Part shown: one piece after another, positions 1 to 64,000 of the stretch | Numbering within the stretch: position 1 is the stretch's first letter | Layout: each line of letters starts with the position of its first letter | Made by a program: the position numbers and the translations under genes | Notes under the pieces: generated by a model | The model's input: only the letters and a program-made list of their open reading frames with translations | Told to the model about the DNA's origin: nothing | Databases searched by the model: none | Assembly: GCA_016789265.1 (NCBI GenBank) | Contig: JAEUQK010000017.1 | Location: forward strand, 1-64,000 | Source: Blastocatellia bacterium | GTDB taxonomy: Bacteria; Acidobacteriota; Blastocatellia; Pyrinomonadales; Pyrinomonadaceae | Direction: 5' to 3' | Length of the DNA stretch: 64,000 nucleotides

Positions 1-121
1 AATATAAGTTGAGTGAAATGAAATTCGGAATTCGTTTGCCGTCCAAGTAAGGACAACCAACGGATTCCGATAATGATACTACATCGATCGACCTTTCGAT
101 CTTAAAGTAATGGCCGCTCCA

Positions 122-754
122 TCAAGAGGCTGCCCGGGAAGATGCATCACGGATCATCAGATCGAAAGTTCCCGGCCCTACTTTTTTAAAGCGACGATTC
201 CTATTTAGCGAAACCGCGACCGAAATGGTCGGATTATTCCCTTTGAATTCCATTCCACCCGCGACGAGCAGGTTATAGAGTTCGTTAACATGCATCGGCT
301 GGCCCGCTTCGCGAAGCAGCAGCGTGCAGGCCTGAGTGATGGTACGGTCGGCAAACCGATGGCTTACGGCTTCGATATTATTCCCGCGACTCGGCACCCC
401 ACGTCTCTGACTGAAGATCGAGACGTTGGTCGAATCGAGACGTTTTGCAGGTTCTCGAAAGGATGTGTTATTGGTTTCGGTCCGACCGGGGAACAACGGC
501 GTTCGTTCAATCTCGGATTCGCGAGTCACAAAGGAAAGGTCTTCGGCCGGCCGGCTGACGGTCCGCATCGTAACCAGCAGACTATCGATCATTGTCTCGG
601 TCTGCGACGCGCTGTTCTCAAGAGCCTGAATTTCGCCCCGAAGTCGCTGGGCTTCGTGCTCAACCTCACGCAAGCGAGTCATCAGACGCATCTGAACATT
701 GCGCGTTTCCTGAAGGCCCTTTTCAAGCGTTGCTATAAGTTCGGCGTCTAACAT
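122..754 (-). CDS. Coiled-coil protein with C-terminal HARE-HTH domain
   Basis: 210 aa. Residues about 4-65 form a charged heptad-rich coiled coil (LEKGLQETRN onwards). The middle is polar and low in complexity. Residues about 137-205 (ITQACTLLLREAGQPMHVNE to GPGTFDL) match the HARE-HTH (HB1/ASXL) winged-helix pattern: an 'A..vL...g.pmh..el' helix, then a VAVSLNRN-type recognition helix and a 'f.kvg.gtf.L' wing. Members of that family are thought to bind DNA or link chromatin and restriction proteins; the role here is unknown. It is the last gene of the metG-to-ispB run, 64 bp after the prenyl synthase. Cytoplasmic; no signal peptide. The domain call is firm, the function is not. Confidence 0.75.
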   Translation of the reverse strand: MLDAELIATLEKGLQETRNVQMRLMTRLREVEHEAQRLRGEIQALENSASQTETMIDSLLVTMRTVSRPAEDLSFVTRESEIERTPLFPGRTETNNTSFREPAKRLDSTNVSIFSQRRGVPSRGNNIEAVSHRFADRTITQACTLLLREAGQPMHVNELYNLLVAGGMEFKGNNPTISVAVSLNRNRRFKKVGPGTFDLMIRDASSRAAS

Positions 755-818
755 GTTGAGCAGTAAGCGGTTATGGAGGTCAAGCGACTAGAAAGTGTTT
801 AACGGTACAAATGTCGAT

Positions 819-1838
819 CTAATTATTTCGAGCGATGACGAAGTTTGGGATCTCGTCCAATGCTTCACGATACTCGGTTTGGGGCAAAATTTCAAGATTT
901 TTTCTTGCCTTTATCGCGTAACCCGTTGCTATCTCTTGTACTTGTGTAAGCGTAGCGTGTCTTTGCATTCCGTCGGCGATCTCGTTTTTGATCGAACCAG
1001 AATACTCGCCGCTCAACATAATTTCCTCAATGAGGGATTTGAATGAAGGTTCGATCTGGATCAATTTTATTAGCGGCAGTGTCAATTTCCCCTCGAGAAT
1101 GTCAGCTCCCGCCGCCTTTCCAAGAGCCTTATCATCAGAAGTGAAATCGAGCAGGTCATCAGCTAACTGAAAGGCAATACCCAAATTCATTCCATATTCC
1201 CTCATAGCCTGCTGCCTTTCCGGCGGAGCGTCGCCGAGGATGGCTCCTATCTCGCAACAGCCGGCGAAAAGGTATGCGGTCTTTCGCCGAAGAATGTCGT
1301 AATACTCTTCTTCCGAAAGATCGACCTTGCCTAAAGTGGTCAATTGGATGAGTTCGCCCTCGGTCATCTTTCGGGTGAGCCTGGTAAGGATATCGAGAAT
1401 CTCGAGTGACCGTTCTTTTAACGATGTCTCGAACGCAGACATATAAAGCCAATCGCCCATCAAAACAGCTGCGTGATTGCCAAATCTAGCATTTATCGTT
1501 GCACGGCTGCGGCGGAGGTCGGCGTTGTCAATGATGTCGTCATGGACCAGGGTTGCCGTATGGAGCATTTCCATAACCGTCGCTGATCGGATGACTTTAT
1601 CGGCATCGCCACGGCCGCCGATCGCATAGTTGGCAAGAATAAGCAATGCCGGACGAACTCGTTTGCCGCCGGACGAACGCAGGTAATCGCCAAGGTAATC
1701 GATGACCTGAATGTTCGATTTAGCCTGCCGCTCGAACTCCGCCTCGACCAACGACATCTCGTCGCGGATGAGTCCAAAGATCTTCCGAGCCGCGAGGTTC
1801 GGGATCAACTCTTTCTTTTGAGTCGCAAAAGTCTGCAT
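819..1838 (-). CDS. ispB: Polyprenyl diphosphate synthase (trans-isoprenyl chain elongation)
   Basis: 339 aa, the usual length for octaprenyl/heptaprenyl diphosphate synthases. It condenses isopentenyl diphosphate onto allylic diphosphates to make the quinone side chain. Visible motifs are GGKRVRP (57-63, diphosphate binding), the first aspartate-rich motif DDIID followed by NADLRR (100-110), and the second, DDLLD (227-231). No bulky residue pattern was used to fix chain length, so octaprenyl versus heptaprenyl is open and the symbol is by analogy. It lies 5 bp after yajQ in the same run. The ubiE methyltransferase for quinone heads is elsewhere in the window (59.8 kb). Confidence 0.88.
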   Translation of the reverse strand: MQTFATQKKELIPNLAARKIFGLIRDEMSLVEAEFERQAKSNIQVIDYLGDYLRSSGGKRVRPALLILANYAIGGRGDADKVIRSATVMEMLHTATLVHDDIIDNADLRRSRATINARFGNHAAVLMGDWLYMSAFETSLKERSLEILDILTRLTRKMTEGELIQLTTLGKVDLSEEEYYDILRRKTAYLFAGCCEIGAILGDAPPERQQAMREYGMNLGIAFQLADDLLDFTSDDKALGKAAGADILEGKLTLPLIKLIQIEPSFKSLIEEIMLSGEYSGSIKNEIADGMQRHATLTQVQEIATGYAIKARKNLEILPQTEYREALDEIPNFVIARNN

Positions 1839-1843
1839 TTAGT

Positions 1844-2341
1844 CTAGTTGCTGCGGTAGTTATCAAACTGCATATCGATGCCAAAGTCTTTGCCCTTAAG
1901 GGCGGCGATGACTTCCTGCAAAGTGTCGCGATCTTTGCCCGAAACTCGAACCGTTTCGCCCTGGATCGACGCCTGAACCTTAAATTTGCTGTCCTTAATG
2001 AACTTAACTACCTCTTTCGCTTTGTCGGTCGGAATTCCCTGCTGGACCTTGACAAGCTGGCGGACGGTGCCGCCGGCCGCCGGTTCGATCTTTTGGTAAT
2101 CAAGAGCTTTTAACGAAATGCCGCGTTTTACGAGCTTGCTCTGCAATATGTCGTTCATATTGCGAAGCTTTGTATCGTCTTCGGCCGAAAGCAACAGGTC
2201 TTTCTGCTGAAGCTCGACGGTTGCCTTGCTTCCCTTGAAATCGAAACGCTGCGAGATCTCCTTTGTGGTTTGGTTGAGGGCGTTCGTAACCTCGGCATAA
2301 TCGGTCTTGGATACGATGTCGAATGAATTCTCTTTTGCCAT
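1844..2341 (-). CDS. yajQ: YajQ-family nucleotide-binding protein
   Basis: 165 aa from the ATG at 2341 (MAKENSFDIVSK). An in-frame extension to 2377 exists, but the family begins with exactly this 'SFDIVSK.d..Ev.NA..q' pattern, so the inner start is preferred. The body carries the duplicated ferredoxin-like fold: RFDFKGSKATVEL, the central KRGISLKALDYQKIEPA segment and the ending DFGIDMQFDNYR. YajQ proteins bind nucleotides or RNA, and some members bind cyclic di-GMP and act as effectors; which applies here cannot be read from the sequence. It sits between tatD (55 bp upstream) and the prenyl synthase (5 bp downstream). Confidence 0.9.
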   Translation of the reverse strand: MAKENSFDIVSKTDYAEVTNALNQTTKEISQRFDFKGSKATVELQQKDLLLSAEDDTKLRNMNDILQSKLVKRGISLKALDYQKIEPAAGGTVRQLVKVQQGIPTDKAKEVVKFIKDSKFKVQASIQGETVRVSGKDRDTLQEVIAALKGKDFGIDMQFDNYRSN

Positions 2342-2396
2342 AAACGTATATTTTGCCACAGTGAGCACCGAGAGCACAGAGGCAATGGAAACTGTC

Positions 2397-3221
2397 TCAA
2401 TTCTTCAGATCGCCCTTCGATATATCTAATTTGAAGAAATCGAGGAAATTCCTGGTGGTTTGCTCTGCCAATTCCTCAAGTGTAATTCCATAGAATTCGG
2501 CAAGGAATCTGGCGGTATGCTCCACATATGCAGGTTCGTTGCGCTTGCCGCGATGTGGGATCGGTGTAAGAAACGGACAGTCGGTTTCAATAAGGAGTTT
2601 GTCGATAGGGACGACGCGGGCAGCATCACGAAGATTTTCAGCCTTTTTGAAAGTCACGTTTCCGGCAAATGAGATCAGGAATCCAAGCGGCATCAGGGCC
2701 TTTGCCATTTCCGGAGTTCCGCCAAAACAGTGCATGATCCCCGGAACGCCGACGCCCTCGTCCGCATTTGTCGGCCTACATTCCTCTCTAAGGATATCAA
2801 CCGTGTCATCATCAGCATCGCGGCTGTGAATTATTATCGGAAGGTGTAGCTCTTTCGCGACACGGATCTGTCGAAGGAATACCTCTCTCTGGACATCTCG
2901 CGGGCTGTGATCGTAGTAATAATCAAGCCCGATCTCGCCCCACGCGATGACCTTGTCGGACCTCGCGAGTTCGATCAGGTGCTCTTCGGCCTTGTCGTCG
3001 TAGAGCTTCGCGTCGTGAGGGTGCACGCCCACGCTGGCAAAAACGTTGTTGTATTTCTCCGCAACTGCAACCGCCTTCCGAAAATCATCCGAATGCGGAT
3101 CGCCCGTGCCCACATTCAGCATCGCGATCACGCCCGCATCCCTCGCCCGCTGAACGACCTCATCGCGATCATCATCAAACGCCTCGCCGTCGATATGGCA
3201 GTGAGAATCGATCAGTGTCAT
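2397..3221 (-). CDS. tatD: TatD-family metal-dependent deoxyribonuclease
   Basis: 274 aa, typical for the TatD/YcfH/YabD amidohydrolase-fold family. Metal ligands are visible in order: IDSHCHID (residues 4-11, HxH), GEIGLDYY (Glu), IIHSRDADDD (His), MHCFGG (His) and IETDCPFLTPIPHRGKRNEP (catalytic Asp). The family removes 3' nucleotides from DNA and is linked to repair and quality control. The start overlaps the end of the upstream lipoprotein gene by 4 bp, so translation is probably coupled. A tatD next to metG is a common bacterial arrangement. Confidence 0.93.
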   Translation of the reverse strand: MTLIDSHCHIDGEAFDDDRDEVVQRARDAGVIAMLNVGTGDPHSDDFRKAVAVAEKYNNVFASVGVHPHDAKLYDDKAEEHLIELARSDKVIAWGEIGLDYYYDHSPRDVQREVFLRQIRVAKELHLPIIIHSRDADDDTVDILREECRPTNADEGVGVPGIMHCFGGTPEMAKALMPLGFLISFAGNVTFKKAENLRDAARVVPIDKLLIETDCPFLTPIPHRGKRNEPAYVEHTARFLAEFYGITLEELAEQTTRNFLDFFKLDISKGDLKN

Positions 3222-3748
3222 TTCGGAAAGAAGCTAATCGAATCGATCACTCTTGCAAACAGTCTTTCGTCTTCAGAACTTGGAGGTGAGGAAACCGGGC
3301 CTATAGTGATGTGCAGAATTCCTTTCTTTGTCGAAGTGAGGGCGGTGATCAGGTAGCGTCCTCCACCAGGGTTCATGACGTATCGTTTTGCTGGATTGGC
3401 GTCGATACTCAAGTCAGACCTCGACTTAATGAAATCTTTGAAAGCGAACTCGATATGACCTTGGGAATACTCAAAGAACTTCTCGACACTCTCGCCACTC
3501 ACTGGGTTATGGTCACCAAAACCGACCGTAAATCGAGTTCCCGCGTGCTCGCATGAAAAGTCATAGCCATATCGTTTTCCAACTGAATAGTTGTACTCCG
3601 TTACCTTTCGATTTGGACTACAAGGCAAAAGTAACTTGAAACCAGCGTCCTCCGCGACGAACTCTTTCCAACCATCGTTCGCCTGCTGAGTCACGCAACT
3701 CGAACCGAGAACTGTGATCGAAAGTAGCACTAAGAATTTCATCTTCAT
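3218..3748 (-). CDS. Putative lipoprotein of unknown function
   Basis: 176 aa. A short hydrophobic leader ends in the lipobox LGSSC, with Cys18 as the predicted lipidation site, so it should be a membrane-anchored envelope protein. The mature part is soluble and includes 'GWKEFVAEDAGFKLLLPCSP', typical of small secreted proteins that begin with a GF.l..P segment; I do not recognise a named family. It overlaps metG upstream and tatD downstream by 4 bp each, which ties its translation to housekeeping genes although nothing suggests a shared pathway. Confidence 0.75.
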   Translation of the reverse strand: MKMKFLVLLSITVLGSSCVTQQANDGWKEFVAEDAGFKLLLPCSPNRKVTEYNYSVGKRYGYDFSCEHAGTRFTVGFGDHNPVSGESVEKFFEYSQGHIEFAFKDFIKSRSDLSIDANPAKRYVMNPGGGRYLITALTSTKKGILHITIGPVSSPPSSEDERLFARVIDSISFFPK

Positions 3749-5871
3749 TTTAACCTCGCACCGATCTCGACGTCGTCAAGAAAACTGGCAAGCGCCGGAT
3801 TGGGGCCGGAGTCGTCTTCGAGTGACGCGGCGCAGATCATGCCCTGGGATTCGAGGCCGCGCATTTTGCGGGGTTTGAGGTTGGCGACTACGACTACCTT
3901 TCGGCCGATAAGTTTCTCGGGCTCGTAGTATTCGGCGAGGCCGGCGAGTATTTGACGCGGCTGTTCTTCGCCGAGATCGACCTCGAAGCGAAGGAGTTTG
4001 TCGGCTTTCGGAACACGCTCGGCAACTTTTATTTCGCCAACGCGAAGTTCGACCTTCAGGAAATCGTCGATGGAAATATAGTGGTCGGTAGTCAGTGGTC
4101 GGTGGTCGGTTTCCACCGCAGCGTTGGTGCTAGAGACTACTTCTTTGTTTTTCTCGACTTCGGTCGCCTGACCACTGACCACCGGCAACTGTCCACTCTC
4201 CTTGATCTCATTCATAACTTTTGTTTTATCGATCCTGGGAAATACTCCTACCGTCTCGCCGATCGCGGTTCCGGGGGCAAGTCCGCCCCATTTTAGATTT
4301 GCAGGGTCGACCTTTGACACATCGTCCGAAAGGCCTAACTGGCGATAAATACTTTTGGCAGATTCAGGCATTACCGGATGCAGCATCACCGCGAGCCAGC
4401 GAAGCGTTTCGACCGCACGGTAAAGGACCGCGTTCAGCGTTTCGGCTTGTTTGTCGTCCTTGACCAGTTCCCAAGGCTTTGCGTCGGAGATCATCTTGTC
4501 GATCCTTGCGATGACGGTCCAAAGTACTTCAAGCGCCTGGCTAAATTCGAAATTATCGAACCGGCGGATGAATTCGTCGCGTGCGCGTTCGAGAACCGAA
4601 ACGATCTCGCCGCCATCCGGATCGAGGCCGGCCCTACGAGCATGAATGTAGTTCTCTTCTGCGATCTTCCCGCTCGGGACGATCCCGTCGCGATATTTCG
4701 AGATCATCGAGAAAGTACGACTGCCGAGATTGCCAAGGCCGCTTGCGAGATCGGAATTTGCACGGTCGATCAGGCTTTCGTAACCGAATTTGCCATCCTG
4801 TCCAAACACCATTTCACGAAGCACAAAATACCGGACAGCATCGACCTGAAAGTGCTTGTAAAGTACATCGACCTCGATCACGTTGCCGAGCGTCTTGCCC
4901 ATCTTTCGGCCGTCGGCATCAAGCCACATTCCGTGAGCATAAACTCCGGCGGGCAAGGGCAGACCGGCCGCATGAAGGAACGAAAACCAATAGACAGTAT
5001 GAAATCGAAGTATGTCTTTGCCGACAAGATGCACCGCGGGCCAATACTTTTCGAGGATCGACTCTTCCGAGTGAGTACCCATCCCGGGCCGGGGGTTGCC
5101 CCCGTAACCGAGGGCAGTTACATAGTTTGAAAGAGCGTCCAGCCAGACGTACATAACGTGACCGTCATCATCCGGAACGGGGATTCCCCACGATACCGAG
5201 GTTTTCTGCCGGCTGATCGACAGGTCCTGCAGGCCGCGCCGGACAAATGAAAGGACCTCGTTACGACGGGCTTCGGGACGCACAAGCTGCGGGTTGGATT
5301 CGATCGTCTCGATCAGAAAATCGTCGTAGTCGGAGAGCCTGAAGAAGTAACTTTCCTCTGCCACCTTGTCCAGAGTTCTCTCGTGAATCAGACAGAAGGG
5401 TACGTCGAAGCCTTCAGGAATATAATATTCGTCTTCGGTTTTGTACTCGGCGCACGGAGCACAGAACCAGCCTTCGTAATAGCCCTTATAGATGGTGTCG
5501 TTCCCTTTCGGTGTCTTGTTTTTCGCTATCTCGCGCCAAAGGTGCTGAACGCCCTCGTAATGAAACGGCTCGGTCGTACGCATGAAGATGTCGTAACCGC
5601 CGTGCTCGGGATCCAGGCCAAATTCGGCAAACATCCTCTTCAGTTCCGCTGAAATAAAGTCGACTTGTTCCTGTGGTGTTCGACCATTCTTTTCCGCCGC
5701 ACGCTGGATATTAATGCCGTGTTCATCGGTCCCTGTCAGAAAATAGACGTCGAAACCGCGCTGCTTCTTGTAGCGGTGTATCACATCGGCAACTATCGTC
5801 GTGTACAGATGGCCCAGATGGGGAAGGCTGTTCGCATAATAGATCGGCGTTGTGATGTAAAAAGTGTTCAT
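3745..5871 (-). CDS. metG: Methionyl-tRNA synthetase with C-terminal tRNA-binding domain
   Basis: 708 aa. Charges tRNA-Met in the cytoplasm. N-terminal class I catalytic core: the HIGH motif is PHLGHLYTT (from residue 17) and the KMSKS motif appears as GRKMGKTLGN, a KMGKT variant. A zinc-knuckle region holds FCAPC and a later FCLIH. An anticodon-binding helical domain runs to about residue 540. The last ~110 residues (FLKVELRVGEIKVAERVPKA to the end) are the Trbp111-like EMAP/OB tRNA-binding domain. The linker between them, residues about 559-597, is encoded by an imperfect inverted repeat (see 4081-4196) rich in VVSGQ and PLTTDH words. First gene of the run that continues into the lipoprotein, tatD, yajQ and ispB. 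Confidence 0.97.
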   Translation of the reverse strand: MNTFYITTPIYYANSLPHLGHLYTTIVADVIHRYKKQRGFDVYFLTGTDEHGINIQRAAEKNGRTPQEQVDFISAELKRMFAEFGLDPEHGGYDIFMRTTEPFHYEGVQHLWREIAKNKTPKGNDTIYKGYYEGWFCAPCAEYKTEDEYYIPEGFDVPFCLIHERTLDKVAEESYFFRLSDYDDFLIETIESNPQLVRPEARRNEVLSFVRRGLQDLSISRQKTSVSWGIPVPDDDGHVMYVWLDALSNYVTALGYGGNPRPGMGTHSEESILEKYWPAVHLVGKDILRFHTVYWFSFLHAAGLPLPAGVYAHGMWLDADGRKMGKTLGNVIEVDVLYKHFQVDAVRYFVLREMVFGQDGKFGYESLIDRANSDLASGLGNLGSRTFSMISKYRDGIVPSGKIAEENYIHARRAGLDPDGGEIVSVLERARDEFIRRFDNFEFSQALEVLWTVIARIDKMISDAKPWELVKDDKQAETLNAVLYRAVETLRWLAVMLHPVMPESAKSIYRQLGLSDDVSKVDPANLKWGGLAPGTAIGETVGVFPRIDKTKVMNEIKESGQLPVVSGQATEVEKNKEVVSSTNAAVETDHRPLTTDHYISIDDFLKVELRVGEIKVAERVPKADKLLRFEVDLGEEQPRQILAGLAEYYEPEKLIGRKVVVVANLKPRKMRGLESQGMICAASLEDDSGPNPALASFLDDVEIGARLK
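4081..4196. repeat. Imperfect inverted repeat inserted in frame in the metG linker
   Basis: The arm at 4081-4110 is built from GTGGTCGGTAGTCAGTGGTC-like units. The arm at 4167-4196 is its approximate reverse complement: 22 of 30 positions match when I align them by hand. About 56 bp lie between them. Each arm is itself a short tandem of TGGTC(A/G)G words. The element stays in frame within metG and encodes low-complexity peptide (LPVVSGQ ... DHRPLTTDH) between the anticodon and tRNA-binding domains. Confidence 0.75.
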
Positions 5872-5874
5872 CCT

Positions 5875-5924
5875 AAAAAAGATAAAGTGTAGCGTGTAAG
5901 CTGGATTTTATCCACACGCTACAC
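5875..5924 (-). terminator. Rho-independent terminator of the M28 peptidase gene
   Basis: Perfect 11-bp inverted repeat, GTGTAGCGTGT (5887-5897) and ACACGCTACAC (5914-5924), with a 16-nt loop. On the minus strand it is followed by a T-rich run (complement of 5875-5886). It lies between the end of the M28 peptidase gene (5947) and the metG start (5871), so it should separate the two units. Confidence 0.8.
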
Positions 5925-5946
5925 CGGAGGGTTGTGATGAAATATG

Positions 5947-7599
5947 CTATTTCATCCTTTGTTTATCGGCAGCCGAGAACTCGTCAGAGTCTTTGTAGCG
6001 AGGCAACAATGGTAGATTCCCGAGTTTGAAACCGATCGCCATTCCGATCTCAGCGTTTTGGATCATCGCATCGGTATTCCACCAAGGTTTGTATTCGTCA
6101 GATGCTTGATGATAGTACTTCGCGGTGTATTCGCGAAAGAAACCGAGCGCCTCACCGGTCAATGGTGTAACAAAATCATCGCCGTGGCGAAGCGAGATCG
6201 CAGGTACACCGACCTTTGCAAAAGGAAAGTGATCCGAACGGAAGAAAAATCCCTGTTCGGGCCTCATATCACCATCGAGCGTCAAATTTCGCTCCTTCGC
6301 GACCTCGCTTACGACCATCTCTACTGTCGATCGCTCTGCTCCCAACGCTGAAAAATCTTTCACCGTGCCAAAGAAATTAACTCCGTCGATGTTTACATTG
6401 CCCGCGATCTTGTTTAATGGAACCAGTGGATGGGCGGCAAAATATTCGGCTCCAAGCAGGCCTTGCTCTTCAGCCGTTGTGAACAAGAAATATGACGAAC
6501 GCTTTGGCCTTTGTTTCTTCGGAATTTTGGCGATCGCGTCGGCGATACCTAATGTCGCGGAAACACCCGACGCGTTGTCGTAAGCGCCGTTGTAGATCTT
6601 ATCTCCGCGTGCGTCCGGCTCGCCGATGCCTAGATGGTCCCAATGAGCAGTGTAAACCACGTACTCGTTCTTTAGCTTCGCATCACTCCCTTCTACGACA
6701 CCGACGAGGTTTGGCGATTCAAACGACTTAAACTCGCTTCGGAGATCTAATTTGACCCTGAGCCCGGTTTTAACCGGCTTAAATCCTCTTGATGCAGCTC
6801 TTTCTCTAAGATGCTCAATGTTTAGCCCCGCCATTTTGAGCATTCGGCTGGCTGCGTCATCGGTCATCCAGGATTTGACTTTGAGAAACGGGGTTCTCTC
6901 ATTTGGGGTCCGCGCGATCTCATATCGCCAATTCCCGTTTGAAGTGCGGACGACGTTCCAACCATAGCCGGCCGACTCGTTGGTGTGGATCAGGATAACG
7001 CCCGCGGCTCCCCGACGGGCCGCTTCTTCATATTTGTAAGTCCATCGTCCGTAATAAGTAAGTGCCTTTCCGCCGAACAGATTCGGCTCTGCAACGGTGG
7101 CCGGAGGGTCATTGACCAATATCAAGAGTACCTTGCCCTTATAATCGTCGGCCGAACCGCTGTAATCGTTCCAATTGTATAAAGGAGCATCGATGCCATA
7201 ACCAACAAAAACCAACTCGGAATCTACAGAGACGTCCGCAGCTTGAGCACTTGTCGTCGCGACAAACTCGTCCCCGAACTTGTAATTTGCGGTACCGCCC
7301 GCGTTTGTGACCTCGAGCTTTGTATTGGGGTCGGCCTTTACGCCGACCATCTTTACATTTTGAAAGAAGCTCTTTCCGTTGCCCGGTTTCACCCCTGAAG
7401 CCTTCAGTTCATCGGCAATATACTGAGCCGCTCGTTTTCCGCCTTCGGTTCCGGGACCCCGGCCCTCGAAATCGTCGCCAGAAAGCCGGATAACACGTTC
7501 GCGGATCTTCTGAGCGTCAAAGTTCTTAGTAAAGTCCTGAGCAAATAAAATGTGGGACGCAAACGCAATTACCAGTAGAATGCTGAGTGATTTCTTCAT
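5947..7599 (-). CDS. Secreted M28-family zinc aminopeptidase with PA domain
   Basis: 550 aa. Signal peptide at residues 1-20 (KKSLSILLVIAFASHILFA, then QD), so periplasmic or exported. A protease-associated (PA) insert covers roughly residues 105-260 (ELVFVGYGID ... GAAGVILIHTN). The M28 di-zinc site follows: YTAHWDHLG (His, then Asp), YNGAYDNASGV (bridging Asp), FTTAEEQGLLGAEYF (catalytic Glu pair), NVNIDG (Asp) and the late His in ISLRHGDDF. These enzymes trim N-terminal residues from peptides. It is 50 bp downstream of folE and closed by the terminator at 5875-5924. Substrate preference cannot be inferred. Confidence 0.92.
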   Translation of the reverse strand: MKKSLSILLVIAFASHILFAQDFTKNFDAQKIRERVIRLSGDDFEGRGPGTEGGKRAAQYIADELKASGVKPGNGKSFFQNVKMVGVKADPNTKLEVTNAGGTANYKFGDEFVATTSAQAADVSVDSELVFVGYGIDAPLYNWNDYSGSADDYKGKVLLILVNDPPATVAEPNLFGGKALTYYGRWTYKYEEAARRGAAGVILIHTNESAGYGWNVVRTSNGNWRYEIARTPNERTPFLKVKSWMTDDAASRMLKMAGLNIEHLRERAASRGFKPVKTGLRVKLDLRSEFKSFESPNLVGVVEGSDAKLKNEYVVYTAHWDHLGIGEPDARGDKIYNGAYDNASGVSATLGIADAIAKIPKKQRPKRSSYFLFTTAEEQGLLGAEYFAAHPLVPLNKIAGNVNIDGVNFFGTVKDFSALGAERSTVEMVVSEVAKERNLTLDGDMRPEQGFFFRSDHFPFAKVGVPAISLRHGDDFVTPLTGEALGFFREYTAKYYHQASDEYKPWWNTDAMIQNAEIGMAIGFKLGNLPLLPRYKDSDEFSAADKQRMK

Positions 7600-7649
7600 T
7601 ACTTAATGTTTCTTGAAAGGTGTCTGCTGACGACACTTAAGGAATTTCG

Positions 7650-8228
7650 TTAACCCTTAATGAGTGACATCGCCTCTGCGCGTGTTCGTGGATCCTTGCG
7701 GAATCCGCCTAGAACTGCTGACGTTATTGTGACTGCCCCTGGCTTTTTGACGCCTCTCAGTGTCATGCAGGTATGTTCCGCTTCGATCACCACCATCACA
7801 CCGAGCGGCTCGAGATTATCGAACAGCGTGTTGGCGATCTCCTGCGTGAGGCGTTCCTGGACCTGCAGCCGGCGGGAAAAGATCTCGGCTATTCTGGCGA
7901 GTTTTGATAAACCGACGATCCGGCCTTCTTTTGGGATGTAGGCAATATGACATTTGCCCACGAACGGCGCCAGGTGGTGTTCGCAAACCGAGGCGATCGA
8001 GATGTCCTTTACCAGTACCATCTCGTCATGTGAGTCGCCGGGCAGTGGAACGATATGCTCCTTCGGGCTTTGCCACATCCCTTCGGTCAATTCGACGTAG
8101 AAATCAGCCACACGTTCCGGTGTTTTTTGGAGTCCTTCGCGGTCCGGGTCTTCACCCATTCCTTCCAGGATCATACGAACGCCGGCGGCTATTTTCGCCC
8201 GATCTACTTTTGCCTTTTTTCTTGCCAA
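7650..8228 (-). CDS. folE: GTP cyclohydrolase I (type IA)
   Basis: 192 aa. Converts GTP to 7,8-dihydroneopterin triphosphate, the first step of folate/tetrahydrobiopterin synthesis. Zinc ligands are visible in SVCEHHLAPF (Cys and His) and HTCMTLRG (second Cys). ITQEIANTLFD and GAVTITSAVLGGFRKDP are the family C-terminal signatures. The start is TTG at 8226-8228, with a GGATGGA purine stretch just upstream. An overlapping upstream ATG is in another frame, so TTG is the best start. It is 55 bp after larC and 50 bp before the M28 peptidase, so a short operon is possible. Confidence 0.95.
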   Translation of the reverse strand: MARKKAKVDRAKIAAGVRMILEGMGEDPDREGLQKTPERVADFYVELTEGMWQSPKEHIVPLPGDSHDEMVLVKDISIASVCEHHLAPFVGKCHIAYIPKEGRIVGLSKLARIAEIFSRRLQVQERLTQEIANTLFDNLEPLGVMVVIEAEHTCMTLRGVKKPGAVTITSAVLGGFRKDPRTRAEAMSLIKG

Positions 8229-8283
8229 GCTTCCATCCGCCTTAATAAATACTTGAATGTTGCTCTGATTCTAGCGTTTTAAC

Positions 8284-9453
8284 CTATTCTTTGCATTTCG
8301 CGACCGCTTCAGCCACCACTTTTACCGATACGCCGTTTGAGGCCGCAGCGGCTTTTATCTCTTCGAATTCCGGCTGGCTGTTTACCGGTTTCCCATCAAT
8401 ATAAGATGTCTTTACCGATATTTCGCCATATTCGGTCATTACCGAACCAGACGAGCGTTCGAGGCTGTGACGCTCCATCCGCTGAATGCGCACGCCGATC
8501 GTCGAAGTCTCGCGATAAAACAGATCCAACAGCCGGCTCTCGTCTTTAGCCCTACATAGGACCGAGATCTTGGTGGCAGGCCGGTTTTTTTTCATTTGGA
8601 TCGCCGTGAACCAACAATCGAGTGCGCCTGACTCTAATGCCCGATCCATAAAATGCCCTAATACTTGTGGTGAAAGGTCGTCAATATTCGTTTCCAAGAT
8701 CGATACCGTTTCATTACGTTCTTCGGCCGATGAACCTGCAGACTCGCCGATCAAAATACGCAGTACATTCGGAAATTTCTCGTATTGGCGTGAACCCGCA
8801 CCATATCCTGATACTTCAAGTGATAGATCATTTAATGATCCGTAACTATCACATAGGGTGGAGATTATAGCCGCCCCTGTTGGCGTAATTAATTCTCCGG
8901 AGATGTCGGTCGAGTAAACTGGCACTGACTTTAACAATTCTGCAACCGCCGGCGGCGGTACCGGAAATCTACCGTGAGCCATGTCAACGAAACCACTGCC
9001 GACATGGATCTTTGAACATTCGAACCGCTCTATCCCTAGAATCTCAAAACCAATACACGAACCGACTATATCGATTATGGCGTCAAGGGCCCCTACTTCG
9101 TGAAAATGCACCTTTTCGAGTGCGACGCCGTGAACTGAGGCTTCGGCCGCGGCTAATCGCTTAAAGATCGCGATCGCACGTTCTTTCACTTTTCCGGACA
9201 GGGATGACCCGGATATTATCGATTCGATCTCAGGAAGATGCCGGTGGTTCTTTTCATCCGGTATCTCTACATCGACATGTACTGAAGAAATACCTGACCG
9301 ATCAACTTTTGTCACCAGGAGTTCAAAATCAGGAAGACCTAATTTGGTCAGTTCAGACTTGAGAACCTCATGGTCAACCCCCGCTGCGATCAACGCTCCG
9401 AGGATCATATTCCCGCTGGCTCCGGCAAAACAATCAAAATAAAGTGTCCGCAT
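8284..9453 (-). CDS. larC: LarC-type nickel insertion protein (nickel-pincer cofactor synthesis)
   Basis: 389 aa. LarC is a CTP-dependent cyclometallase that inserts nickel into the pyridinium dithiocarboxylate cofactor of lactate racemase-type enzymes. The N-terminus YFDCFAGASGNMILGALI and the HFHEVGALDAIIDIVG segment are characteristic. The second half (ETNIDDLSPQVLGHFMDRAL ...) corresponds to LarC2. Both halves are in one uninterrupted frame, whereas in Lactiplantibacillus the two are joined only by programmed frameshifting. No larA, larB or larE lies nearby, so the client enzyme is not identifiable here. Transcription is divergent from the small secreted protein at 9544. Confidence 0.9.
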   Translation of the reverse strand: MRTLYFDCFAGASGNMILGALIAAGVDHEVLKSELTKLGLPDFELLVTKVDRSGISSVHVDVEIPDEKNHRHLPEIESIISGSSLSGKVKERAIAIFKRLAAAEASVHGVALEKVHFHEVGALDAIIDIVGSCIGFEILGIERFECSKIHVGSGFVDMAHGRFPVPPPAVAELLKSVPVYSTDISGELITPTGAAIISTLCDSYGSLNDLSLEVSGYGAGSRQYEKFPNVLRILIGESAGSSAEERNETVSILETNIDDLSPQVLGHFMDRALESGALDCWFTAIQMKKNRPATKISVLCRAKDESRLLDLFYRETSTIGVRIQRMERHSLERSSGSVMTEYGEISVKTSYIDGKPVNSQPEFEEIKAAAASNGVSVKVVAEAVAKCKE

Positions 9454-9543
9454 AAAGGTGAAGTTTATCTTTTTAGCCTTATCAATGTAAATCGTGAGAC
9501 AAAAACCGGGTTGTTATCGCGTAACTATTCAGGAGTCAAGAGT

Positions 9544-9879
9544 ATGTCATTCATTCATAAATTCGCTGCTTTATTCGCGATCGCCGCGTTTTCTAACATC
9601 ACCGCCCATGCAGACACACGTATTCGATTTGCCAAAGGGCGAACGTCGGCCACCGTCTCCGGCCGCGTCGCAAGCGGCGGACGCGTTTGTTATTTTGCCG
9701 GTGCCCGTGCGGGCCAACAATTTACTGCGACCGTTAGTTCCAGAAGCGGAAAGGTCGTAATCTTCGAAAGCGGCGAGACGAGCTATAACTACGAAGTGGA
9801 GCAAAGCGGCGACCAGTCGGTCTGCGTGGACAACCTTGCCGGAGCCACGACGTATTCGTTGACCGTCTCGATAAGGTAG
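9544..9879 (+). CDS. Small secreted protein of unknown function
   Basis: 111 aa from the ATG at 9544, which has AGGAGT about 8 bp upstream; the longer in-frame extension to 9370 overlaps larC and lacks such a site. Signal peptide at residues 1-23 (HKFAALFAIAAFSN ending in AHA). The mature ~88 residues are beta-rich, with repeated 'r.y.f..g..g..ftatv' character and two cysteines (GGRVCYF and QSVCVDN) that could form a disulfide. It resembles the jelly-roll type of small exported domain, but I cannot name a family. Monocistronic by position. Confidence 0.7.
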   Translation: MSFIHKFAALFAIAAFSNITAHADTRIRFAKGRTSATVSGRVASGGRVCYFAGARAGQQFTATVSSRSGKVVIFESGETSYNYEVEQSGDQSVCVDNLAGATTYSLTVSIR

Positions 9880-9944
9880 CCGAACAAGGTCTTGAAATGA
9901 CGTAATTGAATTGGCGTATTTAGCGTGTTTCGTGATCAGTAACG

Positions 9945-9950
9945 TATAAT
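9945..9950 (+). promoter_or_regulatory. Candidate -10 box of argS
   Basis: A perfect TATAAT at 9945-9950, about 35 bp before the argS ATG. No good TTGACA-like -35 box is present at 16-18 bp spacing, so the call rests on the -10 box and its position alone. Confidence 0.4.
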
Positions 9951-9985
9951 CTCTGTTTTGGATCCATTAGAGATTCTCAACAAAG

Positions 9986-11998
9986 ATGACGTTAACCGAA
10001 CTGCAATCGATACTTCGCGGCAAAGTGCGCGAAGCTGCTCAGAATAATTTTCAGATCGTACTGGATCAGATCGTCGCCGAAGTTCCGCCGAAAACGGAAC
10101 TCGGAGACCTGGCCTTTCCAGTCGCGTTCGACCTGGCCAAGCAAATAAAACTGGTCACGGGCGAAAAGCAAAACCCGCGAAACATTGCCGAAACGCTGAA
10201 GGCAGAGATCGAAACGCTCGAATTTGTCGATCGTGCAGAGGTTGCTGGTGCCGGTTACCTCAATGTTTTCTTCGATAGAGCGAAATTCCTGGCTGAGAAT
10301 CAAACTACTGCCCCTCTTCCCTCTCTCCAGAGATCAGAAGATTCTACCGCTGAAAAAGTTTGCGTTGAACATACTTCCGTAAACCCCAATAAAGCGGCCC
10401 ATATCGGACACGTTCGCAATTCTGTGCTTGGAGACACGTTTCAGCGGATCCTGACGGCTACGGGTAAGCGCGTTGAGATCCAGAACTATATAGATAACAC
10501 CGGCGTTCAGGTGGCAGATGTTGTCGTTGGCTTCATTTATTTGGAGCATCGCGATCTCGAATCGATCAAAGCTCTCGACAAAGAGTTGGCAAATGACGGA
10601 ATTTCTTTTGATTACTATTGCTGGGACCTGTATGCGAAAGTTGGTCAGCAGTATCAAACAGATGAAGAGCTGAGATCCAAACGGGCCGAAGTTCTCCACT
10701 TGATCGAAAAAGGTAGTAATCCAACCGCCGAACTTGCCGACCATGTTGCGACCCGCAACGTCGAGTGCATAACGAAAACGATGGAGCGGCTGTCGATCCG
10801 CTACGATCTTCTGCCGCGTGAATCGGAGATATTGCACCTCCATTTTTGGAACAAGGCATTCGAGCAGATGAAGGAACGAGGCGTTATCCATCTCGAGTCG
10901 GAAGGCAAGAATGCGGGATGCTGGGTGATGCCGTTCGAAGAACACACGGGCACGGACGAACACGAAGCCGACAAGATCCTTGTCCGTTCAAACGGTACGG
11001 TCACTTACACGGGAAAAGATATTGCGTATCAAATGTGGAAACTCGGTGTGCTAGGGATGGATTTCTATTATAAGCCATTCTTCAAGTACCCCGATGGAAA
11101 GGAGATCTGGATAACGACCGCTGACGAAAGCGAGTCGAAGCCGCACGAACAAGAATTTGGCCACGGCCAGGTCGTTTATAATGTGATCGATTCGCGCCAG
11201 TCATATCCGCAGGAAGTCGTGAAGAAAGGGGTCGCGGCCATTCACCCCGAGATCGGCGAACGCGGCAGCGTGCATCTCTCATATGAGATGGTCGCTTTGT
11301 CGCCGGCGGCGGCTGAGGAACTCGGTTTCGAAGTGAGTGATGAAGATCGCAAAAAGCCGTTCATCGAGATGAGCGGACGAAAAGGCCTAGGGGTAAAGGC
11401 TGACGATCTAATTTCAAGGCTCGAGGAGAAAGCTCTCGAAGAGGTCGAAAAGCGTCACCCCGATTCGCCTCTGGTCGAAAAACGGCACATTGCCCATCAG
11501 ATCGCCGTCGGCGCTTTGCGTTACTTTCTATTGAAATTCACGCGAAACACTGTGATCGTGTTCGACTTCAAAGAAGCCCTGTCGTTCGAGGGTGAAACGG
11601 GACTCTTCTGTCAGTATTCGGCGGTCCGGGCAAATTCGATATTTCGCAAGCTCGACGAACGCGGCGAGACTATTGACGGATCTGCGATTTCGGATGCAGC
11701 CAAGGTAAGTGAGATCTTTGGTTCGGAATCAGGTACTGACATCTGGTCGATCCTGATACTAGCGTCAAGGCTGCACGAGACCGTCGAGGCCGCCGCCGCG
11801 CAGAATGAACCCTCGATACTTGCAAAGTACACGTTCAATCTTGCCAAGGCATTCAACCTTTTCTATCACAATCATAAGATCATCGCCGAACCTGACGTTA
11901 CGAAACGGGCCGTGTTGATCGCGGTAGCCGATTCAGCCAGACGGTCTCTCACAGCGGCATTGGATACGATGGGGATCGAGGTTCCCGAGAAGATGTAG
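9986..11998 (+). CDS. argS: Arginyl-tRNA synthetase
   Basis: 670 aa, longer than the ~560-580 aa of many bacterial ArgRS. It has the additional N-terminal Arg-tRNA-synthetase domain (residues 1-100, with ELGDLAFPVAFDLAK), the HIGH motif as HIGHVRNS (139-146) in the context VEHTSVNPNKA, and the C-terminal DALR anticodon-binding domain (FCQYSAVRANSIFRKL ... HNHKII). The KMSKS position reads EMSGRKGLGVKADDL, i.e. the first lysine is replaced, as happens in many ArgRS. An internal region about residues 330-400 (EEHTGTDEHEADKILVRSNG ... EIWITTADESES) accounts for the extra length. Single-gene unit between the secreted protein and the trp operon. Confidence 0.95.
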   Translation: MTLTELQSILRGKVREAAQNNFQIVLDQIVAEVPPKTELGDLAFPVAFDLAKQIKLVTGEKQNPRNIAETLKAEIETLEFVDRAEVAGAGYLNVFFDRAKFLAENQTTAPLPSLQRSEDSTAEKVCVEHTSVNPNKAAHIGHVRNSVLGDTFQRILTATGKRVEIQNYIDNTGVQVADVVVGFIYLEHRDLESIKALDKELANDGISFDYYCWDLYAKVGQQYQTDEELRSKRAEVLHLIEKGSNPTAELADHVATRNVECITKTMERLSIRYDLLPRESEILHLHFWNKAFEQMKERGVIHLESEGKNAGCWVMPFEEHTGTDEHEADKILVRSNGTVTYTGKDIAYQMWKLGVLGMDFYYKPFFKYPDGKEIWITTADESESKPHEQEFGHGQVVYNVIDSRQSYPQEVVKKGVAAIHPEIGERGSVHLSYEMVALSPAAAEELGFEVSDEDRKKPFIEMSGRKGLGVKADDLISRLEEKALEEVEKRHPDSPLVEKRHIAHQIAVGALRYFLLKFTRNTVIVFDFKEALSFEGETGLFCQYSAVRANSIFRKLDERGETIDGSAISDAAKVSEIFGSESGTDIWSILILASRLHETVEAAAAQNEPSILAKYTFNLAKAFNLFYHNHKIIAEPDVTKRAVLIAVADSARRSLTAALDTMGIEVPEKM

Positions 11999-12020
11999 CG
12001 TTATTGCAGATCTCTGGAAA

Positions 12021-12050
12021 TTGACAGCCATTGAAGTTTTCTGCTAAAAG
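12021..12050 (+). promoter_or_regulatory. Candidate promoter of the trp operon
   Basis: TTGACA at 12021-12026, an 18-bp spacer, then TAAAAG at 12045-12050. It begins 22 bp past the argS stop and would start a transcript near 12057, giving an untranslated leader of about 180 nt before trpE. Confidence 0.55.
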
Positions 12051-12080
12051 TCTAGTTAATGAACACCTGCACACACGATT

Positions 12081-12242
12081 ATGCTAATGGCTACTGGCGA
12101 ACCAATTTCGCGTGGCGATCTAGCTCGCGTGCGTGCGGTGCCGGTTTGGTCGAGAGAAACTCATAAGTTTTGTTCCTTTTCCCAGGACACATCGACTACA
12201 GGAAATGCCGCTCAACTTAGGGCGGCATTTTTGTCTTTATGA
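12081..12242 (+). CDS. Possible trp leader ORF (53 codons) overlapping the trpE start
   Basis: An open frame from ATG 12081 ends in a TGA that overlaps the trpE ATG as ATGA. The encoded 53 residues contain a single Trp codon and no run of Trp codons, and no ribosome-binding site precedes the ATG, so it is not a textbook leader peptide. It is listed because trpE itself has no visible ribosome-binding site, and coupling from an upstream frame would explain how trpE is translated. It could equally be a chance frame across a structured leader. Confidence 0.2.
   Translation: MLMATGEPISRGDLARVRAVPVWSRETHKFCSFSQDTSTTGNAAQLRAAFLSL
12203..12238 (+). terminator. Terminator-like hairpin directly before trpE (candidate attenuator)
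   Basis: AAATGCCGC (12203-12211) pairs perfectly with GCGGCATTT (12222-12230), followed by TTGTCTTT and then at once the trpE ATG at 12239. It has the form of an intrinsic terminator but lies downstream of the candidate trp promoter, so the trp transcript must read through it. That is the arrangement expected of an attenuator, or of a hairpin controlling trpE translation. Confidence 0.65.
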
Positions 12243-13717
12243 TGAACGAATTCGAGCGATTCAAAGAACAAGCGAAGCTGGCGAATGTGGTTCCGGTGGT
12301 TGAAACCTTGTCCGCCGATCTTTTGACGCCACTTGCAGTTTATCTCAAGCTTTCGGCCGGTTCTGAACGCTCGTTTCTTCTTGAATCGGTCGAAGGCGGC
12401 GAGACGCTCGCACGATATTCATTCATTGGAACCGATCCGTTTCTCACAGCCTCGGGTGACGACGCCGAAGTGGAACTCACCGACGAGAACGGCACGACCA
12501 AACTCGCTGTTCCGATGCTCGCGTTTCTGCGTCAACACTTTGCTAAATACCGAGTTTATGAAGACGGAAGCCTGCCGAGCTTCATAGGCGGTGCGATCGG
12601 TTTCATGAATTTCTCCTGTTCGGCTTGGTTTGAACACTCTCTCAAAGCCGCGATGAAACCAGGAGACGACCGAAGCACGTTTATGTTCTTTCGTTCGATC
12701 GTCGCCTTCGACCATGCAAAGCAGACGATCTCAATAATCACGCTTGTGTTCCCGGATGTCGCAGACGGCGGCAATACATTGAGCGCATTTGAGTCGGCAA
12801 AGGCGAGAAACTTCGAGATCAAAGACCGTCTGGAACATGGAACATATCAACTGGACGATCCAAAGCCGGACGGTACCATCGGAAGTGCGTTGTCGAATTG
12901 GGAAAAGGACGATTTCGAGAAAGCGGTGGCGGAAATAAAGGAACTGATAAATGCCGGCGAGGCATATCAGGTCGTGTTGTCGCAATGTTTCACAGTGCCG
13001 ACAAATGCTCCCCCAGTTTCGATCTACCGGGCAATTCGCAGGTTAAACCCGTCGCCTTATTTGTTTCTTATCCGCGATCAGGGCCGCTCGGTGATCGGGG
13101 CGTCACCCGAGATGCTTGTTCGCGTACGCGGCAGGATAATGGAATACCGACCGATCGCAGGGACGCGGCCGCGTGGAACGAGTCCGGACGAAGACTCTCG
13201 ACTTGCCGAAGAAATGAGGGCGGACCGAAAGGAAGTTGCGGAACACTTGATGCTGGTCGATCTTGGCCGCAACGACCTAGGCCGCGTCGCGGAATACGGC
13301 AGCGTAAAGGTGGACAGCCTTATGCATGTCGAAAAATACTCACACGTACAACATCTCGTTAGCTTTCTCTCCGCCACACTCAGGAACGGGCTCGATCGAT
13401 TCGACGCGTTGGCTTCCTGCTTCCCTGCCGGCACGGTTTCAGGTGCGCCAAAGGTCCGGGCGATCGAGATCATTGAACGCCTCGAACCTACACCGCGTGG
13501 AATCTACGCCGGAACAGTCGGATATATCGATTACGCGGGGAACCTTGATACGTGTATCGCGATCAGGGCACTCTCACTCGAGAACGGTGTCGCTAAGGTG
13601 CAGGCAGGTGCGGGAATTGTAGCCGATTCCGTTCCGGAACGTGAGTTTGAAGAAACGGTCAACAAGGCAAAAGCAATGATCAAAGCGATCGAAATGGCAG
13701 AATCGCACGAACAATGA
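12239..13717 (+). CDS. trpE: Anthranilate synthase component I
   Basis: 492 aa. Converts chorismate plus ammonia (normally delivered by TrpG) to anthranilate. The N-terminal feedback region has LLESVEGGETLARYSFIG, with the conserved LLES tryptophan-site motif, and NPSPYLFLI. The catalytic half has PIAGTRPRG, LVDLGRNDLGRV, FPAGTVSGAPK and the closing GAGIVADSVPEREFEE. The start is ATG 12239 or the adjacent ATG 12242; both are preceded by the U-tract of the hairpin and neither has a ribosome-binding site. It overlaps trpD by 4 bp. No trpG gene is present anywhere in the operon. Confidence 0.97.
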   Translation: MMNEFERFKEQAKLANVVPVVETLSADLLTPLAVYLKLSAGSERSFLLESVEGGETLARYSFIGTDPFLTASGDDAEVELTDENGTTKLAVPMLAFLRQHFAKYRVYEDGSLPSFIGGAIGFMNFSCSAWFEHSLKAAMKPGDDRSTFMFFRSIVAFDHAKQTISIITLVFPDVADGGNTLSAFESAKARNFEIKDRLEHGTYQLDDPKPDGTIGSALSNWEKDDFEKAVAEIKELINAGEAYQVVLSQCFTVPTNAPPVSIYRAIRRLNPSPYLFLIRDQGRSVIGASPEMLVRVRGRIMEYRPIAGTRPRGTSPDEDSRLAEEMRADRKEVAEHLMLVDLGRNDLGRVAEYGSVKVDSLMHVEKYSHVQHLVSFLSATLRNGLDRFDALASCFPAGTVSGAPKVRAIEIIERLEPTPRGIYAGTVGYIDYAGNLDTCIAIRALSLENGVAKVQAGAGIVADSVPEREFEETVNKAKAMIKAIEMAESHEQ

Positions 13718-14736
13718 CGTCGATCCTAGGAAAATACATCGGAAGATTCAAAATTGGCAGTTCTGTCGAACCGGCCGATGCGGAAGCTGTACTTGACGCC
13801 ATGATCACCGAAACCGATGGGTCTGTCCTTGCCGACGTATTGACCGAATGGCATAAGAAAGGTATCGAAGAAGAAGAAATACATTCATTCGCGAAGATAA
13901 TGCGCGAACGTATGACAAAGGTGAACTCGCGGCATGAGAACTTTGTCGATATTGTCGGCACCGGCGGCAGTCATGCCAAAACATTCAATGTCTCGACCGC
14001 GGCTTCGTTTATTGCTGCGGGTGCGAGGGTACCGGTCGCAAAACACGGCAACAAGGCCGCAACAAGTAATTCGGGAAGCGCTGACGTGCTCTCAGAGCTC
14101 GGAATAAACCCCTCCATCGATCCATCGACGGCGGAACGATGTCTGAACGAGATCGGTATCTGCTTTATGTTTGCACCGAACTACCACCGGCTCTCGCCGA
14201 CTCTTGGTGATGTCCGGCGCAGGCTTGGTTTTCCGACAATATTTAATTGCGTTGGACCACTATGTAATCCGGCATCGGCACCTCACCAGTTGATCGGTGT
14301 TTGGGAAAGAAACCTCGTTTCGAAGATAGGGAACGCTTTGGCACGTTTGGGAACGAAAAGGTCCTGGATAGTTTACGGCGAAGGCGGACTAGATGAGATA
14401 TCGATAAACGGACCAACAGTTGTCGCGGAGATCGAGAACAAAACTGTTCGCAATTTTGAGATCACGCCTGAACATTTCGGACTAGAGGCGTCACCGACCC
14501 ACCACCTGCGTTCAAACGATGCGAACCATAGCTCGAAGATGATCTTAAAAGTCCTTCTCGGAGATCCGCATCGACGATCGGCTGAAGATATTATGCTGAT
14601 CAACGCAAGCGCGGCGATGCATATTGCAGGATCGGGCGATTCTTTAACAGACGCCGTGTCAATCGCCAAAGAAAGTCTTCGGAGCGGGAACGCGCATCGA
14701 AAATTGGAGGAACTGGCAAAAGCCATTCCGGTATGA
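13714..14736 (+). CDS. trpD: Anthranilate phosphoribosyltransferase
   Basis: 340 aa. Transfers phosphoribose from PRPP to anthranilate. Motifs: DIVGTGGSHAKTFNVSTAAS (PRPP loop; the usual GTGGD has Ser in place of Asp), KHGNKAATSNSGSADVLSELG (anthranilate/PRPP contacts), and FMFAPNYHRLSPTLGDVRRRLGFPTIFN, which normally reads 'FlFAp.hHpAm..v..vR..Lg.rTiFN'. Overlaps of 4 bp with trpE and trpC (ATGA type) indicate coupled translation. No glutamine amidotransferase domain is fused to it. Confidence 0.95.
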   Translation: MTSILGKYIGRFKIGSSVEPADAEAVLDAMITETDGSVLADVLTEWHKKGIEEEEIHSFAKIMRERMTKVNSRHENFVDIVGTGGSHAKTFNVSTAASFIAAGARVPVAKHGNKAATSNSGSADVLSELGINPSIDPSTAERCLNEIGICFMFAPNYHRLSPTLGDVRRRLGFPTIFNCVGPLCNPASAPHQLIGVWERNLVSKIGNALARLGTKRSWIVYGEGGLDEISINGPTVVAEIENKTVRNFEITPEHFGLEASPTHHLRSNDANHSSKMILKVLLGDPHRRSAEDIMLINASAAMHIAGSGDSLTDAVSIAKESLRSGNAHRKLEELAKAIPV

Positions 14737-15548
14737 ACGGCACCATTCTTGAGAAGATAGTCGAGTCGAAGCGGCGAAGGGTCGAACAAGCAAAGGCGGC
14801 GATCGATCTTTCCGAACTGAACTTGATGGCGGATGAAGTCAGAAATAGATCCGACAGTCATCGGCTGCGCGACGCTCTCGCATATCGATCGAAGCTCAAC
14901 GTAATTGCCGAATTTAAGAGAGCCTCGCCGTCGAAAGGAGTTATAAATGGGTCGGTTGATCCGGTGGCAATTGCCGCAATGTATCGGGCTGGCGGAGCCG
15001 CGGCGATATCCGTATTGACAGAAGAAGACCATTTTCAAGGTTCGCTCGACGACCTTCGAGCAGTGCGAGCGACTGTCGATCTGCCGATCTTGAGGAAGGA
15101 TTTCATTTTCGATGAGTATCAGATATACGAGGCTGCAGCAGCAGGTGCCGATGCGATATTGCTGATCGCGGCGATGCTAAATGATGATGAATTGGAGCAT
15201 CTGAGATCACTGGCCGAAGACGAACTAGGCATCGATGCCCTCGTGGAAGTACATACTCTCTCCGAACTTGAGCGAGTAATATCGATTGGGGCTACACTGA
15301 TCGGGGTTAATAATAGGGACTTACAGACGTTTCACGTATCCCTGAATGTTTCACGCGACCTCATAAGACATGCTCCGCAAAGCGCAGTCATGATCACTGA
15401 AAGCGGGTTGCGAATACGCGATGATCTAGAAGAACTGCGAGAGCTTGGCTATTCGGGCTTTCTGATCGGTGAGACCTTAATGCGGAGCAGTGACCCGGAA
15501 GATGAGTTGAGAACGTGGACCACCCAACAAAATAAGATCGACGGATAA
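14733..15548 (+). CDS. trpC: Indole-3-glycerol phosphate synthase
   Basis: 271 aa TIM barrel. Ring-closes carboxyphenylamino-deoxyribulose phosphate to indole-glycerol phosphate. Motifs along the barrel: VIAEFKRASPSKGVI (catalytic Lys and Ser), ISVLTEEDHFQGSLDDL, PILRKDFIFDEYQI (catalytic Lys), ADAILLIAAML, LVEVHTLSELE, IGVNNRDLQTF and MITESGLR. A single-function enzyme, not fused to TrpF. It overlaps trpD by 4 bp and is separated from trpF by 30 bp. Confidence 0.96.
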   Translation: MNGTILEKIVESKRRRVEQAKAAIDLSELNLMADEVRNRSDSHRLRDALAYRSKLNVIAEFKRASPSKGVINGSVDPVAIAAMYRAGGAAAISVLTEEDHFQGSLDDLRAVRATVDLPILRKDFIFDEYQIYEAAAAGADAILLIAAMLNDDELEHLRSLAEDELGIDALVEVHTLSELERVISIGATLIGVNNRDLQTFHVSLNVSRDLIRHAPQSAVMITESGLRIRDDLEELRELGYSGFLIGETLMRSSDPEDELRTWTTQQNKIDG

Positions 15549-15578
15549 GACTTAACGTACCTGTTTTGTCGGAACGAT

Positions 15579-16205
15579 ATGACCAAGGTAAAGATCTGCG
15601 GCATAACAAATCTTGAAGACGCTTTAATGGCAACCGAACTCGGCGCGGATATGCTTGGTTTTAACTTTTATGAAAAAAGCCCGAGATACATAAAACCTCT
15701 GGCGGCAAAGGAAATAATCGACCAATTGCCGCATCGAGTCCTGAACGTTGGTATATTCGTCGGAGAAACGATCGATCAGGTCCTGGAGATCGAACGAATG
15801 TCGGGTATAAAGGCACTACAACTTCACGGCGGAGAATCGCCCCGATATGTATCGGACTTAGCGAGACGAACGGGTGCAGAGATCATTAAAGCATTTCAGG
15901 TGAAGCAGGGATTTTCGACGCTTAGCATCCTGAATTTTGACCCGGTAACGGTGTTGTTGGATGCGTATTCGCCAAATGAATTCGGCGGCACAGGTGCCGT
16001 TTTTGACTGGGAGACGGCCATACTCGTAAAGCCGCTCGTTCAAAAACTTATCCTCGCGGGTGGGCTGAACGATGAAAATGTAGGTGAAGCCGTGGAAATC
16101 GTTCGGCCATATGCTGTGGATGTCGCGAGCGGCGTTGAATCGTCGCCAGGCAAGAAAGACCCTAATAGACTGGAAGCATTTATTAGAAATGCAAAAAACG
16201 GATGA
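15579..16205 (+). CDS. trpF: Phosphoribosylanthranilate isomerase
   Basis: 208 aa TIM barrel. Performs the Amadori rearrangement before TrpC. It begins [15 protein letters not shown] with the catalytic Cys in KICGIT, then [31 protein letters not shown], a catalytic Asp in [18 protein letters not shown] and [15 protein letters not shown]. All core motifs are present. It overlaps trpB by 4 bp. Confidence 0.96.
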
Positions 16206-17404
16206 CGAATTACGAACCAAACGAGCTCGGATATTGGGGTGAATTTGGCGGCCGCTATGTGCCGGAAACACTGGTTGCGCCTTTGGACGAACTCATTGAA
16301 GCATATTTCACATATCGGGACGATCCTGGATTTCGCACGGAATTTGACGGATTGCTCAAGGATTTTGTGGGTCGTCCAAGCCCACTGTATTACGCAGAGC
16401 GATTATCTGAAAAACTCGGCGGGGCCAGGATCTATTTGAAACGCGAGGATCTTAACCACACTGGCGCACATAAGATAAACAACTGCGTCGGGCAAATTTT
16501 GCTTGCGCGCCGAATGGGGAAAGCGAGGATCATAGCGGAAACAGGCGCCGGGCAACACGGAGTTGCGACCGCAACGGTTTGTGCTCATTTCGGACTTGAA
16601 TGTGTCGTTTATATGGGCACGGAAGACATGGGGCGGCAGGAATTGAACGTATTTCGAATGCGGCTGCTTGGAGCTGATGTTCGAGGCGTGGATTCGGGTT
16701 CCAGAACCTTGAAGGATGCGATCAATGAAGCCCTTCGTGATTGGGTAACCAACGTCGAAACTACTTACTATCTCCTTGGTTCCGCACTCGGCCCCCACCC
16801 ATACCCACTGATGGTTCGCGATTTTCAGAGCATTATCGGCCGCGAGACCCGTAAGCAGATCATCGAGAAAGAAGGTCGACTGCCAGATATGCTGATCGCT
16901 TGCGTTGGCGGCGGCTCTAATGCGATCGGCCTTTTCTACGAGTTTCTGAAAGAAAGAAGAGTGAAGATGATCGGTGTGGAGGCCGGAGGCATCGGCTCTG
17001 GTCTGGGCGAACATGCGGCGAGGTTCATGACCGGTACAAACGTCGGAGTTCTTCAGGGCACAAAGAGCTATCTCCTGCAAGATGAATATGGTCAGATCGC
17101 AATGACGCATTCGGTTTCCGCGGGGCTTGATTATGCATCGATCGGTCCGGAACACGCATATCTTCACGATAGACGACGAGTCGAATACACCAACGTCTCG
17201 GATGAGGAAGCGCTCAGTGCTTTCCAAATTTTATCGGAAACTGAGGGGATCATTCCCGCGCTCGAATCAGCTCATGCTATCGCACAGGTATTGAAGACCG
17301 CACCGCAAATGGCTAAAGATTCGATAATAGTCGTGAATCTATCGGGACGCGGCGATAAAGACGTAAACACGGTTGCTGATGAATTGAAGAACCGGACACA
17401 GTAA
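16202..17404 (+). CDS. trpB: Tryptophan synthase beta subunit
   Basis: 400 aa, fold-type II PLP enzyme that condenses indole with serine. Motifs: [12 protein letters not shown] (start), [15 protein letters not shown] with the PLP-binding Lys, [14 protein letters not shown] (catalytic Glu), [14 protein letters not shown] (phosphate loop), [17 protein letters not shown] and the late [12 protein letters not shown]. It is the TrpB1 type that works with TrpA. Overlaps trpF by 4 bp; trpA follows after 24 bp. Confidence 0.97.
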
Positions 17405-17428
17405 CAGGTTAAGTACAAATATTTTGAG

Positions 17429-18241
17429 ATGAGCAGCATTGGCGAGACATTCATACAACTAAAACACGAGGGACGCAAAGGATTCATTCCTTTCGTCTCG
17501 GCCGGTGATCCTGATCTGCAAGCATCTAAGGAGATCGTTCTTGCGCTTGCTGCGAACGGTGCAGACATCATCGAGCTCGGTGTTCCCTTTACCGACCCGA
17601 TGGCTGACGGGCCAACAATTCAGGCATCCTCGCAGCGTGCATTGGGAAACGGCGTTCGGATCCCCGATGTATTACAGCTGGTTCGCGATGTGCGTAAAAC
17701 GACAGATGTTCCGATCGTACTATTCAGTTATCTAAACCCGCTTTACCGCTTCGGAATTGAAAGACTGGCTGCTGAGGCGGCCGATGCCGGCGTTGACGGA
17801 ATACTTATTACCGACGCAGTTAACGAAGCAGCATATGTTGCCTCACAGATACTCGGAAGGCACGGACTTGATCTGATCTCTCTTATCGCGCCGACCACGT
17901 CCGATGAGAGACTTTTTCGAATCGCCGCCAACGCAAGCGGGTTTATTTATGCGGTTTCGCGTGCCGGCGTTACGGGAGCCCAAAAGGAGACCGGTGCGGC
18001 TGCCCGTCAGTTGGTGGAGCGGGCGAGAAATTATACCGACCTCCCGATAGCCGTCGGTTTTGGAATTTCAACAAGAGAACAGATCGCGGATGTTTGGCAG
18101 TATGCCGATGCAGCAGTCGTTGGATCGGCGATAGTCGCCGAGATCGAAAGATCGATCTCTGGCGGGAACACGGTCGAAAGGGTAACCGGATTTGTTCAGG
18201 GTTTGCTCCCGCCGGTTGCAAAAGAGACGTCGCAAATCTAG
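17429..18241 (+). CDS. trpA: Tryptophan synthase alpha subunit
   Basis: 270 aa TIM barrel. Releases indole from indole-glycerol phosphate and channels it to TrpB. The catalytic Glu is in DIIELGVPFTDPMADGP and the Asp in the same stretch. GFIYAVSRAGVTGAQ and PIAVGFGISTREQ are the phosphate-binding loops. Complete and of normal length. The last enzyme of the tryptophan branch, followed 38 bp later by the DAHP synthase gene. Confidence 0.96.
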   Translation: MSSIGETFIQLKHEGRKGFIPFVSAGDPDLQASKEIVLALAANGADIIELGVPFTDPMADGPTIQASSQRALGNGVRIPDVLQLVRDVRKTTDVPIVLFSYLNPLYRFGIERLAAEAADAGVDGILITDAVNEAAYVASQILGRHGLDLISLIAPTTSDERLFRIAANASGFIYAVSRAGVTGAQKETGAAARQLVERARNYTDLPIAVGFGISTREQIADVWQYADAAVVGSAIVAEIERSISGGNTVERVTGFVQGLLPPVAKETSQI

Positions 18242-18279
18242 AGTTTAAGTTTTGCCGACACAATAGATAGAAACTTTTT

Positions 18280-19332
18280 ATGCTTATTGTTATGAAACCC
18301 GATGCGACTCAGTCCGAGATCGATCGGGTATTGGAGATCATTGGAAAACTTGGGTATCGCGGCCATGCAATGCCCGGAGAGACGCGAACCGCGATCGGGA
18401 TCACTGGTAATAAGGGCTCCGTCGATCCCGCCCATTTTGAGAATTTGCCGGGCGTTGCAGACGCTATACGGGTCACGAAACCGTATAAGCTGATCTCAAA
18501 GGACCTTCGTCCTGAAAAGTCAGCCATTAAGGTCGGAAATGCATACATCGGCGATGGCTCGCTCGCGATGATCGCGGGCCCTTGTGCAGTGGAATCCGCG
18601 GACCAAGTGTTCAAAGTTGCCGAAGTAGTTGCGGCATCGGGTGCCAGGTTTTTCCGCGGCGGCGCCTTTAAACCGCGTACTTCTCCCTATGCCTTTCAGG
18701 GAAAAGGCGAAGACGGACTGAAGATCTTAGCGGAAGTTCGCGATCGTTTTGGCCTGAATATCGTTACCGAGGCCATGGACGAACACGGAGTTGACCTTGT
18801 CGAGAAATACGGCGACTGCATTCAGATCGGTGCCAGAAACATGCAGAATTTCTCGCTATTGAAATATGCGGGGCAAACCCGAAAACCGATACTTCTTAAA
18901 AGGGGACTATCGGCAACTTTGGACGAATTCCTGCTCGCTGCTGAATATATAATGTCCGAAGGAAATTATGACGTCATCCTATGTGAACGCGGCATCAGGA
19001 CGTTCGCCGATCATGCACGCAACACCCTGGATATTTCGATAGTTCCCGCCATTCGGCGCGTTTCCCACCTGCCGGTGATCATAGACCCGTCGCACGCGTC
19101 GGGACATAATTATATGGTCGAACCACTTGCAAAGGCTGGTGTAGCGGTTGGTGCCGATGGTTTGATCATTGAAGTACATCCATGCCCGGAGGAGGCGTTA
19201 TGCGACGGAGCACAGGCATTGACTCCGGATCAATACCGATCACTTTCCGATATGATCAAGGTGCTCCAATCGGCGTTAAACGCGAGCGAGAGCGACTCTA
19301 CGACATTCAACACGAAAGAGTTAACCGCCTAA
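18280..19332 (+). CDS. aroF: 3-deoxy-7-phosphoheptulonate (DAHP) synthase, class I beta
   Basis: 350 aa. Condenses phosphoenolpyruvate and erythrose 4-phosphate, the entry step of the shikimate pathway. The N-terminal ~75 residues ([20 protein letters not shown]) form the ferredoxin-like regulatory domain found in the Thermotoga-type enzyme, which mediates feedback inhibition by aromatic amino acids. The catalytic barrel has [80 protein letters not shown] and [18 protein letters not shown]. Placed at the end of the trp operon and closed by the terminator at 19339. Confidence 0.95.
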
Positions 19333-19338
19333 ATGGTA

Positions 19339-19377
19339 AGATCCGCGGCGATTCCCGAAATGGCCGCGGATCTATTT
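19339..19377 (+). terminator. Terminator of the trp-aroF operon
   Basis: A perfect 11-bp stem, AGATCCGCGGC (19339-19349) and GCCGCGGATCT (19363-19373), with a 13-nt loop, followed only by a short ATTTT. It begins 7 bp after the aroF stop. The weak T-tract lowers confidence for efficient intrinsic termination. Confidence 0.7.
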
Positions 19378-19396
19378 TACGTTCGACGCCTTTTGC

Positions 19397-19837
19397 CTAT
19401 CTCGCCAAACGAAACCTTATAATACCATAGATCTGCAAGTAACAACTGAAAATTGCAGAAACGATCAACAGGGTCATCGGCCCAAATTTGAAACTCTCCG
19501 GCAGCAAAACACCTATTGCCTGACTCAACATCAGCCCTATCGTGAGACCTGCGGCACCGATAACCATACGGCCGATCATCCATTCACGAAATCCATCCCT
19601 CTCACCAAAAAAGGGTAAGAAGTAGGGCACAACAAGGAAAGCAGCCAGAGTCATTCCCGAGATCGAAACGTCAAGTCCGCTGGAAAAACCCGCCAGGCCG
19701 ATGTCCATGGCCAGGAAGAAAAGAACGAAAGTCGTGTCCAGGCCGAATAATCTTTCACCTTCGGAAGTGACGACCGCAAATTTTCGACCGATCAATGACG
19801 GTTCGGCAAGCAGCGCCGAATTACTGATGTTCTGCAT
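19397..19837 (-). CDS. Small integral membrane protein, unknown function
   Basis: 146 aa. Hydrophobic segments at about residues 35-50 (TTFVLFFLAMDIGLAGF), 60-78 (GMTLAAFLVVPYFLPFF), 88-110 (MIGRMVIGAAGLTIGLML) and 118-140 (MTLLIVSAIFSCYLQIYGII) predict four membrane spans. I do not recognise a family. The XRE regulator lies just upstream on the same strand (28 bp), so the two may be cotranscribed. It is convergent with the trp operon. Confidence 0.65.
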   Translation of the reverse strand: MQNISNSALLAEPSLIGRKFAVVTSEGERLFGLDTTFVLFFLAMDIGLAGFSSGLDVSISGMTLAAFLVVPYFLPFFGERDGFREWMIGRMVIGAAGLTIGLMLSQAIGVLLPESFKFGPMTLLIVSAIFSCYLQIYGIIRFRLAR

Positions 19838-19865
19838 CGGAAACCTCTAATTTATATGTTTGACT

Positions 19866-20267
19866 TTATTTACCTTTCTTAGCAGGACCGCTGAACTGTT
19901 TATAAGCCACACGGAAAAGCTCCGAAAGAGCATTTGCCGTCTCCTGAGTAAGGTTTTTGTCCGCCCGGAGGTGGGCTTCGACGATCTCCGGAGTTGCCTC
20001 GTGAGGATAATAGATCACCGGTTCAACATCGGAAGCCGCCTGCTTGTTCATGACCCGATCGATCGGCATATCAAGCCAGCCGGTCAACCTTGCGATGTTA
20101 TCTGCATCCGGCTTGCCGGTACCATTCTCGATCCTGGAAAGTGTAGAAGCAGACACTCCGGTTTCGTCCGCCACATCGCGAAGGCTAAGCCCAAGTTCTT
20201 CCCGGTGGCGCTTGATAGCCTTTCCAAGTTCGGCCGTGTTTACAAAATTATCGTTCTTAAATGCCAT
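19866..20267 (-). CDS. XRE-family helix-turn-helix transcriptional regulator
   Basis: 133 aa. Residues about 12-70 are a Cro/C1-type HTH: LGKAIKRHREELGLSLRDVA, then the recognition helix in VSASTLSRIENG, then PDADNIARLTGWLDM. The C-terminal half is helical and polar with no ligand domain I can name. A GGGGGAAG ribosome-binding site precedes the ATG. It is divergent from the Rad52-like gene across a 329-bp AT-rich region and is probably an autoregulator and/or regulator of that gene or of the membrane protein downstream; this is inference from position. Confidence 0.88.
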   Translation of the reverse strand: MAFKNDNFVNTAELGKAIKRHREELGLSLRDVADETGVSASTLSRIENGTGKPDADNIARLTGWLDMPIDRVMNKQAASDVEPVIYYPHEATPEIVEAHLRADKNLTQETANALSELFRVAYKQFSGPAKKGK

Positions 20268-20596
20268 TTTCTCTTCCCCCGTCTCAAAGATATTTAAGTG
20301 TCAAATGTGCACTTTGCATTTCATAGATAAAACATAACACATGAAGTTTTTAAATGCAACACTATATTTCATACTTGCAACAAACGGTTTCATATGGTAC
20401 TTTGTATTATAGATGGCACACGTGAGAATGAAGCATTCACTGGAAGTGCCGTATTGACAGCATTTACCAACTGAGTCGCGACACCTGGATCGCGGCGGAC
20501 AGGGTCATTCGGCTTTTTTGACCACCGGGAAATCAGGTAACCGCGTAGAAATAGGTCAGGTCGTCGATGATCGGTGAAACACAAATGGAGAGAAAA
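20268..20596. other. Divergent intergenic region between XRE regulator and Rad52-like gene
   Basis: 329 bp without a gene. Its left half (20290-20410) is distinctly AT-rich and contains several scattered TTTCAT/ATGAAA words that could be repressor half-sites. A minus-strand promoter is visible (see 20331-20359). A TATTATAG on the plus strand at 20405 could be a -10 box but has no matching -35. The right half, 20415-20570, is of normal composition and shows no gene I can support. Confidence 0.5.
20331..20359 (-). promoter_or_regulatory. Candidate promoter of the XRE regulator gene
   Basis: Read on the minus strand: TTGCAT (complement of 20354-20359), a 17-bp spacer, then TATGTT (complement of 20331-20336), 64 bp upstream of the regulator start. 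Confidence 0.5.
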
Positions 20597-21304
20597 ATGA
20601 ACACGCAGAAAGAGATGGTCAAACAACAGGTTTTGTCGGATGAGTTCGATCTGGGCCTCAACAATGTCCTGGATTTTTCTTCGACACTTAAGGAACTGAG
20701 AAAGAATGTCGACCCGAATCTGGTGCGACATCGTGAGGCGTGGCGTGACCGAAGCGGGAACGTCCGTGTGGTTGACTACGTTGAGTGGCATACGGTCGCC
20801 GACATACTTGACGAGACGGCACCGAACTGGGCGCACACCGTTAAGGACATTCGATCGATCGGCGATCTGGTTATCGTAACCGTTGCGATAAGTATAGACG
20901 GCGTGACTCGCGAAGGCATTGGAACAGGTTCGGCGCGAAGTGAAACCGGGATCAAAAAGGCAGAGCATGACGCGTTAAAGCGAGCGGCGGTCAAGTTTGG
21001 GATCGCCCGAGACCTCTATAAGCGCGAGTTCGACGCAATTGAACGCAGCGATGAAACAACCACGGCAGGATCGAGCAGCTTCCCTTCGGACCCTGTTGCT
21101 AAGGGCATCGGCGACATGGTATCGCCCAAGCAATTGGGCATGATCCGTGCCACTGCCCGTGAAGCCGGAGTCAATGCCGACGACATAGCAATGAAACTTA
21201 TGAACTGCCGGACGAGCGAATTGTCCAGAAAAGCGGCGTCTGCATTGATCGACCACTTACAGGAGCTCAAACCGCAGGAAGTGCCTATGAGGCAAGCGAG
21301 TTGA
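20597..21304 (+). CDS. Rad52-family single-strand annealing protein
   Basis: 235 aa from the ATG at 20597 (MNTQKEMVKQQ), chosen because GGAGAG lies just upstream; an in-frame ATG at 20567 lacks one. Residues about 30-150 match the Rad52/22 annealing domain: a WHTVADILDETAPNWAHTVK segment, VTVAISIDGVTREGIGTGSA and KAEHDALKRAAVKFGIARDLY, the conserved 'A.tdAlKRAa..fG...lY' helix. The C-terminus (SPKQLGMIRATAREAGV ... AASALIDHL) is the short helical tail seen in several phage and plasmid annealing proteins. It probably anneals RPA/SSB-coated single strands. No phage genes flank it. Confidence 0.8.
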   Translation: MNTQKEMVKQQVLSDEFDLGLNNVLDFSSTLKELRKNVDPNLVRHREAWRDRSGNVRVVDYVEWHTVADILDETAPNWAHTVKDIRSIGDLVIVTVAISIDGVTREGIGTGSARSETGIKKAEHDALKRAAVKFGIARDLYKREFDAIERSDETTTAGSSSFPSDPVAKGIGDMVSPKQLGMIRATAREAGVNADDIAMKLMNCRTSELSRKAASALIDHLQELKPQEVPMRQAS

Positions 21305-21321
21305 TCTAGTCTCTCCAAAAA

Positions 21322-21392
21322 AGTTTTGAGTTGCGGCATCCCGTCCAGCCTTCCCGCGAAGGCCAGTAAACTCCCGGCTGCAACTCAAAACT
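21322..21392. repeat. Nested inverted repeat between Rad52-like and VOC genes
   Basis: Outer arms AGTTTTGAGTTGC (21322-21334) and GCAACTCAAAACT (21380-21392) are a perfect 13-bp inverted repeat. Inside the 45-nt loop a second hairpin forms from GCCTTC and GAAGGC around CCGC. There is no T-tract on either side, so it is not a plain terminator. It could be a REP/MITE-like element or a structured RNA. Confidence 0.6.
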
Positions 21393-21519
21393 CCCGCTAA
21401 ATAAGTCGTTTACTACACTTTTGATTAGTGATAAGATTCGGGCATTCAGCTTAAGGTAGTCGAAGTGTGCCTTTTCCAAGGCAAGTTAGAAATTGGAAAG
21501 CGTCACGAGAGAGGAATAT

Positions 21520-21951
21520 ATGGATGGTGAAATAACCGATCACGAATTAAAGAAGCCTGGGCACGGCGATTTTTGTTGGAGCGAGTTTGCGGTTAAGGAC
21601 CTGGAAAAGTCCAAGGCTTTTTACTCAAACGTGTTCGGCTGGAAATTCAGTGAGAGCCAGAATGCCGGGAATGAGATGGCATACTTAGAATTTTCTTCCT
21701 GTGGTGGTGAGCAACCCGATAGTGCACTTTACCAAATAGACCCGGCTATGTTTGGCGGAACGCCGCCACCGCCTCACATTGCGCAGTACGTATCGGTGGA
21801 TAACATCGACGCGACGCTGGAAAAGGCGAAAACATTGGGGGGAACGGTCGTGTTCGGTCCATATGACATTCCAAACGTAGGTAGAATGGCGGTGATAACC
21901 GACCCGACCGGGGCAAACATTTCCTTGATCACTCTGAGCGGGATTCGTTGA
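21520..21951 (+). CDS. VOC-superfamily (glyoxalase-like) protein
   Basis: 143 aa from the ATG at 21520, which has GAGAGGA 6 bp upstream; an in-frame TTG at 21493 is less likely. Two beta-alpha-beta-beta-beta modules are visible: FCWSEFAVKDLEKSKAFYSN (module 1) and YVSVDNIDATLEKAKTLGG ... GRMAVITDPTGANISL (module 2). This subgroup is usually annotated as a glyoxalase or bleomycin-resistance-like protein, with no defined substrate. It is clearly paralogous to the VOC gene at 23091: the same GTV..GP.D.P.VGR.A..TDP core. Confidence 0.88.
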   Translation: MDGEITDHELKKPGHGDFCWSEFAVKDLEKSKAFYSNVFGWKFSESQNAGNEMAYLEFSSCGGEQPDSALYQIDPAMFGGTPPPPHIAQYVSVDNIDATLEKAKTLGGTVVFGPYDIPNVGRMAVITDPTGANISLITLSGIR

Positions 21952-22141
21952 TCGCATTTGGCGCCACGAAAGGGTGCATCCAAGAGTGAGAGGCCATCAG
22001 AATTCTATGAACCTATCCGGAAGGCTTCTATTTCGGGGTCAATTGATGATTGAAATGGGTAAATTTGGTGATTTATGAGCTTTTGAATGGGTTGTTTTCT
22101 ACGTTTTGCCTAATAGCGTGGGAAGAGTTGGGAGTTTTTGA

Positions 22142-23074
22142 ATGAAGCTAGTGGCGGAGAGGATCATTGTTTTTTTGCTACTCTCCGTGACTGCTTACTC
22201 TCAGTTCACCAAGACCTCTACAGAACGGGCAGACGACATCGCTGCGATCAGACAGGCGATCTCCGAAGTAGAACGCTCTTTTGTCTCGCGGGAAACATCA
22301 GCGATCGAGAAGACATATATTGACGGTTATGTGGGTATCAAAGGAAAGATCGTTTACAACGCCCGCGACCAGCTTCTTGCAATGATCAGATGGGATGCCG
22401 CAGCGATCAAAGCCGGGAAAAGGCTGGATTTTGAAACGCTTTCATATGAAAGTGACATTCCCTTTGTGACGGTCTATGATGACGCCGCGATCGTTACTTC
22501 CCTTAAGAAAAATCTCTGGCGTTATAAAGACGACAAGTGCCTTTCAAAATATCAATCGACCGAGCTTTGGATAAAAGTAGGCTTAGATTGGAAGGTTGCG
22601 GTCGGCCATATGACTGCTATTCCTTGCGATCCATTGCCGTGGCTTCCTCCACATCCAGCCGTAGTGGAAGCAAGAACGGTAACTCGGCCGTCAAAGTATC
22701 TCTCCCCAACTGTCGAAACTGAACTGAGAGAGCTTATTAGCAAGCTAAATGAGGGTGGGATCTTGCGTGATTCCGGAAGTGATATGTTCACCACCGATTT
22801 CACTTCAACAGGATCGAATAACGATGTAACTTCTGATCGGACCTCGCTGCTCGCCGCTCTGCGAACTCCGACCGGACGAGGCGGTGAACGGTATAAGGAC
22901 GACGAGGCCTTTCTTAGCTACGGGAACTCTGCGGCTTATTTCTTTCGAGTTCGGTCGATCGCAAGGGCGGGGGAATCGAAACCGGAACCGCCGGTTACGT
23001 TTTCGGTATATTTCGTAAAGCAACTCGGTTCGTGGAAGATCGCCGCTTCCCACGCGTCATCGCTGCAGGATTGA
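22142..23074 (+). CDS. Exported protein with two NTF2-like (DUF4440/SnoaL-type) domains
   Basis: 310 aa. Signal peptide at residues 1-20 (ERIIVFLLLSVTAYS, then Q). Residues about 28-160 form one NTF2-like cone (DDIAAIRQAISEVERSFVSR ... STELWIKVGLDWKVAVGHMT). Residues about 195-308 form a second, more divergent copy (VETELRELISKLNEGGILRD ... FSVYFVKQLGSWKIAASHAS). Both end with the 'W.....gsWKia..H.s' signature typical of DUF4440. The function is unknown. It sits between two paralogous VOC genes, 16 bp upstream of the second, so it is probably cotranscribed with it. Confidence 0.75.
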   Translation: MKLVAERIIVFLLLSVTAYSQFTKTSTERADDIAAIRQAISEVERSFVSRETSAIEKTYIDGYVGIKGKIVYNARDQLLAMIRWDAAAIKAGKRLDFETLSYESDIPFVTVYDDAAIVTSLKKNLWRYKDDKCLSKYQSTELWIKVGLDWKVAVGHMTAIPCDPLPWLPPHPAVVEARTVTRPSKYLSPTVETELRELISKLNEGGILRDSGSDMFTTDFTSTGSNNDVTSDRTSLLAALRTPTGRGGERYKDDEAFLSYGNSAAYFFRVRSIARAGESKPEPPVTFSVYFVKQLGSWKIAASHASSLQD

Positions 23075-23090
23075 GTATTAGGAGAGCACT

Positions 23091-23489
23091 ATGGCTGAAT
23101 TTTCCGTCCCTTCACATGGAACCGTTTGTTGGCGTGAACTGGCCACACGTGACCTTTCAATTGCAAAGAGATTCTACTCCGAACTTCTCGGATGGGGCCT
23201 TGAACAGAGCAAGATCACACAAATGCCTTACTTGGAAATACAAATCGATGGAGTCGCAGTTGGAGGAATGATGGCGATCGATGAGAACTGGGGGCCGGAG
23301 CCGCCGCCTTCTCATTGGAGCACATATGTAGCCGTTTCCAATGCCGACGAGACCGTTGAAAAGATCAAAGAAAATGGCGGCACGGTGAGGCATGGGCCTT
23401 TCGATGCCCCGGGCGTAGGAAGGATCGCAATGGTTACCGACCCAAGCAACGTACCTTTCGCGATCATTGAATTCGTCCGCCCTGATTAG
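23091..23489 (+). CDS. VOC-superfamily (glyoxalase-like) protein, second copy
   Basis: 132 aa, ATG preceded by AGGAGAG. The two modules are VCWRELATRDLSIAKRFYSE and STYVAVSNADETVEKIKENG ... GRIAMVTDPSNVPFAIIEF. It shares the GG..PPP..W..YV.V and GTV.HGPFD.PGVGR layout with the protein at 21520, indicating duplication within the locus with the NTF2-like gene now in between. Substrate unknown. It converges on the M16 peptidase gene. Confidence 0.88.
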   Translation: MAEFSVPSHGTVCWRELATRDLSIAKRFYSELLGWGLEQSKITQMPYLEIQIDGVAVGGMMAIDENWGPEPPPSHWSTYVAVSNADETVEKIKENGGTVRHGPFDAPGVGRIAMVTDPSNVPFAIIEFVRPD

Positions 23490-23569
23490 TCGTTTCAATT
23501 GAGACCAGAGGAATTTCTGCAGAGCGAGCTTGAAAGGGCGCTTTTGGTTCGGTCTCAAGTCGGTGCGTA

Positions 23570-25267
23570 TTAACCCCTGGAACCGGTGAATGTTAACGGC
23601 TCTGGAATGATCGAAACAGTGATCGAGCCGGACATTGAGTCACCATCGACCTTCCCGTTTATTGAAAGCTCCATCGGCTGCCCTTGAATTTCACTTACAG
23701 CCACAGCCGAAAATTTGTTGCCATTTATCGAGACTTGATTGACCTCTCCATCACCGAGCATCGTTTCGAGTGTTCCGGTGATAGTATCACCACTATTTTC
23801 AAGGATGAGTTTCACCGGAACGGCCTGCCCCTGAAAATCCAGGGAAAGCAGCCAATCTCCGGTCACATCGACGTCCGCGATCAGATCATTAGTTTCGAAT
23901 TGGGAAAGCTCCTTTGGGTTGCGATCAGTATCGAAGATCTCTATTTCCTCAGCGAATTCCTTGACCTGCGGAAGAACCTCACCTGCATCACCAACTATTA
24001 CGATAGCGATACGATCTGGGTGTATGTGCTCGGCCGCGACACGTTTCACATCCTCGATCGTCACTACATCGACCTTGTCACGATAAGTTTGAAGGTAATC
24101 TGCCGGCAGGCCATAGAGCTGCTGCCCAACTATCAAGCCCGTCAAACCCTCTTGCGTTTCTGCACGGATCGGGAAAACGCCGGTCAGATAGGCCTTTGCA
24201 TCTGAAAGCTCTTCTTCAGGGACCGATTCGGTTCTTATTCGATCTAGTTCGTAAAAGAACTCCTTTATCGAATCGCCAGTAACCGCTGTACGGACCTCAG
24301 CCGTGGCCTCGAATTCTCCGCTCAACCGTTTCATATCAAATCGGGTATAGGCACCGTAGGTGTAACCTTTCTCTTCGCGAAGATTCATGAATACCCGCGA
24401 TGATGCTCCCGCTCCGAGCACCTGATTCATTACCATGATCGGAAAATAGTCAGGATGGCTCCGATCGACGCCAATATTTGACATTACGATGTTTGACTGG
24501 GCAGAACCGGGACGGTCAACAATGGTGATGGATCTGGCGTTCCGTTCCGGAGGTTTAGGCGAATCCAATCCAACGATGTTACCCCTTCCCCAATCTCCAA
24601 AATGGCCTTCGATCTCTTCGAGCAGCGACTCTCTGTCCACGTCGCCGACCGCGATCAAAACGGCATTGTTAGGAATGATCCGTTCGGCATGCAGTTTTAC
24701 GATACTTTCCCGGGTCAGACGTTCGATATCGCCAGCCGAGGGCGATATTACAGCGTAAGGATGTTTGCCATAGAGAATACGTGCAGTCTGTTCATTAGCA
24801 AGAAAATTCGGCTGCGATCTCTGGAATTTCAGATTCTCAATAGTGTTGCGTCTGTAAAGATCCAATTCGTCCTCCGGGAATGTGGGCCGAAAGACAACCT
24901 CTGCCATCAAGGCCAAGATCTCGGAGCTATAAATCGTGAGTGCAGAGGCAGAAATGCTTGTGAAATCGTCCGAAGCCCCTACGTTTAGGCTCGCACCGAG
25001 ACGCTCGATCTTTTCGGCCAGTTCTTTACTGGAATAATTCTCTGTGCCTTCAACCATCAATGAAGCCATTGCCGAAGTAGTCCCGGTATTGCCTTCCGGA
25101 TCGTGCGAGTCGCCGGAGTAAAATACGAGTCGATAACTTACCAGCGGTAGGCGGGGATCATCGAAAACGACCACGCGAAGGCCGTTGGAAAGCTCTGTTT
25201 CAAAGGCTGAAGGGATGGTGAACGGCACCGGAGCAAGCGGCTCTGGCGCTGTTGTTTGAATGCTCAT
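23570..25267 (-). CDS. M16-family peptidase-like protein, zinc site lost, with C-terminal beta domain
   Basis: 565 aa. Two M16 half-domains, but the position of HxxEH reads SAMAS (residues 65-69, in GNTGTTSAMASLMVEG), so it cannot bind catalytic zinc. It keeps the C-terminal Arg/Tyr substrate motif in MNLREEKGYTYGAYTRF. This matches the non-catalytic partner of heterodimeric M16 proteases, such as mitochondrial MPP-alpha. Unusually, residues about 465-565 add a beta-rich domain (GDWLLSLDFQGQAVPVKLIL ... GSITVSIIPEPLTFTG). No signal peptide. It lies 82 bp downstream of the active M16 gene. Confidence 0.9.
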   Translation of the reverse strand: MSIQTTAPEPLAPVPFTIPSAFETELSNGLRVVVFDDPRLPLVSYRLVFYSGDSHDPEGNTGTTSAMASLMVEGTENYSSKELAEKIERLGASLNVGASDDFTSISASALTIYSSEILALMAEVVFRPTFPEDELDLYRRNTIENLKFQRSQPNFLANEQTARILYGKHPYAVISPSAGDIERLTRESIVKLHAERIIPNNAVLIAVGDVDRESLLEEIEGHFGDWGRGNIVGLDSPKPPERNARSITIVDRPGSAQSNIVMSNIGVDRSHPDYFPIMVMNQVLGAGASSRVFMNLREEKGYTYGAYTRFDMKRLSGEFEATAEVRTAVTGDSIKEFFYELDRIRTESVPEEELSDAKAYLTGVFPIRAETQEGLTGLIVGQQLYGLPADYLQTYRDKVDVVTIEDVKRVAAEHIHPDRIAIVIVGDAGEVLPQVKEFAEEIEIFDTDRNPKELSQFETNDLIADVDVTGDWLLSLDFQGQAVPVKLILENSGDTITGTLETMLGDGEVNQVSINGNKFSAVAVSEIQGQPMELSINGKVDGDSMSGSITVSIIPEPLTFTGSRG

Positions 25268-25349
25268 ATTTGTCTTTTTATTAGTGCTGCGGTACCAGGC
25301 CCCGCTGAATGCGATCTCACGGTATCAAGAAACGGCGAGGTCGACGCTG

Positions 25350-26627
25350 TCAACCGACGCCAGCCGGAACGATATCCAATAATGCCCTGTTCTCCGTATT
25401 GAGAAATTTATCGACGGCCGCACGTATCGCATCCGGCGTTACAGAAAGCAGCTCGTCGAGTTCCCGATTTATCAAAGACGGATCTCCGTCAAACAAGGCG
25501 AATTCCGCTATCTGCTGCGCTCGCGACATCGAAGACTGCCTCATTCTCACGGCATCATTGATGAGTTGGTTATGTAGCTTCTGCATCTCTTCAGGCGTGG
25601 GGCCAACCGAGGCTATATCTCGTATCTCATGCATTATCGTCTCGCGGATCCGACTAAGATCTTTGTCCGGTTTTGGAATTGCACCGATGAAGATACTCGA
25701 GGGCCCGCGGCGTTCATCCGTAAATCCAAAAAGCTGGATCACTGACTCTTCTCCCTTGACCAGTCGCTGATAAAGTCGGGAACTGTCCCCGTCATAAAGC
25801 AATTTCCCTGCCAGGTAAAGTGCATTTGATTCCGGAGTGCGTCTCTTTGGAATTTTCCAGCCAACCAGAAATGCGGGAAACGGCGCGAGTTTGTCTTCCC
25901 ATTCACGATAATTGTCAGCCACTTCGTCCGGTTCCGTAACATCGAGTTCCTTAGGTAGAGGTTGAGCCGGAATGTCACCGAAATAGGTTTCGACCAACTG
26001 CTTTGCCGTGTCGGTCTCAAATGCCCCAGAGATGACCAGAACGGCGTTATTCGGCGCGTAATATGTCTGAAAGAAATCCTTCACGTCCTCAACCGATGCA
26101 TCGTCGAGATCTTCCATGGATCCGATGGTCGAATGCGAATTCGCAAAGTTCTTATAGATCATCTGATTTATCAGGTCGAAGATCTGGCCGTATGGCTGAT
26201 TATCGTACCGCAAGCGCTTTTCTTCCTTGACTGCTTCTCGCTGGTTGTCGAGATTTTCCTGGGTAACGGCAAGCGATCGCATTCTGTCCGATTCGAGCCA
26301 CAATCCAAGAGGAAGTTGATTTGCCGGGAGTGCTTCAAAGTAGTTCGTCCTCTCACTGGAGGTTGTCCCGTTCATCGTCCCGCCGGCTTTCATAATGTAT
26401 TGAAAATGTCCCGCCTTCGGGACGTTTGCCGAACCCTGGAACATCATATGTTCAAACAAATGGGCAAATCCGGTTTTTCCGGGGGGCTCGTTCCGTGAAC
26501 CAACGTCGTAATAGACCGCTATTGCGACAACCGGTACCGCCATGTCTCGATTCAAAATGACCCTGAGTCCATTTTGAAGGCTAAATTCCTCTATCTCGAG
26601 AGGAGCCAATTTGAAAGATTCAGTCAT
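25350..26627 (-). CDS. M16-family zinc metallopeptidase, catalytic
   Basis: 425 aa from the ATG at 26627 (MTESFKLAPLEIEEF); an in-frame extension to 26657 is less like the family. The inverted zinc motif HLFEH is at residues 56-60, in GFAHLFEHMMFQGS, with downstream acidic residues in AVKEEKRLRYDNQPYG completing the site. The C-terminal half has the GDSSRLYQRLVKGEESV segment. No signal peptide, so probably cytoplasmic, or exported by another route. With the inactive M16 gene immediately downstream it should form the usual two-subunit protease that degrades peptides up to a few kDa. Confidence 0.93.
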   Translation of the reverse strand: MTESFKLAPLEIEEFSLQNGLRVILNRDMAVPVVAIAVYYDVGSRNEPPGKTGFAHLFEHMMFQGSANVPKAGHFQYIMKAGGTMNGTTSSERTNYFEALPANQLPLGLWLESDRMRSLAVTQENLDNQREAVKEEKRLRYDNQPYGQIFDLINQMIYKNFANSHSTIGSMEDLDDASVEDVKDFFQTYYAPNNAVLVISGAFETDTAKQLVETYFGDIPAQPLPKELDVTEPDEVADNYREWEDKLAPFPAFLVGWKIPKRRTPESNALYLAGKLLYDGDSSRLYQRLVKGEESVIQLFGFTDERRGPSSIFIGAIPKPDKDLSRIRETIMHEIRDIASVGPTPEEMQKLHNQLINDAVRMRQSSMSRAQQIAEFALFDGDPSLINRELDELLSVTPDAIRAAVDKFLNTENRALLDIVPAGVG

Positions 26628-26744
26628 ATGCAGGTAATTAGGACAATTGTCCATCAATGCCGTAATTCATCAAATCATTTCGATCCTGAAATTGCAAAAA
26701 TCATCCGGACAGGGGCCTGACGGTCTTGAACATCCCGATCGCGA

Positions 26745-27554
26745 TCATCGAACAATTTCACCGTTTCGATTCTGGTTTTCCATGGCGATCGAGTGCAGAG
26801 CCGACTTTACGTGAAAGGGCGTGAGGTCCGGATGTTTCTCGAGAAGCAACGCGATCACTCCGACAATGTGCGGGCACGCAAAGCTGTTTCCCGTCAGGCT
26901 TCGGTAATCACCTCCGGGCCATGCGGTACGGATATTTACGCCTGGCGCTGTAAGCTCGATGACCTCGCCATAGTGAAAGCCAAAATTCAACGGATCCTTC
27001 TCTTCGCTCTTGATGACCGAGATCAGGGAAGATGAAAACACCGACGGAAAGCTGGGTTGAGGAAGATTATTCGCAGCCGCTACGACGATGCATCCGGCTT
27101 GATATGCTCGGTCGAGCAGGTCATGTAACGGAGCAAAAAACTGTGGTTTTGTCGTCCCGAGCGAGAGGTTGATCACCCTGTACTTTTGTTTTATCGCCCA
27201 CTCAAGTCCGGCGAGAAAAGCCATACCATCGCCAAGACCGCCCGCACCAAGAACTTTGATGCTGTGTAGCTCAGAATCAGGTGCGATCTTAGAAATGATC
27301 CCGGCACATGCGGTTCCGTGACCGGCAGAATCGCCCGCGTCTGAAGGATCGAATACGACCTTCTTGTTGTCAACACGGGCTTCTACCGAATCCACGACCT
27401 TGCCTGCAAGGTCCGGGTGGCCAATATCTATCCCGCTGTCGATAACCGCGACCGATACCCCTTTGCCCCGAGCCGAGCGCCAGCTGTCGTCGAGCTGAAA
27501 GTACATAGCTCGAGTACTGCCGTTGACTTTTTCAATTCCGGAAACTGCCGTCAT
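26745..27554 (-). CDS. Intracellular subtilisin-like serine protease (S8)
   Basis: 269 aa. The catalytic triad is visible: Asp39 in VAVIDSGIDIGHPDL, His79 in GHGTACAG and Ser224 in TGNSFACPHIVG. The oxyanion Asn is in VVAAANN (about 162). There is no signal peptide and only ~35 residues precede the catalytic Asp, so there is no real propeptide. Both features argue for a cytoplasmic enzyme, smaller than typical secreted subtilases. It is 14 bp downstream of a GAF-domain gene and is presumably cotranscribed with it, which suggests that activity or expression responds to a signal. Substrate unknown. Confidence 0.93.
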   Translation of the reverse strand: MTAVSGIEKVNGSTRAMYFQLDDSWRSARGKGVSVAVIDSGIDIGHPDLAGKVVDSVEARVDNKKVVFDPSDAGDSAGHGTACAGIISKIAPDSELHSIKVLGAGGLGDGMAFLAGLEWAIKQKYRVINLSLGTTKPQFFAPLHDLLDRAYQAGCIVVAAANNLPQPSFPSVFSSSLISVIKSEEKDPLNFGFHYGEVIELTAPGVNIRTAWPGGDYRSLTGNSFACPHIVGVIALLLEKHPDLTPFHVKSALHSIAMENQNRNGEIVR

Positions 27555-27568
27555 TTTTCAGGAAATTC

Positions 27569-28444
27569 TCAGTACCGAAGGTAAGTCTGATTGATCGTAT
27601 CGCTCGTATAAGTGAGAAGTGCTTCCAGTACACTGCGACAAAGCGAACGTTCCGCCTCGCCACGTCCGGCTATCTCCCGAACAATGACCGCGAGATCCAT
27701 CATTTCTCTGTGTTCGGCGCCTCCTCTGTAGTGGGACAGCCATTCTCGAACCTCTGTTATGTCAAATTCAGATCCTTCGCCAACTATCTTTTGCCCCATA
27801 TCGCGGAACAATTTTGCTGATTCGTACGCCCGTACTAGCGATGCGATGGCATCGGCGAACCGTGCCGCCCGATCCATCTCATCCGGAGAAAAAGGCTTAT
27901 AAGGTGGATCACCAGCCCGGTTGATATACTCGAGCACTCCGATCACCTCACCGTCGTGTCGAAGCGGTGTCGCGAGTATCATTTCAGTCGAATAGCCCGT
28001 CAACTTATCCACTTCCCGGTAAAACGAGGCATCGGCGTCCGCATTCGCAACGGCGATCGGTTGCCCCGACGAAAGTACGAAACCTGCAATCCCTTTTCCC
28101 GCCGGGATCAAGACCCCAACGAGCCTTTCCGCGACCTGGCCTACCGCCGACAAAAATCGCAGGTCACCGTTATCACCATCTCTAACAAGGACCGAAGCCT
28201 CGTTCGACCCGAGATCTTCGGCTGTTACCCGAAGTATCTCCTCGATCGACTTGGTCAATGGCTCCGTGAGTATGTTAGCAATATCTATCGTTTCGATCAG
28301 GCGCTGTATCTTTTCGGCAAGTTCACCTTCATGTTGGTCGGGCATTCCTCGATTTTGGCCTAAATTCATAGCATTTTCAAATACATTCTCGATCTCGAGG
28401 CGAAGATTGGAATAATCATCCGAATCGTCGTATATTGTCGTCAA
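27569..28444 (-). CDS. GAF-domain sensor protein
   Basis: 291 aa. Residues about 50-215 form a GAF domain: IEEILRVTAEDLGSNEASVL, GKGIAGFVLSSGQPIAVANA, TEMILATPLRHDGEVIGVLE and DRAARFADAIASLVR. The C-terminal ~75 residues are helical (MGQKIVGEGSEFDITEVREW ...) with no kinase, cyclase or HTH signature, so any output must pass through a partner. The subtilase gene starts 14 bp after its stop. GAF domains bind cyclic nucleotides, haem or small ligands; none can be assigned here. It is divergent from the S41 protease gene. Confidence 0.88.
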   Translation of the reverse strand: MTTIYDDSDDYSNLRLEIENVFENAMNLGQNRGMPDQHEGELAEKIQRLIETIDIANILTEPLTKSIEEILRVTAEDLGSNEASVLVRDGDNGDLRFLSAVGQVAERLVGVLIPAGKGIAGFVLSSGQPIAVANADADASFYREVDKLTGYSTEMILATPLRHDGEVIGVLEYINRAGDPPYKPFSPDEMDRAARFADAIASLVRAYESAKLFRDMGQKIVGEGSEFDITEVREWLSHYRGGAEHREMMDLAVIVREIAGRGEAERSLCRSVLEALLTYTSDTINQTYLRY

Positions 28445-28502
28445 AGTTTAAGAATTCGATCAGTCTGGCTGAACGTAAACCGGCAGCCGATCGACCAAAG
28501 TA

Positions 28503-30149
28503 GTGCAAATGATGCTGCTCCGATATATCGCGTTCGGAGCTACTCTGTCCTTATGTGTCAGCGTAGCCGGACAGAGCCGAGCCTTTCCAGGTAAGGCCTC
28601 TAGTGATCCCTTTGTGATCGAACAGGGTTCGACGTTCTCAGCGTCTTCGCCCCGGAGGCCCGCCGCGCCGTCTTCCGCGACCGCCGCTTCCTCGATCTTG
28701 ACCGACGTGCAGGACGCGATAGAGATCATCAGATCCAATCATGCAAACGGTCGAAAGCTCATAGATGCCGACCTTGCAAAATCTTCGATAGTTTCGATGC
28801 TCAGGTCATTGGACCCTCATTCAAATTACTATGACAAGTTAGAATATGAGGAACTCCTTGGAGACCAGCGTAGCGAATATTTTGGGACGGGTTCGACGAT
28901 CGTCTCGTATGAACGCGACAAACGGCTTCAAACCTACATTATTTCAACATTTCCGGGTTCCGCCTCCGAGAGGGCCGGCCTCAGGTTCGGCGACCGCATC
29001 ACCGCCGTTGATGGAAAAGATGTCACTTTGCTCTCATCGTTAGAGATCCGGGATATGATCCGCGGCCCCAGGGGCACGACAGTCAAGGTGACCGTTGATC
29101 GTAATGGTTCCCAGTTAACTTTTTCACTTCGGCGAGATCGGGTCGCTCAACCTACAGTTACAAATGCGTTTCTAATGGAGAGCGGGGCCGGCCTGATCGA
29201 AATGTCTGACGGATTCAGCTTTACTAGTTACGCAGAGTTTGATGCAGCATTTCGTGAGCTCAAGAGAAACGGGATGACCTCGCTTGTCCTCGATCTTCGG
29301 GGTAATCCCGGCGGAATACTTGAACAATCGATCAAGATCGCAGAGAAGTTCCTACCGGAAGGTTCGCTTATCGTCTCGCAAAAGGGACGAATGTCGAACG
29401 ACGATCGTATCTGGCGTTCGGCAAACCGGCGGCCCGAGACCCTGCCGATAGTTGTTCTGGTGGACGGGGACACGGCGTCAGCATCTGAGGTGATAGCCGG
29501 AGCCCTTCAGGATAACGACCGGGCGGTGATCGTCGGCCAAAGAACCTTTGGAAAGGGCCTTGTTCAGAGCGTTGTGGACCTTCCTCAGGGCGGCGGCCTG
29601 ACTCTAACAACGGCAAAGTATTACACCCCTTCGGGACGATCCATCCAACGAGACTACGAACATCAGGGAGCCTACGACTACTACAATCATAAGAATGATG
29701 AGGCAAGTAGCTCGCCGAATCGGTCGAAAGCCTATATTTCGACTCGAGAAAGGCGAAAAGTATTTGGCGGTGACGGAATACTGCCAGATGTCCAGGTTAA
29801 ACCGGATGAGGTCACAAAAGAGCGAATCGCACTATTAGACCCTATATTTTTCTATTCCCAACGGCTGATCGCAAGAGAACCGTCAGCAATTTCTGACCGG
29901 GATGTTTCCGATTTCATCGATTTTGCCCGCAATGACTGGGCAATTTCAGAACCCGACATAAATGCTGAGCGCGAGTTCATACGCTTAAGGCTAGGATACA
30001 ATCTGACGCTCGCGAGATCTGGCTCGACAGCCGCGTCAGAATTTCTTTTGAAACGCGATCATGTAGTCGCAAAGGCGATAACAGCAATGCCGCAGGCTAT
30101 TTCGTTCGCAAGTTCCTATTACAGCCTTAAGGCAGCCCCGCAAAAATAA
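28503..30149 (+). CDS. S41-family C-terminal processing peptidase with PDZ domain
   Basis: 548 aa from GTG 28503; ATG 28509 is equally possible. A signal sequence covers residues about 1-22 (LLRYIAFGATLSLCVSVAGQ), so periplasmic. A PDZ domain lies at about 130-215 (YIISTFPGSASERAGLRFGD ... IRGPRGTTVKVTV). The S41 core follows: LVLDLRGNPGG, DGDTASASEVIAGAL with the nucleophilic Ser, and GQRTFGKGLVQS with the general-base Lys. A C-terminal helical tail of ~130 residues resembles CtpA/Prc proteins. It cleaves C-termini of envelope proteins. Divergent from the GAF/subtilase pair. Confidence 0.93.
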   Translation: MQMMLLRYIAFGATLSLCVSVAGQSRAFPGKASSDPFVIEQGSTFSASSPRRPAAPSSATAASSILTDVQDAIEIIRSNHANGRKLIDADLAKSSIVSMLRSLDPHSNYYDKLEYEELLGDQRSEYFGTGSTIVSYERDKRLQTYIISTFPGSASERAGLRFGDRITAVDGKDVTLLSSLEIRDMIRGPRGTTVKVTVDRNGSQLTFSLRRDRVAQPTVTNAFLMESGAGLIEMSDGFSFTSYAEFDAAFRELKRNGMTSLVLDLRGNPGGILEQSIKIAEKFLPEGSLIVSQKGRMSNDDRIWRSANRRPETLPIVVLVDGDTASASEVIAGALQDNDRAVIVGQRTFGKGLVQSVVDLPQGGGLTLTTAKYYTPSGRSIQRDYEHQGAYDYYNHKNDEASSSPNRSKAYISTRERRKVFGGDGILPDVQVKPDEVTKERIALLDPIFFYSQRLIAREPSAISDRDVSDFIDFARNDWAISEPDINAEREFIRLRLGYNLTLARSGSTAASEFLLKRDHVVAKAITAMPQAISFASSYYSLKAAPQK

Positions 30150-30186
30150 AAAAAATGCCCGCCGAAGTCACATACTTCAAACGGGC
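30147..30186 (-). terminator. Hairpin between S41 protease and TonB receptor genes
   Basis: GCCCG (30157-30161) pairs with CGGGC (30182-30186), with inner GAAGT/ACTTC pairing. On the minus strand it runs into a long T-tract (complement of 30147-30155). It can act as a backup terminator for the receptor gene and may also stop the S41 transcript, although the plus side has no T-tract. Confidence 0.55.
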
Positions 30187-30300
30187 TAAGGTAGAAACAG
30201 GAGGAAACTGGAAAGACTCGTCCGCAGAAATTCCCTGCATTCTCACTTTCATGTTCCATTAAACTTGATGCCTCTGAAACTAAAGGTGTTGCCTTGCCTC

Positions 30301-30338
30301 AAAAAAAATCTCCGCAGATGTTGATCATCCACGGAGAT
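30301..30338 (-). terminator. Terminator of the first TonB receptor gene
   Basis: ATCTCCG (30308-30314) and CGGAGAT (30332-30338), with inner GATG/CATC pairing, followed on the minus strand by eight T. It lies 25 bp past the receptor stop codon. Confidence 0.85.
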
Positions 30339-30362
30339 CCATTTCATTTAACTCTGGACAGA

Positions 30363-33300
30363 TCAGAAGTTGAACTTTCCTGAAAACTGAATACGCCTTG
30401 CAGAACTCGTTACGCTGTCACGAATTCTACCAAAAACAGTTGAGTTGAAAGTTGCTGTCGGGATACCGAACGACGCAGTATTGGTCAAGTTCTGAGCATC
30501 GACACGGAGGTCGAAGCTAAGCGTTTCGGTAAATCGGAACTTCTTTGAGAGCGACACATCAGTCTGGAACCTGCGGGGACCGATGAAGTAGTTTCTTCGG
30601 GTATTCCCCAGTTCGCCCGGACCTGGCTGGGAGAACAGCGCTTGTGCCTGTTCGCTGAACCAGTAATTGGTTCCGTTTCGCTCGACCAGTGAGCCTAGGT
30701 CACGCGGGCAATTATTACAGTTCGCAGTTGCCTGAGTAACATTGCTTATTGTGTAAAGGCCCGAATAAACGGTGAACGGACGTCCCGAGGACCAATTATA
30801 TCGGCCTGCAAGCTGCCATCCTCCGATGATATAGTCAAGGGCCGACGGCATATCCGATCCAAACTTTTTACCCTTTCCTACCGGCACTTCCCAGACGTAT
30901 GTTGCATTCAGGACGTGGCGGCGGTCGAAATCTGACCATGCGTAATTAAGGTTCTTGTCCCTAAGGTCGAATGGCGTGCTCGATGCCGATTGGTTGTTGT
31001 CACGGGACACGGTCGTAAACACCGGGTCATACGAACGGGTATCCTTTGAAATTGACCATGTATAACCGACCGAATAACCAAACCCTCCGGTGAGCCGCCG
31101 TTTTAGATTGACCTCAAGTCCGCTGTAACGCGAATAGTCCGTGCTGTCCAGGACATTCATTGCTCCAAGAAACTGCGGGAATCTCTGGAAGAAGTACGGA
31201 TTACTTAGGCTTCGGCTGATGAGCTGCTGAGACGTCGACGTACACAGCCCAGAGGAGACCTGGGCGGAGGTGCAAACAAGTCCTGAGACTGTACGCGCTG
31301 CGGTAGCAACACTGCCTCCGGTGTTTGTAGTCGCAAGAGTTGCTGCGACCGTCCCGTTTGCACGAAACGCAGCTGTACCTGCCGCATTGGCGATGTCACC
31401 GGTAAACAAAAGATTCGTTAAACATTCGTTCGTCGAACCTGCACGGATCTTGTTGAACGTTGTCAGGAAATTATCCGCACAGCGTGAATCCTTTGCAAAA
31501 ATATCCACCTGATTGGCGTCGTATCCGCCGAAAAGGTGAGTTCCACGTTTACCGATGTAATTGACTTCAAGAACGCTGTCCCAGAACACGTCGTGCTGAA
31601 TTCCCGCAAACCATGAATGGACTTCCGGATAACGCGCATCGGGGTCGACCAGAGTTATCGACGAAGTTGAGAATGCGGGCGGCGTCCTCAATTGCGCCGG
31701 CGTTGAGGTCGGGAAGAGATTTGGTAAACCGTTCCTCAGCAACAAGTTCTGCTGCGCTATCCCCGAGGCAGATGCGTTAAATACGTTGCCCGGAGTTCCC
31801 TGCCAGATGCTGTTGGTAAATACTTGTGTTGCAAAACGGTCGTACGATAGACGGTAATTTGCTCGGATCGACGTCTTTCCCTTGCTGAACGGATCCCATG
31901 CGAAACCGATTGACGGCCCCCAGTTATCTGTGTCATCAGGAAACATCTTTTTCTCGACCCAGGTGATCGCATTTGTCGGTGCGGCCCCGGCGGTGAACAG
32001 ACGGTCGGGTGCAAGAATGGGAAGATCCTTTGAACTAGGACTTAGCTTAAGTTCATATCGTAATCCCAGATCAACCACAAAATTGGGGAACATTCTCCAC
32101 GTATCCTGAAAGTAGAAGTCGTATTCAGGATAATAGGCACGGAAGTTCCACCGAGTTCCAGCGGGCGCCCACGAGGTTGGGTTTTCAGGGCTAACAATAA
32201 ATCCCTGGCTGAAGCTGCCGATTCGCCCGATCAAATTGTTGATCAGGGAACGAAGATTTGTTAGATCGTTCGCGTTGATCGATGTGCTGCCCGAGGCCGG
32301 AAGCCCGAAACCCGTAAAGTCACTCGAACCCGCGCCAAAACCGACCGTTCCTTCGATCGCACCGCCAGCGCTTGAACGATCATCGAGTACACGTCCAAGG
32401 CGAATGTTCACGCCCGCTTTGAATACGTGCGGCGAATAATCAAAGGTCATGTTATCCACGATCTGGAAAGTCCGAGCAGCGCGAGCATTTCCGAGCTGAT
32501 TGCCATATGCATCGGCAACTGTGTTCAGGACGAAGGGCACATCATTTCGAACCTCAGGATTAAAGAAGGAGAATCGGAAGCGGCTAAGGCCGAAGATCGC
32601 CTCGTTTGTAAATTTTGCGTTTGGCGACCACCGATGGTTGAATGCAAAGTTCTTAGGACGTCGTCCGGTATCAACAAGATTCGGGAATCCCGGAAACGCC
32701 TGCAATCCCCCGTTGACACTGTCGCCGATGGTGTTTTGCTCTCCTTCAGCGTACCGGACATAGAATTTGTGCTGATCGTTCAGGTTATAGTCAAACCGCA
32801 TTACGAGATCCCACTGCTTTTCGAGCTGGGGCGCGTTAAAATTGAATCTAGCCGTATTGAGGCCATCACCCGCCGAGAAGTCGTTCGGAAGCGGATAACT
32901 GTTTAGGATCCCAGTTACCAGAGGATCAAAAGTGATCGGAGACCCCGTGTTTGCATTGTAATAACGTATACATTGAGTAGTGATCGACCCGCTGCAGTCC
33001 GGGTATCGCGCAGTGCCGTCAGCATTCACGGACGCCGTTGCCGTACCGGCCGGTGCATTCTGCTGCCCGACTACATAACGGAAGATCCCGGAACGGGCCG
33101 ATTGGGTGTAAACAGTACGAGTCGTCAATCTGGTTTCCGTGGCGAATAATCGTTGGTAGTTTATAAAGAAAAATGCTTTGTCCTTTAAGGGCCTAAACTT
33201 ACCTCCGTCGCCGAATCCAAATGTCGGGATCGGCCCCCCGGCACTGAAACCGTAAATGTGCTGAACGAATTGCGGCCTCCTAACTCCGAGCAGATTACTC

Positions 33301-34109
33301 TCGAACTGATTAGCGTTGAAACGAGGCGTCTGGTAATACTCAAAGATGTTCCCCGAGTAACGATTAGTACCGGATTTGGTAACAAGAGTGACCTGAGCAC
33401 CGCTGTTTCGTCCGAGTTCGGCGGTTGCGTTGCTGGTTACGACCTGAAACTCCTGGATAGAGTCCGGATTAGGACGGAGCGGAGTGAAATTCGAACCGCC
33501 GGCAGTCGTGTCATTGATGTCGATACCGTCCAACGTGAAGTTAAATGCACGGTCTCGAGAACCGTTAACATGAATGCCTCCGCCTGTGTTCGATCCGACC
33601 ACGACTCCCGACTGATAGTTCAGAAGATCAAGAGGATTTCGGCCACGAAGCCCGACGATAGGCAAACTCTGCAAGGTCTGCTGTTCGATGGTTGAGCCCA
33701 CATTTCCCGACGTCGACGTCTGAACGGTCTCAGCAGCACTCTCCACGTTCACGACCGCCGAAACGTCTCCCACTTCTAAAGCAAGATTTACAGTTGACGG
33801 CTGGTTGATCAAGGCAACGTTATTCGTCGAGACGATCTTCTTAAAACCTTGTTTCTCGACGGTGATCGTGTAAGTGCCGGGAGGGATCAGATCGAAGGCA
33901 TAAACACCGTTATCACTCGTAGTCGTGATAAGCGTGGAGTTGGTGCCGGGATTGATCAGCGTAACCGTCGCTCCGGGAACTATGGCTCCGTTATTATCGG
34001 TAACAGTACCGGTAATGCGTGAGGTTGTGCCCTGACCAAATGCTGACCCGAACAACAAAGCAGTCAACAACAACGTCGGAAGTGCGAGAAAAAGCCTTTT
34101 GATGCTCAT
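30363..34109 (-). CDS. TonB-dependent receptor, Oar-like, with carboxypeptidase-regulatory domain
   Basis: 1248 aa. Signal peptide at residues 1-25 (LFLALPTLLLTALLFGSAFG), then a CarboxypepD_reg beta-sandwich at about 28-120 (ITGTVTDNNGAIVPGATVTL ... PPGTYTITVEKQGF). The plug domain is at about 125-245 (GLRGRNPLDLLNYQSGVVVG, IHVNGSRDRAFNFTLDGIDI). A long beta barrel ends in RRIQFSGKFNF with a terminal Phe, as in outer-membrane proteins. These receptors are expanded in Acidobacteriota and are thought to import large glycans, peptides or chelates. An excellent ribosome-binding site (TGGAGGA) precedes the ATG. Monocistronic between terminators. The ligand cannot be inferred. Confidence 0.93.
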   Translation of the reverse strand: MSIKRLFLALPTLLLTALLFGSAFGQGTTSRITGTVTDNNGAIVPGATVTLINPGTNSTLITTTSDNGVYAFDLIPPGTYTITVEKQGFKKIVSTNNVALINQPSTVNLALEVGDVSAVVNVESAAETVQTSTSGNVGSTIEQQTLQSLPIVGLRGRNPLDLLNYQSGVVVGSNTGGGIHVNGSRDRAFNFTLDGIDINDTTAGGSNFTPLRPNPDSIQEFQVVTSNATAELGRNSGAQVTLVTKSGTNRYSGNIFEYYQTPRFNANQFESNLLGVRRPQFVQHIYGFSAGGPIPTFGFGDGGKFRPLKDKAFFFINYQRLFATETRLTTRTVYTQSARSGIFRYVVGQQNAPAGTATASVNADGTARYPDCSGSITTQCIRYYNANTGSPITFDPLVTGILNSYPLPNDFSAGDGLNTARFNFNAPQLEKQWDLVMRFDYNLNDQHKFYVRYAEGEQNTIGDSVNGGLQAFPGFPNLVDTGRRPKNFAFNHRWSPNAKFTNEAIFGLSRFRFSFFNPEVRNDVPFVLNTVADAYGNQLGNARAARTFQIVDNMTFDYSPHVFKAGVNIRLGRVLDDRSSAGGAIEGTVGFGAGSSDFTGFGLPASGSTSINANDLTNLRSLINNLIGRIGSFSQGFIVSPENPTSWAPAGTRWNFRAYYPEYDFYFQDTWRMFPNFVVDLGLRYELKLSPSSKDLPILAPDRLFTAGAAPTNAITWVEKKMFPDDTDNWGPSIGFAWDPFSKGKTSIRANYRLSYDRFATQVFTNSIWQGTPGNVFNASASGIAQQNLLLRNGLPNLFPTSTPAQLRTPPAFSTSSITLVDPDARYPEVHSWFAGIQHDVFWDSVLEVNYIGKRGTHLFGGYDANQVDIFAKDSRCADNFLTTFNKIRAGSTNECLTNLLFTGDIANAAGTAAFRANGTVAATLATTNTGGSVATAARTVSGLVCTSAQVSSGLCTSTSQQLISRSLSNPYFFQRFPQFLGAMNVLDSTDYSRYSGLEVNLKRRLTGGFGYSVGYTWSISKDTRSYDPVFTTVSRDNNQSASSTPFDLRDKNLNYAWSDFDRRHVLNATYVWEVPVGKGKKFGSDMPSALDYIIGGWQLAGRYNWSSGRPFTVYSGLYTISNVTQATANCNNCPRDLGSLVERNGTNYWFSEQAQALFSQPGPGELGNTRRNYFIGPRRFQTDVSLSKKFRFTETLSFDLRVDAQNLTNTASFGIPTATFNSTVFGRIRDSVTSSARRIQFSGKFNF

Positions 34110-34271
34110 AATGCGTCCTCCAGGATTTCAACTGTTTCTAATAACGAAGTCTGATGAGATACAGACAAATTGAAAGAATTGGTGATGTAAGTTAACACAG
34201 GTTTCCGTCAAATGTTAAGTCAACGTCCATGATTTAGAATAAAATTCACAATTTCATACGGTCGAACCAAC

Positions 34272-34307
34272 AAAAAAAAGGCCGCGTCCGGCTTTGCGGC
34301 TGCGGCC
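34272..34307 (-). terminator. Terminator of the second TonB receptor gene
   Basis: GGCCGC (34280-34285) and GCGGCC (34302-34307) enclose further GC-rich pairing. On the minus strand they are followed by eight T (complement of 34272-34279). It lies 46 bp past the stop codon. Confidence 0.85.
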
Positions 34308-34352
34308 AAGTATTGGTTCCGAAATCGGCTTCGGATCGATCAGAGTCTATTG

Positions 34353-37300
34353 CTAGAAAAGTAATCGAAATCCGAACCGGACGGCACGCGGAGATTGATA
34401 AAGCTGCGGCATCTTGTATCGCGCGTCCGGCCTATCGGGTGAAGCCCCTATATGGGTCAGGATCGTCTGAAGCAATGCGCCGGTGGTATAGCCGTTTGCG
34501 TAAAGCACAGGACGCTGTCCGGCAGTTGCCGCCGGGAAGAGCGCAGCATCGTTTGGCCTGCCCGCCGTAGTATTCATCGTCGGGTAAACCCCAGTCACTG
34601 TATCCTGGTCCCACAAATTGGTGAAGTTGATATCACCGGCAATGGTGAACCGGTTGTCTCTTCCGAATCTGTACCGATGAGTGATATTCAGATCGGTCTG
34701 AGAGTACGTCGGCGAACGGCCCAGATCACCACGATGATAAAAGATCTGCGGAGTAACGCTCGACTGTCCGTAGATCGATGTTGTCATCGGTGTTCCGGAA
34801 GTGATCGTCTGGAACGCAGAAAATTCCGTCGAATTCGTCTTGCTTCCCATCCAGTCGAAAATATAGGCACCGTAGAAATTGAACACGTGCGGTCGATCAG
34901 TCGGCAACGGTCCATTATCCGGCTGTCCTTCAGCAGTAAAGCCAATGAACGGAAGGTCAAACGCACGGCTTACTCCCGGAGCGAGGCGGCCGTCAACCAA
35001 ATGAGGCTCATCTGAACTCGAAAGTCCCGTGTAGTTTCCAAACAATCGGCTGTAGGTGTAGTTAACGTTGAAATAGAAATTCTTCGACAAACGCTTGTCG
35101 AGAACGAATTCCAAACCGTCGTATCGGCGTTGTGGACTCGCAACGTTGATGTATCCGAACTGGCGGAGCGATTCAGCATGCAGGCCGCGGCCCGGATTTC
35201 CGATGATGTACGCTTCGCTTCCGGCGCTGTTAACGAATCCGGCATCTTCAACGGCTTCATCGACATTCTTAAATGTGTAGCGAACTCTGAACACATAATC
35301 ACGGCTCAGCTGCCTTTCACCGCCGACAGTGAATTCGGTCTGTTGAAACGGTTTCAGGTTCGGATCGACAGCACCGAAACCGGTGTACAAACCGGCACCC
35401 GGTTCATTTGCGTTGACGCGAAGATTTCGTTGGCATCGGCTCCTGACACCGGGAGCGATCGTTCCGGTGGACGGGCAAACGCTTGGGCCTGAGAAGTTAC
35501 CCACGATAGTGGTAATGTTGAAGCTTGAGACTGTGTCACCCGGGAAAATCTCAAAATAATCTTCAAGGAAAACGTCGCCGCCAAATAGACCACGCGGTAA
35601 TGCGAATTTCACGCGGTCAAAGAAACGGCCGTAGCTGGCAAATACTTTCGTTTTGCCATCGCCAAACACGTCAAGCGCGAATCCCAACCTCGGAGCGATC
35701 TTATCACCCCATCCAAAGTTGATGGCGCTCGGGTACTGGTTAAACGACGGAAGATCTTCTTTCTCAATTCGAACACCCAGATTCAGCGTTAGACGACCGA
35801 ACATCTGGTACTTGTCCTGAATGAAAATGCCCTGGCTCAGATTTGAACCGCTTCCGTTGGTGCCTTGACGCCGGAACGAACCCGATCCGATCGCACCAGC
35901 CGTATCAGTGACTCCGGGTTGAGTGCTCGAGATCGGTGTTCCAACAAAAAATCGAAGCTGTCCTATCGCATTGTTGCCGGACTGCACGTCATTGAAGATC
36001 GAGTATCTTTGATATCCGCCTTTAATCTCGTGCTTGCCTCCAAGATTGAATAAATAGGTGCCGGCAAATTCGTAAGACGTGCGAACAGAAATATCCTTGA
36101 CAGTGATCGAGTTAGCACCGGTTGTCGAGCATGGAAACGCCGGTGTGTTGCTGCTGCAGCTGGAGACCTGCGGAAAGAATGTCGGCACAAAATAATTGCC
36201 ATTCTTTTCATTCAGGAACCCCCGACTGTAGCGTCCATCGATAACAAGGTTGCTTGTAGGAGTATAGCTTCCGGAAAACGAGACCAGATTCGAGGTCTGC
36301 CGACCGCCCTGTTTTGGACGAAATTCACTCTCGGGCAGGATCCCGATCGGCGGACCAAAATTGGCCGTTGGGATGCTCGGATTGAACACGTAGGAGGAAG
36401 AAGTAACATTCGAGAACGAGGAACCCGGAAGGCTTCCTTCATCGATGACCGGGTCCCACAAGAAGGAACCGGAGAGTCTCAAGCTCTCGAACGGATTGGC
36501 ATCTAAGCGACCAAACGCATACTCATAAGTTCTCTTTCTTCGGTAAGTTTGATTTGCCACCGAAGTACGAGTGCTGGCCGGAAGATTGGTCAAGTACTGC
36601 GTGTTGACTTCGGTAACGAAATACTGCGGAGAATAACTGGTAAAAAACCAAAGCCTGTCTTTGATTATCCGACCTCCGACATTTGCTGTTGGAAAAACAT
36701 TGGTACCTTGGGTCTTCGGCGGGTTAAAGTACTCAACAGCCTGAACGAAATTATTCTGTCCCGTGGATCCGGTCGTGAATCTCGTTAACAATGGACGCGG
36801 AGTCCCGCTGAACTTCGGTGTGTCGAACTGAATTCCGACCTCACCGTGGAAATCATTGCTTCCTCCTCGGGTCACAACGCTAACCACGCCTCCGGTGGCA
36901 CCGCCGTATTCTGCGTTGAAACCGCTAGACTTGACCTGCACTTCCTGAACTAACTGAGTCGGAATATTGTAGGTATCATTCAACGTCCCGGTCCGATAGT
37001 TCGTCACCTCCTGACCATCGATAACAAAAACGCTTTCGGCACCCGAAGCCCCGTCCACCGAGAAACCACCCGTCCGCGATTCAGGACGAGTTCCGGGAAC
37101 AGTTTTCAACAAGCTTGTAAAGCCAGTTCCTTTGGGGAGCAGCTCTATCTTCTGGGCACTTAGCGTCGATTGGATCGCATTGTTACCTGTATCAACGGGC
37201 GGGGCATCAGAAGCGGTAACGTCAACGGTATTGACGGCGGTACCAGGATTTACGGTTATGTTCAGTTGGGTGGTGGCGCCTACGGAAACCTGAACGTTTT

Positions 37301-37619
37301 CGTATCGCGATTCACCAAACCCGCTAGATGCAGACGTAACAACCAGATAAGTTCCCGGCGGCACCTGCAGAAGGCGAAAAAAGCCCTCATTATTAGACGT
37401 CACCGTACGCCTGAATCCGGAGCCTAGGCCGGTTGTTGTAGTGCCGGACACGGCATCCCGAGCACTTGTTACAGTTACGGAAACGTTTGGCACCAAGCTA
37501 CCAGCCGAATCCTTGATCGTGCCTTCGAGACTTCCGGTTGTCTCCTGACCATAAGCGGACAGACTAAAAAAGATAAGAACAGTCGCCACAAGCAGACCTG
37601 TTCTACAGAACTACATCAT
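34353..37619 (-). pseudogene. TonB-dependent receptor interrupted by an in-frame TAG at codon 3
   Basis: The body is an intact Oar-like receptor: carboxypeptidase-regulatory domain (SLEGTIKDSAGSLVPNVSVT), plug (GGFSVDGASGAESVFVIDGQ) and a barrel ending PRAVRFGFRLLF. The start is anomalous. A strong GGAGGA site (complement of 37627-37632) sits 7 bp before ATG ATG (37614-37619), but the next codon is TAG (37611-37613), and only then does the signal peptide continue (FCRTGLLVATVLIFFSLSAY, then GQ). The open frame without a stop can begin only at GTG 37589, which gives 1078 aa with a signal peptide lacking its positively charged start. Either a recent nonsense mutation, a sequencing error or poor translation from GTG. 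Scored as a probable pseudogene or switched-off gene with an otherwise intact frame. Confidence 0.7.
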
Positions 37620-37626
37620 TTCGATA

Positions 37627-37632
37627 TCCTCC
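37627..37632 (-). promoter_or_regulatory. Ribosome-binding site pointing to the interrupted ATG of the second TonB receptor
   Basis: GGAGGA on the minus strand, 7 bp before the ATGATG at 37614-37619. It decides that the native start was that ATG and not the downstream GTG at 37589. Confidence 0.8.
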
Positions 37633-37990
37633 GAGGATTTTGAATTTGACCCGATCGATACAGTAGGTTCCTCTATTGGAACTATTACTGACATTGATAA
37701 TTAATTGAAAAACTAGTCGATTGATTTATGAGGCAAATTCTGTGCCTCCGGTCGGTCGATTTTTAAGATCGGCATTGATTCTTGAATTCAAGTTATTGAT
37801 GACAAGAGCTTGCAGACACTAACTAATTGATTCTATTGCGTTTAGCGGCCGCGTAAATACGGGCGTCAATAAGTGAACCGATTTTCAAGCAGATCTGCAA
37901 CGTCAATGAGGCCCTGGTTCCGGAAATGACCAATGTCGTAGAGTAGTCAGCAAAGACCAAAAGAATGGATTTTATTCATTTTGTAGGAAC
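37633..37990. other. Intergenic region upstream of the second TonB receptor
   Basis: About 360 bp between the ribosome-binding site and the end of the YCF48-like gene. It is AT-rich around 37680-37740, where the receptor promoter would be expected, but I see no convincing -35/-10 pair. No terminator-quality hairpin follows the YCF48-like gene, and there is no open frame I can support. Confidence 0.5.
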
Positions 37991-38974
37991 TTAGCGTTCG
38001 TATCGCAGGACGATTCCTTTGGCGCCAATAGCCCATCCATACTTCTTAAACATGAACAGTCCGTAAAGATGGTTTGTCGTGCCGCTTTCCTGTTTTATCC
38101 AGGTTCGGCCTTTGTCAGACGAACGAAGGATAGAGCCGCGGTAGCCGACGATCCAGCCGTTCTTGTCGTCCGCAAAATCGACCCTCATGAAGGTCTCGGT
38201 GAAATTAGTCAACACTCGGGTCCATGTGGCCCCGCCATTTTCGGTTCGAAGGATCGTTCCCTTTTCGCCTACTGCATATCCTTCGTTGTCATCGCGAAAA
38301 TCGACATTGTAGAGTGCGTTTGTGGTTCCGGAGGACTGTTTTACCCAAGTACGCCCGCTGTCCGTCGACGCGAGGATCACTCCGTCGTCACCGACGATCC
38401 AGGCGTGCGAACTACCGTTGAAGTCCAAGTGGAACAACTCGGTTTTCGTCGGCATTTGAATACGAGTCCAATTTTCTCCTCCATCGTCGGTTCGCATCAC
38501 CAGCGAGTCAACTACCACATCTTCGTTCTTTACTTTTCGCAAAAGAGAACCGATGGCGATGCCACGTTTTTTGTCGGCAAATCGAATGCTCAGGAACTCG
38601 GGTGTAAGGTTCTTGAATTCTCCTGATCTATAAATATGCGTTTCATTCCAAGTTCGGCCCGCGTCGTTTGTGATAAACATTTTCCGGCCTGCAACAAGAT
38701 AACCATTATTATCGTTCCGGAAATAGATCTCGTTGATGTCCTCAGCAACGTTTAGCTTATAAGGCGTCCAGGTCTTTCCGCCGTTTGCGGTGGAAGCCAA
38801 GAAACCATTGTCTCCGGCAACCCAACCCTGCTCCGCCGATGTGAAATAAACCGCCACCAAATCACCGGAACCCGGCGAGGGCAGCTTAAACCAACTAGTC
38901 TGGGAACGCGATATCGAAACAGAAACAAATATCAGAAACAACGAAGCAAACACGTAAAAGATCTTTGGTGCCAT
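37991..38974 (-). CDS. Exported YCF48/HCF136-like beta-propeller protein
   Basis: 327 aa. Signal peptide at residues 1-24 (FYVFASLFLIFVSVSISRSQ). The rest is made of about six ~45-residue repeats with the pattern 'f.d...G...G..G.il.S.DgG.tW......t': DNGFLASTANGGKTWT, DDGVILASTDSGRTWV, EKGTILRTENGGATWT and YRGSILRSSDKGRTWI are clear copies, separated by 'lY.v.F.d...gy.vG'. This is the sialidase-like propeller of the photosystem II assembly factor family, widely used in non-phototrophs as an exported scaffold of unknown role. Alone on its transcript by position. Confidence 0.88.
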   Translation of the reverse strand: MAPKIFYVFASLFLIFVSVSISRSQTSWFKLPSPGSGDLVAVYFTSAEQGWVAGDNGFLASTANGGKTWTPYKLNVAEDINEIYFRNDNNGYLVAGRKMFITNDAGRTWNETHIYRSGEFKNLTPEFLSIRFADKKRGIAIGSLLRKVKNEDVVVDSLVMRTDDGGENWTRIQMPTKTELFHLDFNGSSHAWIVGDDGVILASTDSGRTWVKQSSGTTNALYNVDFRDDNEGYAVGEKGTILRTENGGATWTRVLTNFTETFMRVDFADDKNGWIVGYRGSILRSSDKGRTWIKQESGTTNHLYGLFMFKKYGWAIGAKGIVLRYER

Positions 38975-39076
38975 AATGCTGGAAATCAGAGGCGATGTAT
39001 AACGAAAAGAATAAACCGTTTCTCGTTATAAATCACCTCTGACAATATAACCGCTGTTACCGGCCCAAGACACTAT

Positions 39077-41335
39077 TTACTTCGTAACACGATAAACGCG
39101 GCCCTTTAGAACAACCACTACTTCCTCACCAAGAGAGAAATATTGTCCGAGTTCCGGTTCTCTGGCGACCAAAGCAAAGTACTCGTCGCTGCCGAATTTC
39201 ACGACTGTCTCTGGGAGTTTCGATTCGTTCCTGAGATCCGAGTCGACCCATACGTTCGATTGATTGAAGAAATTCTTAGTGCCCACGAACTGATTGATGG
39301 ACGAATTATCGACTAGTATCCGCTCGTTCCTATCCTTCTTTTTGTCTTCTGCGATCGAATAATTTTCCTTCATCGCGTTTTGCTGAACGCTCATCTGAAC
39401 CGCTCCAGCGCCGCTGTCAGCCCGCACCTTTGCCGGAGCAGACCGCATCAAACTTATCTGCCGTTCAGAATCGCGCGGTGCATTTGCAAGAGAACCGTCA
39501 GTGGCTAGATATGACGTGTAGGGCGTGACAATGCCGTAACGCGTGCCGAGATCGGTCACCTCATCGCGAAGCTCTTTCGTCTCGCCATTTCTGCGGATCT
39601 CTTCTATCAACCAACCGACTCGACGGCTTGCCCAGAGTCGCGGGAGAAACTCGTTATCGTTTTCGCGTTCGGGAAAATCGAGACCGCTGAAGCTGAAACT
39701 TCGAGCTTCCTTACCCGTCTTCCCGTTCAACGCAATAGTGATATTCTGCAGGTCAGAAGCATTCTTGTACCGGCCGATCATGGCTATCTGCATACCCTTG
39801 AAAAGATCGGTGATCTTTCTCGGGTAAACAAAATCTGCCTGAAGCCCGCCGAGATCGAGTTCTATATCAGAAAGCACTGGTGAGCTTACTCTTGCAAAGA
39901 AGTTTGAAACCTTCACCTCCAGATCTTCTTTAGGCTGCACATAGTCCGAGATACCTGAATTTTCTGTACCGATCCTATCGAGCAATGCGGTGTTTACGTC
40001 ATAACCAAAACCGAACGGGAATATTCGAACATCGATGTCTCTGTTTTTCGCAGTCTTTAAGTTGGCAACGATCTTCTCGGCATCAGTAACCCCAACGGTG
40101 GGATTACCGTCGGTCATAAAAACCAACATCTTTGGACGATCGCTTCTCGCGAACTGTTTGAGCGACGCTATCAACGAATCGTTGATATTTGTCCCGCCTG
40201 TTGGACGCAGATTATTAACGAATTCTTCACCTTTTCGCTTCCCGCTCGCATCAGCGGCGATAAGTCCGCGTTCCATAAGGTGTTCTTCGCCGGCAAAGTT
40301 TATGATATTGAATCGGTCGCCGTCCCTCAGCGTCCGAACGCCGAATAGCAGGGCATTCCGAGCCTTTTCCATCTTCCCTTCATCGGCCATTGAGCCGCTT
40401 GTGTCGAGAACGAAAACTATGTCTTTGTTCACCAATTCACGCTCTGAGACGTCATCGCGCGGACTCATAAGAAGCAGAAAGTATCCGTCCTTGCCGGGTT
40501 CGCGGTGAGTAAGCAGGGTCATCCCGAAATCGTCGTTCGAGAGGCCGTAAAATAGCTGAAGATCCGAGTCGTTGTCGGTCGTTTCGAATGAGACGATCGC
40601 GTTTCGCTCACCTTTGTTCGAAACGTCTATCTTGTGGGATGGCGAGTAGATGTTTCTCAAAGCTTGTTTGCCAACTATCTCTACTCGGCCCGATACAGAA
40701 CCGAATTTCTGCGGCGGCAATGCGGTTCGAACCCCTTCGTTTTCTATCCATGGCTGCCGCCAAAGATTACGGCCCGTTCCCAGCGGATATTTGTACGCCA
40801 CCGTGCCGGATTCGGCCTTCAACACTTGGGAGTAGGTGAGCTCGAGTTTCTTATCCGAATTTCCCGGAATTGGGAATATTGAAGCCTGAAAGAGGTCCTT
40901 TCCGGCATATTCAAGCAGTCCAGGATCGCGCTGACGCCTAACTATCTCATCGTATATCCTTCGTGCTTCTTCCCGAGTCCGAACTTCCCCGACAAGCTTC
41001 TTGCCGTTTTCCCATATCGAGAATTCAACGATCGAAGCCGTTTCGGGGATCGGGAAGAAATAGGTGCCCTCGAGGGTGTAAGGGGTATCGTTTCGAAAAA
41101 CCTGCTCGACATGAGTGGTCGCGACCTGTCCCTCGATCTTCGTATCCAGTTTGATCGATTTGACCGGCAATACATTTGGCAGCGGGATCGGACGCGGGAT
41201 AGGAGGACGCGGCGGCCTGCATGGCCGAACGTCACATACGATGGGAACAATAACACCTTGGCCAAATGTTTGAGACAATGACCCAAAGGCGATAAGGGCC
41301 AGTAACGCGGTGAAACTAATATAGAACTTTCTCAT
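39077..41335 (-). CDS. Exported VIT/VWA-domain protein (inter-alpha-trypsin-inhibitor-like)
   Basis: 752 aa from the ATG at 41335 (MRKFYISFTALLALIAF), preceded by GGGAG; an in-frame extension to 41419 has no such site and would hide the signal peptide. A VIT domain covers about 55-185 (THVEQVFRNDTPYTLEGTYF, EARRIYDEIVRRQRDPGLLE). A von Willebrand A domain follows at about 305-480 with an intact MIDAS, DIVFVLDTSGSM, later RPTGGTNINDSL and VFMTDGNPTVG. A C-terminal region of ~250 residues ends in a short beta segment. Such bacterial proteins are thought to mediate metal-dependent adhesion or envelope complexes. No partner AAA ATPase is nearby. Confidence 0.9.
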   Translation of the reverse strand: MRKFYISFTALLALIAFGSLSQTFGQGVIVPIVCDVRPCRPPRPPIPRPIPLPNVLPVKSIKLDTKIEGQVATTHVEQVFRNDTPYTLEGTYFFPIPETASIVEFSIWENGKKLVGEVRTREEARRIYDEIVRRQRDPGLLEYAGKDLFQASIFPIPGNSDKKLELTYSQVLKAESGTVAYKYPLGTGRNLWRQPWIENEGVRTALPPQKFGSVSGRVEIVGKQALRNIYSPSHKIDVSNKGERNAIVSFETTDNDSDLQLFYGLSNDDFGMTLLTHREPGKDGYFLLLMSPRDDVSERELVNKDIVFVLDTSGSMADEGKMEKARNALLFGVRTLRDGDRFNIINFAGEEHLMERGLIAADASGKRKGEEFVNNLRPTGGTNINDSLIASLKQFARSDRPKMLVFMTDGNPTVGVTDAEKIVANLKTAKNRDIDVRIFPFGFGYDVNTALLDRIGTENSGISDYVQPKEDLEVKVSNFFARVSSPVLSDIELDLGGLQADFVYPRKITDLFKGMQIAMIGRYKNASDLQNITIALNGKTGKEARSFSFSGLDFPERENDNEFLPRLWASRRVGWLIEEIRRNGETKELRDEVTDLGTRYGIVTPYTSYLATDGSLANAPRDSERQISLMRSAPAKVRADSGAGAVQMSVQQNAMKENYSIAEDKKKDRNERILVDNSSINQFVGTKNFFNQSNVWVDSDLRNESKLPETVVKFGSDEYFALVAREPELGQYFSLGEEVVVVLKGRVYRVTK

Positions 41336-41443
41336 TTCATACTCCCAAGAATCGAAATCGGGGCGAGCGCAAGAATTCCTTACATTGTAAGGAACGAACC
41401 CGCAACAGGTTTCTTGCAATAGAAACTTGAGAATTTTGAGACT

Positions 41444-42163
41444 CTAGGGTTTGTCTATCGGTTCATCACTCAGCGCGGTGTCGATGTCTTTCTCAAATTT
41501 TATGCGGAGTCTTTCTACGAGGGCGTCTGAACGCTGGAGATTAAGATCAATGTTTGCCCTGTTTTTCTGAACCTCGGCAAGAAGTGATTGAAGGTTTGCC
41601 TTTTCCAGTTCTAATGACCGGCGACGTTGGGCACGAAGTTCTTCAGGGCGCAATGAACCCACCGACGAAAGCTGGCGTTCGATTGCCTCGGGCCTCATGT
41701 CAATGTCGATCTGGTCGATCCGCGATCTGATCGAATTCTCTTTTTCGATCATTTCGAAAAGCTGTTTCCTTAAGCTGTCCGATCTCTGTTCCGACTTAGT
41801 CAAAATATCCAGATTAAGCGCGAGCCGCTTTGCCTTTTCGTCAGGATCTTTTTTGCCACTGATCTGTTCAAGCCGGGCGAGTCTCTCGCGAAGTTCGGCT
41901 ATCTTTTCGGCGCTACCAGGATCCAGGACGCTGGAATTGGGATCGGTTCGATTCGAGGGCGGCGGTTCGATAACGACTGTCGGATATTCGTCCGCACGGC
42001 TTATGACCGCCGGCTCCGTTGCCTTTGGCGTGGGAGTCGGTGTGGGCTTCACGGCCGGTTTTCGTCTATTAGTTTGTCCTTCGACAGAAACTATAAAAAT
42101 AAGGAAGGAAAGTGCAGCAAATGCAAACACACCGGCCGCAAACCTAGGAACCGTTCGATCCAT
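41444..42163 (-). CDS. Membrane-anchored coiled-coil protein, unknown function
   Basis: 239 aa. One N-terminal hydrophobic segment (residues about 8-30, AGVFAFAALSFLIFIVSVEG) acts as a signal peptide or anchor. A Pro/Thr-rich linker with PTPTPTP follows, and then from about residue 85 to the end a long charged coiled coil (KIAELRERLARLEQISGKKD ... ELEKANLQSLLAEVQKNRAN). No catalytic motif. The layout suits a periplasmic spacer or structural protein. Its start overlaps the small gene upstream by 20 bp, so the two are probably cotranscribed. Confidence 0.7.
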   Translation of the reverse strand: MDRTVPRFAAGVFAFAALSFLIFIVSVEGQTNRRKPAVKPTPTPTPKATEPAVISRADEYPTVVIEPPPSNRTDPNSSVLDPGSAEKIAELRERLARLEQISGKKDPDEKAKRLALNLDILTKSEQRSDSLRKQLFEMIEKENSIRSRIDQIDIDMRPEAIERQLSSVGSLRPEELRAQRRRSLELEKANLQSLLAEVQKNRANIDLNLQRSDALVERLRIKFEKDIDTALSDEPIDKP

Positions 42164-42425
42164 TGTGATTCTCCTTTTTATCAGGGATGAAATCTTTCCG
42201 ACGCACTAGCTCGACCCCGTTCTTTAACAATCCGAGTACAGGTATGGCGTCCAACCCAGAATTTAGCACCCCCATTAAGAGTCCCTTGTTCTTTATGTCG
42301 CTTCCCACCAATACGATCGCAACAGCCGTTCCGCCGAAAGGCACCATCTTCGCCGCGCGTTTCGCTACCTGCCACCCGGCGGCATGTGCGATCGTACGCT
42401 TCAAACTTCGCTTTTCATTAGCCAT
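42144..42425 (-). CDS. Small protein with a hydrophobic centre, unknown function
   Basis: 93 aa. A basic N-terminus (NEKRSLKRTIAHAAGWQVAK) is followed by two moderately hydrophobic segments (GGTAVAIVLVGSDI and GLLMGVLNSGLDAIPVLGLL) and a charged tail ending HNGSNGS. Probably membrane-associated. I recognise no family. It overlaps the coiled-coil gene downstream by 20 bp and is divergent from the ABC-like gene at 42522. Confidence 0.6.
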   Translation of the reverse strand: MANEKRSLKRTIAHAAGWQVAKRAAKMVPFGGTAVAIVLVGSDIKNKGLLMGVLNSGLDAIPVLGLLKNGVELVRRKDFIPDKKENHNGSNGS

Positions 42426-42521
42426 CGAAATTTCAGTCTATACTTGCCTAAAATTGATGACAACAGCATACTTTTCTTTGCACGTAAAATCTCGCCAATT
42501 GTTCCTTGATCACTGCCAGAT

Positions 42522-43409
42522 ATGCCGTTAAAACTTGAGAATGCGTCAAAACGTGTTGGAAATCGATGGTACTATCGGGATGTTACACTCGAAGCGGTCG
42601 ATGGCGAGGTCTTTGCCGTTTACGGACCGAATGGGTCAGGAAAAGGAGAGTTGATAAGGTCGTTCGAGGACGTGGAGTATGTCACTGATCCGGGAATGAC
42701 CATATTTGGCCGTCGGCTGGGCAGAAAGCCGGAGTCGACGATCGATAGATCTAACCGACTTATTACTGCCATTGCAACTTCGACGCGGTCATTGGTCCTG
42801 GACGAGCCTTTTCGGGGACTAGATGATGGATCTATCGAGGTCTTGGCCTCGAAGATGAAAGAGGCAGCAGGCGAGCGAAACATACCGGTGCTTTTTTCAA
42901 CATCGAACTTCTCTCATGTACTGCTCGCCGCGCATCGGGCCCTTGTTATTGCCGACGGGCAAGTGCACCAGATCGGAACTCCGCAGGCTCTTTACGACGA
43001 ACCGGAGAATAGGACCACGGCCAGATTAACTGGACGAAATAACCTGATCGAGGCTCGACGGCTTACCTCTTCAAAATCTGAATTGCCTGAGTTCATAACG
43101 ATCCGCGGAGAACATCGATTATTCACCCAAAAAGTCGAACTCCGAACTCTCGGTGCGATCAATAAAAATTCCTTCCTCGCGATCCGGCCCGAACAGATCT
43201 CACTTTCGTTCGGTGCATCGTTTCCGGAAGACAACTTACTGAGAGCTGTTATTAGCGGAATACATTTTCAAGGAGCGACAACGGTCGTGTCTTTGACCTG
43301 TGGCGATCTGGCACTTGAGGCACTAGTTATGCGGCTTGTCGGCCTAAATGTGGGTGATGAGTGCATGGTCGGACTTCCGCCTGACCGCATCAGAGTCCTG
43401 GCTGCATGA
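42522..43409 (+). CDS. Degenerate ABC-ATPase-like protein with C-terminal TOBE-like domain
   Basis: 295 aa. The N-terminus looks like an importer ATPase of the PotA/FbpC/MalK type: Walker A-like GPNGSGKGE (residues 35-43, the usual Ser/Thr after Lys is Gly) and Walker B SLVLDEPFRGLDDG (90-103). Only 53 residues separate Walker A Lys41 from Walker B Asp94, against about 116 in MalK. The Q-loop, the helical subdomain and the LSGGQ signature are therefore missing. The switch His is absent too (VLFSTSNFS). The C-terminal ~120 residues (FLAIRPEQISLSF ... ECMVGLPPDRIRVL) resemble a TOBE domain. No permease or binding protein is adjacent. Probably not a transport ATPase; a regulatory or sensor derivative is possible. 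Confidence 0.75.
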   Translation: MPLKLENASKRVGNRWYYRDVTLEAVDGEVFAVYGPNGSGKGELIRSFEDVEYVTDPGMTIFGRRLGRKPESTIDRSNRLITAIATSTRSLVLDEPFRGLDDGSIEVLASKMKEAAGERNIPVLFSTSNFSHVLLAAHRALVIADGQVHQIGTPQALYDEPENRTTARLTGRNNLIEARRLTSSKSELPEFITIRGEHRLFTQKVELRTLGAINKNSFLAIRPEQISLSFGASFPEDNLLRAVISGIHFQGATTVVSLTCGDLALEALVMRLVGLNVGDECMVGLPPDRIRVLAA

Positions 43410-43481
43410 TCATTTTTGCAAAAAAACGAACGACCCACGATCACTTCCGAGCCGTTCGGTGATGCTAATTGGTCCAATCGA

Positions 43482-45032
43482 TCATATCGAAGGCGTCAGT
43501 ATTACCTGTACCCTTCGGTTCTTTGCCTTTGACGCAGCCGTGGTATTGGGCGCGACCGGCAGTGTTGCCCCCAATCCTCTCGGTTCGATACGCGTCTCGG
43601 CTACACCCAATTGATACAGCCGCTCAGCGATCACCCGTGAACGAAGGTTTGTCAGGTAATTCAGGTCGTCCGGGGTTCCAGTATCATCGGTGTGAGATTC
43701 GATCGTGACTTTATAATCCGGATTTGCAACGAGCAGTTCCCCTAGCGAAGTGATCCTAGGGCTGGCGAGCGGCGAGAAGGTGGAGGCTCGCGGACCGCTC
43801 CAATAGGTTTCGGCGAGAGTTACAACGATGCCCCGTTCCGTTCTTTCGACCGTGCCGAATTTCTTAAGTGAAGCCATTAAGCCGGCTTCATTTGCACGAA
43901 GCGTTTGAAGCCTGACATCGCGAGCGCGCTGTTCCTCGGCTTCCCGGGCGGCCTTCTCTACGGCGGCGACTCTAGCCTTGGCTGAATCGGCTTCGACTTT
44001 CGCTTTTCCCAAGTCCTCGCGCAGTCTTCCGTTCTCGTTCTTGAGATCTCTGACCTGTCCGGATAAATTCGCCACGTCTCGTTCGGCGAGTTCGCGAGCT
44101 CGAGTCTCGTCCGCAAGCTGTTGTTTGAGCTCGTCGATCTGTGCAAGAGCATCAGAATATCGGCTTTCGGCTTGTCTTATCTCTGCGTCGTTCCTTGCCT
44201 GTTCGTTTCGTTTTTCCCGAGCCTGTTTTCGTACCTGTGCGGTCGATTCGGCCTTAACGGCAGTACTGACCGCACGTCGAGCCGTTATGTCAACCTCTTC
44301 TTCCTTTCGTCCCGCTTTCCATGAATCTTCGGCATTCTGCAGCAGAGCTTCGGCCTCTCTAAGTTCAGTAGATGCGTCACGCTCAGCTCCCGCAAACTTC
44401 GCCAGGGCGACTGCCTGCTTGGCCTGCAAAATGGTGGATGGCGTTTTCGAATAATCGATCTCCGCGATCTCGGGCGTACGCGCATCGCGGAAGAAATCGC
44501 TTGAATTTCCGAAATACTGTATCGAAGGCGTGGTGTCGATCTTTCTGCCGCTAAGCGTGTACGGACTCAGATTCTCCAGCATTATCTCCTGGCTAGGTCG
44601 GGCCACGAGAAAGTGAGGTTCGGCCGTAATGATCAACGCAAAGGTTTGAAGCGGCGTCGTAACACTGATCTTCGAGTCGAACTCGAAGAATCCTCGTCGT
44701 TTGATCTCGCCAAGATTCGCCACCTGACCGTCAGGAGAAACGGCCCATAGAACATAAGTCGCGTAACCGCGCCCAAGTTCGAACGGTCGCGGCATTTTCG
44801 AGACGTTCAACTCGACCTCGGTACCATTTCGACTTGTTCGCTTTATCTTCGCGTCCCCCTTCATTCGCGGATATCGAGTCGTTCCGCGAAACTGCACCAT
44901 TACCAATTCGTCCAACGGATATGTGATAGCCGTTGTTCGCCTGGGCACATCAACTTGTGCAAATACAGTGTACGAAAGAGATGCGGCGACCAGAGTAATA
45001 ACCGCCGACTTTAACAAAGAGTATTTTTTCAT
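43482..45032 (-). CDS. OmpA-family outer-membrane/peptidoglycan-associated protein with coiled coil
   Basis: 516 aa from the ATG at 45032 (MKKYSLLKSAVITLVAASLS), preceded by CCGGAG; the extension to 45092 is rejected. Signal peptide at residues 1-26. The first ~190 residues are a beta-rich domain (VDVPRRTTAITYPLDELVMV onward). Residues about 210-390 form a long Ala/Glu/Arg-rich coiled coil. The OmpA peptidoglycan-binding domain occupies about 400-516: SLGELLVANPDYKVTIESHT, DDTGTPDDLNYLTNLRSRVI and the basic SKAKNRRVQVIL. It links the outer membrane or a lipoprotein complex to the cell wall. Confidence 0.88.
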   Translation of the reverse strand: MKKYSLLKSAVITLVAASLSYTVFAQVDVPRRTTAITYPLDELVMVQFRGTTRYPRMKGDAKIKRTSRNGTEVELNVSKMPRPFELGRGYATYVLWAVSPDGQVANLGEIKRRGFFEFDSKISVTTPLQTFALIITAEPHFLVARPSQEIMLENLSPYTLSGRKIDTTPSIQYFGNSSDFFRDARTPEIAEIDYSKTPSTILQAKQAVALAKFAGAERDASTELREAEALLQNAEDSWKAGRKEEEVDITARRAVSTAVKAESTAQVRKQAREKRNEQARNDAEIRQAESRYSDALAQIDELKQQLADETRARELAERDVANLSGQVRDLKNENGRLREDLGKAKVEADSAKARVAAVEKAAREAEEQRARDVRLQTLRANEAGLMASLKKFGTVERTERGIVVTLAETYWSGPRASTFSPLASPRITSLGELLVANPDYKVTIESHTDDTGTPDDLNYLTNLRSRVIAERLYQLGVAETRIEPRGLGATLPVAPNTTAASKAKNRRVQVILTPSI

Positions 45033-45152
45033 TAATTGCTCCGGAGGAATGATGTTAAGAACAAGATGCCATAGGCACCTTCGAAGTTGCAAATAATTGC
45101 GATTTGGACAACCCGACGTCGTTTAAGTATATTCGAGGTTTTAGCCGTCTGA

Positions 45153-46955
45153 ATGAACGAGTTCCTAAGGTTACTAAAGTACGTTCGGCCTCACTGGCTG
45201 ACGTTCCTCTTCGCATTCGTGGCGATGATCCTCGTCGCTGCGTTCGAGACCGCCACCGGTGCCCTGCTCGTTCCGATCTTCGATCAATTTCTTCCTAACG
45301 CAGCCAAAGAATCAAAAACGCTTTTTGACCTAAACAGCCTTATACCGAGAGACAATTGGTTCCATGCCTGGATGGTAATTTCCGGCTTGTTGCTTACGTT
45401 TACCATTTGCAAGGGGATTGCAGAGTACTTTTCATCCTATTTGATGGCAAATATCGGGCAGTCTGCGATACTAGATCTGCGCAGACAGCTTTATGATCAT
45501 TTGCTTAGCCAGCCTGCTTCGTTTTTCGAGCGTCATCGCACAAATTTTCTAGTATCGAGACTGGTCGTTAGTTGTTCAGCGATCGAATACGCCGTATCGG
45601 CCAATCTCCGTGACGTCTTGCGAGAAGCTCTTATTCTTGTATTTTTGCTCAGCGCAGCGTTTTATTTGAACTGGCGTTTGATGCTTGGCGCAATTCTCAT
45701 CGGCCCGATCATTGCATTCCTCACGACCAAATTCAGCAAGCGTCTGAGAAAGTTCGCCGACGAGTCGTTCGAAGGCAACAAACTCCTGACCGACACCGCG
45801 CAGGAGACCTTGGCCAACCAGACCATCGTGAAGGCATACGGGGCCGAAGAACGAGAAAAGGAGCGATTTTCCCGTGTGGCGAATCTGATCGCGAAGGCAA
45901 ACCTGCGATCGGGCCGGCTTGCGGCCATTTCACCGCCGACGATCGAAATAATCGGTTTTATCGCTTTGCTTGTATTGCTTTACTTTGGTCTTCGCGAGAT
46001 CAATGCCGAAAGACTTGATGCGTCACAGTTTTTCGCGTTCATGTATTTTCTGTTTCGCAGTTACGACCCAATGCGAAAGATCTCTCGACAGCATAATGAG
46101 ATCAGCAAAGCATTCGCGGCCGCAAAAGACGTCTGGGATGTCTTGGATGAGACAGAAGTATTGCCGGAAAAAGAAAATGGAGTTGAATTAGAACCGCTCA
46201 AAGAGCAGATCGAATTGCGGGAGATCTCATTCAATTATCAAAACGACACCAAGAAGATCATTGACGGGATTTCGCTCGAAGTAAAAAAAGGCACTGTCGT
46301 TGCCCTGGTCGGCGAGAGCGGAAGCGGAAAATCGAGCTTGATCAAGATCGTCCAACGCTTATACGATCCAACCGAGGGCTCAGTCATCTGGGATGGCGTT
46401 GACATAAGAGACGCAAAGGTAGCGAGCCTTCACAAACAAATCGCGCTTGTAACTCAGGAAACAGTTCTGTTCAACGACACTGTAAAATACAACATAACGT
46501 ATGGAAAACCTGAAGCGACAGAGCTCGAGATACGAGAAGCCGCCCGTATAGCCTTTGCAGACGATTTCATCGAAGAGCTGCCTCAAGGATACGAGACGGT
46601 CGTAGGTGAACGCGGGACGTTTCTCTCGGGAGGACAGCGGCAGCGAATAGCGATCGCTCGTGCGGTTCTAGTAAACGCGCCGGTCCTTATTCTCGACGAG
46701 GCGACCTCTGCTCTCGATACCGAATCGGAAATGCTCGTCCAGCAGGCTATCGAGAATTTGATGCAGAACCGCACTTCCATCGTGATAGCTCATCGGCTTT
46801 CGACGATCCGTAAAGCGGACAAGATAGTGGTAATGGATCGGGGCAGGATATTTGAGACCGGTACACATGCCGAACTGCTGGAAAAGGACGGTAGATACCG
46901 GCGGCTTTACGATCTTCAGTTCGCTAACGAACAGGAAGATGCGCCGGTCTTGTGA
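45153..46955 (+). CDS. msbA: ABC exporter, MsbA-like (fused permease and ATPase)
   Basis: 600 aa. Six-helix exporter domain in residues ~1-320 (WLTFLFAFVAMILVAAFETA, IIGFIALLVLLYFGLREI), followed by the ATPase: Walker A VGESGSGKSSLIK, Q-loop region VTQETVLFND, signature LSGGQRQRIAIARA, Walker B LILDEATSALD and switch His in IAHRLSTI. The family flips lipid A core or related lipids across the inner membrane. The symbol is by similarity, since multidrug exporters share this architecture. First gene of a run with yicC, gmk and rpoZ (21 bp to yicC). Confidence 0.87.
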   Translation: MNEFLRLLKYVRPHWLTFLFAFVAMILVAAFETATGALLVPIFDQFLPNAAKESKTLFDLNSLIPRDNWFHAWMVISGLLLTFTICKGIAEYFSSYLMANIGQSAILDLRRQLYDHLLSQPASFFERHRTNFLVSRLVVSCSAIEYAVSANLRDVLREALILVFLLSAAFYLNWRLMLGAILIGPIIAFLTTKFSKRLRKFADESFEGNKLLTDTAQETLANQTIVKAYGAEEREKERFSRVANLIAKANLRSGRLAAISPPTIEIIGFIALLVLLYFGLREINAERLDASQFFAFMYFLFRSYDPMRKISRQHNEISKAFAAAKDVWDVLDETEVLPEKENGVELEPLKEQIELREISFNYQNDTKKIIDGISLEVKKGTVVALVGESGSGKSSLIKIVQRLYDPTEGSVIWDGVDIRDAKVASLHKQIALVTQETVLFNDTVKYNITYGKPEATELEIREAARIAFADDFIEELPQGYETVVGERGTFLSGGQRQRIAIARAVLVNAPVLILDEATSALDTESEMLVQQAIENLMQNRTSIVIAHRLSTIRKADKIVVMDRGRIFETGTHAELLEKDGRYRRLYDLQFANEQEDAPVL

Positions 46956-46976
46956 CCAGGCAAAGAAGGTGAATAT

Positions 46977-47855
46977 ATGAAGTCAATGACAGGGTTTGGT
47001 CGAGGATCCGTATCAGAGGAATCGTTCTCCGTAAATGTCGAACTTAAGACGGTTAACAATCGGTTTCTCGACGTAAATCTTCGCCTCTCCGGTGAGTTGC
47101 AGCCGCTCGAAGGAACCATCAAACATCTGATCGGTGAACGGCTATCTCGCGGACGTGTCGAGGTAAATCTGCAATACGACTGGACTGATGAGATAACTTA
47201 TGAGCTTAATCGTCCGATGATAAACGGCTTTCTAAAAGCCATGAAACAGATGCAGGAGGAATTCTCACTTGCAGGTGAACCGGATCTGAACGTGATCGCC
47301 CGATTGCCTAACGTCGTGGTTCCAAAAAAGGACGATCTGAAACCGGAGTTTATCGCCGGGATCGTCACCGCCATCAATGCCGCTCTGGACGATCTGGAGA
47401 AGATGAGGGAGAAAGAGGGCGACCTGCTCAAGACGGAATTGGGTTCCCTTATCAATGACATTGAAAAACGGCTGCCTGTCATCGAGTCAGAATCCTCCGG
47501 TGTTGCTGATGAATACCGGCAGCGTCTGACAAAACGCATTGGTGAGATGCTCGCCAAAAGTGAGTCACAGATCGAACTTGACCAGGGCCGACTAGCTCAG
47601 GAAATAGCATATTTATCCGACCGCTCCGACATTTCAGAGGAAATAACCCGGCTGCGAACTCACATCGATCATTTCCGCGGGATCATGAACGATCACAAGG
47701 AAGTCGGCAAGCGGCTCGATTTTCTGACCCAGGAACTAAATCGAGAGGCGAACACCATAACATCGAAGACGAATAATATGACCGTCAAAGAGAACGCACT
47801 GCAGATAAAAAGCGATATTGAGAAAATAAGGGAACAGGTTCAAAACATAGAGTAG
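46977..47855 (+). CDS. yicC: YicC-family endoribonuclease
   Basis: 292 aa, the normal length. It begins MKSMTGFGRGSVSEESFSVN, the hallmark YicC start, with NNRFLDVNLRLSGEL. The C-terminal DUF1732 part is ISEEITRLRTHIDHF ... GKRLDFLTQELNREANTITS. The family includes endoribonucleases acting on small RNAs in E. coli. An AAGGTGA site precedes the ATG. The stop codon shares one base with the GTG start of gmk (TAGTG), and yicC-gmk-rpoZ is a widely conserved order. Confidence 0.95.
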   Translation: MKSMTGFGRGSVSEESFSVNVELKTVNNRFLDVNLRLSGELQPLEGTIKHLIGERLSRGRVEVNLQYDWTDEITYELNRPMINGFLKAMKQMQEEFSLAGEPDLNVIARLPNVVVPKKDDLKPEFIAGIVTAINAALDDLEKMREKEGDLLKTELGSLINDIEKRLPVIESESSGVADEYRQRLTKRIGEMLAKSESQIELDQGRLAQEIAYLSDRSDISEEITRLRTHIDHFRGIMNDHKEVGKRLDFLTQELNREANTITSKTNNMTVKENALQIKSDIEKIREQVQNIE

Positions 47856-48475
47856 TGAAAGGAAAATTGATCATCATCAGCTCTCCCTCGGGCGGCGGTA
47901 AAGGAACGCTGATAAAGGAGTTGCTTGAAACGATACCCGATCTGGGATATTCGGTTTCATGGACGACGCGTGCCCCGAGATTTGGCGAAGAGGAAGGAAA
48001 ACACTATCACTTCGTCACTAGAGAGAAATTTGTCGAAGAAATTCGAAACGAGGGGTTTCTTGAACACGCGGAAGTTCATGGAAACATGTACGGAACCTCG
48101 ATAAGGCAGATCGACGAGATAGCCTCGACCGGAAAGGACGTGATCCTGGAAATAGATGTTCAAGGTGCGGCTGCGGTGATGGAGAAGGCTTCGGAGGCTG
48201 TGAGCATATTCATCCTTCCGCCGTCGTTCGACACGCTGAGGTCAAGGCTTATCGCCCGGGCGACCGAAGGTTCGAACGACCTGGAGATCAGACTTCGAAA
48301 TTCCATCGAAGAGGTTCGACAATTCGCACGTTTCAAATACGTTGTAGTAAACGACGAACTCCAGCTCGCGTCGCGAAAGCTTGCATCGATAATTCTTGCC
48401 GAACGGCAACTTACAGATAGACAAACCGGTGCCATTCAAGGTATTCTAGATAGTTTCGAGCGTTCGAAAGCTTGA
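47855..48475 (+). CDS. gmk: Guanylate kinase
   Basis: 206 aa. Phosphorylates GMP to GDP. The P-loop is SSPSGGGKGTLIK (a variant of the usual GPSGvGKgT). The GMP-binding region is VSWTTRAPRFGEEEGKHYHF, followed by EHAEVHGNMYGTS, DVILEIDVQGA and the lid IARATEG. It starts at GTG 47855, overlapping the yicC stop by one base, so translation is coupled. rpoZ follows after 23 bp. Confidence 0.96.
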   Translation: MKGKLIIISSPSGGGKGTLIKELLETIPDLGYSVSWTTRAPRFGEEEGKHYHFVTREKFVEEIRNEGFLEHAEVHGNMYGTSIRQIDEIASTGKDVILEIDVQGAAAVMEKASEAVSIFILPPSFDTLRSRLIARATEGSNDLEIRLRNSIEEVRQFARFKYVVVNDELQLASRKLASIILAERQLTDRQTGAIQGILDSFERSKA

Positions 48476-48498
48476 TTTAGGAGAAATTTGCGATTTAT

Positions 48499-48735
48499 AT
48501 GGCCCAAGAACCGGCAGAAGCACTTGAAGGAAACGAAGAAACCGAAGAGATCATCGACCCGCCCACGATCGATTCGAAGTATCGAATGATACTGCTCGCT
48601 GCACAGCGGAGCAAGCAGCTGCAGCGAGGCGCAATACCGCGGACCGAACTCGACATCAGAAAACATAAGGCCACTCGCGTTGCGATGCGCGAACTTGAAG
48701 AGAAAAAAGTGAATTTTAAGATCCTGGACAATTAG
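48499..48735 (+). CDS. rpoZ: RNA polymerase omega subunit
   Basis: 78 aa. The core reads IDSKYRMILLAAQRSKQLQR, then KATRVAMRELEEKKVNFKIL, matching the conserved 'S.f.lv..Aa.RArqL..G........k....Al.El...kv' pattern of omega, which assists beta-prime folding and, in some bacteria, ppGpp response. Position directly after gmk supports the call. A strong terminator follows. Confidence 0.9.
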   Translation: MAQEPAEALEGNEETEEIIDPPTIDSKYRMILLAAQRSKQLQRGAIPRTELDIRKHKATRVAMRELEEKKVNFKILDN

Positions 48736-48753
48736 ACGGAATAGGATAATGTG

Positions 48754-48796
48754 AAACGGATGGTTGAAAGCTATTTCAACCATCCGTTTTTGTTTT
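48754..48796 (+). terminator. Strong intrinsic terminator after rpoZ
   Basis: A perfect 16-bp stem, AAACGGATGGTTGAAA (48754-48769) and TTTCAACCATCCGTTT (48774-48789), with a 4-nt GCTA loop and then TTGTTTT. It ends the msbA-yicC-gmk-rpoZ unit. It may also slow transcripts arriving from the convergent ETF-QO gene. Confidence 0.95.
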
Positions 48797-48818
48797 CGGT
48801 TGAGCACGTTTCGACTGC

Positions 48819-50510
48819 CTACATTCCCTTATAGTTAGGCCCACCTCCGCCTTCGGGAGTCACCCAATTAATGATCTGGTAAGGATCGGCTATGTCGCAC
48901 GTTTTACAATGCACGCAATTCGAGAAATTGACCTTTAGTTCCTTTCGTCCATTGCGTTCCTCCATTTCATAAACGGCAGCAGGACAGAAACGCTGGCAGG
49001 GATTGTCGTATTCTTCCGCGCAGCGGGTTGCGCAGATCTCGGTGTCGAGAACGTGCAGATGTGACGGCTGGTCCTCGTCATGGGCTACAGCGCCGTAAAA
49101 CACATCGGTCACCTTGTCAAAGGTCAACTCTTTATCGAAAGGAACCTGGTCATATCGTCCGTTCGCCGGCATTGCACTAACTTTTTCCATTCGTTGGTGC
49201 CCGGCAACGTGGTGCTCTTTCGGCATAAAACCCCAAGCCAGGCCTTTAGTAAGAAACTGCAGGCCGGTGTTGATCAATGCCGACCACCTGCCTTTTTGGA
49301 ATGCGGCGTGGAAATTGCGGACCGGATGAAGTTCGTCATAGATCCAGCTAAGGTTGACCTTTTCCTCAAAATGTTTGAGGTGTTTTGAAGACGTGTCACC
49401 GTGTCCAAGGGCATCTACGATCGTCTCAGCAGCGAGCATTCCCGATTTCATCGCTGTGTGAATCCCCTTTATACGTTGGCCATTCAGGAATGAAGCCGTA
49501 TCGCCCACAAGCAGCACGCCGTCTCCATAAAGCCTCGGCATCGTCCAGTAACCGCCGGCATTGATCGTCTTTGCGCCGTATTTGATCATCTTTCCGCCGG
49601 TCAATATTTCGGCAACCTTAGGATGTGTTTTGAACTTTTGAAATTCGGCGTGCGGGTCAATGTTCGGGTCTTTGTAGTCAAGTCCGGTCACATACCCGAT
49701 ACTGACCACGTTATCTTTCATTCCATATATCCAGCCGCCGCCGTAGGTCTGCGTGTCAGATGGAAAACCGAGCGTGTGAACTACCCTGCCTTGTTCGAAA
49801 TTACCGGCCGGAACCTCCCACAGTTCCTTCACACCTATCGAAAAAACCTGCGCCTCCTTGCCTTCCATCAAACCGAGACGTGCCATCAGCTGTTTAGCCA
49901 GCGAACCGCGAGAACCTTCACCAAGCACGGTCACTTTTGCAAGCAGATCAACACCCGGTTCGAAATTGTCTTTCTGTTTGCCGTCCTTATCAATTCCTTT
50001 GTCGCCGGTCCGGACGCCTATCACACGGTCATTGCCGTCGTAAAGCACCTCGGCCGCAGGAAATTCAGGAAAGATATTGATGCCAGCCTCTTCGCATTTT
50101 TCACCCAGCCACTCGCACATCTTGCTTAAGCTAATGATGTACTTGCCCTTATTCTTTAACGGGGGAGGTACGATCGGCGGTGCGATCGACCCCTTTTCTG
50201 TGAGGTACCAGAATGCATCTTCGGTAACGACCGAATCGACCGGACAACCTTGTTCTAAAAAGTCCGGCATCAGTTCGCGGATAGCGATCGGATCCATAAC
50301 GGCACCGCTGAGAATGTGAGCACCGACGAACGATCCTTTTTCGACGATCCCGATCTCGATCTCACCGATCGTATGGCCTGCTTTCAGTCCCCGATCGACA
50401 AGTTCGTCGTGCTCAGCGATCTTCTTCTTTAGCCAAAGTGCCCCCGCAAGATTTGCCGGACCTGCCCCGACAAAAACTACGTCCATTTCGATCTGTTCGC
50501 GTTCGATCAT
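48819..50510 (-). CDS. Electron-transfer flavoprotein:quinone oxidoreductase
   Basis: 563 aa, the full length of ETF-QO. Passes electrons from ETF (fed by acyl-CoA and other dehydrogenases) to the membrane quinone pool. N-terminal FAD-binding GAGPANLAGALWLKK (VVFVGAGPAN), a GVRTGDKGIDKDG region and LVGDTASFLNGQRIKGIHTA for the second FAD segment. The C-terminal 4Fe-4S domain is intact: PCQRFCPAAVYEM and NCVHCKTCDIADP. AGGAAT precedes the ATG. The etfAB genes are not in this window. Confidence 0.95.
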   Translation of the reverse strand: MIEREQIEMDVVFVGAGPANLAGALWLKKKIAEHDELVDRGLKAGHTIGEIEIGIVEKGSFVGAHILSGAVMDPIAIRELMPDFLEQGCPVDSVVTEDAFWYLTEKGSIAPPIVPPPLKNKGKYIISLSKMCEWLGEKCEEAGINIFPEFPAAEVLYDGNDRVIGVRTGDKGIDKDGKQKDNFEPGVDLLAKVTVLGEGSRGSLAKQLMARLGLMEGKEAQVFSIGVKELWEVPAGNFEQGRVVHTLGFPSDTQTYGGGWIYGMKDNVVSIGYVTGLDYKDPNIDPHAEFQKFKTHPKVAEILTGGKMIKYGAKTINAGGYWTMPRLYGDGVLLVGDTASFLNGQRIKGIHTAMKSGMLAAETIVDALGHGDTSSKHLKHFEEKVNLSWIYDELHPVRNFHAAFQKGRWSALINTGLQFLTKGLAWGFMPKEHHVAGHQRMEKVSAMPANGRYDQVPFDKELTFDKVTDVFYGAVAHDEDQPSHLHVLDTEICATRCAEEYDNPCQRFCPAAVYEMEERNGRKELKVNFSNCVHCKTCDIADPYQIINWVTPEGGGGPNYKGM

Positions 50511-50560
50511 GATTCCTCTGTGAAATAAAATGAATGGCTATTCAGTAAGAGTATATCAAA

Positions 50561-51616
50561 TCAATCTTCGAACTGCCGTTTGAGACTTTCGATGTATGGA
50601 GCACGTGCTACCCCTTTTTCGGTGATGATCGCCGTAACGAGGTCGTTTGGCGTCACGTCAAACGCATAGTTGCTCACAGTGGCTTCGTCTGGTGCAAGCT
50701 GTATGTCTTTAACGTGGGTCACCTCGCGGATGTCGCGTTCTTCGATCGGTATCTCGTCGCCGGTCGGAGTATTTAGATCCACGGTCGAAAGCGGCGCGGC
50801 AACATAGAACGGAATGCCATGCCGTTTTGCTAGTACGGCGACCATGTAAGTCCCGATCTTGTTTGCGACGTCACCGTTGGCGGCGATACGGTCAGACCCG
50901 ACAACAACGGCCTGCACACGGCCTTTTTTCATCACGTGGCCCGACATGTTGTCAGTGATAAGCGTGACCGGAATTTCGTCCTGCATCAGTTCCCATGCAG
51001 TGAGCCTCGCTCCCTGAAGGTACGGCCGTGTTTCATCAGCTATTACCGCAACGTGCTTGCCCTGATCGACGGCTCCGCGAATAACGCCCAGAGCTGTTCC
51101 CCACACACCGCCGGTAGCCAAAGCGCCCGCATTGCAATGCGTGAGAACCGTATCGTTATCATTGAGCAACTCGCCTCCATACTGGGCGATCAAACGCTGC
51201 GATTCGATGTCTTCGTCGTGAATCGCTTTCGCGTCGTCGACCAGGATCTGTTTTATCTCGTTAACCGACTTACCTTCGGATCTTGCTCGCTGAAAGGTCT
51301 TTTTCATTCGGTCGATCGCCCAGAACAAATTAACGGCAGTTGGCCGCGTTGCCGCAAGCACGCCTGAAACATAATCGATCTCCTCATCAAGGTCATCGAT
51401 GTTCGTTCCCACGAAGCTTTTCGCTCCCAACGCGATGCCGTACGCCGCCGAAACCCCTATCGCCGGGGCACCGCGAACAACCATGTCCTTGATGCCTTTA
51501 GCGACATCATCGTACGTTGTCAGCGTCAGCCACTTTTCTTCTGTCGGAAGAAGCCGTTGATCAAGCATCAATACGCCTTCGTCAGACCATTTAACAGGAA
51601 TAATATTCAGGTTCAT
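50561..51616 (-). CDS. mtnA: S-methyl-5-thioribose-1-phosphate isomerase
   Basis: 351 aa. Isomerises methylthioribose-1-phosphate to the ribulose form in methionine salvage. Family motifs: MVVRGAPAIGVSAAYGIALG, RPTAVNLFWAIDRM, LTHCNAGALATGGVWGTALG with the catalytic Cys, DETRPYLQGARLTAWEL and VVGSDRIAANGDVANKIGTY with the catalytic Asp. It is 50 bp downstream of nothing else on this strand, and the ETF-QO gene follows. Other salvage genes are absent from the window. eIF2B-like proteins share the fold, but these motifs favour MtnA. Confidence 0.95.
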   Translation of the reverse strand: MNLNIIPVKWSDEGVLMLDQRLLPTEEKWLTLTTYDDVAKGIKDMVVRGAPAIGVSAAYGIALGAKSFVGTNIDDLDEEIDYVSGVLAATRPTAVNLFWAIDRMKKTFQRARSEGKSVNEIKQILVDDAKAIHDEDIESQRLIAQYGGELLNDNDTVLTHCNAGALATGGVWGTALGVIRGAVDQGKHVAVIADETRPYLQGARLTAWELMQDEIPVTLITDNMSGHVMKKGRVQAVVVGSDRIAANGDVANKIGTYMVAVLAKRHGIPFYVAAPLSTVDLNTPTGDEIPIEERDIREVTHVKDIQLAPDEATVSNYAFDVTPNDLVTAIITEKGVARAPYIESLKRQFED

Positions 51617-51724
51617 AATCGAAACTCAAATCTTACGGAAAATCGGGGGCGGGCTCAAATTGCCGGAACTTTTGACCTTGGTTTTCGCGTAACATAATGA
51701 GCCGAACGCCTCGGTAAACATGTT

Positions 51725-52390
51725 ATGAAGATCGAGAACATCTTAGATTCCATTCATTCGTCCATCACCCACCGCTGGTATTTTCAGTTGTTCACGGTAT
51801 TCACACGTATCTTGCTTGCGATTGGCTTTATTCCGCCAAGCTATAAAAAGATCGTTCATCAGCCATTTACTTCACTTCCGGATTCCAATCCTGTCGGACA
51901 TTACTTTAATGCTCTGTTGCAGACGGGTTTCTATTACGAGTTCCTGGGATGGGGACAGATGATCGCGGCGATCTTATTGCTTTTCCCGCGTACCGCTCAT
52001 TTCGGTGCCCTGATATTTCTGCCGATCATTGCCAATATCGCCGTTCTTACAACTTCGGTCGGTTTCCAGGGTACATGGATCATAACGATCCTGATGACAT
52101 TTGCCGCCACCTGGCTCGTCGCATGGGATTATGATCGCCTGAAGCCGATTCTTTTCGCCAAAAGGAGCCAAAATTCGGTTAGATTGCCGAAGCAGTTTGC
52201 CTCGATCCCGGCATTTTTCGCTTTTGGCGGCGTCGCCTTAGGTCTACTGTTTTGGACGCTAGGCATCGGAAATCTCCCGAATTACCCAATGGTTACGGGA
52301 TTCCTGGCGATCACCGGCTTCGTTTTCGGCTTGATCGTTTCGATGCATTTACGATTTATGAAAGTAGGACCGCTGGGCGAATTAGAATAA
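51725..52390 (+). CDS. DoxX-like membrane protein
   Basis: 221 aa. Hydrophobic segments near residues 20-38 (LFTVFTRILLAIGFIPPSY), 72-90 (GWGQMIAAILLLFPRTA), 92-108 (FGALIFLPIIANIAVLT), 115-133 (GTWIITILMTFAATWLV), 160-180 (FFAFGGVALGLLFWTLG) and 186-206 (MVTGFLAITGFVFGLIV). The first four, with the 'F.R..la.gFi..gy.Ki' opening, resemble the DoxX/DoxD quinone-related membrane fold. The two extra C-terminal spans are not standard. Function unknown. Confidence 0.6.
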   Translation: MKIENILDSIHSSITHRWYFQLFTVFTRILLAIGFIPPSYKKIVHQPFTSLPDSNPVGHYFNALLQTGFYYEFLGWGQMIAAILLLFPRTAHFGALIFLPIIANIAVLTTSVGFQGTWIITILMTFAATWLVAWDYDRLKPILFAKRSQNSVRLPKQFASIPAFFAFGGVALGLLFWTLGIGNLPNYPMVTGFLAITGFVFGLIVSMHLRFMKVGPLGELE

Positions 52391-52491
52391 CGAGGCTCTG
52401 TTACACGTTTGCCTGTAGGAATCGCTTGCTTTAAACTCTAACGATACTTTGCTCACTAACACAACAAAGTATTCAAGACACAATTTAAGCA

Positions 52492-54660
52492 ATGCAGCAA
52501 GCCGTTTCTACGAGCATGGATCTCACTTTTCATACGTTTCAACCCCTCGGATTTACCCTTCCGGAACCAATTAAGGAACTGGAACGAATCGCCATGAACT
52601 TCTATTGGTCGTGGCATCCTGAGGGATTCGATCTATTCAGAAGCATCGAACCCGAATTATGGGACAAGAGTGAACAGAATCCTCAGCGATTCCTTGCTGA
52701 CGTAAGCCAACTTCGCCTATGGCAAAAGGCCAACGACAGTGATTATCTTTCGCGCTTGAAAAGATTTGTCGAGAGGTTTGACCTCTATATGTCCGAATCT
52801 GCATCTGATGTTGTAAACGGGCCAACCAAGTCGAATCCAGCCGCCTATTTCTGTGCTGAATACGGAATTCACAATTCCCTGCCGATATATTCAGGCGGTC
52901 TGGGAATCCTCGCGGGAGATCATTTGAAATCCGCAAGTGACCTGAATATCCCTCTCGTTGCTGTAGGTTTGCTATACCGATACGGCTATTTTCGGCAAAG
53001 GATCGCTCACGACGGGTGGCAGGAAGAGAATTACACAAACATTTTTAATTTGGGCCTGGCTATCGAACAGGTCCTGGATGAGTCCGGCGAACGCGTGACC
53101 GTGATGGTCCATATCCGCGGCCGGGAGGTTCATGCACAGGCATGGCTCGTTCGAGTTGGCCGTATCAAGCTCTATCTTCTTGACACCAACATTAACGAGA
53201 ATGACGAGATCGACCGGATGATCACAGGTCATTTGTACGGCGGAAACACTGAAACCAGAATCGTACAAGAGAAAGTGCTCGGCATCGGAGGCGTAAGGCT
53301 GTTGAGAAAGCTGGGTATCTCGCCGTCCGTTTTTCACCTCAACGAAGGCCATTCGGCATTTCTAACTCTCGAACTTGCCCACGAATATCTCGTCGCAAAT
53401 CCCGAAGCATCATTCGAGGAAGCTCAAGATGCCGTTCGTCCGCAGTGCGTTTTCACGACACACACCCCTGTCGCCGCAGGTAATGATGCATTCTCTACTG
53501 GCGAGCTTCACAGCTGTTTTGACCAGAATTTCATCGCCGGGCTCAAGCTTACTGATCAGGAGTTCTTCGGTCTTGGGCGCATAGATCCCGGGGATGTGGA
53601 CGAACCGTTCGGAATGACGCCATTCGCACTACGTATGTGCCGTTCGGCAAATGGTGTCAGCGAAAAGCACGGCGAGGTCTCGCGCGGACTCTGGAAAGAG
53701 ATGTATTCGGAAAACATCGAGCCGAACGATGTGCCGATCACACATATTACAAACGGCGTCCACGCACCAACCTGGATCGCACCGGGTTATCAATCGATCT
53801 ATCGAGACGAGATAGGTGAGGATTGGGCAAAGCTTTTAACCGATCGGAAAGCGTGGGAGGACGCCATCGTCCGAATTCCCGATCGCAGGATGTGGGAACA
53901 ACACGTACGTCTGAAAAGCCTCCTCATCGCGTTCATTCGCGAACGAACGCGGTCCAAAGAAACGGGTTCTAAAGACACGATAAACGAACACCGCGACACT
54001 CGAAAGCTCTTTTCGCCCGACGTACTTACGATCGGTTTTGCAAGGCGCGTAGCGGCCTATAAACGATGGAACCTGCTGCTTACCGACCTTGAACGCGTGC
54101 TGAAGATGGTCGATCATCCGGAACGGCCAGTTCAGTTCGTTTTTGCCGGAAAAGCCCATCCGCAAGATCGAACCGCGAAACAGATACTTCAGGAACTAAT
54201 GAGCATCAATCACGATTCGAACTGGCAGAAACGGGCGGTATTTGTCGAAGACTACGATCAGGAAGTCGCTCGTTATCTCGTTCAGGGCGTGGACGTATGG
54301 ATGAATGTTCCTCGGCGTCCGTTAGAAGCCAGCGGTACGAGCGGGATGAAGGCAGCAATGAACGGTGCTCTTAACTTCTCGGTCCTGGACGGCTGGTGGA
54401 TCGAAGGCTACAACGGTAAGAATGGATTCGCGATCGGCGAACTCGATGTTGATGACGACGTGGAGATGGATGCTGAAGACGCCGAATCGCTTTATTCGAC
54501 TTTGGAAACGAAGGTAATTCCGACGTTTTATTCCAAAGGTGATGAGGGCCTTCCCACTGAGTGGATCGCGATGATGAAAAACTCTATTGCTACGCTTACA
54601 CCTCAGTTCTCGACGGATCGTATGGTCATGGATTACGTCGAACATATCTACCGGAACTAG
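52492..54660 (+). CDS. glgP: Alpha-glucan (glycogen/maltodextrin) phosphorylase, short GlgP type
   Basis: 722 aa, the shorter phosphorylase subtype. Releases glucose-1-phosphate from glycogen or maltodextrins. The N-terminal ~110 residues are the DUF3417 extension (LEQ-like IAMNFYWSWHPEGFDLFRS). Then come YFCAEYGIHNSLPIYSGGLG, GDHLKSASDLNIPLVAVGLL, HLNEGHSAFL, TTHTPVAAGND, ITHITNGVHAPTW, RRVAAYKRWNLLL and the PLP-lysine motif EASGTSGMKAAMNGALNFS. Cytoplasmic. No other glycogen gene is adjacent. Confidence 0.94.
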   Translation: MQQAVSTSMDLTFHTFQPLGFTLPEPIKELERIAMNFYWSWHPEGFDLFRSIEPELWDKSEQNPQRFLADVSQLRLWQKANDSDYLSRLKRFVERFDLYMSESASDVVNGPTKSNPAAYFCAEYGIHNSLPIYSGGLGILAGDHLKSASDLNIPLVAVGLLYRYGYFRQRIAHDGWQEENYTNIFNLGLAIEQVLDESGERVTVMVHIRGREVHAQAWLVRVGRIKLYLLDTNINENDEIDRMITGHLYGGNTETRIVQEKVLGIGGVRLLRKLGISPSVFHLNEGHSAFLTLELAHEYLVANPEASFEEAQDAVRPQCVFTTHTPVAAGNDAFSTGELHSCFDQNFIAGLKLTDQEFFGLGRIDPGDVDEPFGMTPFALRMCRSANGVSEKHGEVSRGLWKEMYSENIEPNDVPITHITNGVHAPTWIAPGYQSIYRDEIGEDWAKLLTDRKAWEDAIVRIPDRRMWEQHVRLKSLLIAFIRERTRSKETGSKDTINEHRDTRKLFSPDVLTIGFARRVAAYKRWNLLLTDLERVLKMVDHPERPVQFVFAGKAHPQDRTAKQILQELMSINHDSNWQKRAVFVEDYDQEVARYLVQGVDVWMNVPRRPLEASGTSGMKAAMNGALNFSVLDGWWIEGYNGKNGFAIGELDVDDDVEMDAEDAESLYSTLETKVIPTFYSKGDEGLPTEWIAMMKNSIATLTPQFSTDRMVMDYVEHIYRN

Positions 54661-54731
54661 TTCGTAGTCGTCGGCTACATCAGATTTGGTTGGTTGTGAA
54701 TCGCAGGTTACGTCAACAGACGAGAGTCAAT

Positions 54732-55451
54732 ATGCAAGATCTCGAATTTCAAACCGGCGTCATAAAGCCCGTGGAGATATATAAAGAAACCTGGGAAATG
54801 ATGAAGCCCGAGTTTTGGACGATATTCGGGATCACGATCGTTGGCATCCTGGTCGGAAGCGTTATACCAATCGTCATCATTGGCCCGATGATGTGCGGTG
54901 TCTATATGTGCCTGCTCGACAAGGCTGACGGTCGTCCCGCGAAATTTGACAAGCTATTCAAGGGATTCGATTTTTTTCTTCCGAGCCTGATCGTCGCTTT
55001 GGTCATTATGGTGCCCACGATCTTCTTCGTTATTGTCGTTTATGTTCCCATGATCGGCATGGCAATGGCCGGGCAAAGGATGAACGAGACCGAATTGATG
55101 ACCTTTATCATCGGCATGCTCGTGGTAGAGGGCGTTGTCGCTATCGTGATGATCACTATCCACTCCCTGATCATCTTTGCGTTTCCGCTGATCGTTGATC
55201 GAAAGCTTGGCGGTTTCCAGGCAGTTATCCTGAGTGCGAAGGCCGTTTGGGCGAATTTCAGCGGCATTGCCGGCCTGTTCGGTGTCGGCATACTGGTTTG
55301 TCTCGGCGGTTATCTCGTTTTTTGTATAGGAATCTATCTCGCCGTGCCCATCGTGATCATGGCCACGACCGTCGCTTATCGAAAGATCTTTCCTTCGATC
55401 TCGCCCGCCAATTTTGAACCGCCGCCTCCAAACCTTTATTCTGGACTGTAG
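54732..55451 (+). CDS. Multi-pass membrane protein, unknown function
   Basis: 239 aa from the ATG at 54732 (MQDLEFQTGVIKPVEIYKET); the longer in-frame start at 54561 lies inside glgP and is rejected. A soluble N-terminus of ~25 residues is followed by about five or six strongly hydrophobic segments, notably IFGITIVGILVGSVIPIVII, LIVALVIMVPTIFFVIVVYV, FIIGMLVVEGVVAIVMITIH and ILVCLGGYLVFCIGIYLAVP. It resembles generic bacterial membrane proteins with an 'i...w....f' cytosolic lead; no named family. Its stop is one base before the bacilliredoxin-like gene, so the two are coupled. Confidence 0.7.
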   Translation: MQDLEFQTGVIKPVEIYKETWEMMKPEFWTIFGITIVGILVGSVIPIVIIGPMMCGVYMCLLDKADGRPAKFDKLFKGFDFFLPSLIVALVIMVPTIFFVIVVYVPMIGMAMAGQRMNETELMTFIIGMLVVEGVVAIVMITIHSLIIFAFPLIVDRKLGGFQAVILSAKAVWANFSGIAGLFGVGILVCLGGYLVFCIGIYLAVPIVIMATTVAYRKIFPSISPANFEPPPPNLYSGL

Positions 55452-55452
55452 G

Positions 55453-55782
55453 ATGCCCGCAACGATCAACAAGGTGGAATCGATCGATGAACTCGACGAA
55501 TTGTTCGAACGCTCGTTCGCGGAGCCCGTCGTAATTTTCAAACACAGCAACAGCTGCGGCATCAGTTCGCATGTTCTGGAGATGATCGCCGAATTTGACG
55601 GCCAGCTCAACGTCGTCGTCGTTCAGCAGAACCGTGACGTTTCCAACGAGATCGCCATACGCACCGGATATACTCACCAATCGCCTCAGATATTTGTATT
55701 GGTGGACAAGAAACCCGTTTATCACGCGACCCACTACGGCATCGATCCTGAGATAGTAAAACAAAAGGCACAAGAACAATGA
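55453..55782 (+). CDS. ytxJ: YtxJ-like monothiol bacilliredoxin
   Basis: 109 aa from ATG 55453. Thioredoxin-like fold: EPVVIFKHSNSCGISSHVLE carries the single active-site Cys in the SCGIS context of the YtxJ family (usually TCPIS). Later NVVVVQQNRDVSNEIAIRTG and the cis-Pro segment HQSPQIFVLVDKKPVYHATH follow. Bacillithiol-dependent de-thiolation is proposed for YtxJ in Firmicutes, so its presence hints that this organism uses bacillithiol or a similar thiol; bshA/B/C are not in the window. It overlaps the DUF971 gene by 4 bp. Confidence 0.85.
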   Translation: MPATINKVESIDELDELFERSFAEPVVIFKHSNSCGISSHVLEMIAEFDGQLNVVVVQQNRDVSNEIAIRTGYTHQSPQIFVLVDKKPVYHATHYGIDPEIVKQKAQEQ

Positions 55783-56066
55783 TCGAACCAGTTAAGATCA
55801 TCGAAGAAAACGACGCCGAGATCACGATCGTATGGTCGGACAATGTCGAGACGAACTATAACGCCCCGCAACTGCGACGTGCCTGTCCTTGCGCCGGATG
55901 TATCAACGAATGGACCGGAGAAAAGATGCTTGATCCGTCGTCGATCGTTGATGATCTTTCTTTCAAACACATCTCCATCGTCGGCCGTTACGCATTGAAC
56001 TTCCATTTCACCGACGGTCACGACACGGGCATATTCAGCTTCAAACTGCTGCGAGAACTTGCCTAG
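55779..56066 (+). CDS. DUF971-family protein
   Basis: 95 aa. IEPVKIIEENDAEITIVWSD, then the two-Cys segment LRRACPCAGCINEWTGEKML and a C-terminal 'GrYAl.f.f.DGHdtGIfsf..LR' stretch (GRYALNFHFTDGH). This is the DUF971 / gamma-butyrobetaine-hydroxylase N-terminal fold. In other bacteria it occurs next to Fe-S assembly genes or as a zinc-binding domain. The CPCAGC motif could bind zinc or iron. Overlaps ytxJ by 4 bp; cotranscribed. Confidence 0.9.
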   Translation: MIEPVKIIEENDAEITIVWSDNVETNYNAPQLRRACPCAGCINEWTGEKMLDPSSIVDDLSFKHISIVGRYALNFHFTDGHDTGIFSFKLLRELA

Positions 56067-56080
56067 CCTAATGTTGTACA

Positions 56081-56362
56081 ATGTTGAAGATGCAGGAAAG
56101 AGACATCTTTGACGAAATACAAGAGATCAAGAAGGCCAACTATTCGTGCCCGTTTTGCCGCGAACGTAATGACTACGACGTTCGCTGGATGAAACGGACC
56201 AAAAAGAAGAACGCGCCTCGCACGCTGAACGAGCACGACCGTGCCCGTTTTCAGAAATCCCGCGACTATATGGTCAGAATGGACGACCAGCTTATGTGCA
56301 AGAACATGCGTTGCCGCAAGAGGTTTGACATTCCATCATCGCAGTCTGTCGTGTTCATATAA
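56081..56362 (+). CDS. Small zinc-ribbon-like protein, unknown function
   Basis: 93 aa; ATG 56081 or the in-frame ATG 56090. Two cysteine pairs, SCPFCRERNDY (near residue 22) and CKNMRCRKRFD (near 74), are spaced like a zinc ribbon, separated by a very basic loop (KRTKKKNAPRTLNEHDRARF). The basic character suggests nucleic-acid or ribosome contact, but there is no family match I recognise. It follows DUF971 by 14 bp. Confidence 0.65.
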   Translation: MLKMQERDIFDEIQEIKKANYSCPFCRERNDYDVRWMKRTKKKNAPRTLNEHDRARFQKSRDYMVRMDDQLMCKNMRCRKRFDIPSSQSVVFI

Positions 56363-56431
56363 CGTGTGGAAGTAAGCGTGAATGCGTGCTATGCTTCACT
56401 CATAAGTAAACTGCAGCAAGGGGGAACGAAA

Positions 56432-56815
56432 GTGACAGGAAACAAGCTCGAATTCTACGAGAACGAGACCCCGATCGATGAATCGATGAAAGAATTCATC
56501 GATGAAGAGATCGCCCACGCCCCAAAGGCACCAAACGAACTGACCGAACGGCTGTTTGAACATCATTCGTCCTCACCCGCGGATTCCGGCGGCGATATCG
56601 ACGCAAGCTGGGAAGAGGTGAACAGTTCGGGTTCGGAAGCCGTTTTCGGCCATAACCCTACTCCCGACCAGTCCGACGTCGAAGAAAACGCTCACGCGAT
56701 GGGTATCGATTTTGAAGATAATGAACCGCTCGATTTCGTCAAGAAATTTGAACGGCGCGACCGCAACCGGTTTGAGCTCAATGAGAATTCCAAATCCGGC
56801 AAGGACATGATCTGA
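56432..56815 (+). CDS. Acidic soluble protein, resembles the DUF6335 type
   Basis: 127 aa if started at GTG 56432 (MTGNKLEFYENE), which has AGGGGG 9 bp upstream; the frame continues open to 56366 with no such site. Mostly acidic. The pattern GGDIDASWEEVNSSGSEAVF, then HNPTPDQSDVEENAHAMGID, and KKFERRDRNRFEL resembles, from memory, the 'gGD.dA.w........EaV.G..PTPDQ..Vd..g.a.Gi......l....k...RD..RwEl' layout of DUF6335 proteins known mainly from cyanobacteria. Function unknown; closed by the terminator at 56839. Confidence 0.6.
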   Translation: MTGNKLEFYENETPIDESMKEFIDEEIAHAPKAPNELTERLFEHHSSSPADSGGDIDASWEEVNSSGSEAVFGHNPTPDQSDVEENAHAMGIDFEDNEPLDFVKKFERRDRNRFELNENSKSGKDMI

Positions 56816-56838
56816 TATTCAATCAAGACCAAAAAGCG

Positions 56839-56865
56839 AAAAGGCCGACGCGAGATCGGCCTTTT
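56839..56865. terminator. Bidirectional terminator between convergent genes
   Basis: A 10-bp perfect stem, AAAAGGCCGA (56839-56848) and TCGGCCTTTT (56856-56865), 7-nt loop, with T-runs in both orientations. It serves the plus-strand small-gene run and the minus-strand TonB-type gene ending at 56888. Confidence 0.9.
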
Positions 56866-56887
56866 CCATTAGAAGCATGGGATGACG

Positions 56888-58255
56888 TCAGTAGATATTG
56901 AATGTGAATGAAACGGGTCTCGTGGTCGTCCTCGGAACTCCACCCACCATTTCCGGTTCAAACCGGATCGCTCGAGCCGCAGCGATCGCCTGTTCGGTCA
57001 GGCCGTAAGGCAAGCCTTTGATCGTCGAGATCGAACCGATACCGCCTGATGCCAAGAAAGTCACACGAAGCGTCACAGTACCCTGAACGTTGTTCTGCCG
57101 GGCCGCGTCGGTGTACTGGGCCTTTTGTTTGGAAAGTATCTTAAGCGGCTGAGTCACTTTGGCGGCTGCCGGAGGCGGCGCGTTTCCGCCTGGGCCATCA
57201 CCGTCGCCGTTACCATCTCCGTTTCCGCCGCCGCTTCCCGAACCGTTACCGCTGCCGGCCCCTGTTCCGTTACCGCTTCCCTGTCCGGTGCCATCACCGG
57301 ACCCCTGGCCGCCGCCTCGTCCCGTTCCGTTTGAAAGACCAAGAAACTTGGAATTCGGATCGCCCCAGCGATCGTATTCTTTCGGGAACTTACGGTCTCC
57401 TTCAGTTTGCGGAGGAGGCGTTTTCAATTCGAAATTATCGCTTCGATACGTATTGACATCCGGCGGACGCGTCGGGTTTCTTGACTGATCGGCCAGGTCA
57501 CCGCGAGACGTCTCATTTTGTTCTTCACGGCCGCCGCCGCCGCCACCGCCGCCTTTGTCTTTCTCTTTCTGCTTCTGCTGTTCTTCCTGAATGTCCATCG
57601 GGACCTCATCTAGAAGCAGCGCGAGTGAACGATCGTCCCCGATCGCTCCGATGTCCAGAGTTTTCTGAAACAGCGACACGCCCCACGCGGTCATCGCCGC
57701 CGACAGCATAAGTATCGTCGAACCAAGCAAGAGGTAATTCCTCTGCTTTACGTTCTTTTCTTCGATTACAGTGATGCTGTAACCGTCACCATCTTTGGTC
57801 AAAATTGGAGGCGGCAGTGTGTGCCGAACTTCATCAGCATACTTCGGCTCGGACTCGAACAGAATGCCCTTTGGCGTCATGAAAGCCGGGGCCTCTCCTT
57901 TATGCTCCGATACCGGAGCGGCGACAACCTCCACAACCGGCTCAGAAACTGATTCATTTACTACCGGAACCTCTTCGGTCGGAGCCGAAGCGAACGCTAC
58001 CTCATCAGGTGTCGGCTCGGGTTCGTCAGCGACCTCGATCGAGGGCACGGTCTCGGCAATGAAAGCCGGGGCTACGGGTTCGAGCGATTCCACGGTTGGA
58101 GCCGCTTCGATCATCTGATCTGTGTCTTCCGGGACATCCTTGCCGACCGGGTTCATCTCGAATGCTTGCAGCGAAGCCCCGCAATCGGGACAAAACGTGA
58201 AACGCTCGGCAAATCCCTCATCACACGAACTGCAGTATTTTAGAATCTTTCCCAT
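56888..58255 (-). CDS. TonB-family energy transducer with N-terminal zinc ribbon
   Basis: 455 aa. The N-terminus is a zinc ribbon: YCSSC (Cys8, Cys11) and FCPDC (Cys22, Cys25). An acidic Pro/Val/Glu-rich region runs to about 165, a single membrane span covers 174-196 (YLLLGSTILMLSAAMTAWGV), then a Gly-rich periplasmic linker (GGGGGG and long GNGDG runs about 235-355). The TonB C-terminal domain follows: QYTDAARQNNVQGTVTLRVT, GLPYGLTEQAIAAARAIRFE and TTTRPVSFTFNIY. It is expected to couple the inner-membrane ExbB/ExbD motor to the outer-membrane receptors. A ~170-residue cytoplasmic zinc-ribbon arm is unusual for TonB. Confidence 0.88.
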   Translation of the reverse strand: MGKILKYCSSCDEGFAERFTFCPDCGASLQAFEMNPVGKDVPEDTDQMIEAAPTVESLEPVAPAFIAETVPSIEVADEPEPTPDEVAFASAPTEEVPVVNESVSEPVVEVVAAPVSEHKGEAPAFMTPKGILFESEPKYADEVRHTLPPPILTKDGDGYSITVIEEKNVKQRNYLLLGSTILMLSAAMTAWGVSLFQKTLDIGAIGDDRSLALLLDEVPMDIQEEQQKQKEKDKGGGGGGGGREEQNETSRGDLADQSRNPTRPPDVNTYRSDNFELKTPPPQTEGDRKFPKEYDRWGDPNSKFLGLSNGTGRGGGQGSGDGTGQGSGNGTGAGSGNGSGSGGGNGDGNGDGDGPGGNAPPPAAAKVTQPLKILSKQKAQYTDAARQNNVQGTVTLRVTFLASGGIGSISTIKGLPYGLTEQAIAAARAIRFEPEMVGGVPRTTTRPVSFTFNIY

Positions 58256-58550
58256 TCTTTTCTCGGCCTCTTTCTAACGCTCACCCGCAGAGCGGGGCAT
58301 CAACCCTATCGAACCATTATACCGTTGATTTTCAACTATGTTAAGCCTATTTTGAACATGCGGCTTTAGTGAACCAACCGCTTATTCAAACGCATAGATG
58401 CTGTATTTGTTTGACGCGATGCCCACCTGTCTCTAAAATTCACTCTTTGAGACGTACAATATCGGACGTGCCTTTAAACCGTCGCGGCAACATTTTGTAC
58501 TTCCGCGGCAACTAAATTGACGCATCCGAATTGCCAAATTGCTTTATTAA

Positions 58551-59816
58551 ATGAGATCTATAACTTTATTCCGTAAATTTGCCGCCGTTCTGATCGCCGT
58601 GTGCTCGGCCTTTCCGGCGTTCGCCCAAAAATCGCAAACTCCAAAGCAGGAAAAATTACTCAACGGGATGAAGGTCTTGATCTGGAATGACCCGTCGGCG
58701 GCGTCAGTTTCGGTAAAGGTCCGAATTCATAGCGGCTCTGCATTCGATCCACAGGGCAAAGAAGGCCTGATGGCGATGCTCGCGGAGAATTTCTTTCCGA
58801 ATGACGGAACGAAGGAGTTCTTTAAGGACGATCTCGGAGGCAGCCTTTCAGTAACCGCAAATTACGATTTCATACAGGTCAACGCGTCCTCAAAAACAGA
58901 GGAATTCCTGACGATGCTTGAGGCGGTAGCGACAGCCGTCTCGAATCCCCCGATCGACAAAGACTCCGCGACAAAGCTACGCGATAAACGACTTGAAAGG
59001 TTGAAGGCACTCGAAAAAGATCCGGCATATGTTGCCGATGCTGCGGTCGCGAAACGCCTGTTCGGTACTTTTCCTTATGGACGGCCTGAATTGGGAACCG
59101 CGGATTCCGTTTCGAAGATCACATTTGCCGATCTCCTTGAGGCCAAACAGCGGTTCTTAGGCGCCGACAATGCGACGGTATCGATCTCTGGAAATATTGA
59201 CAGTGCTTTGGCATTTCGAGCCACTCGCCGTTATTTCGGAAGCTGGTTGAAATCAGACAAAATAGCTCCGTCAACCTTTAGGCAGCCTGACGATCCGGAC
59301 ACGAAGATGGCTACAATAGTTGCTGAAGGCGGGGGCGAATCGCTGATGCGCTTTGCATTTCGCGGATTTGCCAGGAACGACAAAGACTACGCCGCATCTG
59401 CGATACTGACATTTATTTTGGAGGACCGGCTTAAGCAAAACCTAGCGGCGAACAAGGAGAAAGCGACGGTCAGACATTGCGCCCACATTCTGCCGGGTAT
59501 CGTAGTATTTGGCCTTCCGATGCAGGTGGGGTCAGACGTACCGGGAAACTTGCCTACGCTTCTATTGTCAAAGGCCATAACTAACGACGAATTTTCTTCA
59601 GCGAAGGCAAGGATCACCTCTGCTTACAATGGGATCCCGGTTGACGAATTTTGGCTAAACGCCGATACGTTCAAACTGACGTCTGCGGCCGACGATCTTA
59701 AGTCACGCGACGCTGTTACTCTTTCAGACGTCCAGCGTGTTGCCGAACGCCTGGTTAAGAATCCAGTCGTTGCGATCACCCTTACGGTACCTGAGAAAAC
59801 CGCGGTCTCAAACTAA
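58551..59816 (+). CDS. Exported M16-family peptidase-like protein, zinc motif absent
   Basis: 421 aa. Signal peptide at residues 1-25 (FRKFAAVLIAVCSAFPAFA, then Q). It keeps the M16 fold (LNGMKVLIWNDPSAASVSVK, DKRLERLKALEKDPAYVADA, GTADSVSKITFADLLEAKQR), but where HxxEH is expected it reads KEGLMAMLAENFF, so no zinc site. The C-terminal half also lacks a clear Arg/Tyr motif. Probably a non-catalytic paralogue. The ubiE ATG follows its stop codon with no gap, so the two share a transcript although no functional link is obvious. Confidence 0.85.
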   Translation: MRSITLFRKFAAVLIAVCSAFPAFAQKSQTPKQEKLLNGMKVLIWNDPSAASVSVKVRIHSGSAFDPQGKEGLMAMLAENFFPNDGTKEFFKDDLGGSLSVTANYDFIQVNASSKTEEFLTMLEAVATAVSNPPIDKDSATKLRDKRLERLKALEKDPAYVADAAVAKRLFGTFPYGRPELGTADSVSKITFADLLEAKQRFLGADNATVSISGNIDSALAFRATRRYFGSWLKSDKIAPSTFRQPDDPDTKMATIVAEGGGESLMRFAFRGFARNDKDYAASAILTFILEDRLKQNLAANKEKATVRHCAHILPGIVVFGLPMQVGSDVPGNLPTLLLSKAITNDEFSSAKARITSAYNGIPVDEFWLNADTFKLTSAADDLKSRDAVTLSDVQRVAERLVKNPVVAITLTVPEKTAVSN

Positions 59817-60542
59817 ATGGCTGAAGCACGCACGGCAAACGAGATCGAACATGCTAAAGCGGTAAGGGCGATGTTTTCGGGCATCGCGGGACGCTACGAC
59901 CTGCTCAATCATGTTCTGTCAATGAACATCGACAAACGCTGGCGGCGGCTTGTAAGGCAGAAACTTCAGCCTATCCTCGATGATCCAAACGCACTTATTC
60001 TTGATGTTGCTTGCGGAACCGGAGATCTTTCGATCGAGCTGCAGACACATGCTGATGCAAGCGTGATCGGCACTGATTTTTGCCGACCGATGCTTGCGGT
60101 CGCTGCGGAAAAGAACACCAAGGAATCGCTTGCCATTCCGTATGTAGAGGGAGATGCAATGCGGTTAGGCTTTGCAAGCGACAGTTTTGACGCAGTAACG
60201 ATCGCGTTCGGGCTTCGAAACCTGTCCAACTTTAGCGATGGACTGGCCGAGCTCAGACGAGTTTTAAAGACGGGCGGGCGAATCGTCGTACTCGAATTCT
60301 CATCGCCCGCCATTCCCGGCTTTCGTCAGCTATTCAATTTGTATTTTACGCGAGTCCTTCCGCGGATCGGTGGTGCCGTAAGCGGTTCGCGCGGGGCGTA
60401 CGAATATCTGCCCGATTCCGTATCCAAATTCCCCGATCAGAAACGCCTCGTTTCGATGATGATGGAAACCGGTTTTGATAGTGTAGAATATACGAATCTG
60501 ACCGGCGGCATCGCCGCAATTCACACGGGCGTAAAGAGATAG
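59817..60542 (+). CDS. ubiE: Demethylmenaquinone/2-polyprenyl-benzoquinol methyltransferase
   Basis: 241 aa. SAM-dependent C-methylation of the quinone ring. The UbiE/MenG signature start is MFSGIAGRYDLLNHVLSMNI, then DKRWRR, motif I LDVACGTGDLSIEL, the second signature EGDAMRLGFASDSFDAVTIA, FGLRNLSNF and LEFSSPAIPG. It matches the menaquinone/ubiquinone type; which quinone is used cannot be decided here. The prenyl diphosphate synthase at 819 supplies the side chain. Immediately follows the M16-like gene; the permease genes start 12 bp later. Confidence 0.95.
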   Translation: MAEARTANEIEHAKAVRAMFSGIAGRYDLLNHVLSMNIDKRWRRLVRQKLQPILDDPNALILDVACGTGDLSIELQTHADASVIGTDFCRPMLAVAAEKNTKESLAIPYVEGDAMRLGFASDSFDAVTIAFGLRNLSNFSDGLAELRRVLKTGGRIVVLEFSSPAIPGFRQLFNLYFTRVLPRIGGAVSGSRGAYEYLPDSVSKFPDQKRLVSMMMETGFDSVEYTNLTGGIAAIHTGVKR

Positions 60543-60554
60543 CCTCTCGACTTG

Positions 60555-61535
60555 ATGAAATACAAGCTCCTTAGTTTTGCCAGGCAGATGGCGTTGACGC
60601 TGCTGGTCATCTGGACGGTCGTGTCGCTTGTGACGCTGCTGATCGAGTTTGTACCCGGAACACCCGCGACCACCATACTTGGCGAAACTGCGACAGCTGA
60701 ACAGATCGCCAATTTCAACGCGAAGCATGGGCTTGACCGGCCTGCGTTCTTCTTTTCTATTTCTTCCGAGAACGGATTCAGTTGGAACGGCGTCGACAAC
60801 CGATACGTCGATTATTGGCTCGGTCTCTTTAAGGGCGATCTCGGCAGGTCGTTTCGAACTGATCGGCCGGTGCTCGATATGATACTCGAACGATATCCGG
60901 CGACGATCAAGCTCGCGCTCGCGTCGATGCTCGTCGCGATCGGCATCGCTTTGCCGCTGGGAGTTCTAGCAGGAACGAACAAGAATGGCATAATCGACAA
61001 CTTCGCATCGTTCATCGCATTGATGGGAATTTCCCTGCCGACATTCGTGATCGGCCCTTTTCTTGTTTACATATTTGCGGTACAGCTTGAGTGGTTTCGA
61101 CCGACCGGAAGCCTATATCCGGAAGACATAATTTTGCCGGCGTTTACCTTGGGCGCAGCTCTCTCAGCGATCCTGACCCGAATGATCCGTTCGAGTGTGA
61201 TAGAAGAACTCGGTGAAGATTATGTTAGAACCGCTCGCGCAAAAGGCTTGAGCGAGCGAACGGTCATTTACAAACATGTTTTGAAGAACGGCCTGATCCC
61301 GGTCGTGACGATACTCGGCTTGCAGCTAGGTGTACTGCTCGCCGGCTCGATAATTACCGAGAAGATCTTTAGCTGGCAAGGCCTCGGCCTGCTTCTGCTT
61401 GAGGATGGCATCGCGAAACGCGATTACCGCCTGGTACAAGGCTGCGTTCTTGTCATAAGCCTGACCTACATTGTCGCAAACTCACTAACGGATTTCGTTT
61501 ATAAGAGACTTGATCCAAGGATCCGACTTTCGTGA
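60555..61535 (+). CDS. ABC transporter permease, oligopeptide type (DppB/OppB)
   Basis: 326 aa from ATG 60555 (a TTG directly before it is also in frame). Six membrane spans, the first at residues 10-30 (QMALTLLVIWTVVSLVTLLI). The cytoplasmic coupling loop EDYVRTARAKGLSERTVIYK ... NGLIPVVTILG is the conserved EAA motif of dipeptide/oligopeptide/nickel permeases. A periplasmic loop after TM1 has the DppB-type FVPGTPATTILGETATAEQI. It overlaps the next permease by 4 bp. No substrate-binding protein or ATPase gene is in the window, so the substrate stays open. Confidence 0.92.
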   Translation: MKYKLLSFARQMALTLLVIWTVVSLVTLLIEFVPGTPATTILGETATAEQIANFNAKHGLDRPAFFFSISSENGFSWNGVDNRYVDYWLGLFKGDLGRSFRTDRPVLDMILERYPATIKLALASMLVAIGIALPLGVLAGTNKNGIIDNFASFIALMGISLPTFVIGPFLVYIFAVQLEWFRPTGSLYPEDIILPAFTLGAALSAILTRMIRSSVIEELGEDYVRTARAKGLSERTVIYKHVLKNGLIPVVTILGLQLGVLLAGSIITEKIFSWQGLGLLLLEDGIAKRDYRLVQGCVLVISLTYIVANSLTDFVYKRLDPRIRLS

Positions 61536-62341
61536 ATCGACTTAGCTACATCGGCATCGCCATTGCGCTGATCGTTATTTTGCTGGCGGTCTTTGCACCG
61601 CTTGTTGCGACGCATGATGTCGAGTTCCAAAACCTGGCTAACAGGTTCGCCTCACCATCGGCCGAGCATTGGTTTGGAACGGATTCGCTGGGGCGGGACG
61701 TCTTTTCACGCGCTGTCTTCGGTGCACGCATTTCGCTTGAAGTAGGCATTTCGGTAGTCACAGTTTCCGGGATCATCGGGATTCTCATCGGAGCGGTCGC
61801 AGGGTTCTATGGCGGCTGGGTCGATAAGATATTGTCAGGATATTTGTTCAATGTTTTTCTAGCATTTCCCGGCCTTCTGCTCGCGATCGCCCTTGTAGCA
61901 TTTTTGGGAGCAGGCCTCGGAAAGCTGATCCTTGCGCTATGCATTATAGGATGGGTCGGCTACGCCCGTGTGATGCGAGGACAGGTGCTGAAAGTACGTG
62001 AATATGATTTCGTACAGGCTGCAAAGGCTCTCGGAGCGAGTAATATGCGTATCTTGTTTACCCATATCTTACCGAACTCTATCCAGCCGCTGATCGTTCA
62101 GGCGTCTCTTGGAATGGCCGGTTCCGTATTGTCCGAAGCATCGCTTTCGTTTCTAGGACTCGGAATACCGCCGCCGGCTCCGAGCTGGGGAACGATGATC
62201 GAAGAGGCCAGAAATTATTTTTCGGTCTATCCGCATACGCTCTTTTTCCCTGGTATCGCGATTGCCCTGACCGTGCTCGCCTTTAACTTTATCGGGGACG
62301 GTCTTCGCGAATATCTCGACCCCAAACAACGCACACGCTAA
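61532..62341 (+). CDS. ABC transporter permease, oligopeptide type (DppC/OppC)
   Basis: 269 aa. Starts at GTG 61532, overlapping the upstream permease by 4 bp. One N-terminal span (IGIAIALIVILLAVFAPLVA), then HWFGTDSLGRDVFSRAVFGA, the conserved DppC segment, four more spans, and the EAA loop VQAAKALGASNMRILFTHIL. It ends in FIGDGLREYLDPKQR, typical of the family. Pairs with the DppB-like subunit to form the membrane channel. Its TAA stop overlaps the pxpB ATG by one base (TAATG), which ties peptide uptake to 5-oxoproline metabolism. Confidence 0.92.
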   Translation: MNRLSYIGIAIALIVILLAVFAPLVATHDVEFQNLANRFASPSAEHWFGTDSLGRDVFSRAVFGARISLEVGISVVTVSGIIGILIGAVAGFYGGWVDKILSGYLFNVFLAFPGLLLAIALVAFLGAGLGKLILALCIIGWVGYARVMRGQVLKVREYDFVQAAKALGASNMRILFTHILPNSIQPLIVQASLGMAGSVLSEASLSFLGLGIPPPAPSWGTMIEEARNYFSVYPHTLFFPGIAIALTVLAFNFIGDGLREYLDPKQRTR

Positions 62342-63009
62342 TGCGTATATTTCCACTCGGCGAATCTGCACTCACCGTCGAATTCGGTAACGAGATCTCG
62401 CTTGAGTTGAACCGGAGATCCATCTCGCTCGCAGCATTTCTGTCGGCGAATCCGTTTCACGGAATGGTCGAGGCTGTTCCAGCATATTCCTCGGTGACTG
62501 TGTTTTATGACCCTTTGAAAGTGCTAAGACCGCATCCGCAGAGTTCATCGTCGTTTGCGGCCGTTGAGACGATGATCCGTGAGATCGTGAATCGTATCGA
62601 AGATACGGAGATCAATGGACGACGGATCATCGAGATACCGATCCATATAAATGAAGACTCATCGCCGGACATGGAAGCTGTTTGCGAATTTGGCGGGCTC
62701 GACAGCAAGTCGGTTGTCGATCTGTTTCTCGGCCGGAACTATCGCGTTTACATGCTCGGCTTCCTTCCGGGCTTTGCCTATATGGGCGAGGTCGATGAAC
62801 GAATTGCGGCCCCGAGGTTGAAAACGCCGCGAACAAAGGTCCCGGCGGGAAGCGTCGGGATCGCGGGTCTGCAGACAGGTATTTACCCACTCGAATCTCC
62901 CGGCGGATGGAACATCATCGGGCGCACCGATCTTAAGATGTTTGACGCTGGTTCAGGCGAACCATGTTTGCTAAGACCGGGAGATGAAGTCAAGTTCTTT
63001 GCGTATTAG
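62341..63009 (+). CDS. pxpB: 5-oxoprolinase subunit B
   Basis: 222 aa. Part of PxpABC, which hydrolyses 5-oxoproline (pyroglutamate) to glutamate with ATP. The N-terminus FPLGESALTVEFGNEISLEL and the C-terminal VYMLGFLPGFAYMGEVDERI, AAPRLKTPRTKVPAGSVGIA and IYPLESPGGWNIIGRT are the KipI/PxpB signatures. Formerly annotated as an allophanate hydrolase subunit 1-like protein or a KipI kinase inhibitor. Overlaps the permease gene by one base and precedes pxpC by 24 bp. Confidence 0.93.
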   Translation: MRIFPLGESALTVEFGNEISLELNRRSISLAAFLSANPFHGMVEAVPAYSSVTVFYDPLKVLRPHPQSSSSFAAVETMIREIVNRIEDTEINGRRIIEIPIHINEDSSPDMEAVCEFGGLDSKSVVDLFLGRNYRVYMLGFLPGFAYMGEVDERIAAPRLKTPRTKVPAGSVGIAGLQTGIYPLESPGGWNIIGRTDLKMFDAGSGEPCLLRPGDEVKFFAY

Positions 63010-63033
63010 CTACAGCCACTTCCTTTTTGACTG

Positions 63034-63978
63034 ATGTCACTCTTCGTACAAAAGGCCGGAATACTCACGACCATTCAAGACGGCGGCCGCACCGGTTCGC
63101 GTTCGCTTGGGATCAATCCCAGCGGAGCGATGGATCGAACTGCAATGTCACTCATAAACTTGCTTCTTGGAAACAATGAGAACGAGGCAGTGATCGAAAT
63201 GCATTTTCCCGCCGGTGAATTTGTTTTTGAGGTTGATTGTTCGTTTGCCGTTGGCGGTGCGGATCTCGGGGCGGTTTTGAACGGAATTGAGATCGCGAAC
63301 TGGTCGTCTGCTATCGCGAGACGTGGAGATAGTCTCAGATTTACAGATCGGCAAAACGGAAACCGCGCGTATCTCGCGGTCGCAGGCGGATTCAGCATCC
63401 CCGAATGGCTTGGGAGCAAGAGCACGAACATCGCGGCTGGCGCCGGTGGAATAGGCGGCCGGCGATTGCAGGCAGGCGACCGTATCGGATTTCTCAACCC
63501 GATAACCTGTAAGACGCAGCGACTCGGGCCTACGATGACCCCTAAATACAACCGCTTCCCGACAGTTCGCGTGATCGCCGGAGCTGAGTTTGACGAACTT
63601 ACAGCGATTAGCGAAAGAACATTTTTGCGCGAGGGATTCAAGGTCACAAATGAGTCAAACCGAATGGGCTTTCGTTTATCGGGAATGCCTATCTCGCTTC
63701 TCGATACGAATAGAATGGTCTCGGCCGCAGTCACGTTCGGGACAATACAACTGCTGCCCGACGGCCAGATGATCGTGCTTATGGCTGACCACCAGACCGC
63801 GGGCGGATATCCGAGGATCGCGAATGTGATCTCTGCCGACTTGCCGCTGCTTGCTCAACTCGGCCCTGGTGATGGGGTCGGATTTCGCCTCGTGTCGATC
63901 GATGAAGCCGAATTTCTCCTGGCACGTCGCGAAAAGGATCTTCAGTTTCTAAGACTGGGCATAAGGTTCAATGTCTGA
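63034..63978 (+). CDS. pxpC: 5-oxoprolinase subunit C
   Basis: 314 aa. FVQKAGILTTIQDGGRTGSR, GINPSGAMDRTAMSLINLLL and the C-terminal NRMGFRLSG and GTIQLLPDGQMIVLMADHQT, GGYPRIANV are the KipA/PxpC pattern. It works with PxpB, and PxpA would be expected next. The gene ends 22 bp before the window edge, and only a few codons of a possible next frame (from ATG 63982) are visible, too few to assign. Confidence 0.94.
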   Translation: MSLFVQKAGILTTIQDGGRTGSRSLGINPSGAMDRTAMSLINLLLGNNENEAVIEMHFPAGEFVFEVDCSFAVGGADLGAVLNGIEIANWSSAIARRGDSLRFTDRQNGNRAYLAVAGGFSIPEWLGSKSTNIAAGAGGIGGRRLQAGDRIGFLNPITCKTQRLGPTMTPKYNRFPTVRVIAGAEFDELTAISERTFLREGFKVTNESNRMGFRLSGMPISLLDTNRMVSAAVTFGTIQLLPDGQMIVLMADHQTAGGYPRIANVISADLPLLAQLGPGDGVGFRLVSIDEAEFLLARREKDLQFLRLGIRFNV

Positions 63979-64000
63979 GTCATGGTACGATTGCTGACTG

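Follow-up and report, generated by a model that had tools for sequence, protein, structure and literature searches.

The 64,000-nucleotide stretch of DNA analysed here (the window) contains a TonB-receptor-like gene on the minus strand whose own start, carrying a strong Shine-Dalgarno (SD) sequence, runs directly into an in-frame amber stop. The probable origin is a single base change that recently turned the second or third codon of this vertically inherited receptor gene into a stop. The features concerned are the following.

37627..37632, minus strand: Shine-Dalgarno GGAGGA, from the sequence, with a predicted anti-SD pairing of −9.5 kcal/mol.
37614..37619, minus strand: tandem ATG ATG (37619-37617 and 37616-37614) at the start position of the orthologues, from sequence and orthologue comparison.
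37611..37613, minus strand: in-frame amber stop TAG, a sense codon in 8/8 orthologues, from sequence and orthologue comparison.
37548..37610, minus strand: coding region for the rest of the signal peptide, FCRTGLLVATVLIFFSLSAYG, followed by QETTG, from alignment with the signal peptides of the orthologues.
37587..37589, minus strand: GTG, the next usual in-frame start, 21 nt past the TAG, with a weak ribosome-binding site, from the ORF and SD pairing.
34353..37589, minus strand: open TonB-receptor-like gene with CarboxypepD_reg (PF13620), Plug (PF07715) and OMP_b-brl_4 (PF25183), from the ORF and Pfam domains.
37991..38974, minus strand: YCF48/BNR-repeat protein, the upstream neighbour, found upstream of the receptor in 8/8 orthologous loci.

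The minus strand from 37632 to 37611 reads GGAGGA, 7 nt and ATG ATG TAG, in frame with the downstream receptor gene (tcctcGGAGGAtatcgaaATGATGTAGttctgtagaacaggtctgcttGTGgcgact), as the original prediction described, and the strong start accordingly yields a two-codon product, ATG ATG followed by TAG. A start upstream of the TAG is ruled out, as the TAG itself lies in frame. Four further sites in the window have, by chance, an SD and ATG with a stop no more than five codons on, none of them with GGAGG; the pattern at the receptor gene exceeds chance, because it is the only site that combines GGAGG with an exact in-frame match to the SD and ATG of eight orthologues. An imperfect inverted repeat centred on the Shine-Dalgarno sequence spans 37620-37644 (minus strand, TTCAAAATCCTC G GAGGATATCGAA), with 12-nt arms that are 83% complementary and separated by 1 nt. 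Pairing of the arms might hide part of the ribosome-binding site; the whole region folds no better than shuffles.

Downstream of the stop, the core of the signal peptide is retained, as is its cleavage region (AYG-QETTG). The GTG at 37589 was predicted to be the remaining usual start, with a signal peptide lacking a basic N-terminus and with no ribosome-binding site of its own. The first two points hold, in that the product from the GTG, MATVLIFFSLSAYGQ, carries a signal peptide without a charged n-region, there being no Lys or Arg. The third is right only as to strength: an AGG does lie 7 nt upstream of the GTG, and its predicted SD pairing is weak, −3.2 kcal/mol versus −9.5 kcal/mol for the ATG. 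Because the stop falls directly after ATG ATG and the GTG start has no Lys/Arg n-region, the window gene does not encode a signal peptide with a basic n-region from an SD-ATG start of its own.

Eight distinct orthologues whose 5′ end could be read (L009, L010/L039, L012/L041, L013, L014, L038, L042 and L044; 64-76% identity) came from a search of 60 related genomes and a genome collection. All eight begin at an SD-ATG start with a Lys at codon 2 or 3, in the n-region, and neither TAG nor any other early stop is present at the start of any of them. Specifically, a sense codon stands at the position of the TAG in every orthologue, which supports the predicted single-base change; the substitution is inferred from relatives that are at most about 76% identical over the full protein. 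The proposed comparison with relatives thus shows that the TAG is not common to them and that a conserved downstream start preceded by a ribosome-binding site of its own is found in none of the eight, the GTG being used by 0/8. The SD pairing of the window gene is as strong as that of the orthologues (−6.5 to −9.3 kcal/mol for seven of them). Additionally, in a comparison set of 50 receptors, of which 19 are paralogues encoded in the same genome and 31 belong to relatives, an ATG start with Lys/Arg ahead of the hydrophobic core is found in 50/50 and an SD-like site in 49/50, leaving the window gene beside them as the sole exception to ATG plus basic n-region.

The YCF48-like gene lies upstream in 8/8 loci, and the window gene is therefore a vertical orthologue; in L041, a second receptor gene sits between the YCF48-like gene and the orthologue. 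In the window, a second receptor gene (30363-34109), of the same domain type but only distantly related, lies directly downstream on the same strand, a pair that is retained in L009, while in L041 the second receptor is upstream instead. A VIT/VWA-domain protein (39077-41419), scoring below the cut-off of TIGR03788 (the sortase-target family), is encoded upstream of the YCF48-like and receptor genes, an arrangement retained in L039, L042 and L044 and partly in L041 and L014. Its listed start, a TTG, probably lies too far upstream, and an internal ATG ahead of the signal peptide MRKFYISFTALLAL looks the better start. Elsewhere in the window, about 1.3 kb (55611-56887) is free of any ORF of at least 150 aa.

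The body of the receptor gene is intact. As predicted, the frame past the TAG runs uninterrupted to 34353, with 1078 codons counted from the GTG, and the protein has CarboxypepD_reg, Plug and OMP_b-brl_4 in this order, all above the Pfam gathering scores (47.8, 31.5 and 111.2 bits, respectively). In a tree of the orthologues, the window branch measures 0.146 amino acid substitutions per site, shorter than the 0.214 of its sister L039; codon positions 1+2 give 0.096 and 0.129, respectively. Third positions are near saturation, making terminal-branch dN/dS unreliable, and these branch data speak only against long relaxed selection. The window gene breaks 5/320 otherwise invariant columns, within the range of 1-13 among the orthologues. 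One mark of a pseudogene, a stop where the orthologues have a sense codon, is thus present against 8/8 orthologues; the other, further decay or relaxed constraint, is not found, branch length and invariant columns both being in the normal range, in agreement with the prediction of no decay in the rest of the gene. The damage is confined to the start codon region. Because the gene body is without decay or acceleration, the nonsense event is either recent or an error, and the intact frame might also reflect continued translation and selection of the gene.

An error would take the form of a wrong base, or a minority-strain base, picked during metagenome assembly, the organism itself having a sense codon, and the resulting sequence would be no different from that of a real change. 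The undamaged gene body and the uniqueness of the early stop to the window sequence fit such an origin, as does the nature of the material: those related genomes that were retrieved by name are assembled from metagenomes, and the window genome is a 42-contig assembly. However, neither the receptor gene nor its 19 paralogues contain other stops or frame breaks, giving no sign of a generally poor consensus. A second copy of the 5′ region as a strain variant was not found in the assembly with up to 3 mismatches allowed. We regard the artefact as a possible but clearly less probable origin than a real change, a weighing that follows general expectation.

The TAG might be decoded as sense by a suppressor tRNA, as pyrrolysine or by efficient readthrough, and the constrained reading frame downstream of the TAG is compatible with this. 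However, the suggested suppressor search returned no tRNA with a CTA anticodon among the 42 tRNA genes found (an incomplete list, without Cys or Ile tRNA), PylS was searched for and is absent, RF1 is present, and TAG is the ordinary stop of 12/42 genes in the window. Neither a cognate tRNA, within that incomplete list, nor the pyrrolysine machinery expected for a recoded amber codon was thus found, and we rate this as the least probable of the readings considered.

Two-codon minigenes are able to regulate a following gene, and in the txe minigene 15 nt separate the stop from the start that it regulates (PMC8708949). A functional ATG ATG TAG minigene could regulate the receptor by termination followed by reinitiation at the GTG, or by leader occupancy that protects the mRNA. 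The strong SD, the two-codon ORF and the short spacing resemble txe, and termination-reinitiation is established in bacteria (PMC6728339). Like the txe and EHEC LEE1 minigenes (PMC8708949), the window gene shows an SD, an ATG, one sense codon, a stop and a nearby second possible start; in contrast to them, it has a minigene that consists of its own damaged start, shares its reading frame and is absent from all relatives. Specifically, the minigene occurs in 0/8 orthologues, in which the same ATG is the receptor's own start, and the GTG has a weak SD and gives an n-region that, in lacking Lys/Arg, differs from those of 50/50 receptors. A minigene conserved ahead of a distinct start that ribosomes could use is thus not seen. 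Additionally, the leader region folds no better than shuffles (z 0.33). A search of the leader for known RNA elements found none. Such a regulatory minigene is improbable. More improbable still is a version in which the receptor's own start has become a minigene and a receptor made in small amounts or poorly exported, through reinitiation at the GTG, is favoured by selection; a single base would then act as a reversible dial on a surface receptor in natural populations. The "tolerated off-switch" of the original prediction gains no positive support.

Taken together, the window gene is most probably an ordinary allele of recent origin, with function lost or expression low (or an assembly base error), and not a new mechanism. 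With a recent nonsense change, ribosomes loaded by the strong SD would start at ATG ATG and terminate immediately at the TAG. Full-length receptor might still be made at a low level by reinitiation at the GTG 21 nt downstream, in which case it would carry a signal peptide without a basic n-region, or alternatively by rare near-cognate readthrough of the TAG. Because about twenty further receptors of the same kind are encoded in the genome, one of them 54-60% identical to the window gene, loss of the receptor is probably tolerable.

In-frame nonsense codons under purifying selection are reported to be widespread in bacteria, and other such codons to stem from sequencing error, pseudogenes or annotation artefacts (Belinky et al. 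2021, PMC7918605). As in the cases of that study, the TAG in the window interrupts an otherwise conserved reading frame; it differs in affecting the first codons of the gene and in occurring in a single genome, whereas that study guarded against errors by counting only stops present in at least two species. The window gene adds a further case, seen in one genome, of a bacterial gene that is intact apart from a nonsense codon. Its domains, length and cleavage region (GQETTG) are those of other Acidobacteriota CarboxypepD_reg / OMP_b-brl_4 receptors, among which the early stop is found in the window copy only. For annotation it is a warning, as an ORF caller begins the protein at GTG 37589 and thereby gives a false N-terminus. 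Surface receptors are targets of phages and bacteriocins in other bacteria, and a single-base off state could be selected; the TAG would therefore matter more if it were at intermediate frequency in natural populations.

Follow-up and report, generated by a model that had tools for sequence, protein, structure and literature searches.

A pseudo-ABC-ATPase with a C-terminal TOBE regulatory domain in the Pyrinomonadaceae

ABC ATPases are usually held to require a helical subdomain and a paired signature motif, and the Q-loop and helical subdomain contact the coupling helices of the permease. ABC-F, SufC and PhnK use the ABC core outside transport and retain both the helical subdomain and the signature motif, whereas CFTR NBD1 and TAP1, with ATP sites that lack the full catalytic set, belong to a transporter or channel and have a complete nucleotide-binding domain fold. 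Molbindin-type TOBE proteins have a TOBE/OB fold. Two reports describe MalK as holding the activator MalT when transport is absent (PMC10427625) and the regulatory domains of FbpC and MalK as double OB-folds within the subunit dimer (PMC2896483). The protein described here resembles MalK of E. coli (PDB 2awn, 1q12) in the whole fold except for the helical subdomain, the C-terminal regulatory domain included, and differs from it in having no Q-loop, LSGGQ, switch histidine or permease. It would share a use outside transport with ABC-F, SufC and PhnK, but without the helical subdomain and signature motif that those proteins retain. It shares an incomplete catalytic set with CFTR NBD1 and TAP1, but neither their place in a transporter or channel nor their whole fold. 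As in molbindin-type proteins the TOBE/OB fold is the constrained part, to which a RecA-like core with conserved Walker residues is added. In the open literature, covered mostly as titles and the opening lines of abstracts, we found neither this protein family nor an ABC ATPase lacking the helical subdomain as the subject of a paper.

The gene lies on the forward strand at 42522..43409 of the window, by which we mean the whole stretch of 64,000 nucleotides that was analysed, from a Blastocatellia bacterium of the family Pyrinomonadaceae (contig JAEUQK010000017.1, positions 1 to 64,000). The frame, Pfam matches, an alignment and a structural model identify its product as a pseudo-ABC-ATPase of 295 amino acids with a C-terminal regulatory (TOBE) domain. 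A preliminary description had called the frame clean, and it is open from the ATG at 42522 to the stop at 43409. All features of the protein given below are on the same strand. The Walker A motif GPNGSGKG (residues 35-42; 42624..42647) retains Gly40 and Lys41 and has Gly42 in place of Ser/Thr, and the Walker B region (residues 90-95; 42789..42806) contains Asp94 and the Glu95 that follows it. The spacing from Lys41 to Asp94 is 53 residues, as had been stated against an expected value of about 116; of 18 full-length relatives that were read, 16 have 116 residues here and the other two have 119 and 123, and among 50 short forms the spacing ranges from 51 to 84. Residues 57-72 (42690..42737) mark the position of the lost Q-loop and helical subdomain in the alignment and the model. 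The D-loop (residues 98-101; 42813..42824) contains Asp101, and the former switch (H-loop) position is occupied by Thr-Ser-Asn (residues 127-129; 42900..42908), with Ser128 aligned to the switch histidine. The alignment thereby agrees with the earlier observation that the Q-loop, LSGGQ and the switch histidine are missing.

The C-terminal regulatory domain (residues 173-295; 43038..43406), the part under the strongest constraint in the short-form clade, contains a match to TOBE_2 (PF08402) at residues 219-293 (43176..43400) with 34.2 bits against a gathering cut-off of 21. The TOBE-like tail and the D-loop do remain, as had been proposed. The match to ABC_tran (PF00005) covers residues 19-66 only and, at 21.5 bits, is under the gathering cut-off of 25; three relatives (L062, L072 and L105) pass that cut-off with 47.0-53.1 bits, through the N-terminal part of the model only. 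The molbindin-type TOBE model (PF03459) gave 14.8 bits, under its gathering cut-off of 22.3. Modelled with AlphaFold2, the window protein (pLDDT 88.9, pTM 0.84) and L062 (pLDDT 89.4) both have the MalK fold minus the helical subdomain. A superposition of the window model on E. coli MalK (2awn_B) covers 283 residues with Z 25.1 and rmsd 2.9, and the fold match extends to MalK residue 360. A single helix (residues 73-86) separates the Walker A helix from Walker B in this model, and residues 57-68 have pLDDT below 50. Judged by sequence and modelled fold, the short form is a motorless member of the MalK-type ATPases.

Searches of 60 genomes returned 28 homologues, the window's own included, that align over their length, which excludes chance. 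In a class-wide profile search of 162 genomes, in which genomes were assigned by bit score to a short class (at least 350 bits, or the split G145) and a full-length class (210-315 bits), short forms were present in 53 genomes, 52 at or above 350 bits plus G145, where the gene is split over two contigs. Full-length orthologues were present in 21 genomes. All 74 genomes with either form belong to the Pyrinomonadaceae, and of the family's 119 genomes that were searched 53 carry the short form, with the deletion for which homologues were to be sought. A sample of 396 genomes taken evenly across the phylum yielded 25 matches at E 1e-38, all from the Pyrinomonadaceae. In the window's own genus the gene was found in 31 of 41 genomes; it was not found in the other 10, and the short form is therefore dispensable.

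We read 50 short forms and 16 full-length family proteins letter by letter. One 5'-truncated gene at a contig end (L097) was excluded from all counts and trees, and two genes incomplete at one end (L122 and L109) were retained. The short forms come from several genera and all have open frames. Walker A Lys is present in 49 of the 50, Walker B Asp and D-loop Asp in all 50, and Walker A Ser/Thr in 47, while the remaining three have G (one) or R (two). The site of the catalytic Glu is occupied by Glu in 7, D in 21, N in 15, G in 4, S in 2 and R in 1; the switch His is found in a single short form and LSGGQ at the aligned place in none of the 50. By contrast, the Q-loop, LSGGQ, the Walker B Glu and the switch His are all intact in the full-length orthologues, and FQ(N/S)YALFPH, LSGGQ and VTHD were found at all 16 family loci read (15 in the motif table and L109 in the alignment). 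The full-length ATPase gene L109 (G072:C44:130839-131897) has one TAG within its frame, and this copy may be broken or misassembled.

This comparison changes the reading of two earlier statements. The glycine in Walker A is real in the window protein but is a local decay, since the family state is S/T in 47 of the 50; at this site in the alignment the window has G, and its two nearest relatives, L056 and L057, both have R. The spacing in this three-member branch is 51-53. Likewise, the helical subdomain is gone from the window protein, but many relatives retain a longer linker, with a worn signature. The main proposal of the preliminary description, a repurposed domain rather than a damaged importer gene, is supported: the loss is common to the 50 short forms and has one origin in the whole-protein tree, and the protein is under purifying selection. 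The sensing of a nucleotide or an oxyanion, which it also suggested, is a hypothesis. A strain-specific in-frame deletion is ruled out because these proteins share the loss across several genera, and an assembly artefact is rejected on the same ground. The full-length orthologues that we found all come from other genera of the family, where they lie in an importer operon.

This operon consists of a binding protein (SBP_bac_6), the ATPase and a permease (BPD_transp_1, with two matched stretches), joined at many loci by a PIG-L gene. The SBP_bac_6 match at L109 scored 88.3 bits, and in G147 and G150 the binding-protein gene is on a different contig from the ATPase. Permease orthologues (at least 69% identity) occur in exactly the 21 genomes with a full-length ATPase, and binding-protein orthologues (at least 68% identity) in all of these plus G139, in which no ATPase match was found. 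Orthologues of the two partners were found in none of the 53 short-form genomes. A relocation of the partners within the window's genome was considered and rejected for this importer, as there was no match at E 1e-20. Partner matches at 27-31% identity in G010, G024, G035, G081, G089, G093, G096, G124 and a few others were taken for a different system. The nearest NCBIfam models of the full-length ATPase L107 are the PhnT2/PhnT (TIGR03265), PotA (NF006987) and ferric FbpC (NF008513) ATPases, with 361, 349 and 309 bits, respectively, all under the curated cut-offs, and the ModC model scores lower than these three. The proteins similar to its partners include PhnS2 and PhnU2. The importer set is thus near the 2-aminoethylphosphonate, ferric, polyamine and molybdate importers in NCBIfam, and we do not name the ancestral substrate because all scores are under the cut-offs. 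The short form of the window reached only 93 bits against the PhnT2 model.

To place the short forms, we inferred a whole-protein tree of 68 rows with f8 proteins as the outgroup. The 50 short forms make up one clade (100/100), nested within the full-length proteins of the family with those of genus g29 as the sister group (98/98), and the branch leading to them is long (0.9). This tree supports a single origin of the loss. In a tree of the C-terminal part only (123 columns), a branch at 100/100 divides the short from the full-length family proteins; the distant outgroup, on a branch of 2.6, joins within the short forms, so that a single change cannot be read from this tree. For the direction of change we accordingly depend on the whole-protein tree, together with the canonical ABC motifs of the full-length forms and their operon. 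Ancestry from an importer ATPase and loss of the motor are well supported.

We estimated dN/dS for pairs of short forms with the Nei-Gojobori method, another check that the preliminary description had proposed. The values were about 0.07-0.18 in the closest pairs, for example 0.07 for L063/L064, 0.08 for L056/L057 and 0.18 for L098/L104, and in these pairs purifying selection extends to the ATPase part. Pairs with larger dS gave higher ratios, up to 0.60, which we set aside because dS is then close to saturation. Between the window protein and L056, dN was 0.22 in the C-terminal part and 0.48 in the ATPase part, with dS near or beyond saturation, as it is for the window against its nearest relatives generally.

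Constraint has been inverted between the two forms, the ATPase part being tightest in the full-length proteins and the regulatory domain tightest in the short forms. Mean pairwise identity among the short forms was 0.47 and 0.38 for two ATPase segments and 0.61 for the C-terminal part, while the corresponding values for the full-length proteins were 0.77 and 0.83 versus 0.54; the outgroup rows L119 and L120 were excluded from the full-length statistics, leaving 16 of 18. Of the two parts, the C-terminal one was the better conserved in 1214 of the 1225 pairs of short forms but in none of the 120 full-length pairs. Of the sites fixed in the full-length proteins, 72 of 115 in the fast-evolving ATPase part have been lost in the short forms, compared to 2 of 32 in the C-terminal part. 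The short forms also have 13 newly fixed sites, not counting M1, which is a trimming artefact; these include W16, F97, R179, G231-D237 (with P235-E236-D237), L239, R271 and E280. Part of the C-terminal change predates the loss, since the full-length g29 proteins already have GASFP, D237 and R271.

As the preliminary description had noted, no transporter partner adjoins the gene in the window, which is flanked upstream by a divergent gene for 93 amino acids (42144..42425, reverse strand) and downstream by a convergent gene with an OmpA domain. The small divergent protein is conserved in the Pyrinomonadaceae and had no Pfam or NCBIfam match. Its gene is single-copy (of 11 genomes tested, 10 gave a single match and one gave no match), and it flanks the full-length importer operon as well, where it was called at 8 of the 18 loci read; a profile built from 27 copies at short loci recovered all 8 operon copies (E 6e-28 to 6e-36). 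Apart from this gene, no neighbours were found to be common to short and full-length loci, and no conserved partner of the short form was found that names a target. The short-form gene is gone and the divergent neighbour is retained in G001, G016, G017 and G036, and the two are therefore not strictly coupled. In G011 and G035 the neighbours on either side are on separate contigs, and the divergent gene was found beside neither.

The spacer between the two genes contains a conserved element of 29 bp (42456..42484, forward strand), which probably belongs to a promoter region shared by the two divergent genes. Its mean column conservation was 0.88 upstream of the 50 short forms, and the best windows upstream of six other genes at these loci (c1, c2, c3, c4, c6 and an exporter gene) reached 0.64-0.77, some of them overlapping coding sequence. 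The best window upstream of the divergent gene was the same element (0.88). A regulon search found one copy in the window's genome, and 35 of the 119 family genomes have one copy each at three mismatches or fewer. A role as an operator for the short form was set aside, as the element persists in G017 and G036 after loss of the gene, and a role as a coding leader was dropped after inspection by eye, as its frame relative to the start codon varies between loci. A promoter-like site for the divergent gene (TTGTCA-17-TAGACT) lies across the element, although the scan gave 2 such sites against 0.8 in shuffles, which is weak evidence. Because the element outlasts the gene in G017 and G036 and coincides with this promoter-like site, a shared divergent promoter is the simpler reading, and the element is probably a compact promoter of this kind. 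It is also unusually conserved through its spacer and the following TTTGCACG, the last part of which a simple divergent promoter fails to explain.

Alongside the ancestry, partner loss, domain loss, selection and shifted constraint computed above, we lean, somewhat beyond an even chance, towards a pseudo-ABC-ATPase that has outlived its importer and now acts as a soluble protein, probably a dimer, with a regulatory or sensing role and perhaps a retained ability to bind nucleotide. Its source is the ATPase subunit of a binding-protein-dependent importer of the PhnT2/PotA/FbpC/MalK type, intact in other genera of the family. In the ancestor of the window's genus and its neighbouring genera the binding protein and permease were lost, and the ATPase shed the Q-loop and helical subdomain (the permease-docking part), the signature motif and the switch histidine. 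Given the known ABC mechanism, a protein lacking these parts would neither couple to a permease nor complete the ATP site of a partner. What remains is a RecA-like core, with the Walker A Lys, Walker B Asp and D-loop Asp, and a highly constrained double-OB/TOBE regulatory domain through which a soluble dimer would form as in MalK and FbpC. This domain would bind a ligand or protein partner and regulate it, comparable to the sequestration of MalT by idle MalK. The residue pattern, in which the Walker Lys and Asp are kept and the Glu and His are mostly gone, would suit nucleotide binding without turnover, and the core of most relatives can probably still hold a nucleotide that it does not cycle. 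For the window's own branch, with no Walker A Ser/Thr and a spacing of 51-53, such binding may be weaker or lost. Points against this reading are the genus members in which the gene was not found, the retention of the divergent neighbour in four genomes that have lost the gene, the long short-form branch, the fast evolution of the ATPase part, the Walker A decay in the window's branch, and that no conserved partner pointing to a target was found and that the two kinds of locus share only the small gene.

The constraint on the C-terminal domain, the TOBE_2 match and the decayed nucleotide-binding residues in the window's branch could also suggest a cytosolic ligand-binding or storage protein, in which the TOBE/OB part binds a small anion in the manner of molbindins and the core is a scaffold. 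We regard this as doubtful, since purifying selection still acts on the core, the Walker A Lys, Walker B Asp and D-loop Asp are kept in 49-50 of 50 short forms, PF03459 is under its cut-off (14.8 versus 22.3) and the full-length orthologue scores the PhnT2, PotA and ferric ATPase models above ModC. That the ATPase is a decaying vestige, eroding after transporter loss and furthest in the window's own branch, is unlikely. Such decay would fit the 10 of 41 genus members in which the short form was not found and the further reduction of Walker A and the spacing in the window, L056 and L057, but the frames are open in the window and in the other 49 short forms read, dN/dS is about 0.07-0.18 in close pairs (0.08 for the window's nearest relatives), there are new fixations such as W16, F97 and P235-E236-D237, and one origin has left descendants in several genera.

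Two further readings of the short form are less likely still. It would be quite improbable as a shared or accessory subunit of another transporter, after the model of MsmK-type ATPases that serve several permeases: the MalK architecture with its regulatory domain is retained and the same genome has matches to other ABC ATPases, but the Q-loop and helical subdomain with the coupling-helix contacts are missing, the LSGGQ needed to complete the site of a partner is lacking, and the cognate permease is absent. At L103 (8790-10960) and L105 (8806-10954) the short gene lies directly behind a gene with an MCE/MlaD domain, at a distance of 10-26 bp, in a possible operon. A part in an MCE/Mla-type envelope lipid pathway, to which this arrangement would point, is very improbable as it concerns only 2 of 50 loci, and no gene of this kind adjoins the short form in the gene clusters of the others. 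By analogy with MalK and FbpC, the short form most probably acts as a dimeric regulator or sensor.

More tentatively, and with less than even confidence, the family may represent a class of non-transport ABC proteins without the helical subdomain, in which an importer ATPase became, on a single occasion, a nucleotide-gated dimeric regulator with the TOBE domain as its working part. If this is true, the transition has been caught between living genera, with the importer partners in 21 genomes and the motorless survivor in 53. Throughout the clade, purifying selection has preserved Walker residues and regulatory domain in proteins that have neither helical subdomain nor signature motif and whose pump was lost. 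Since the importer operon and the orphan survivor occur in one family, an independent role of the regulatory domain and of a motorless ABC core would be directly testable in the Pyrinomonadaceae.
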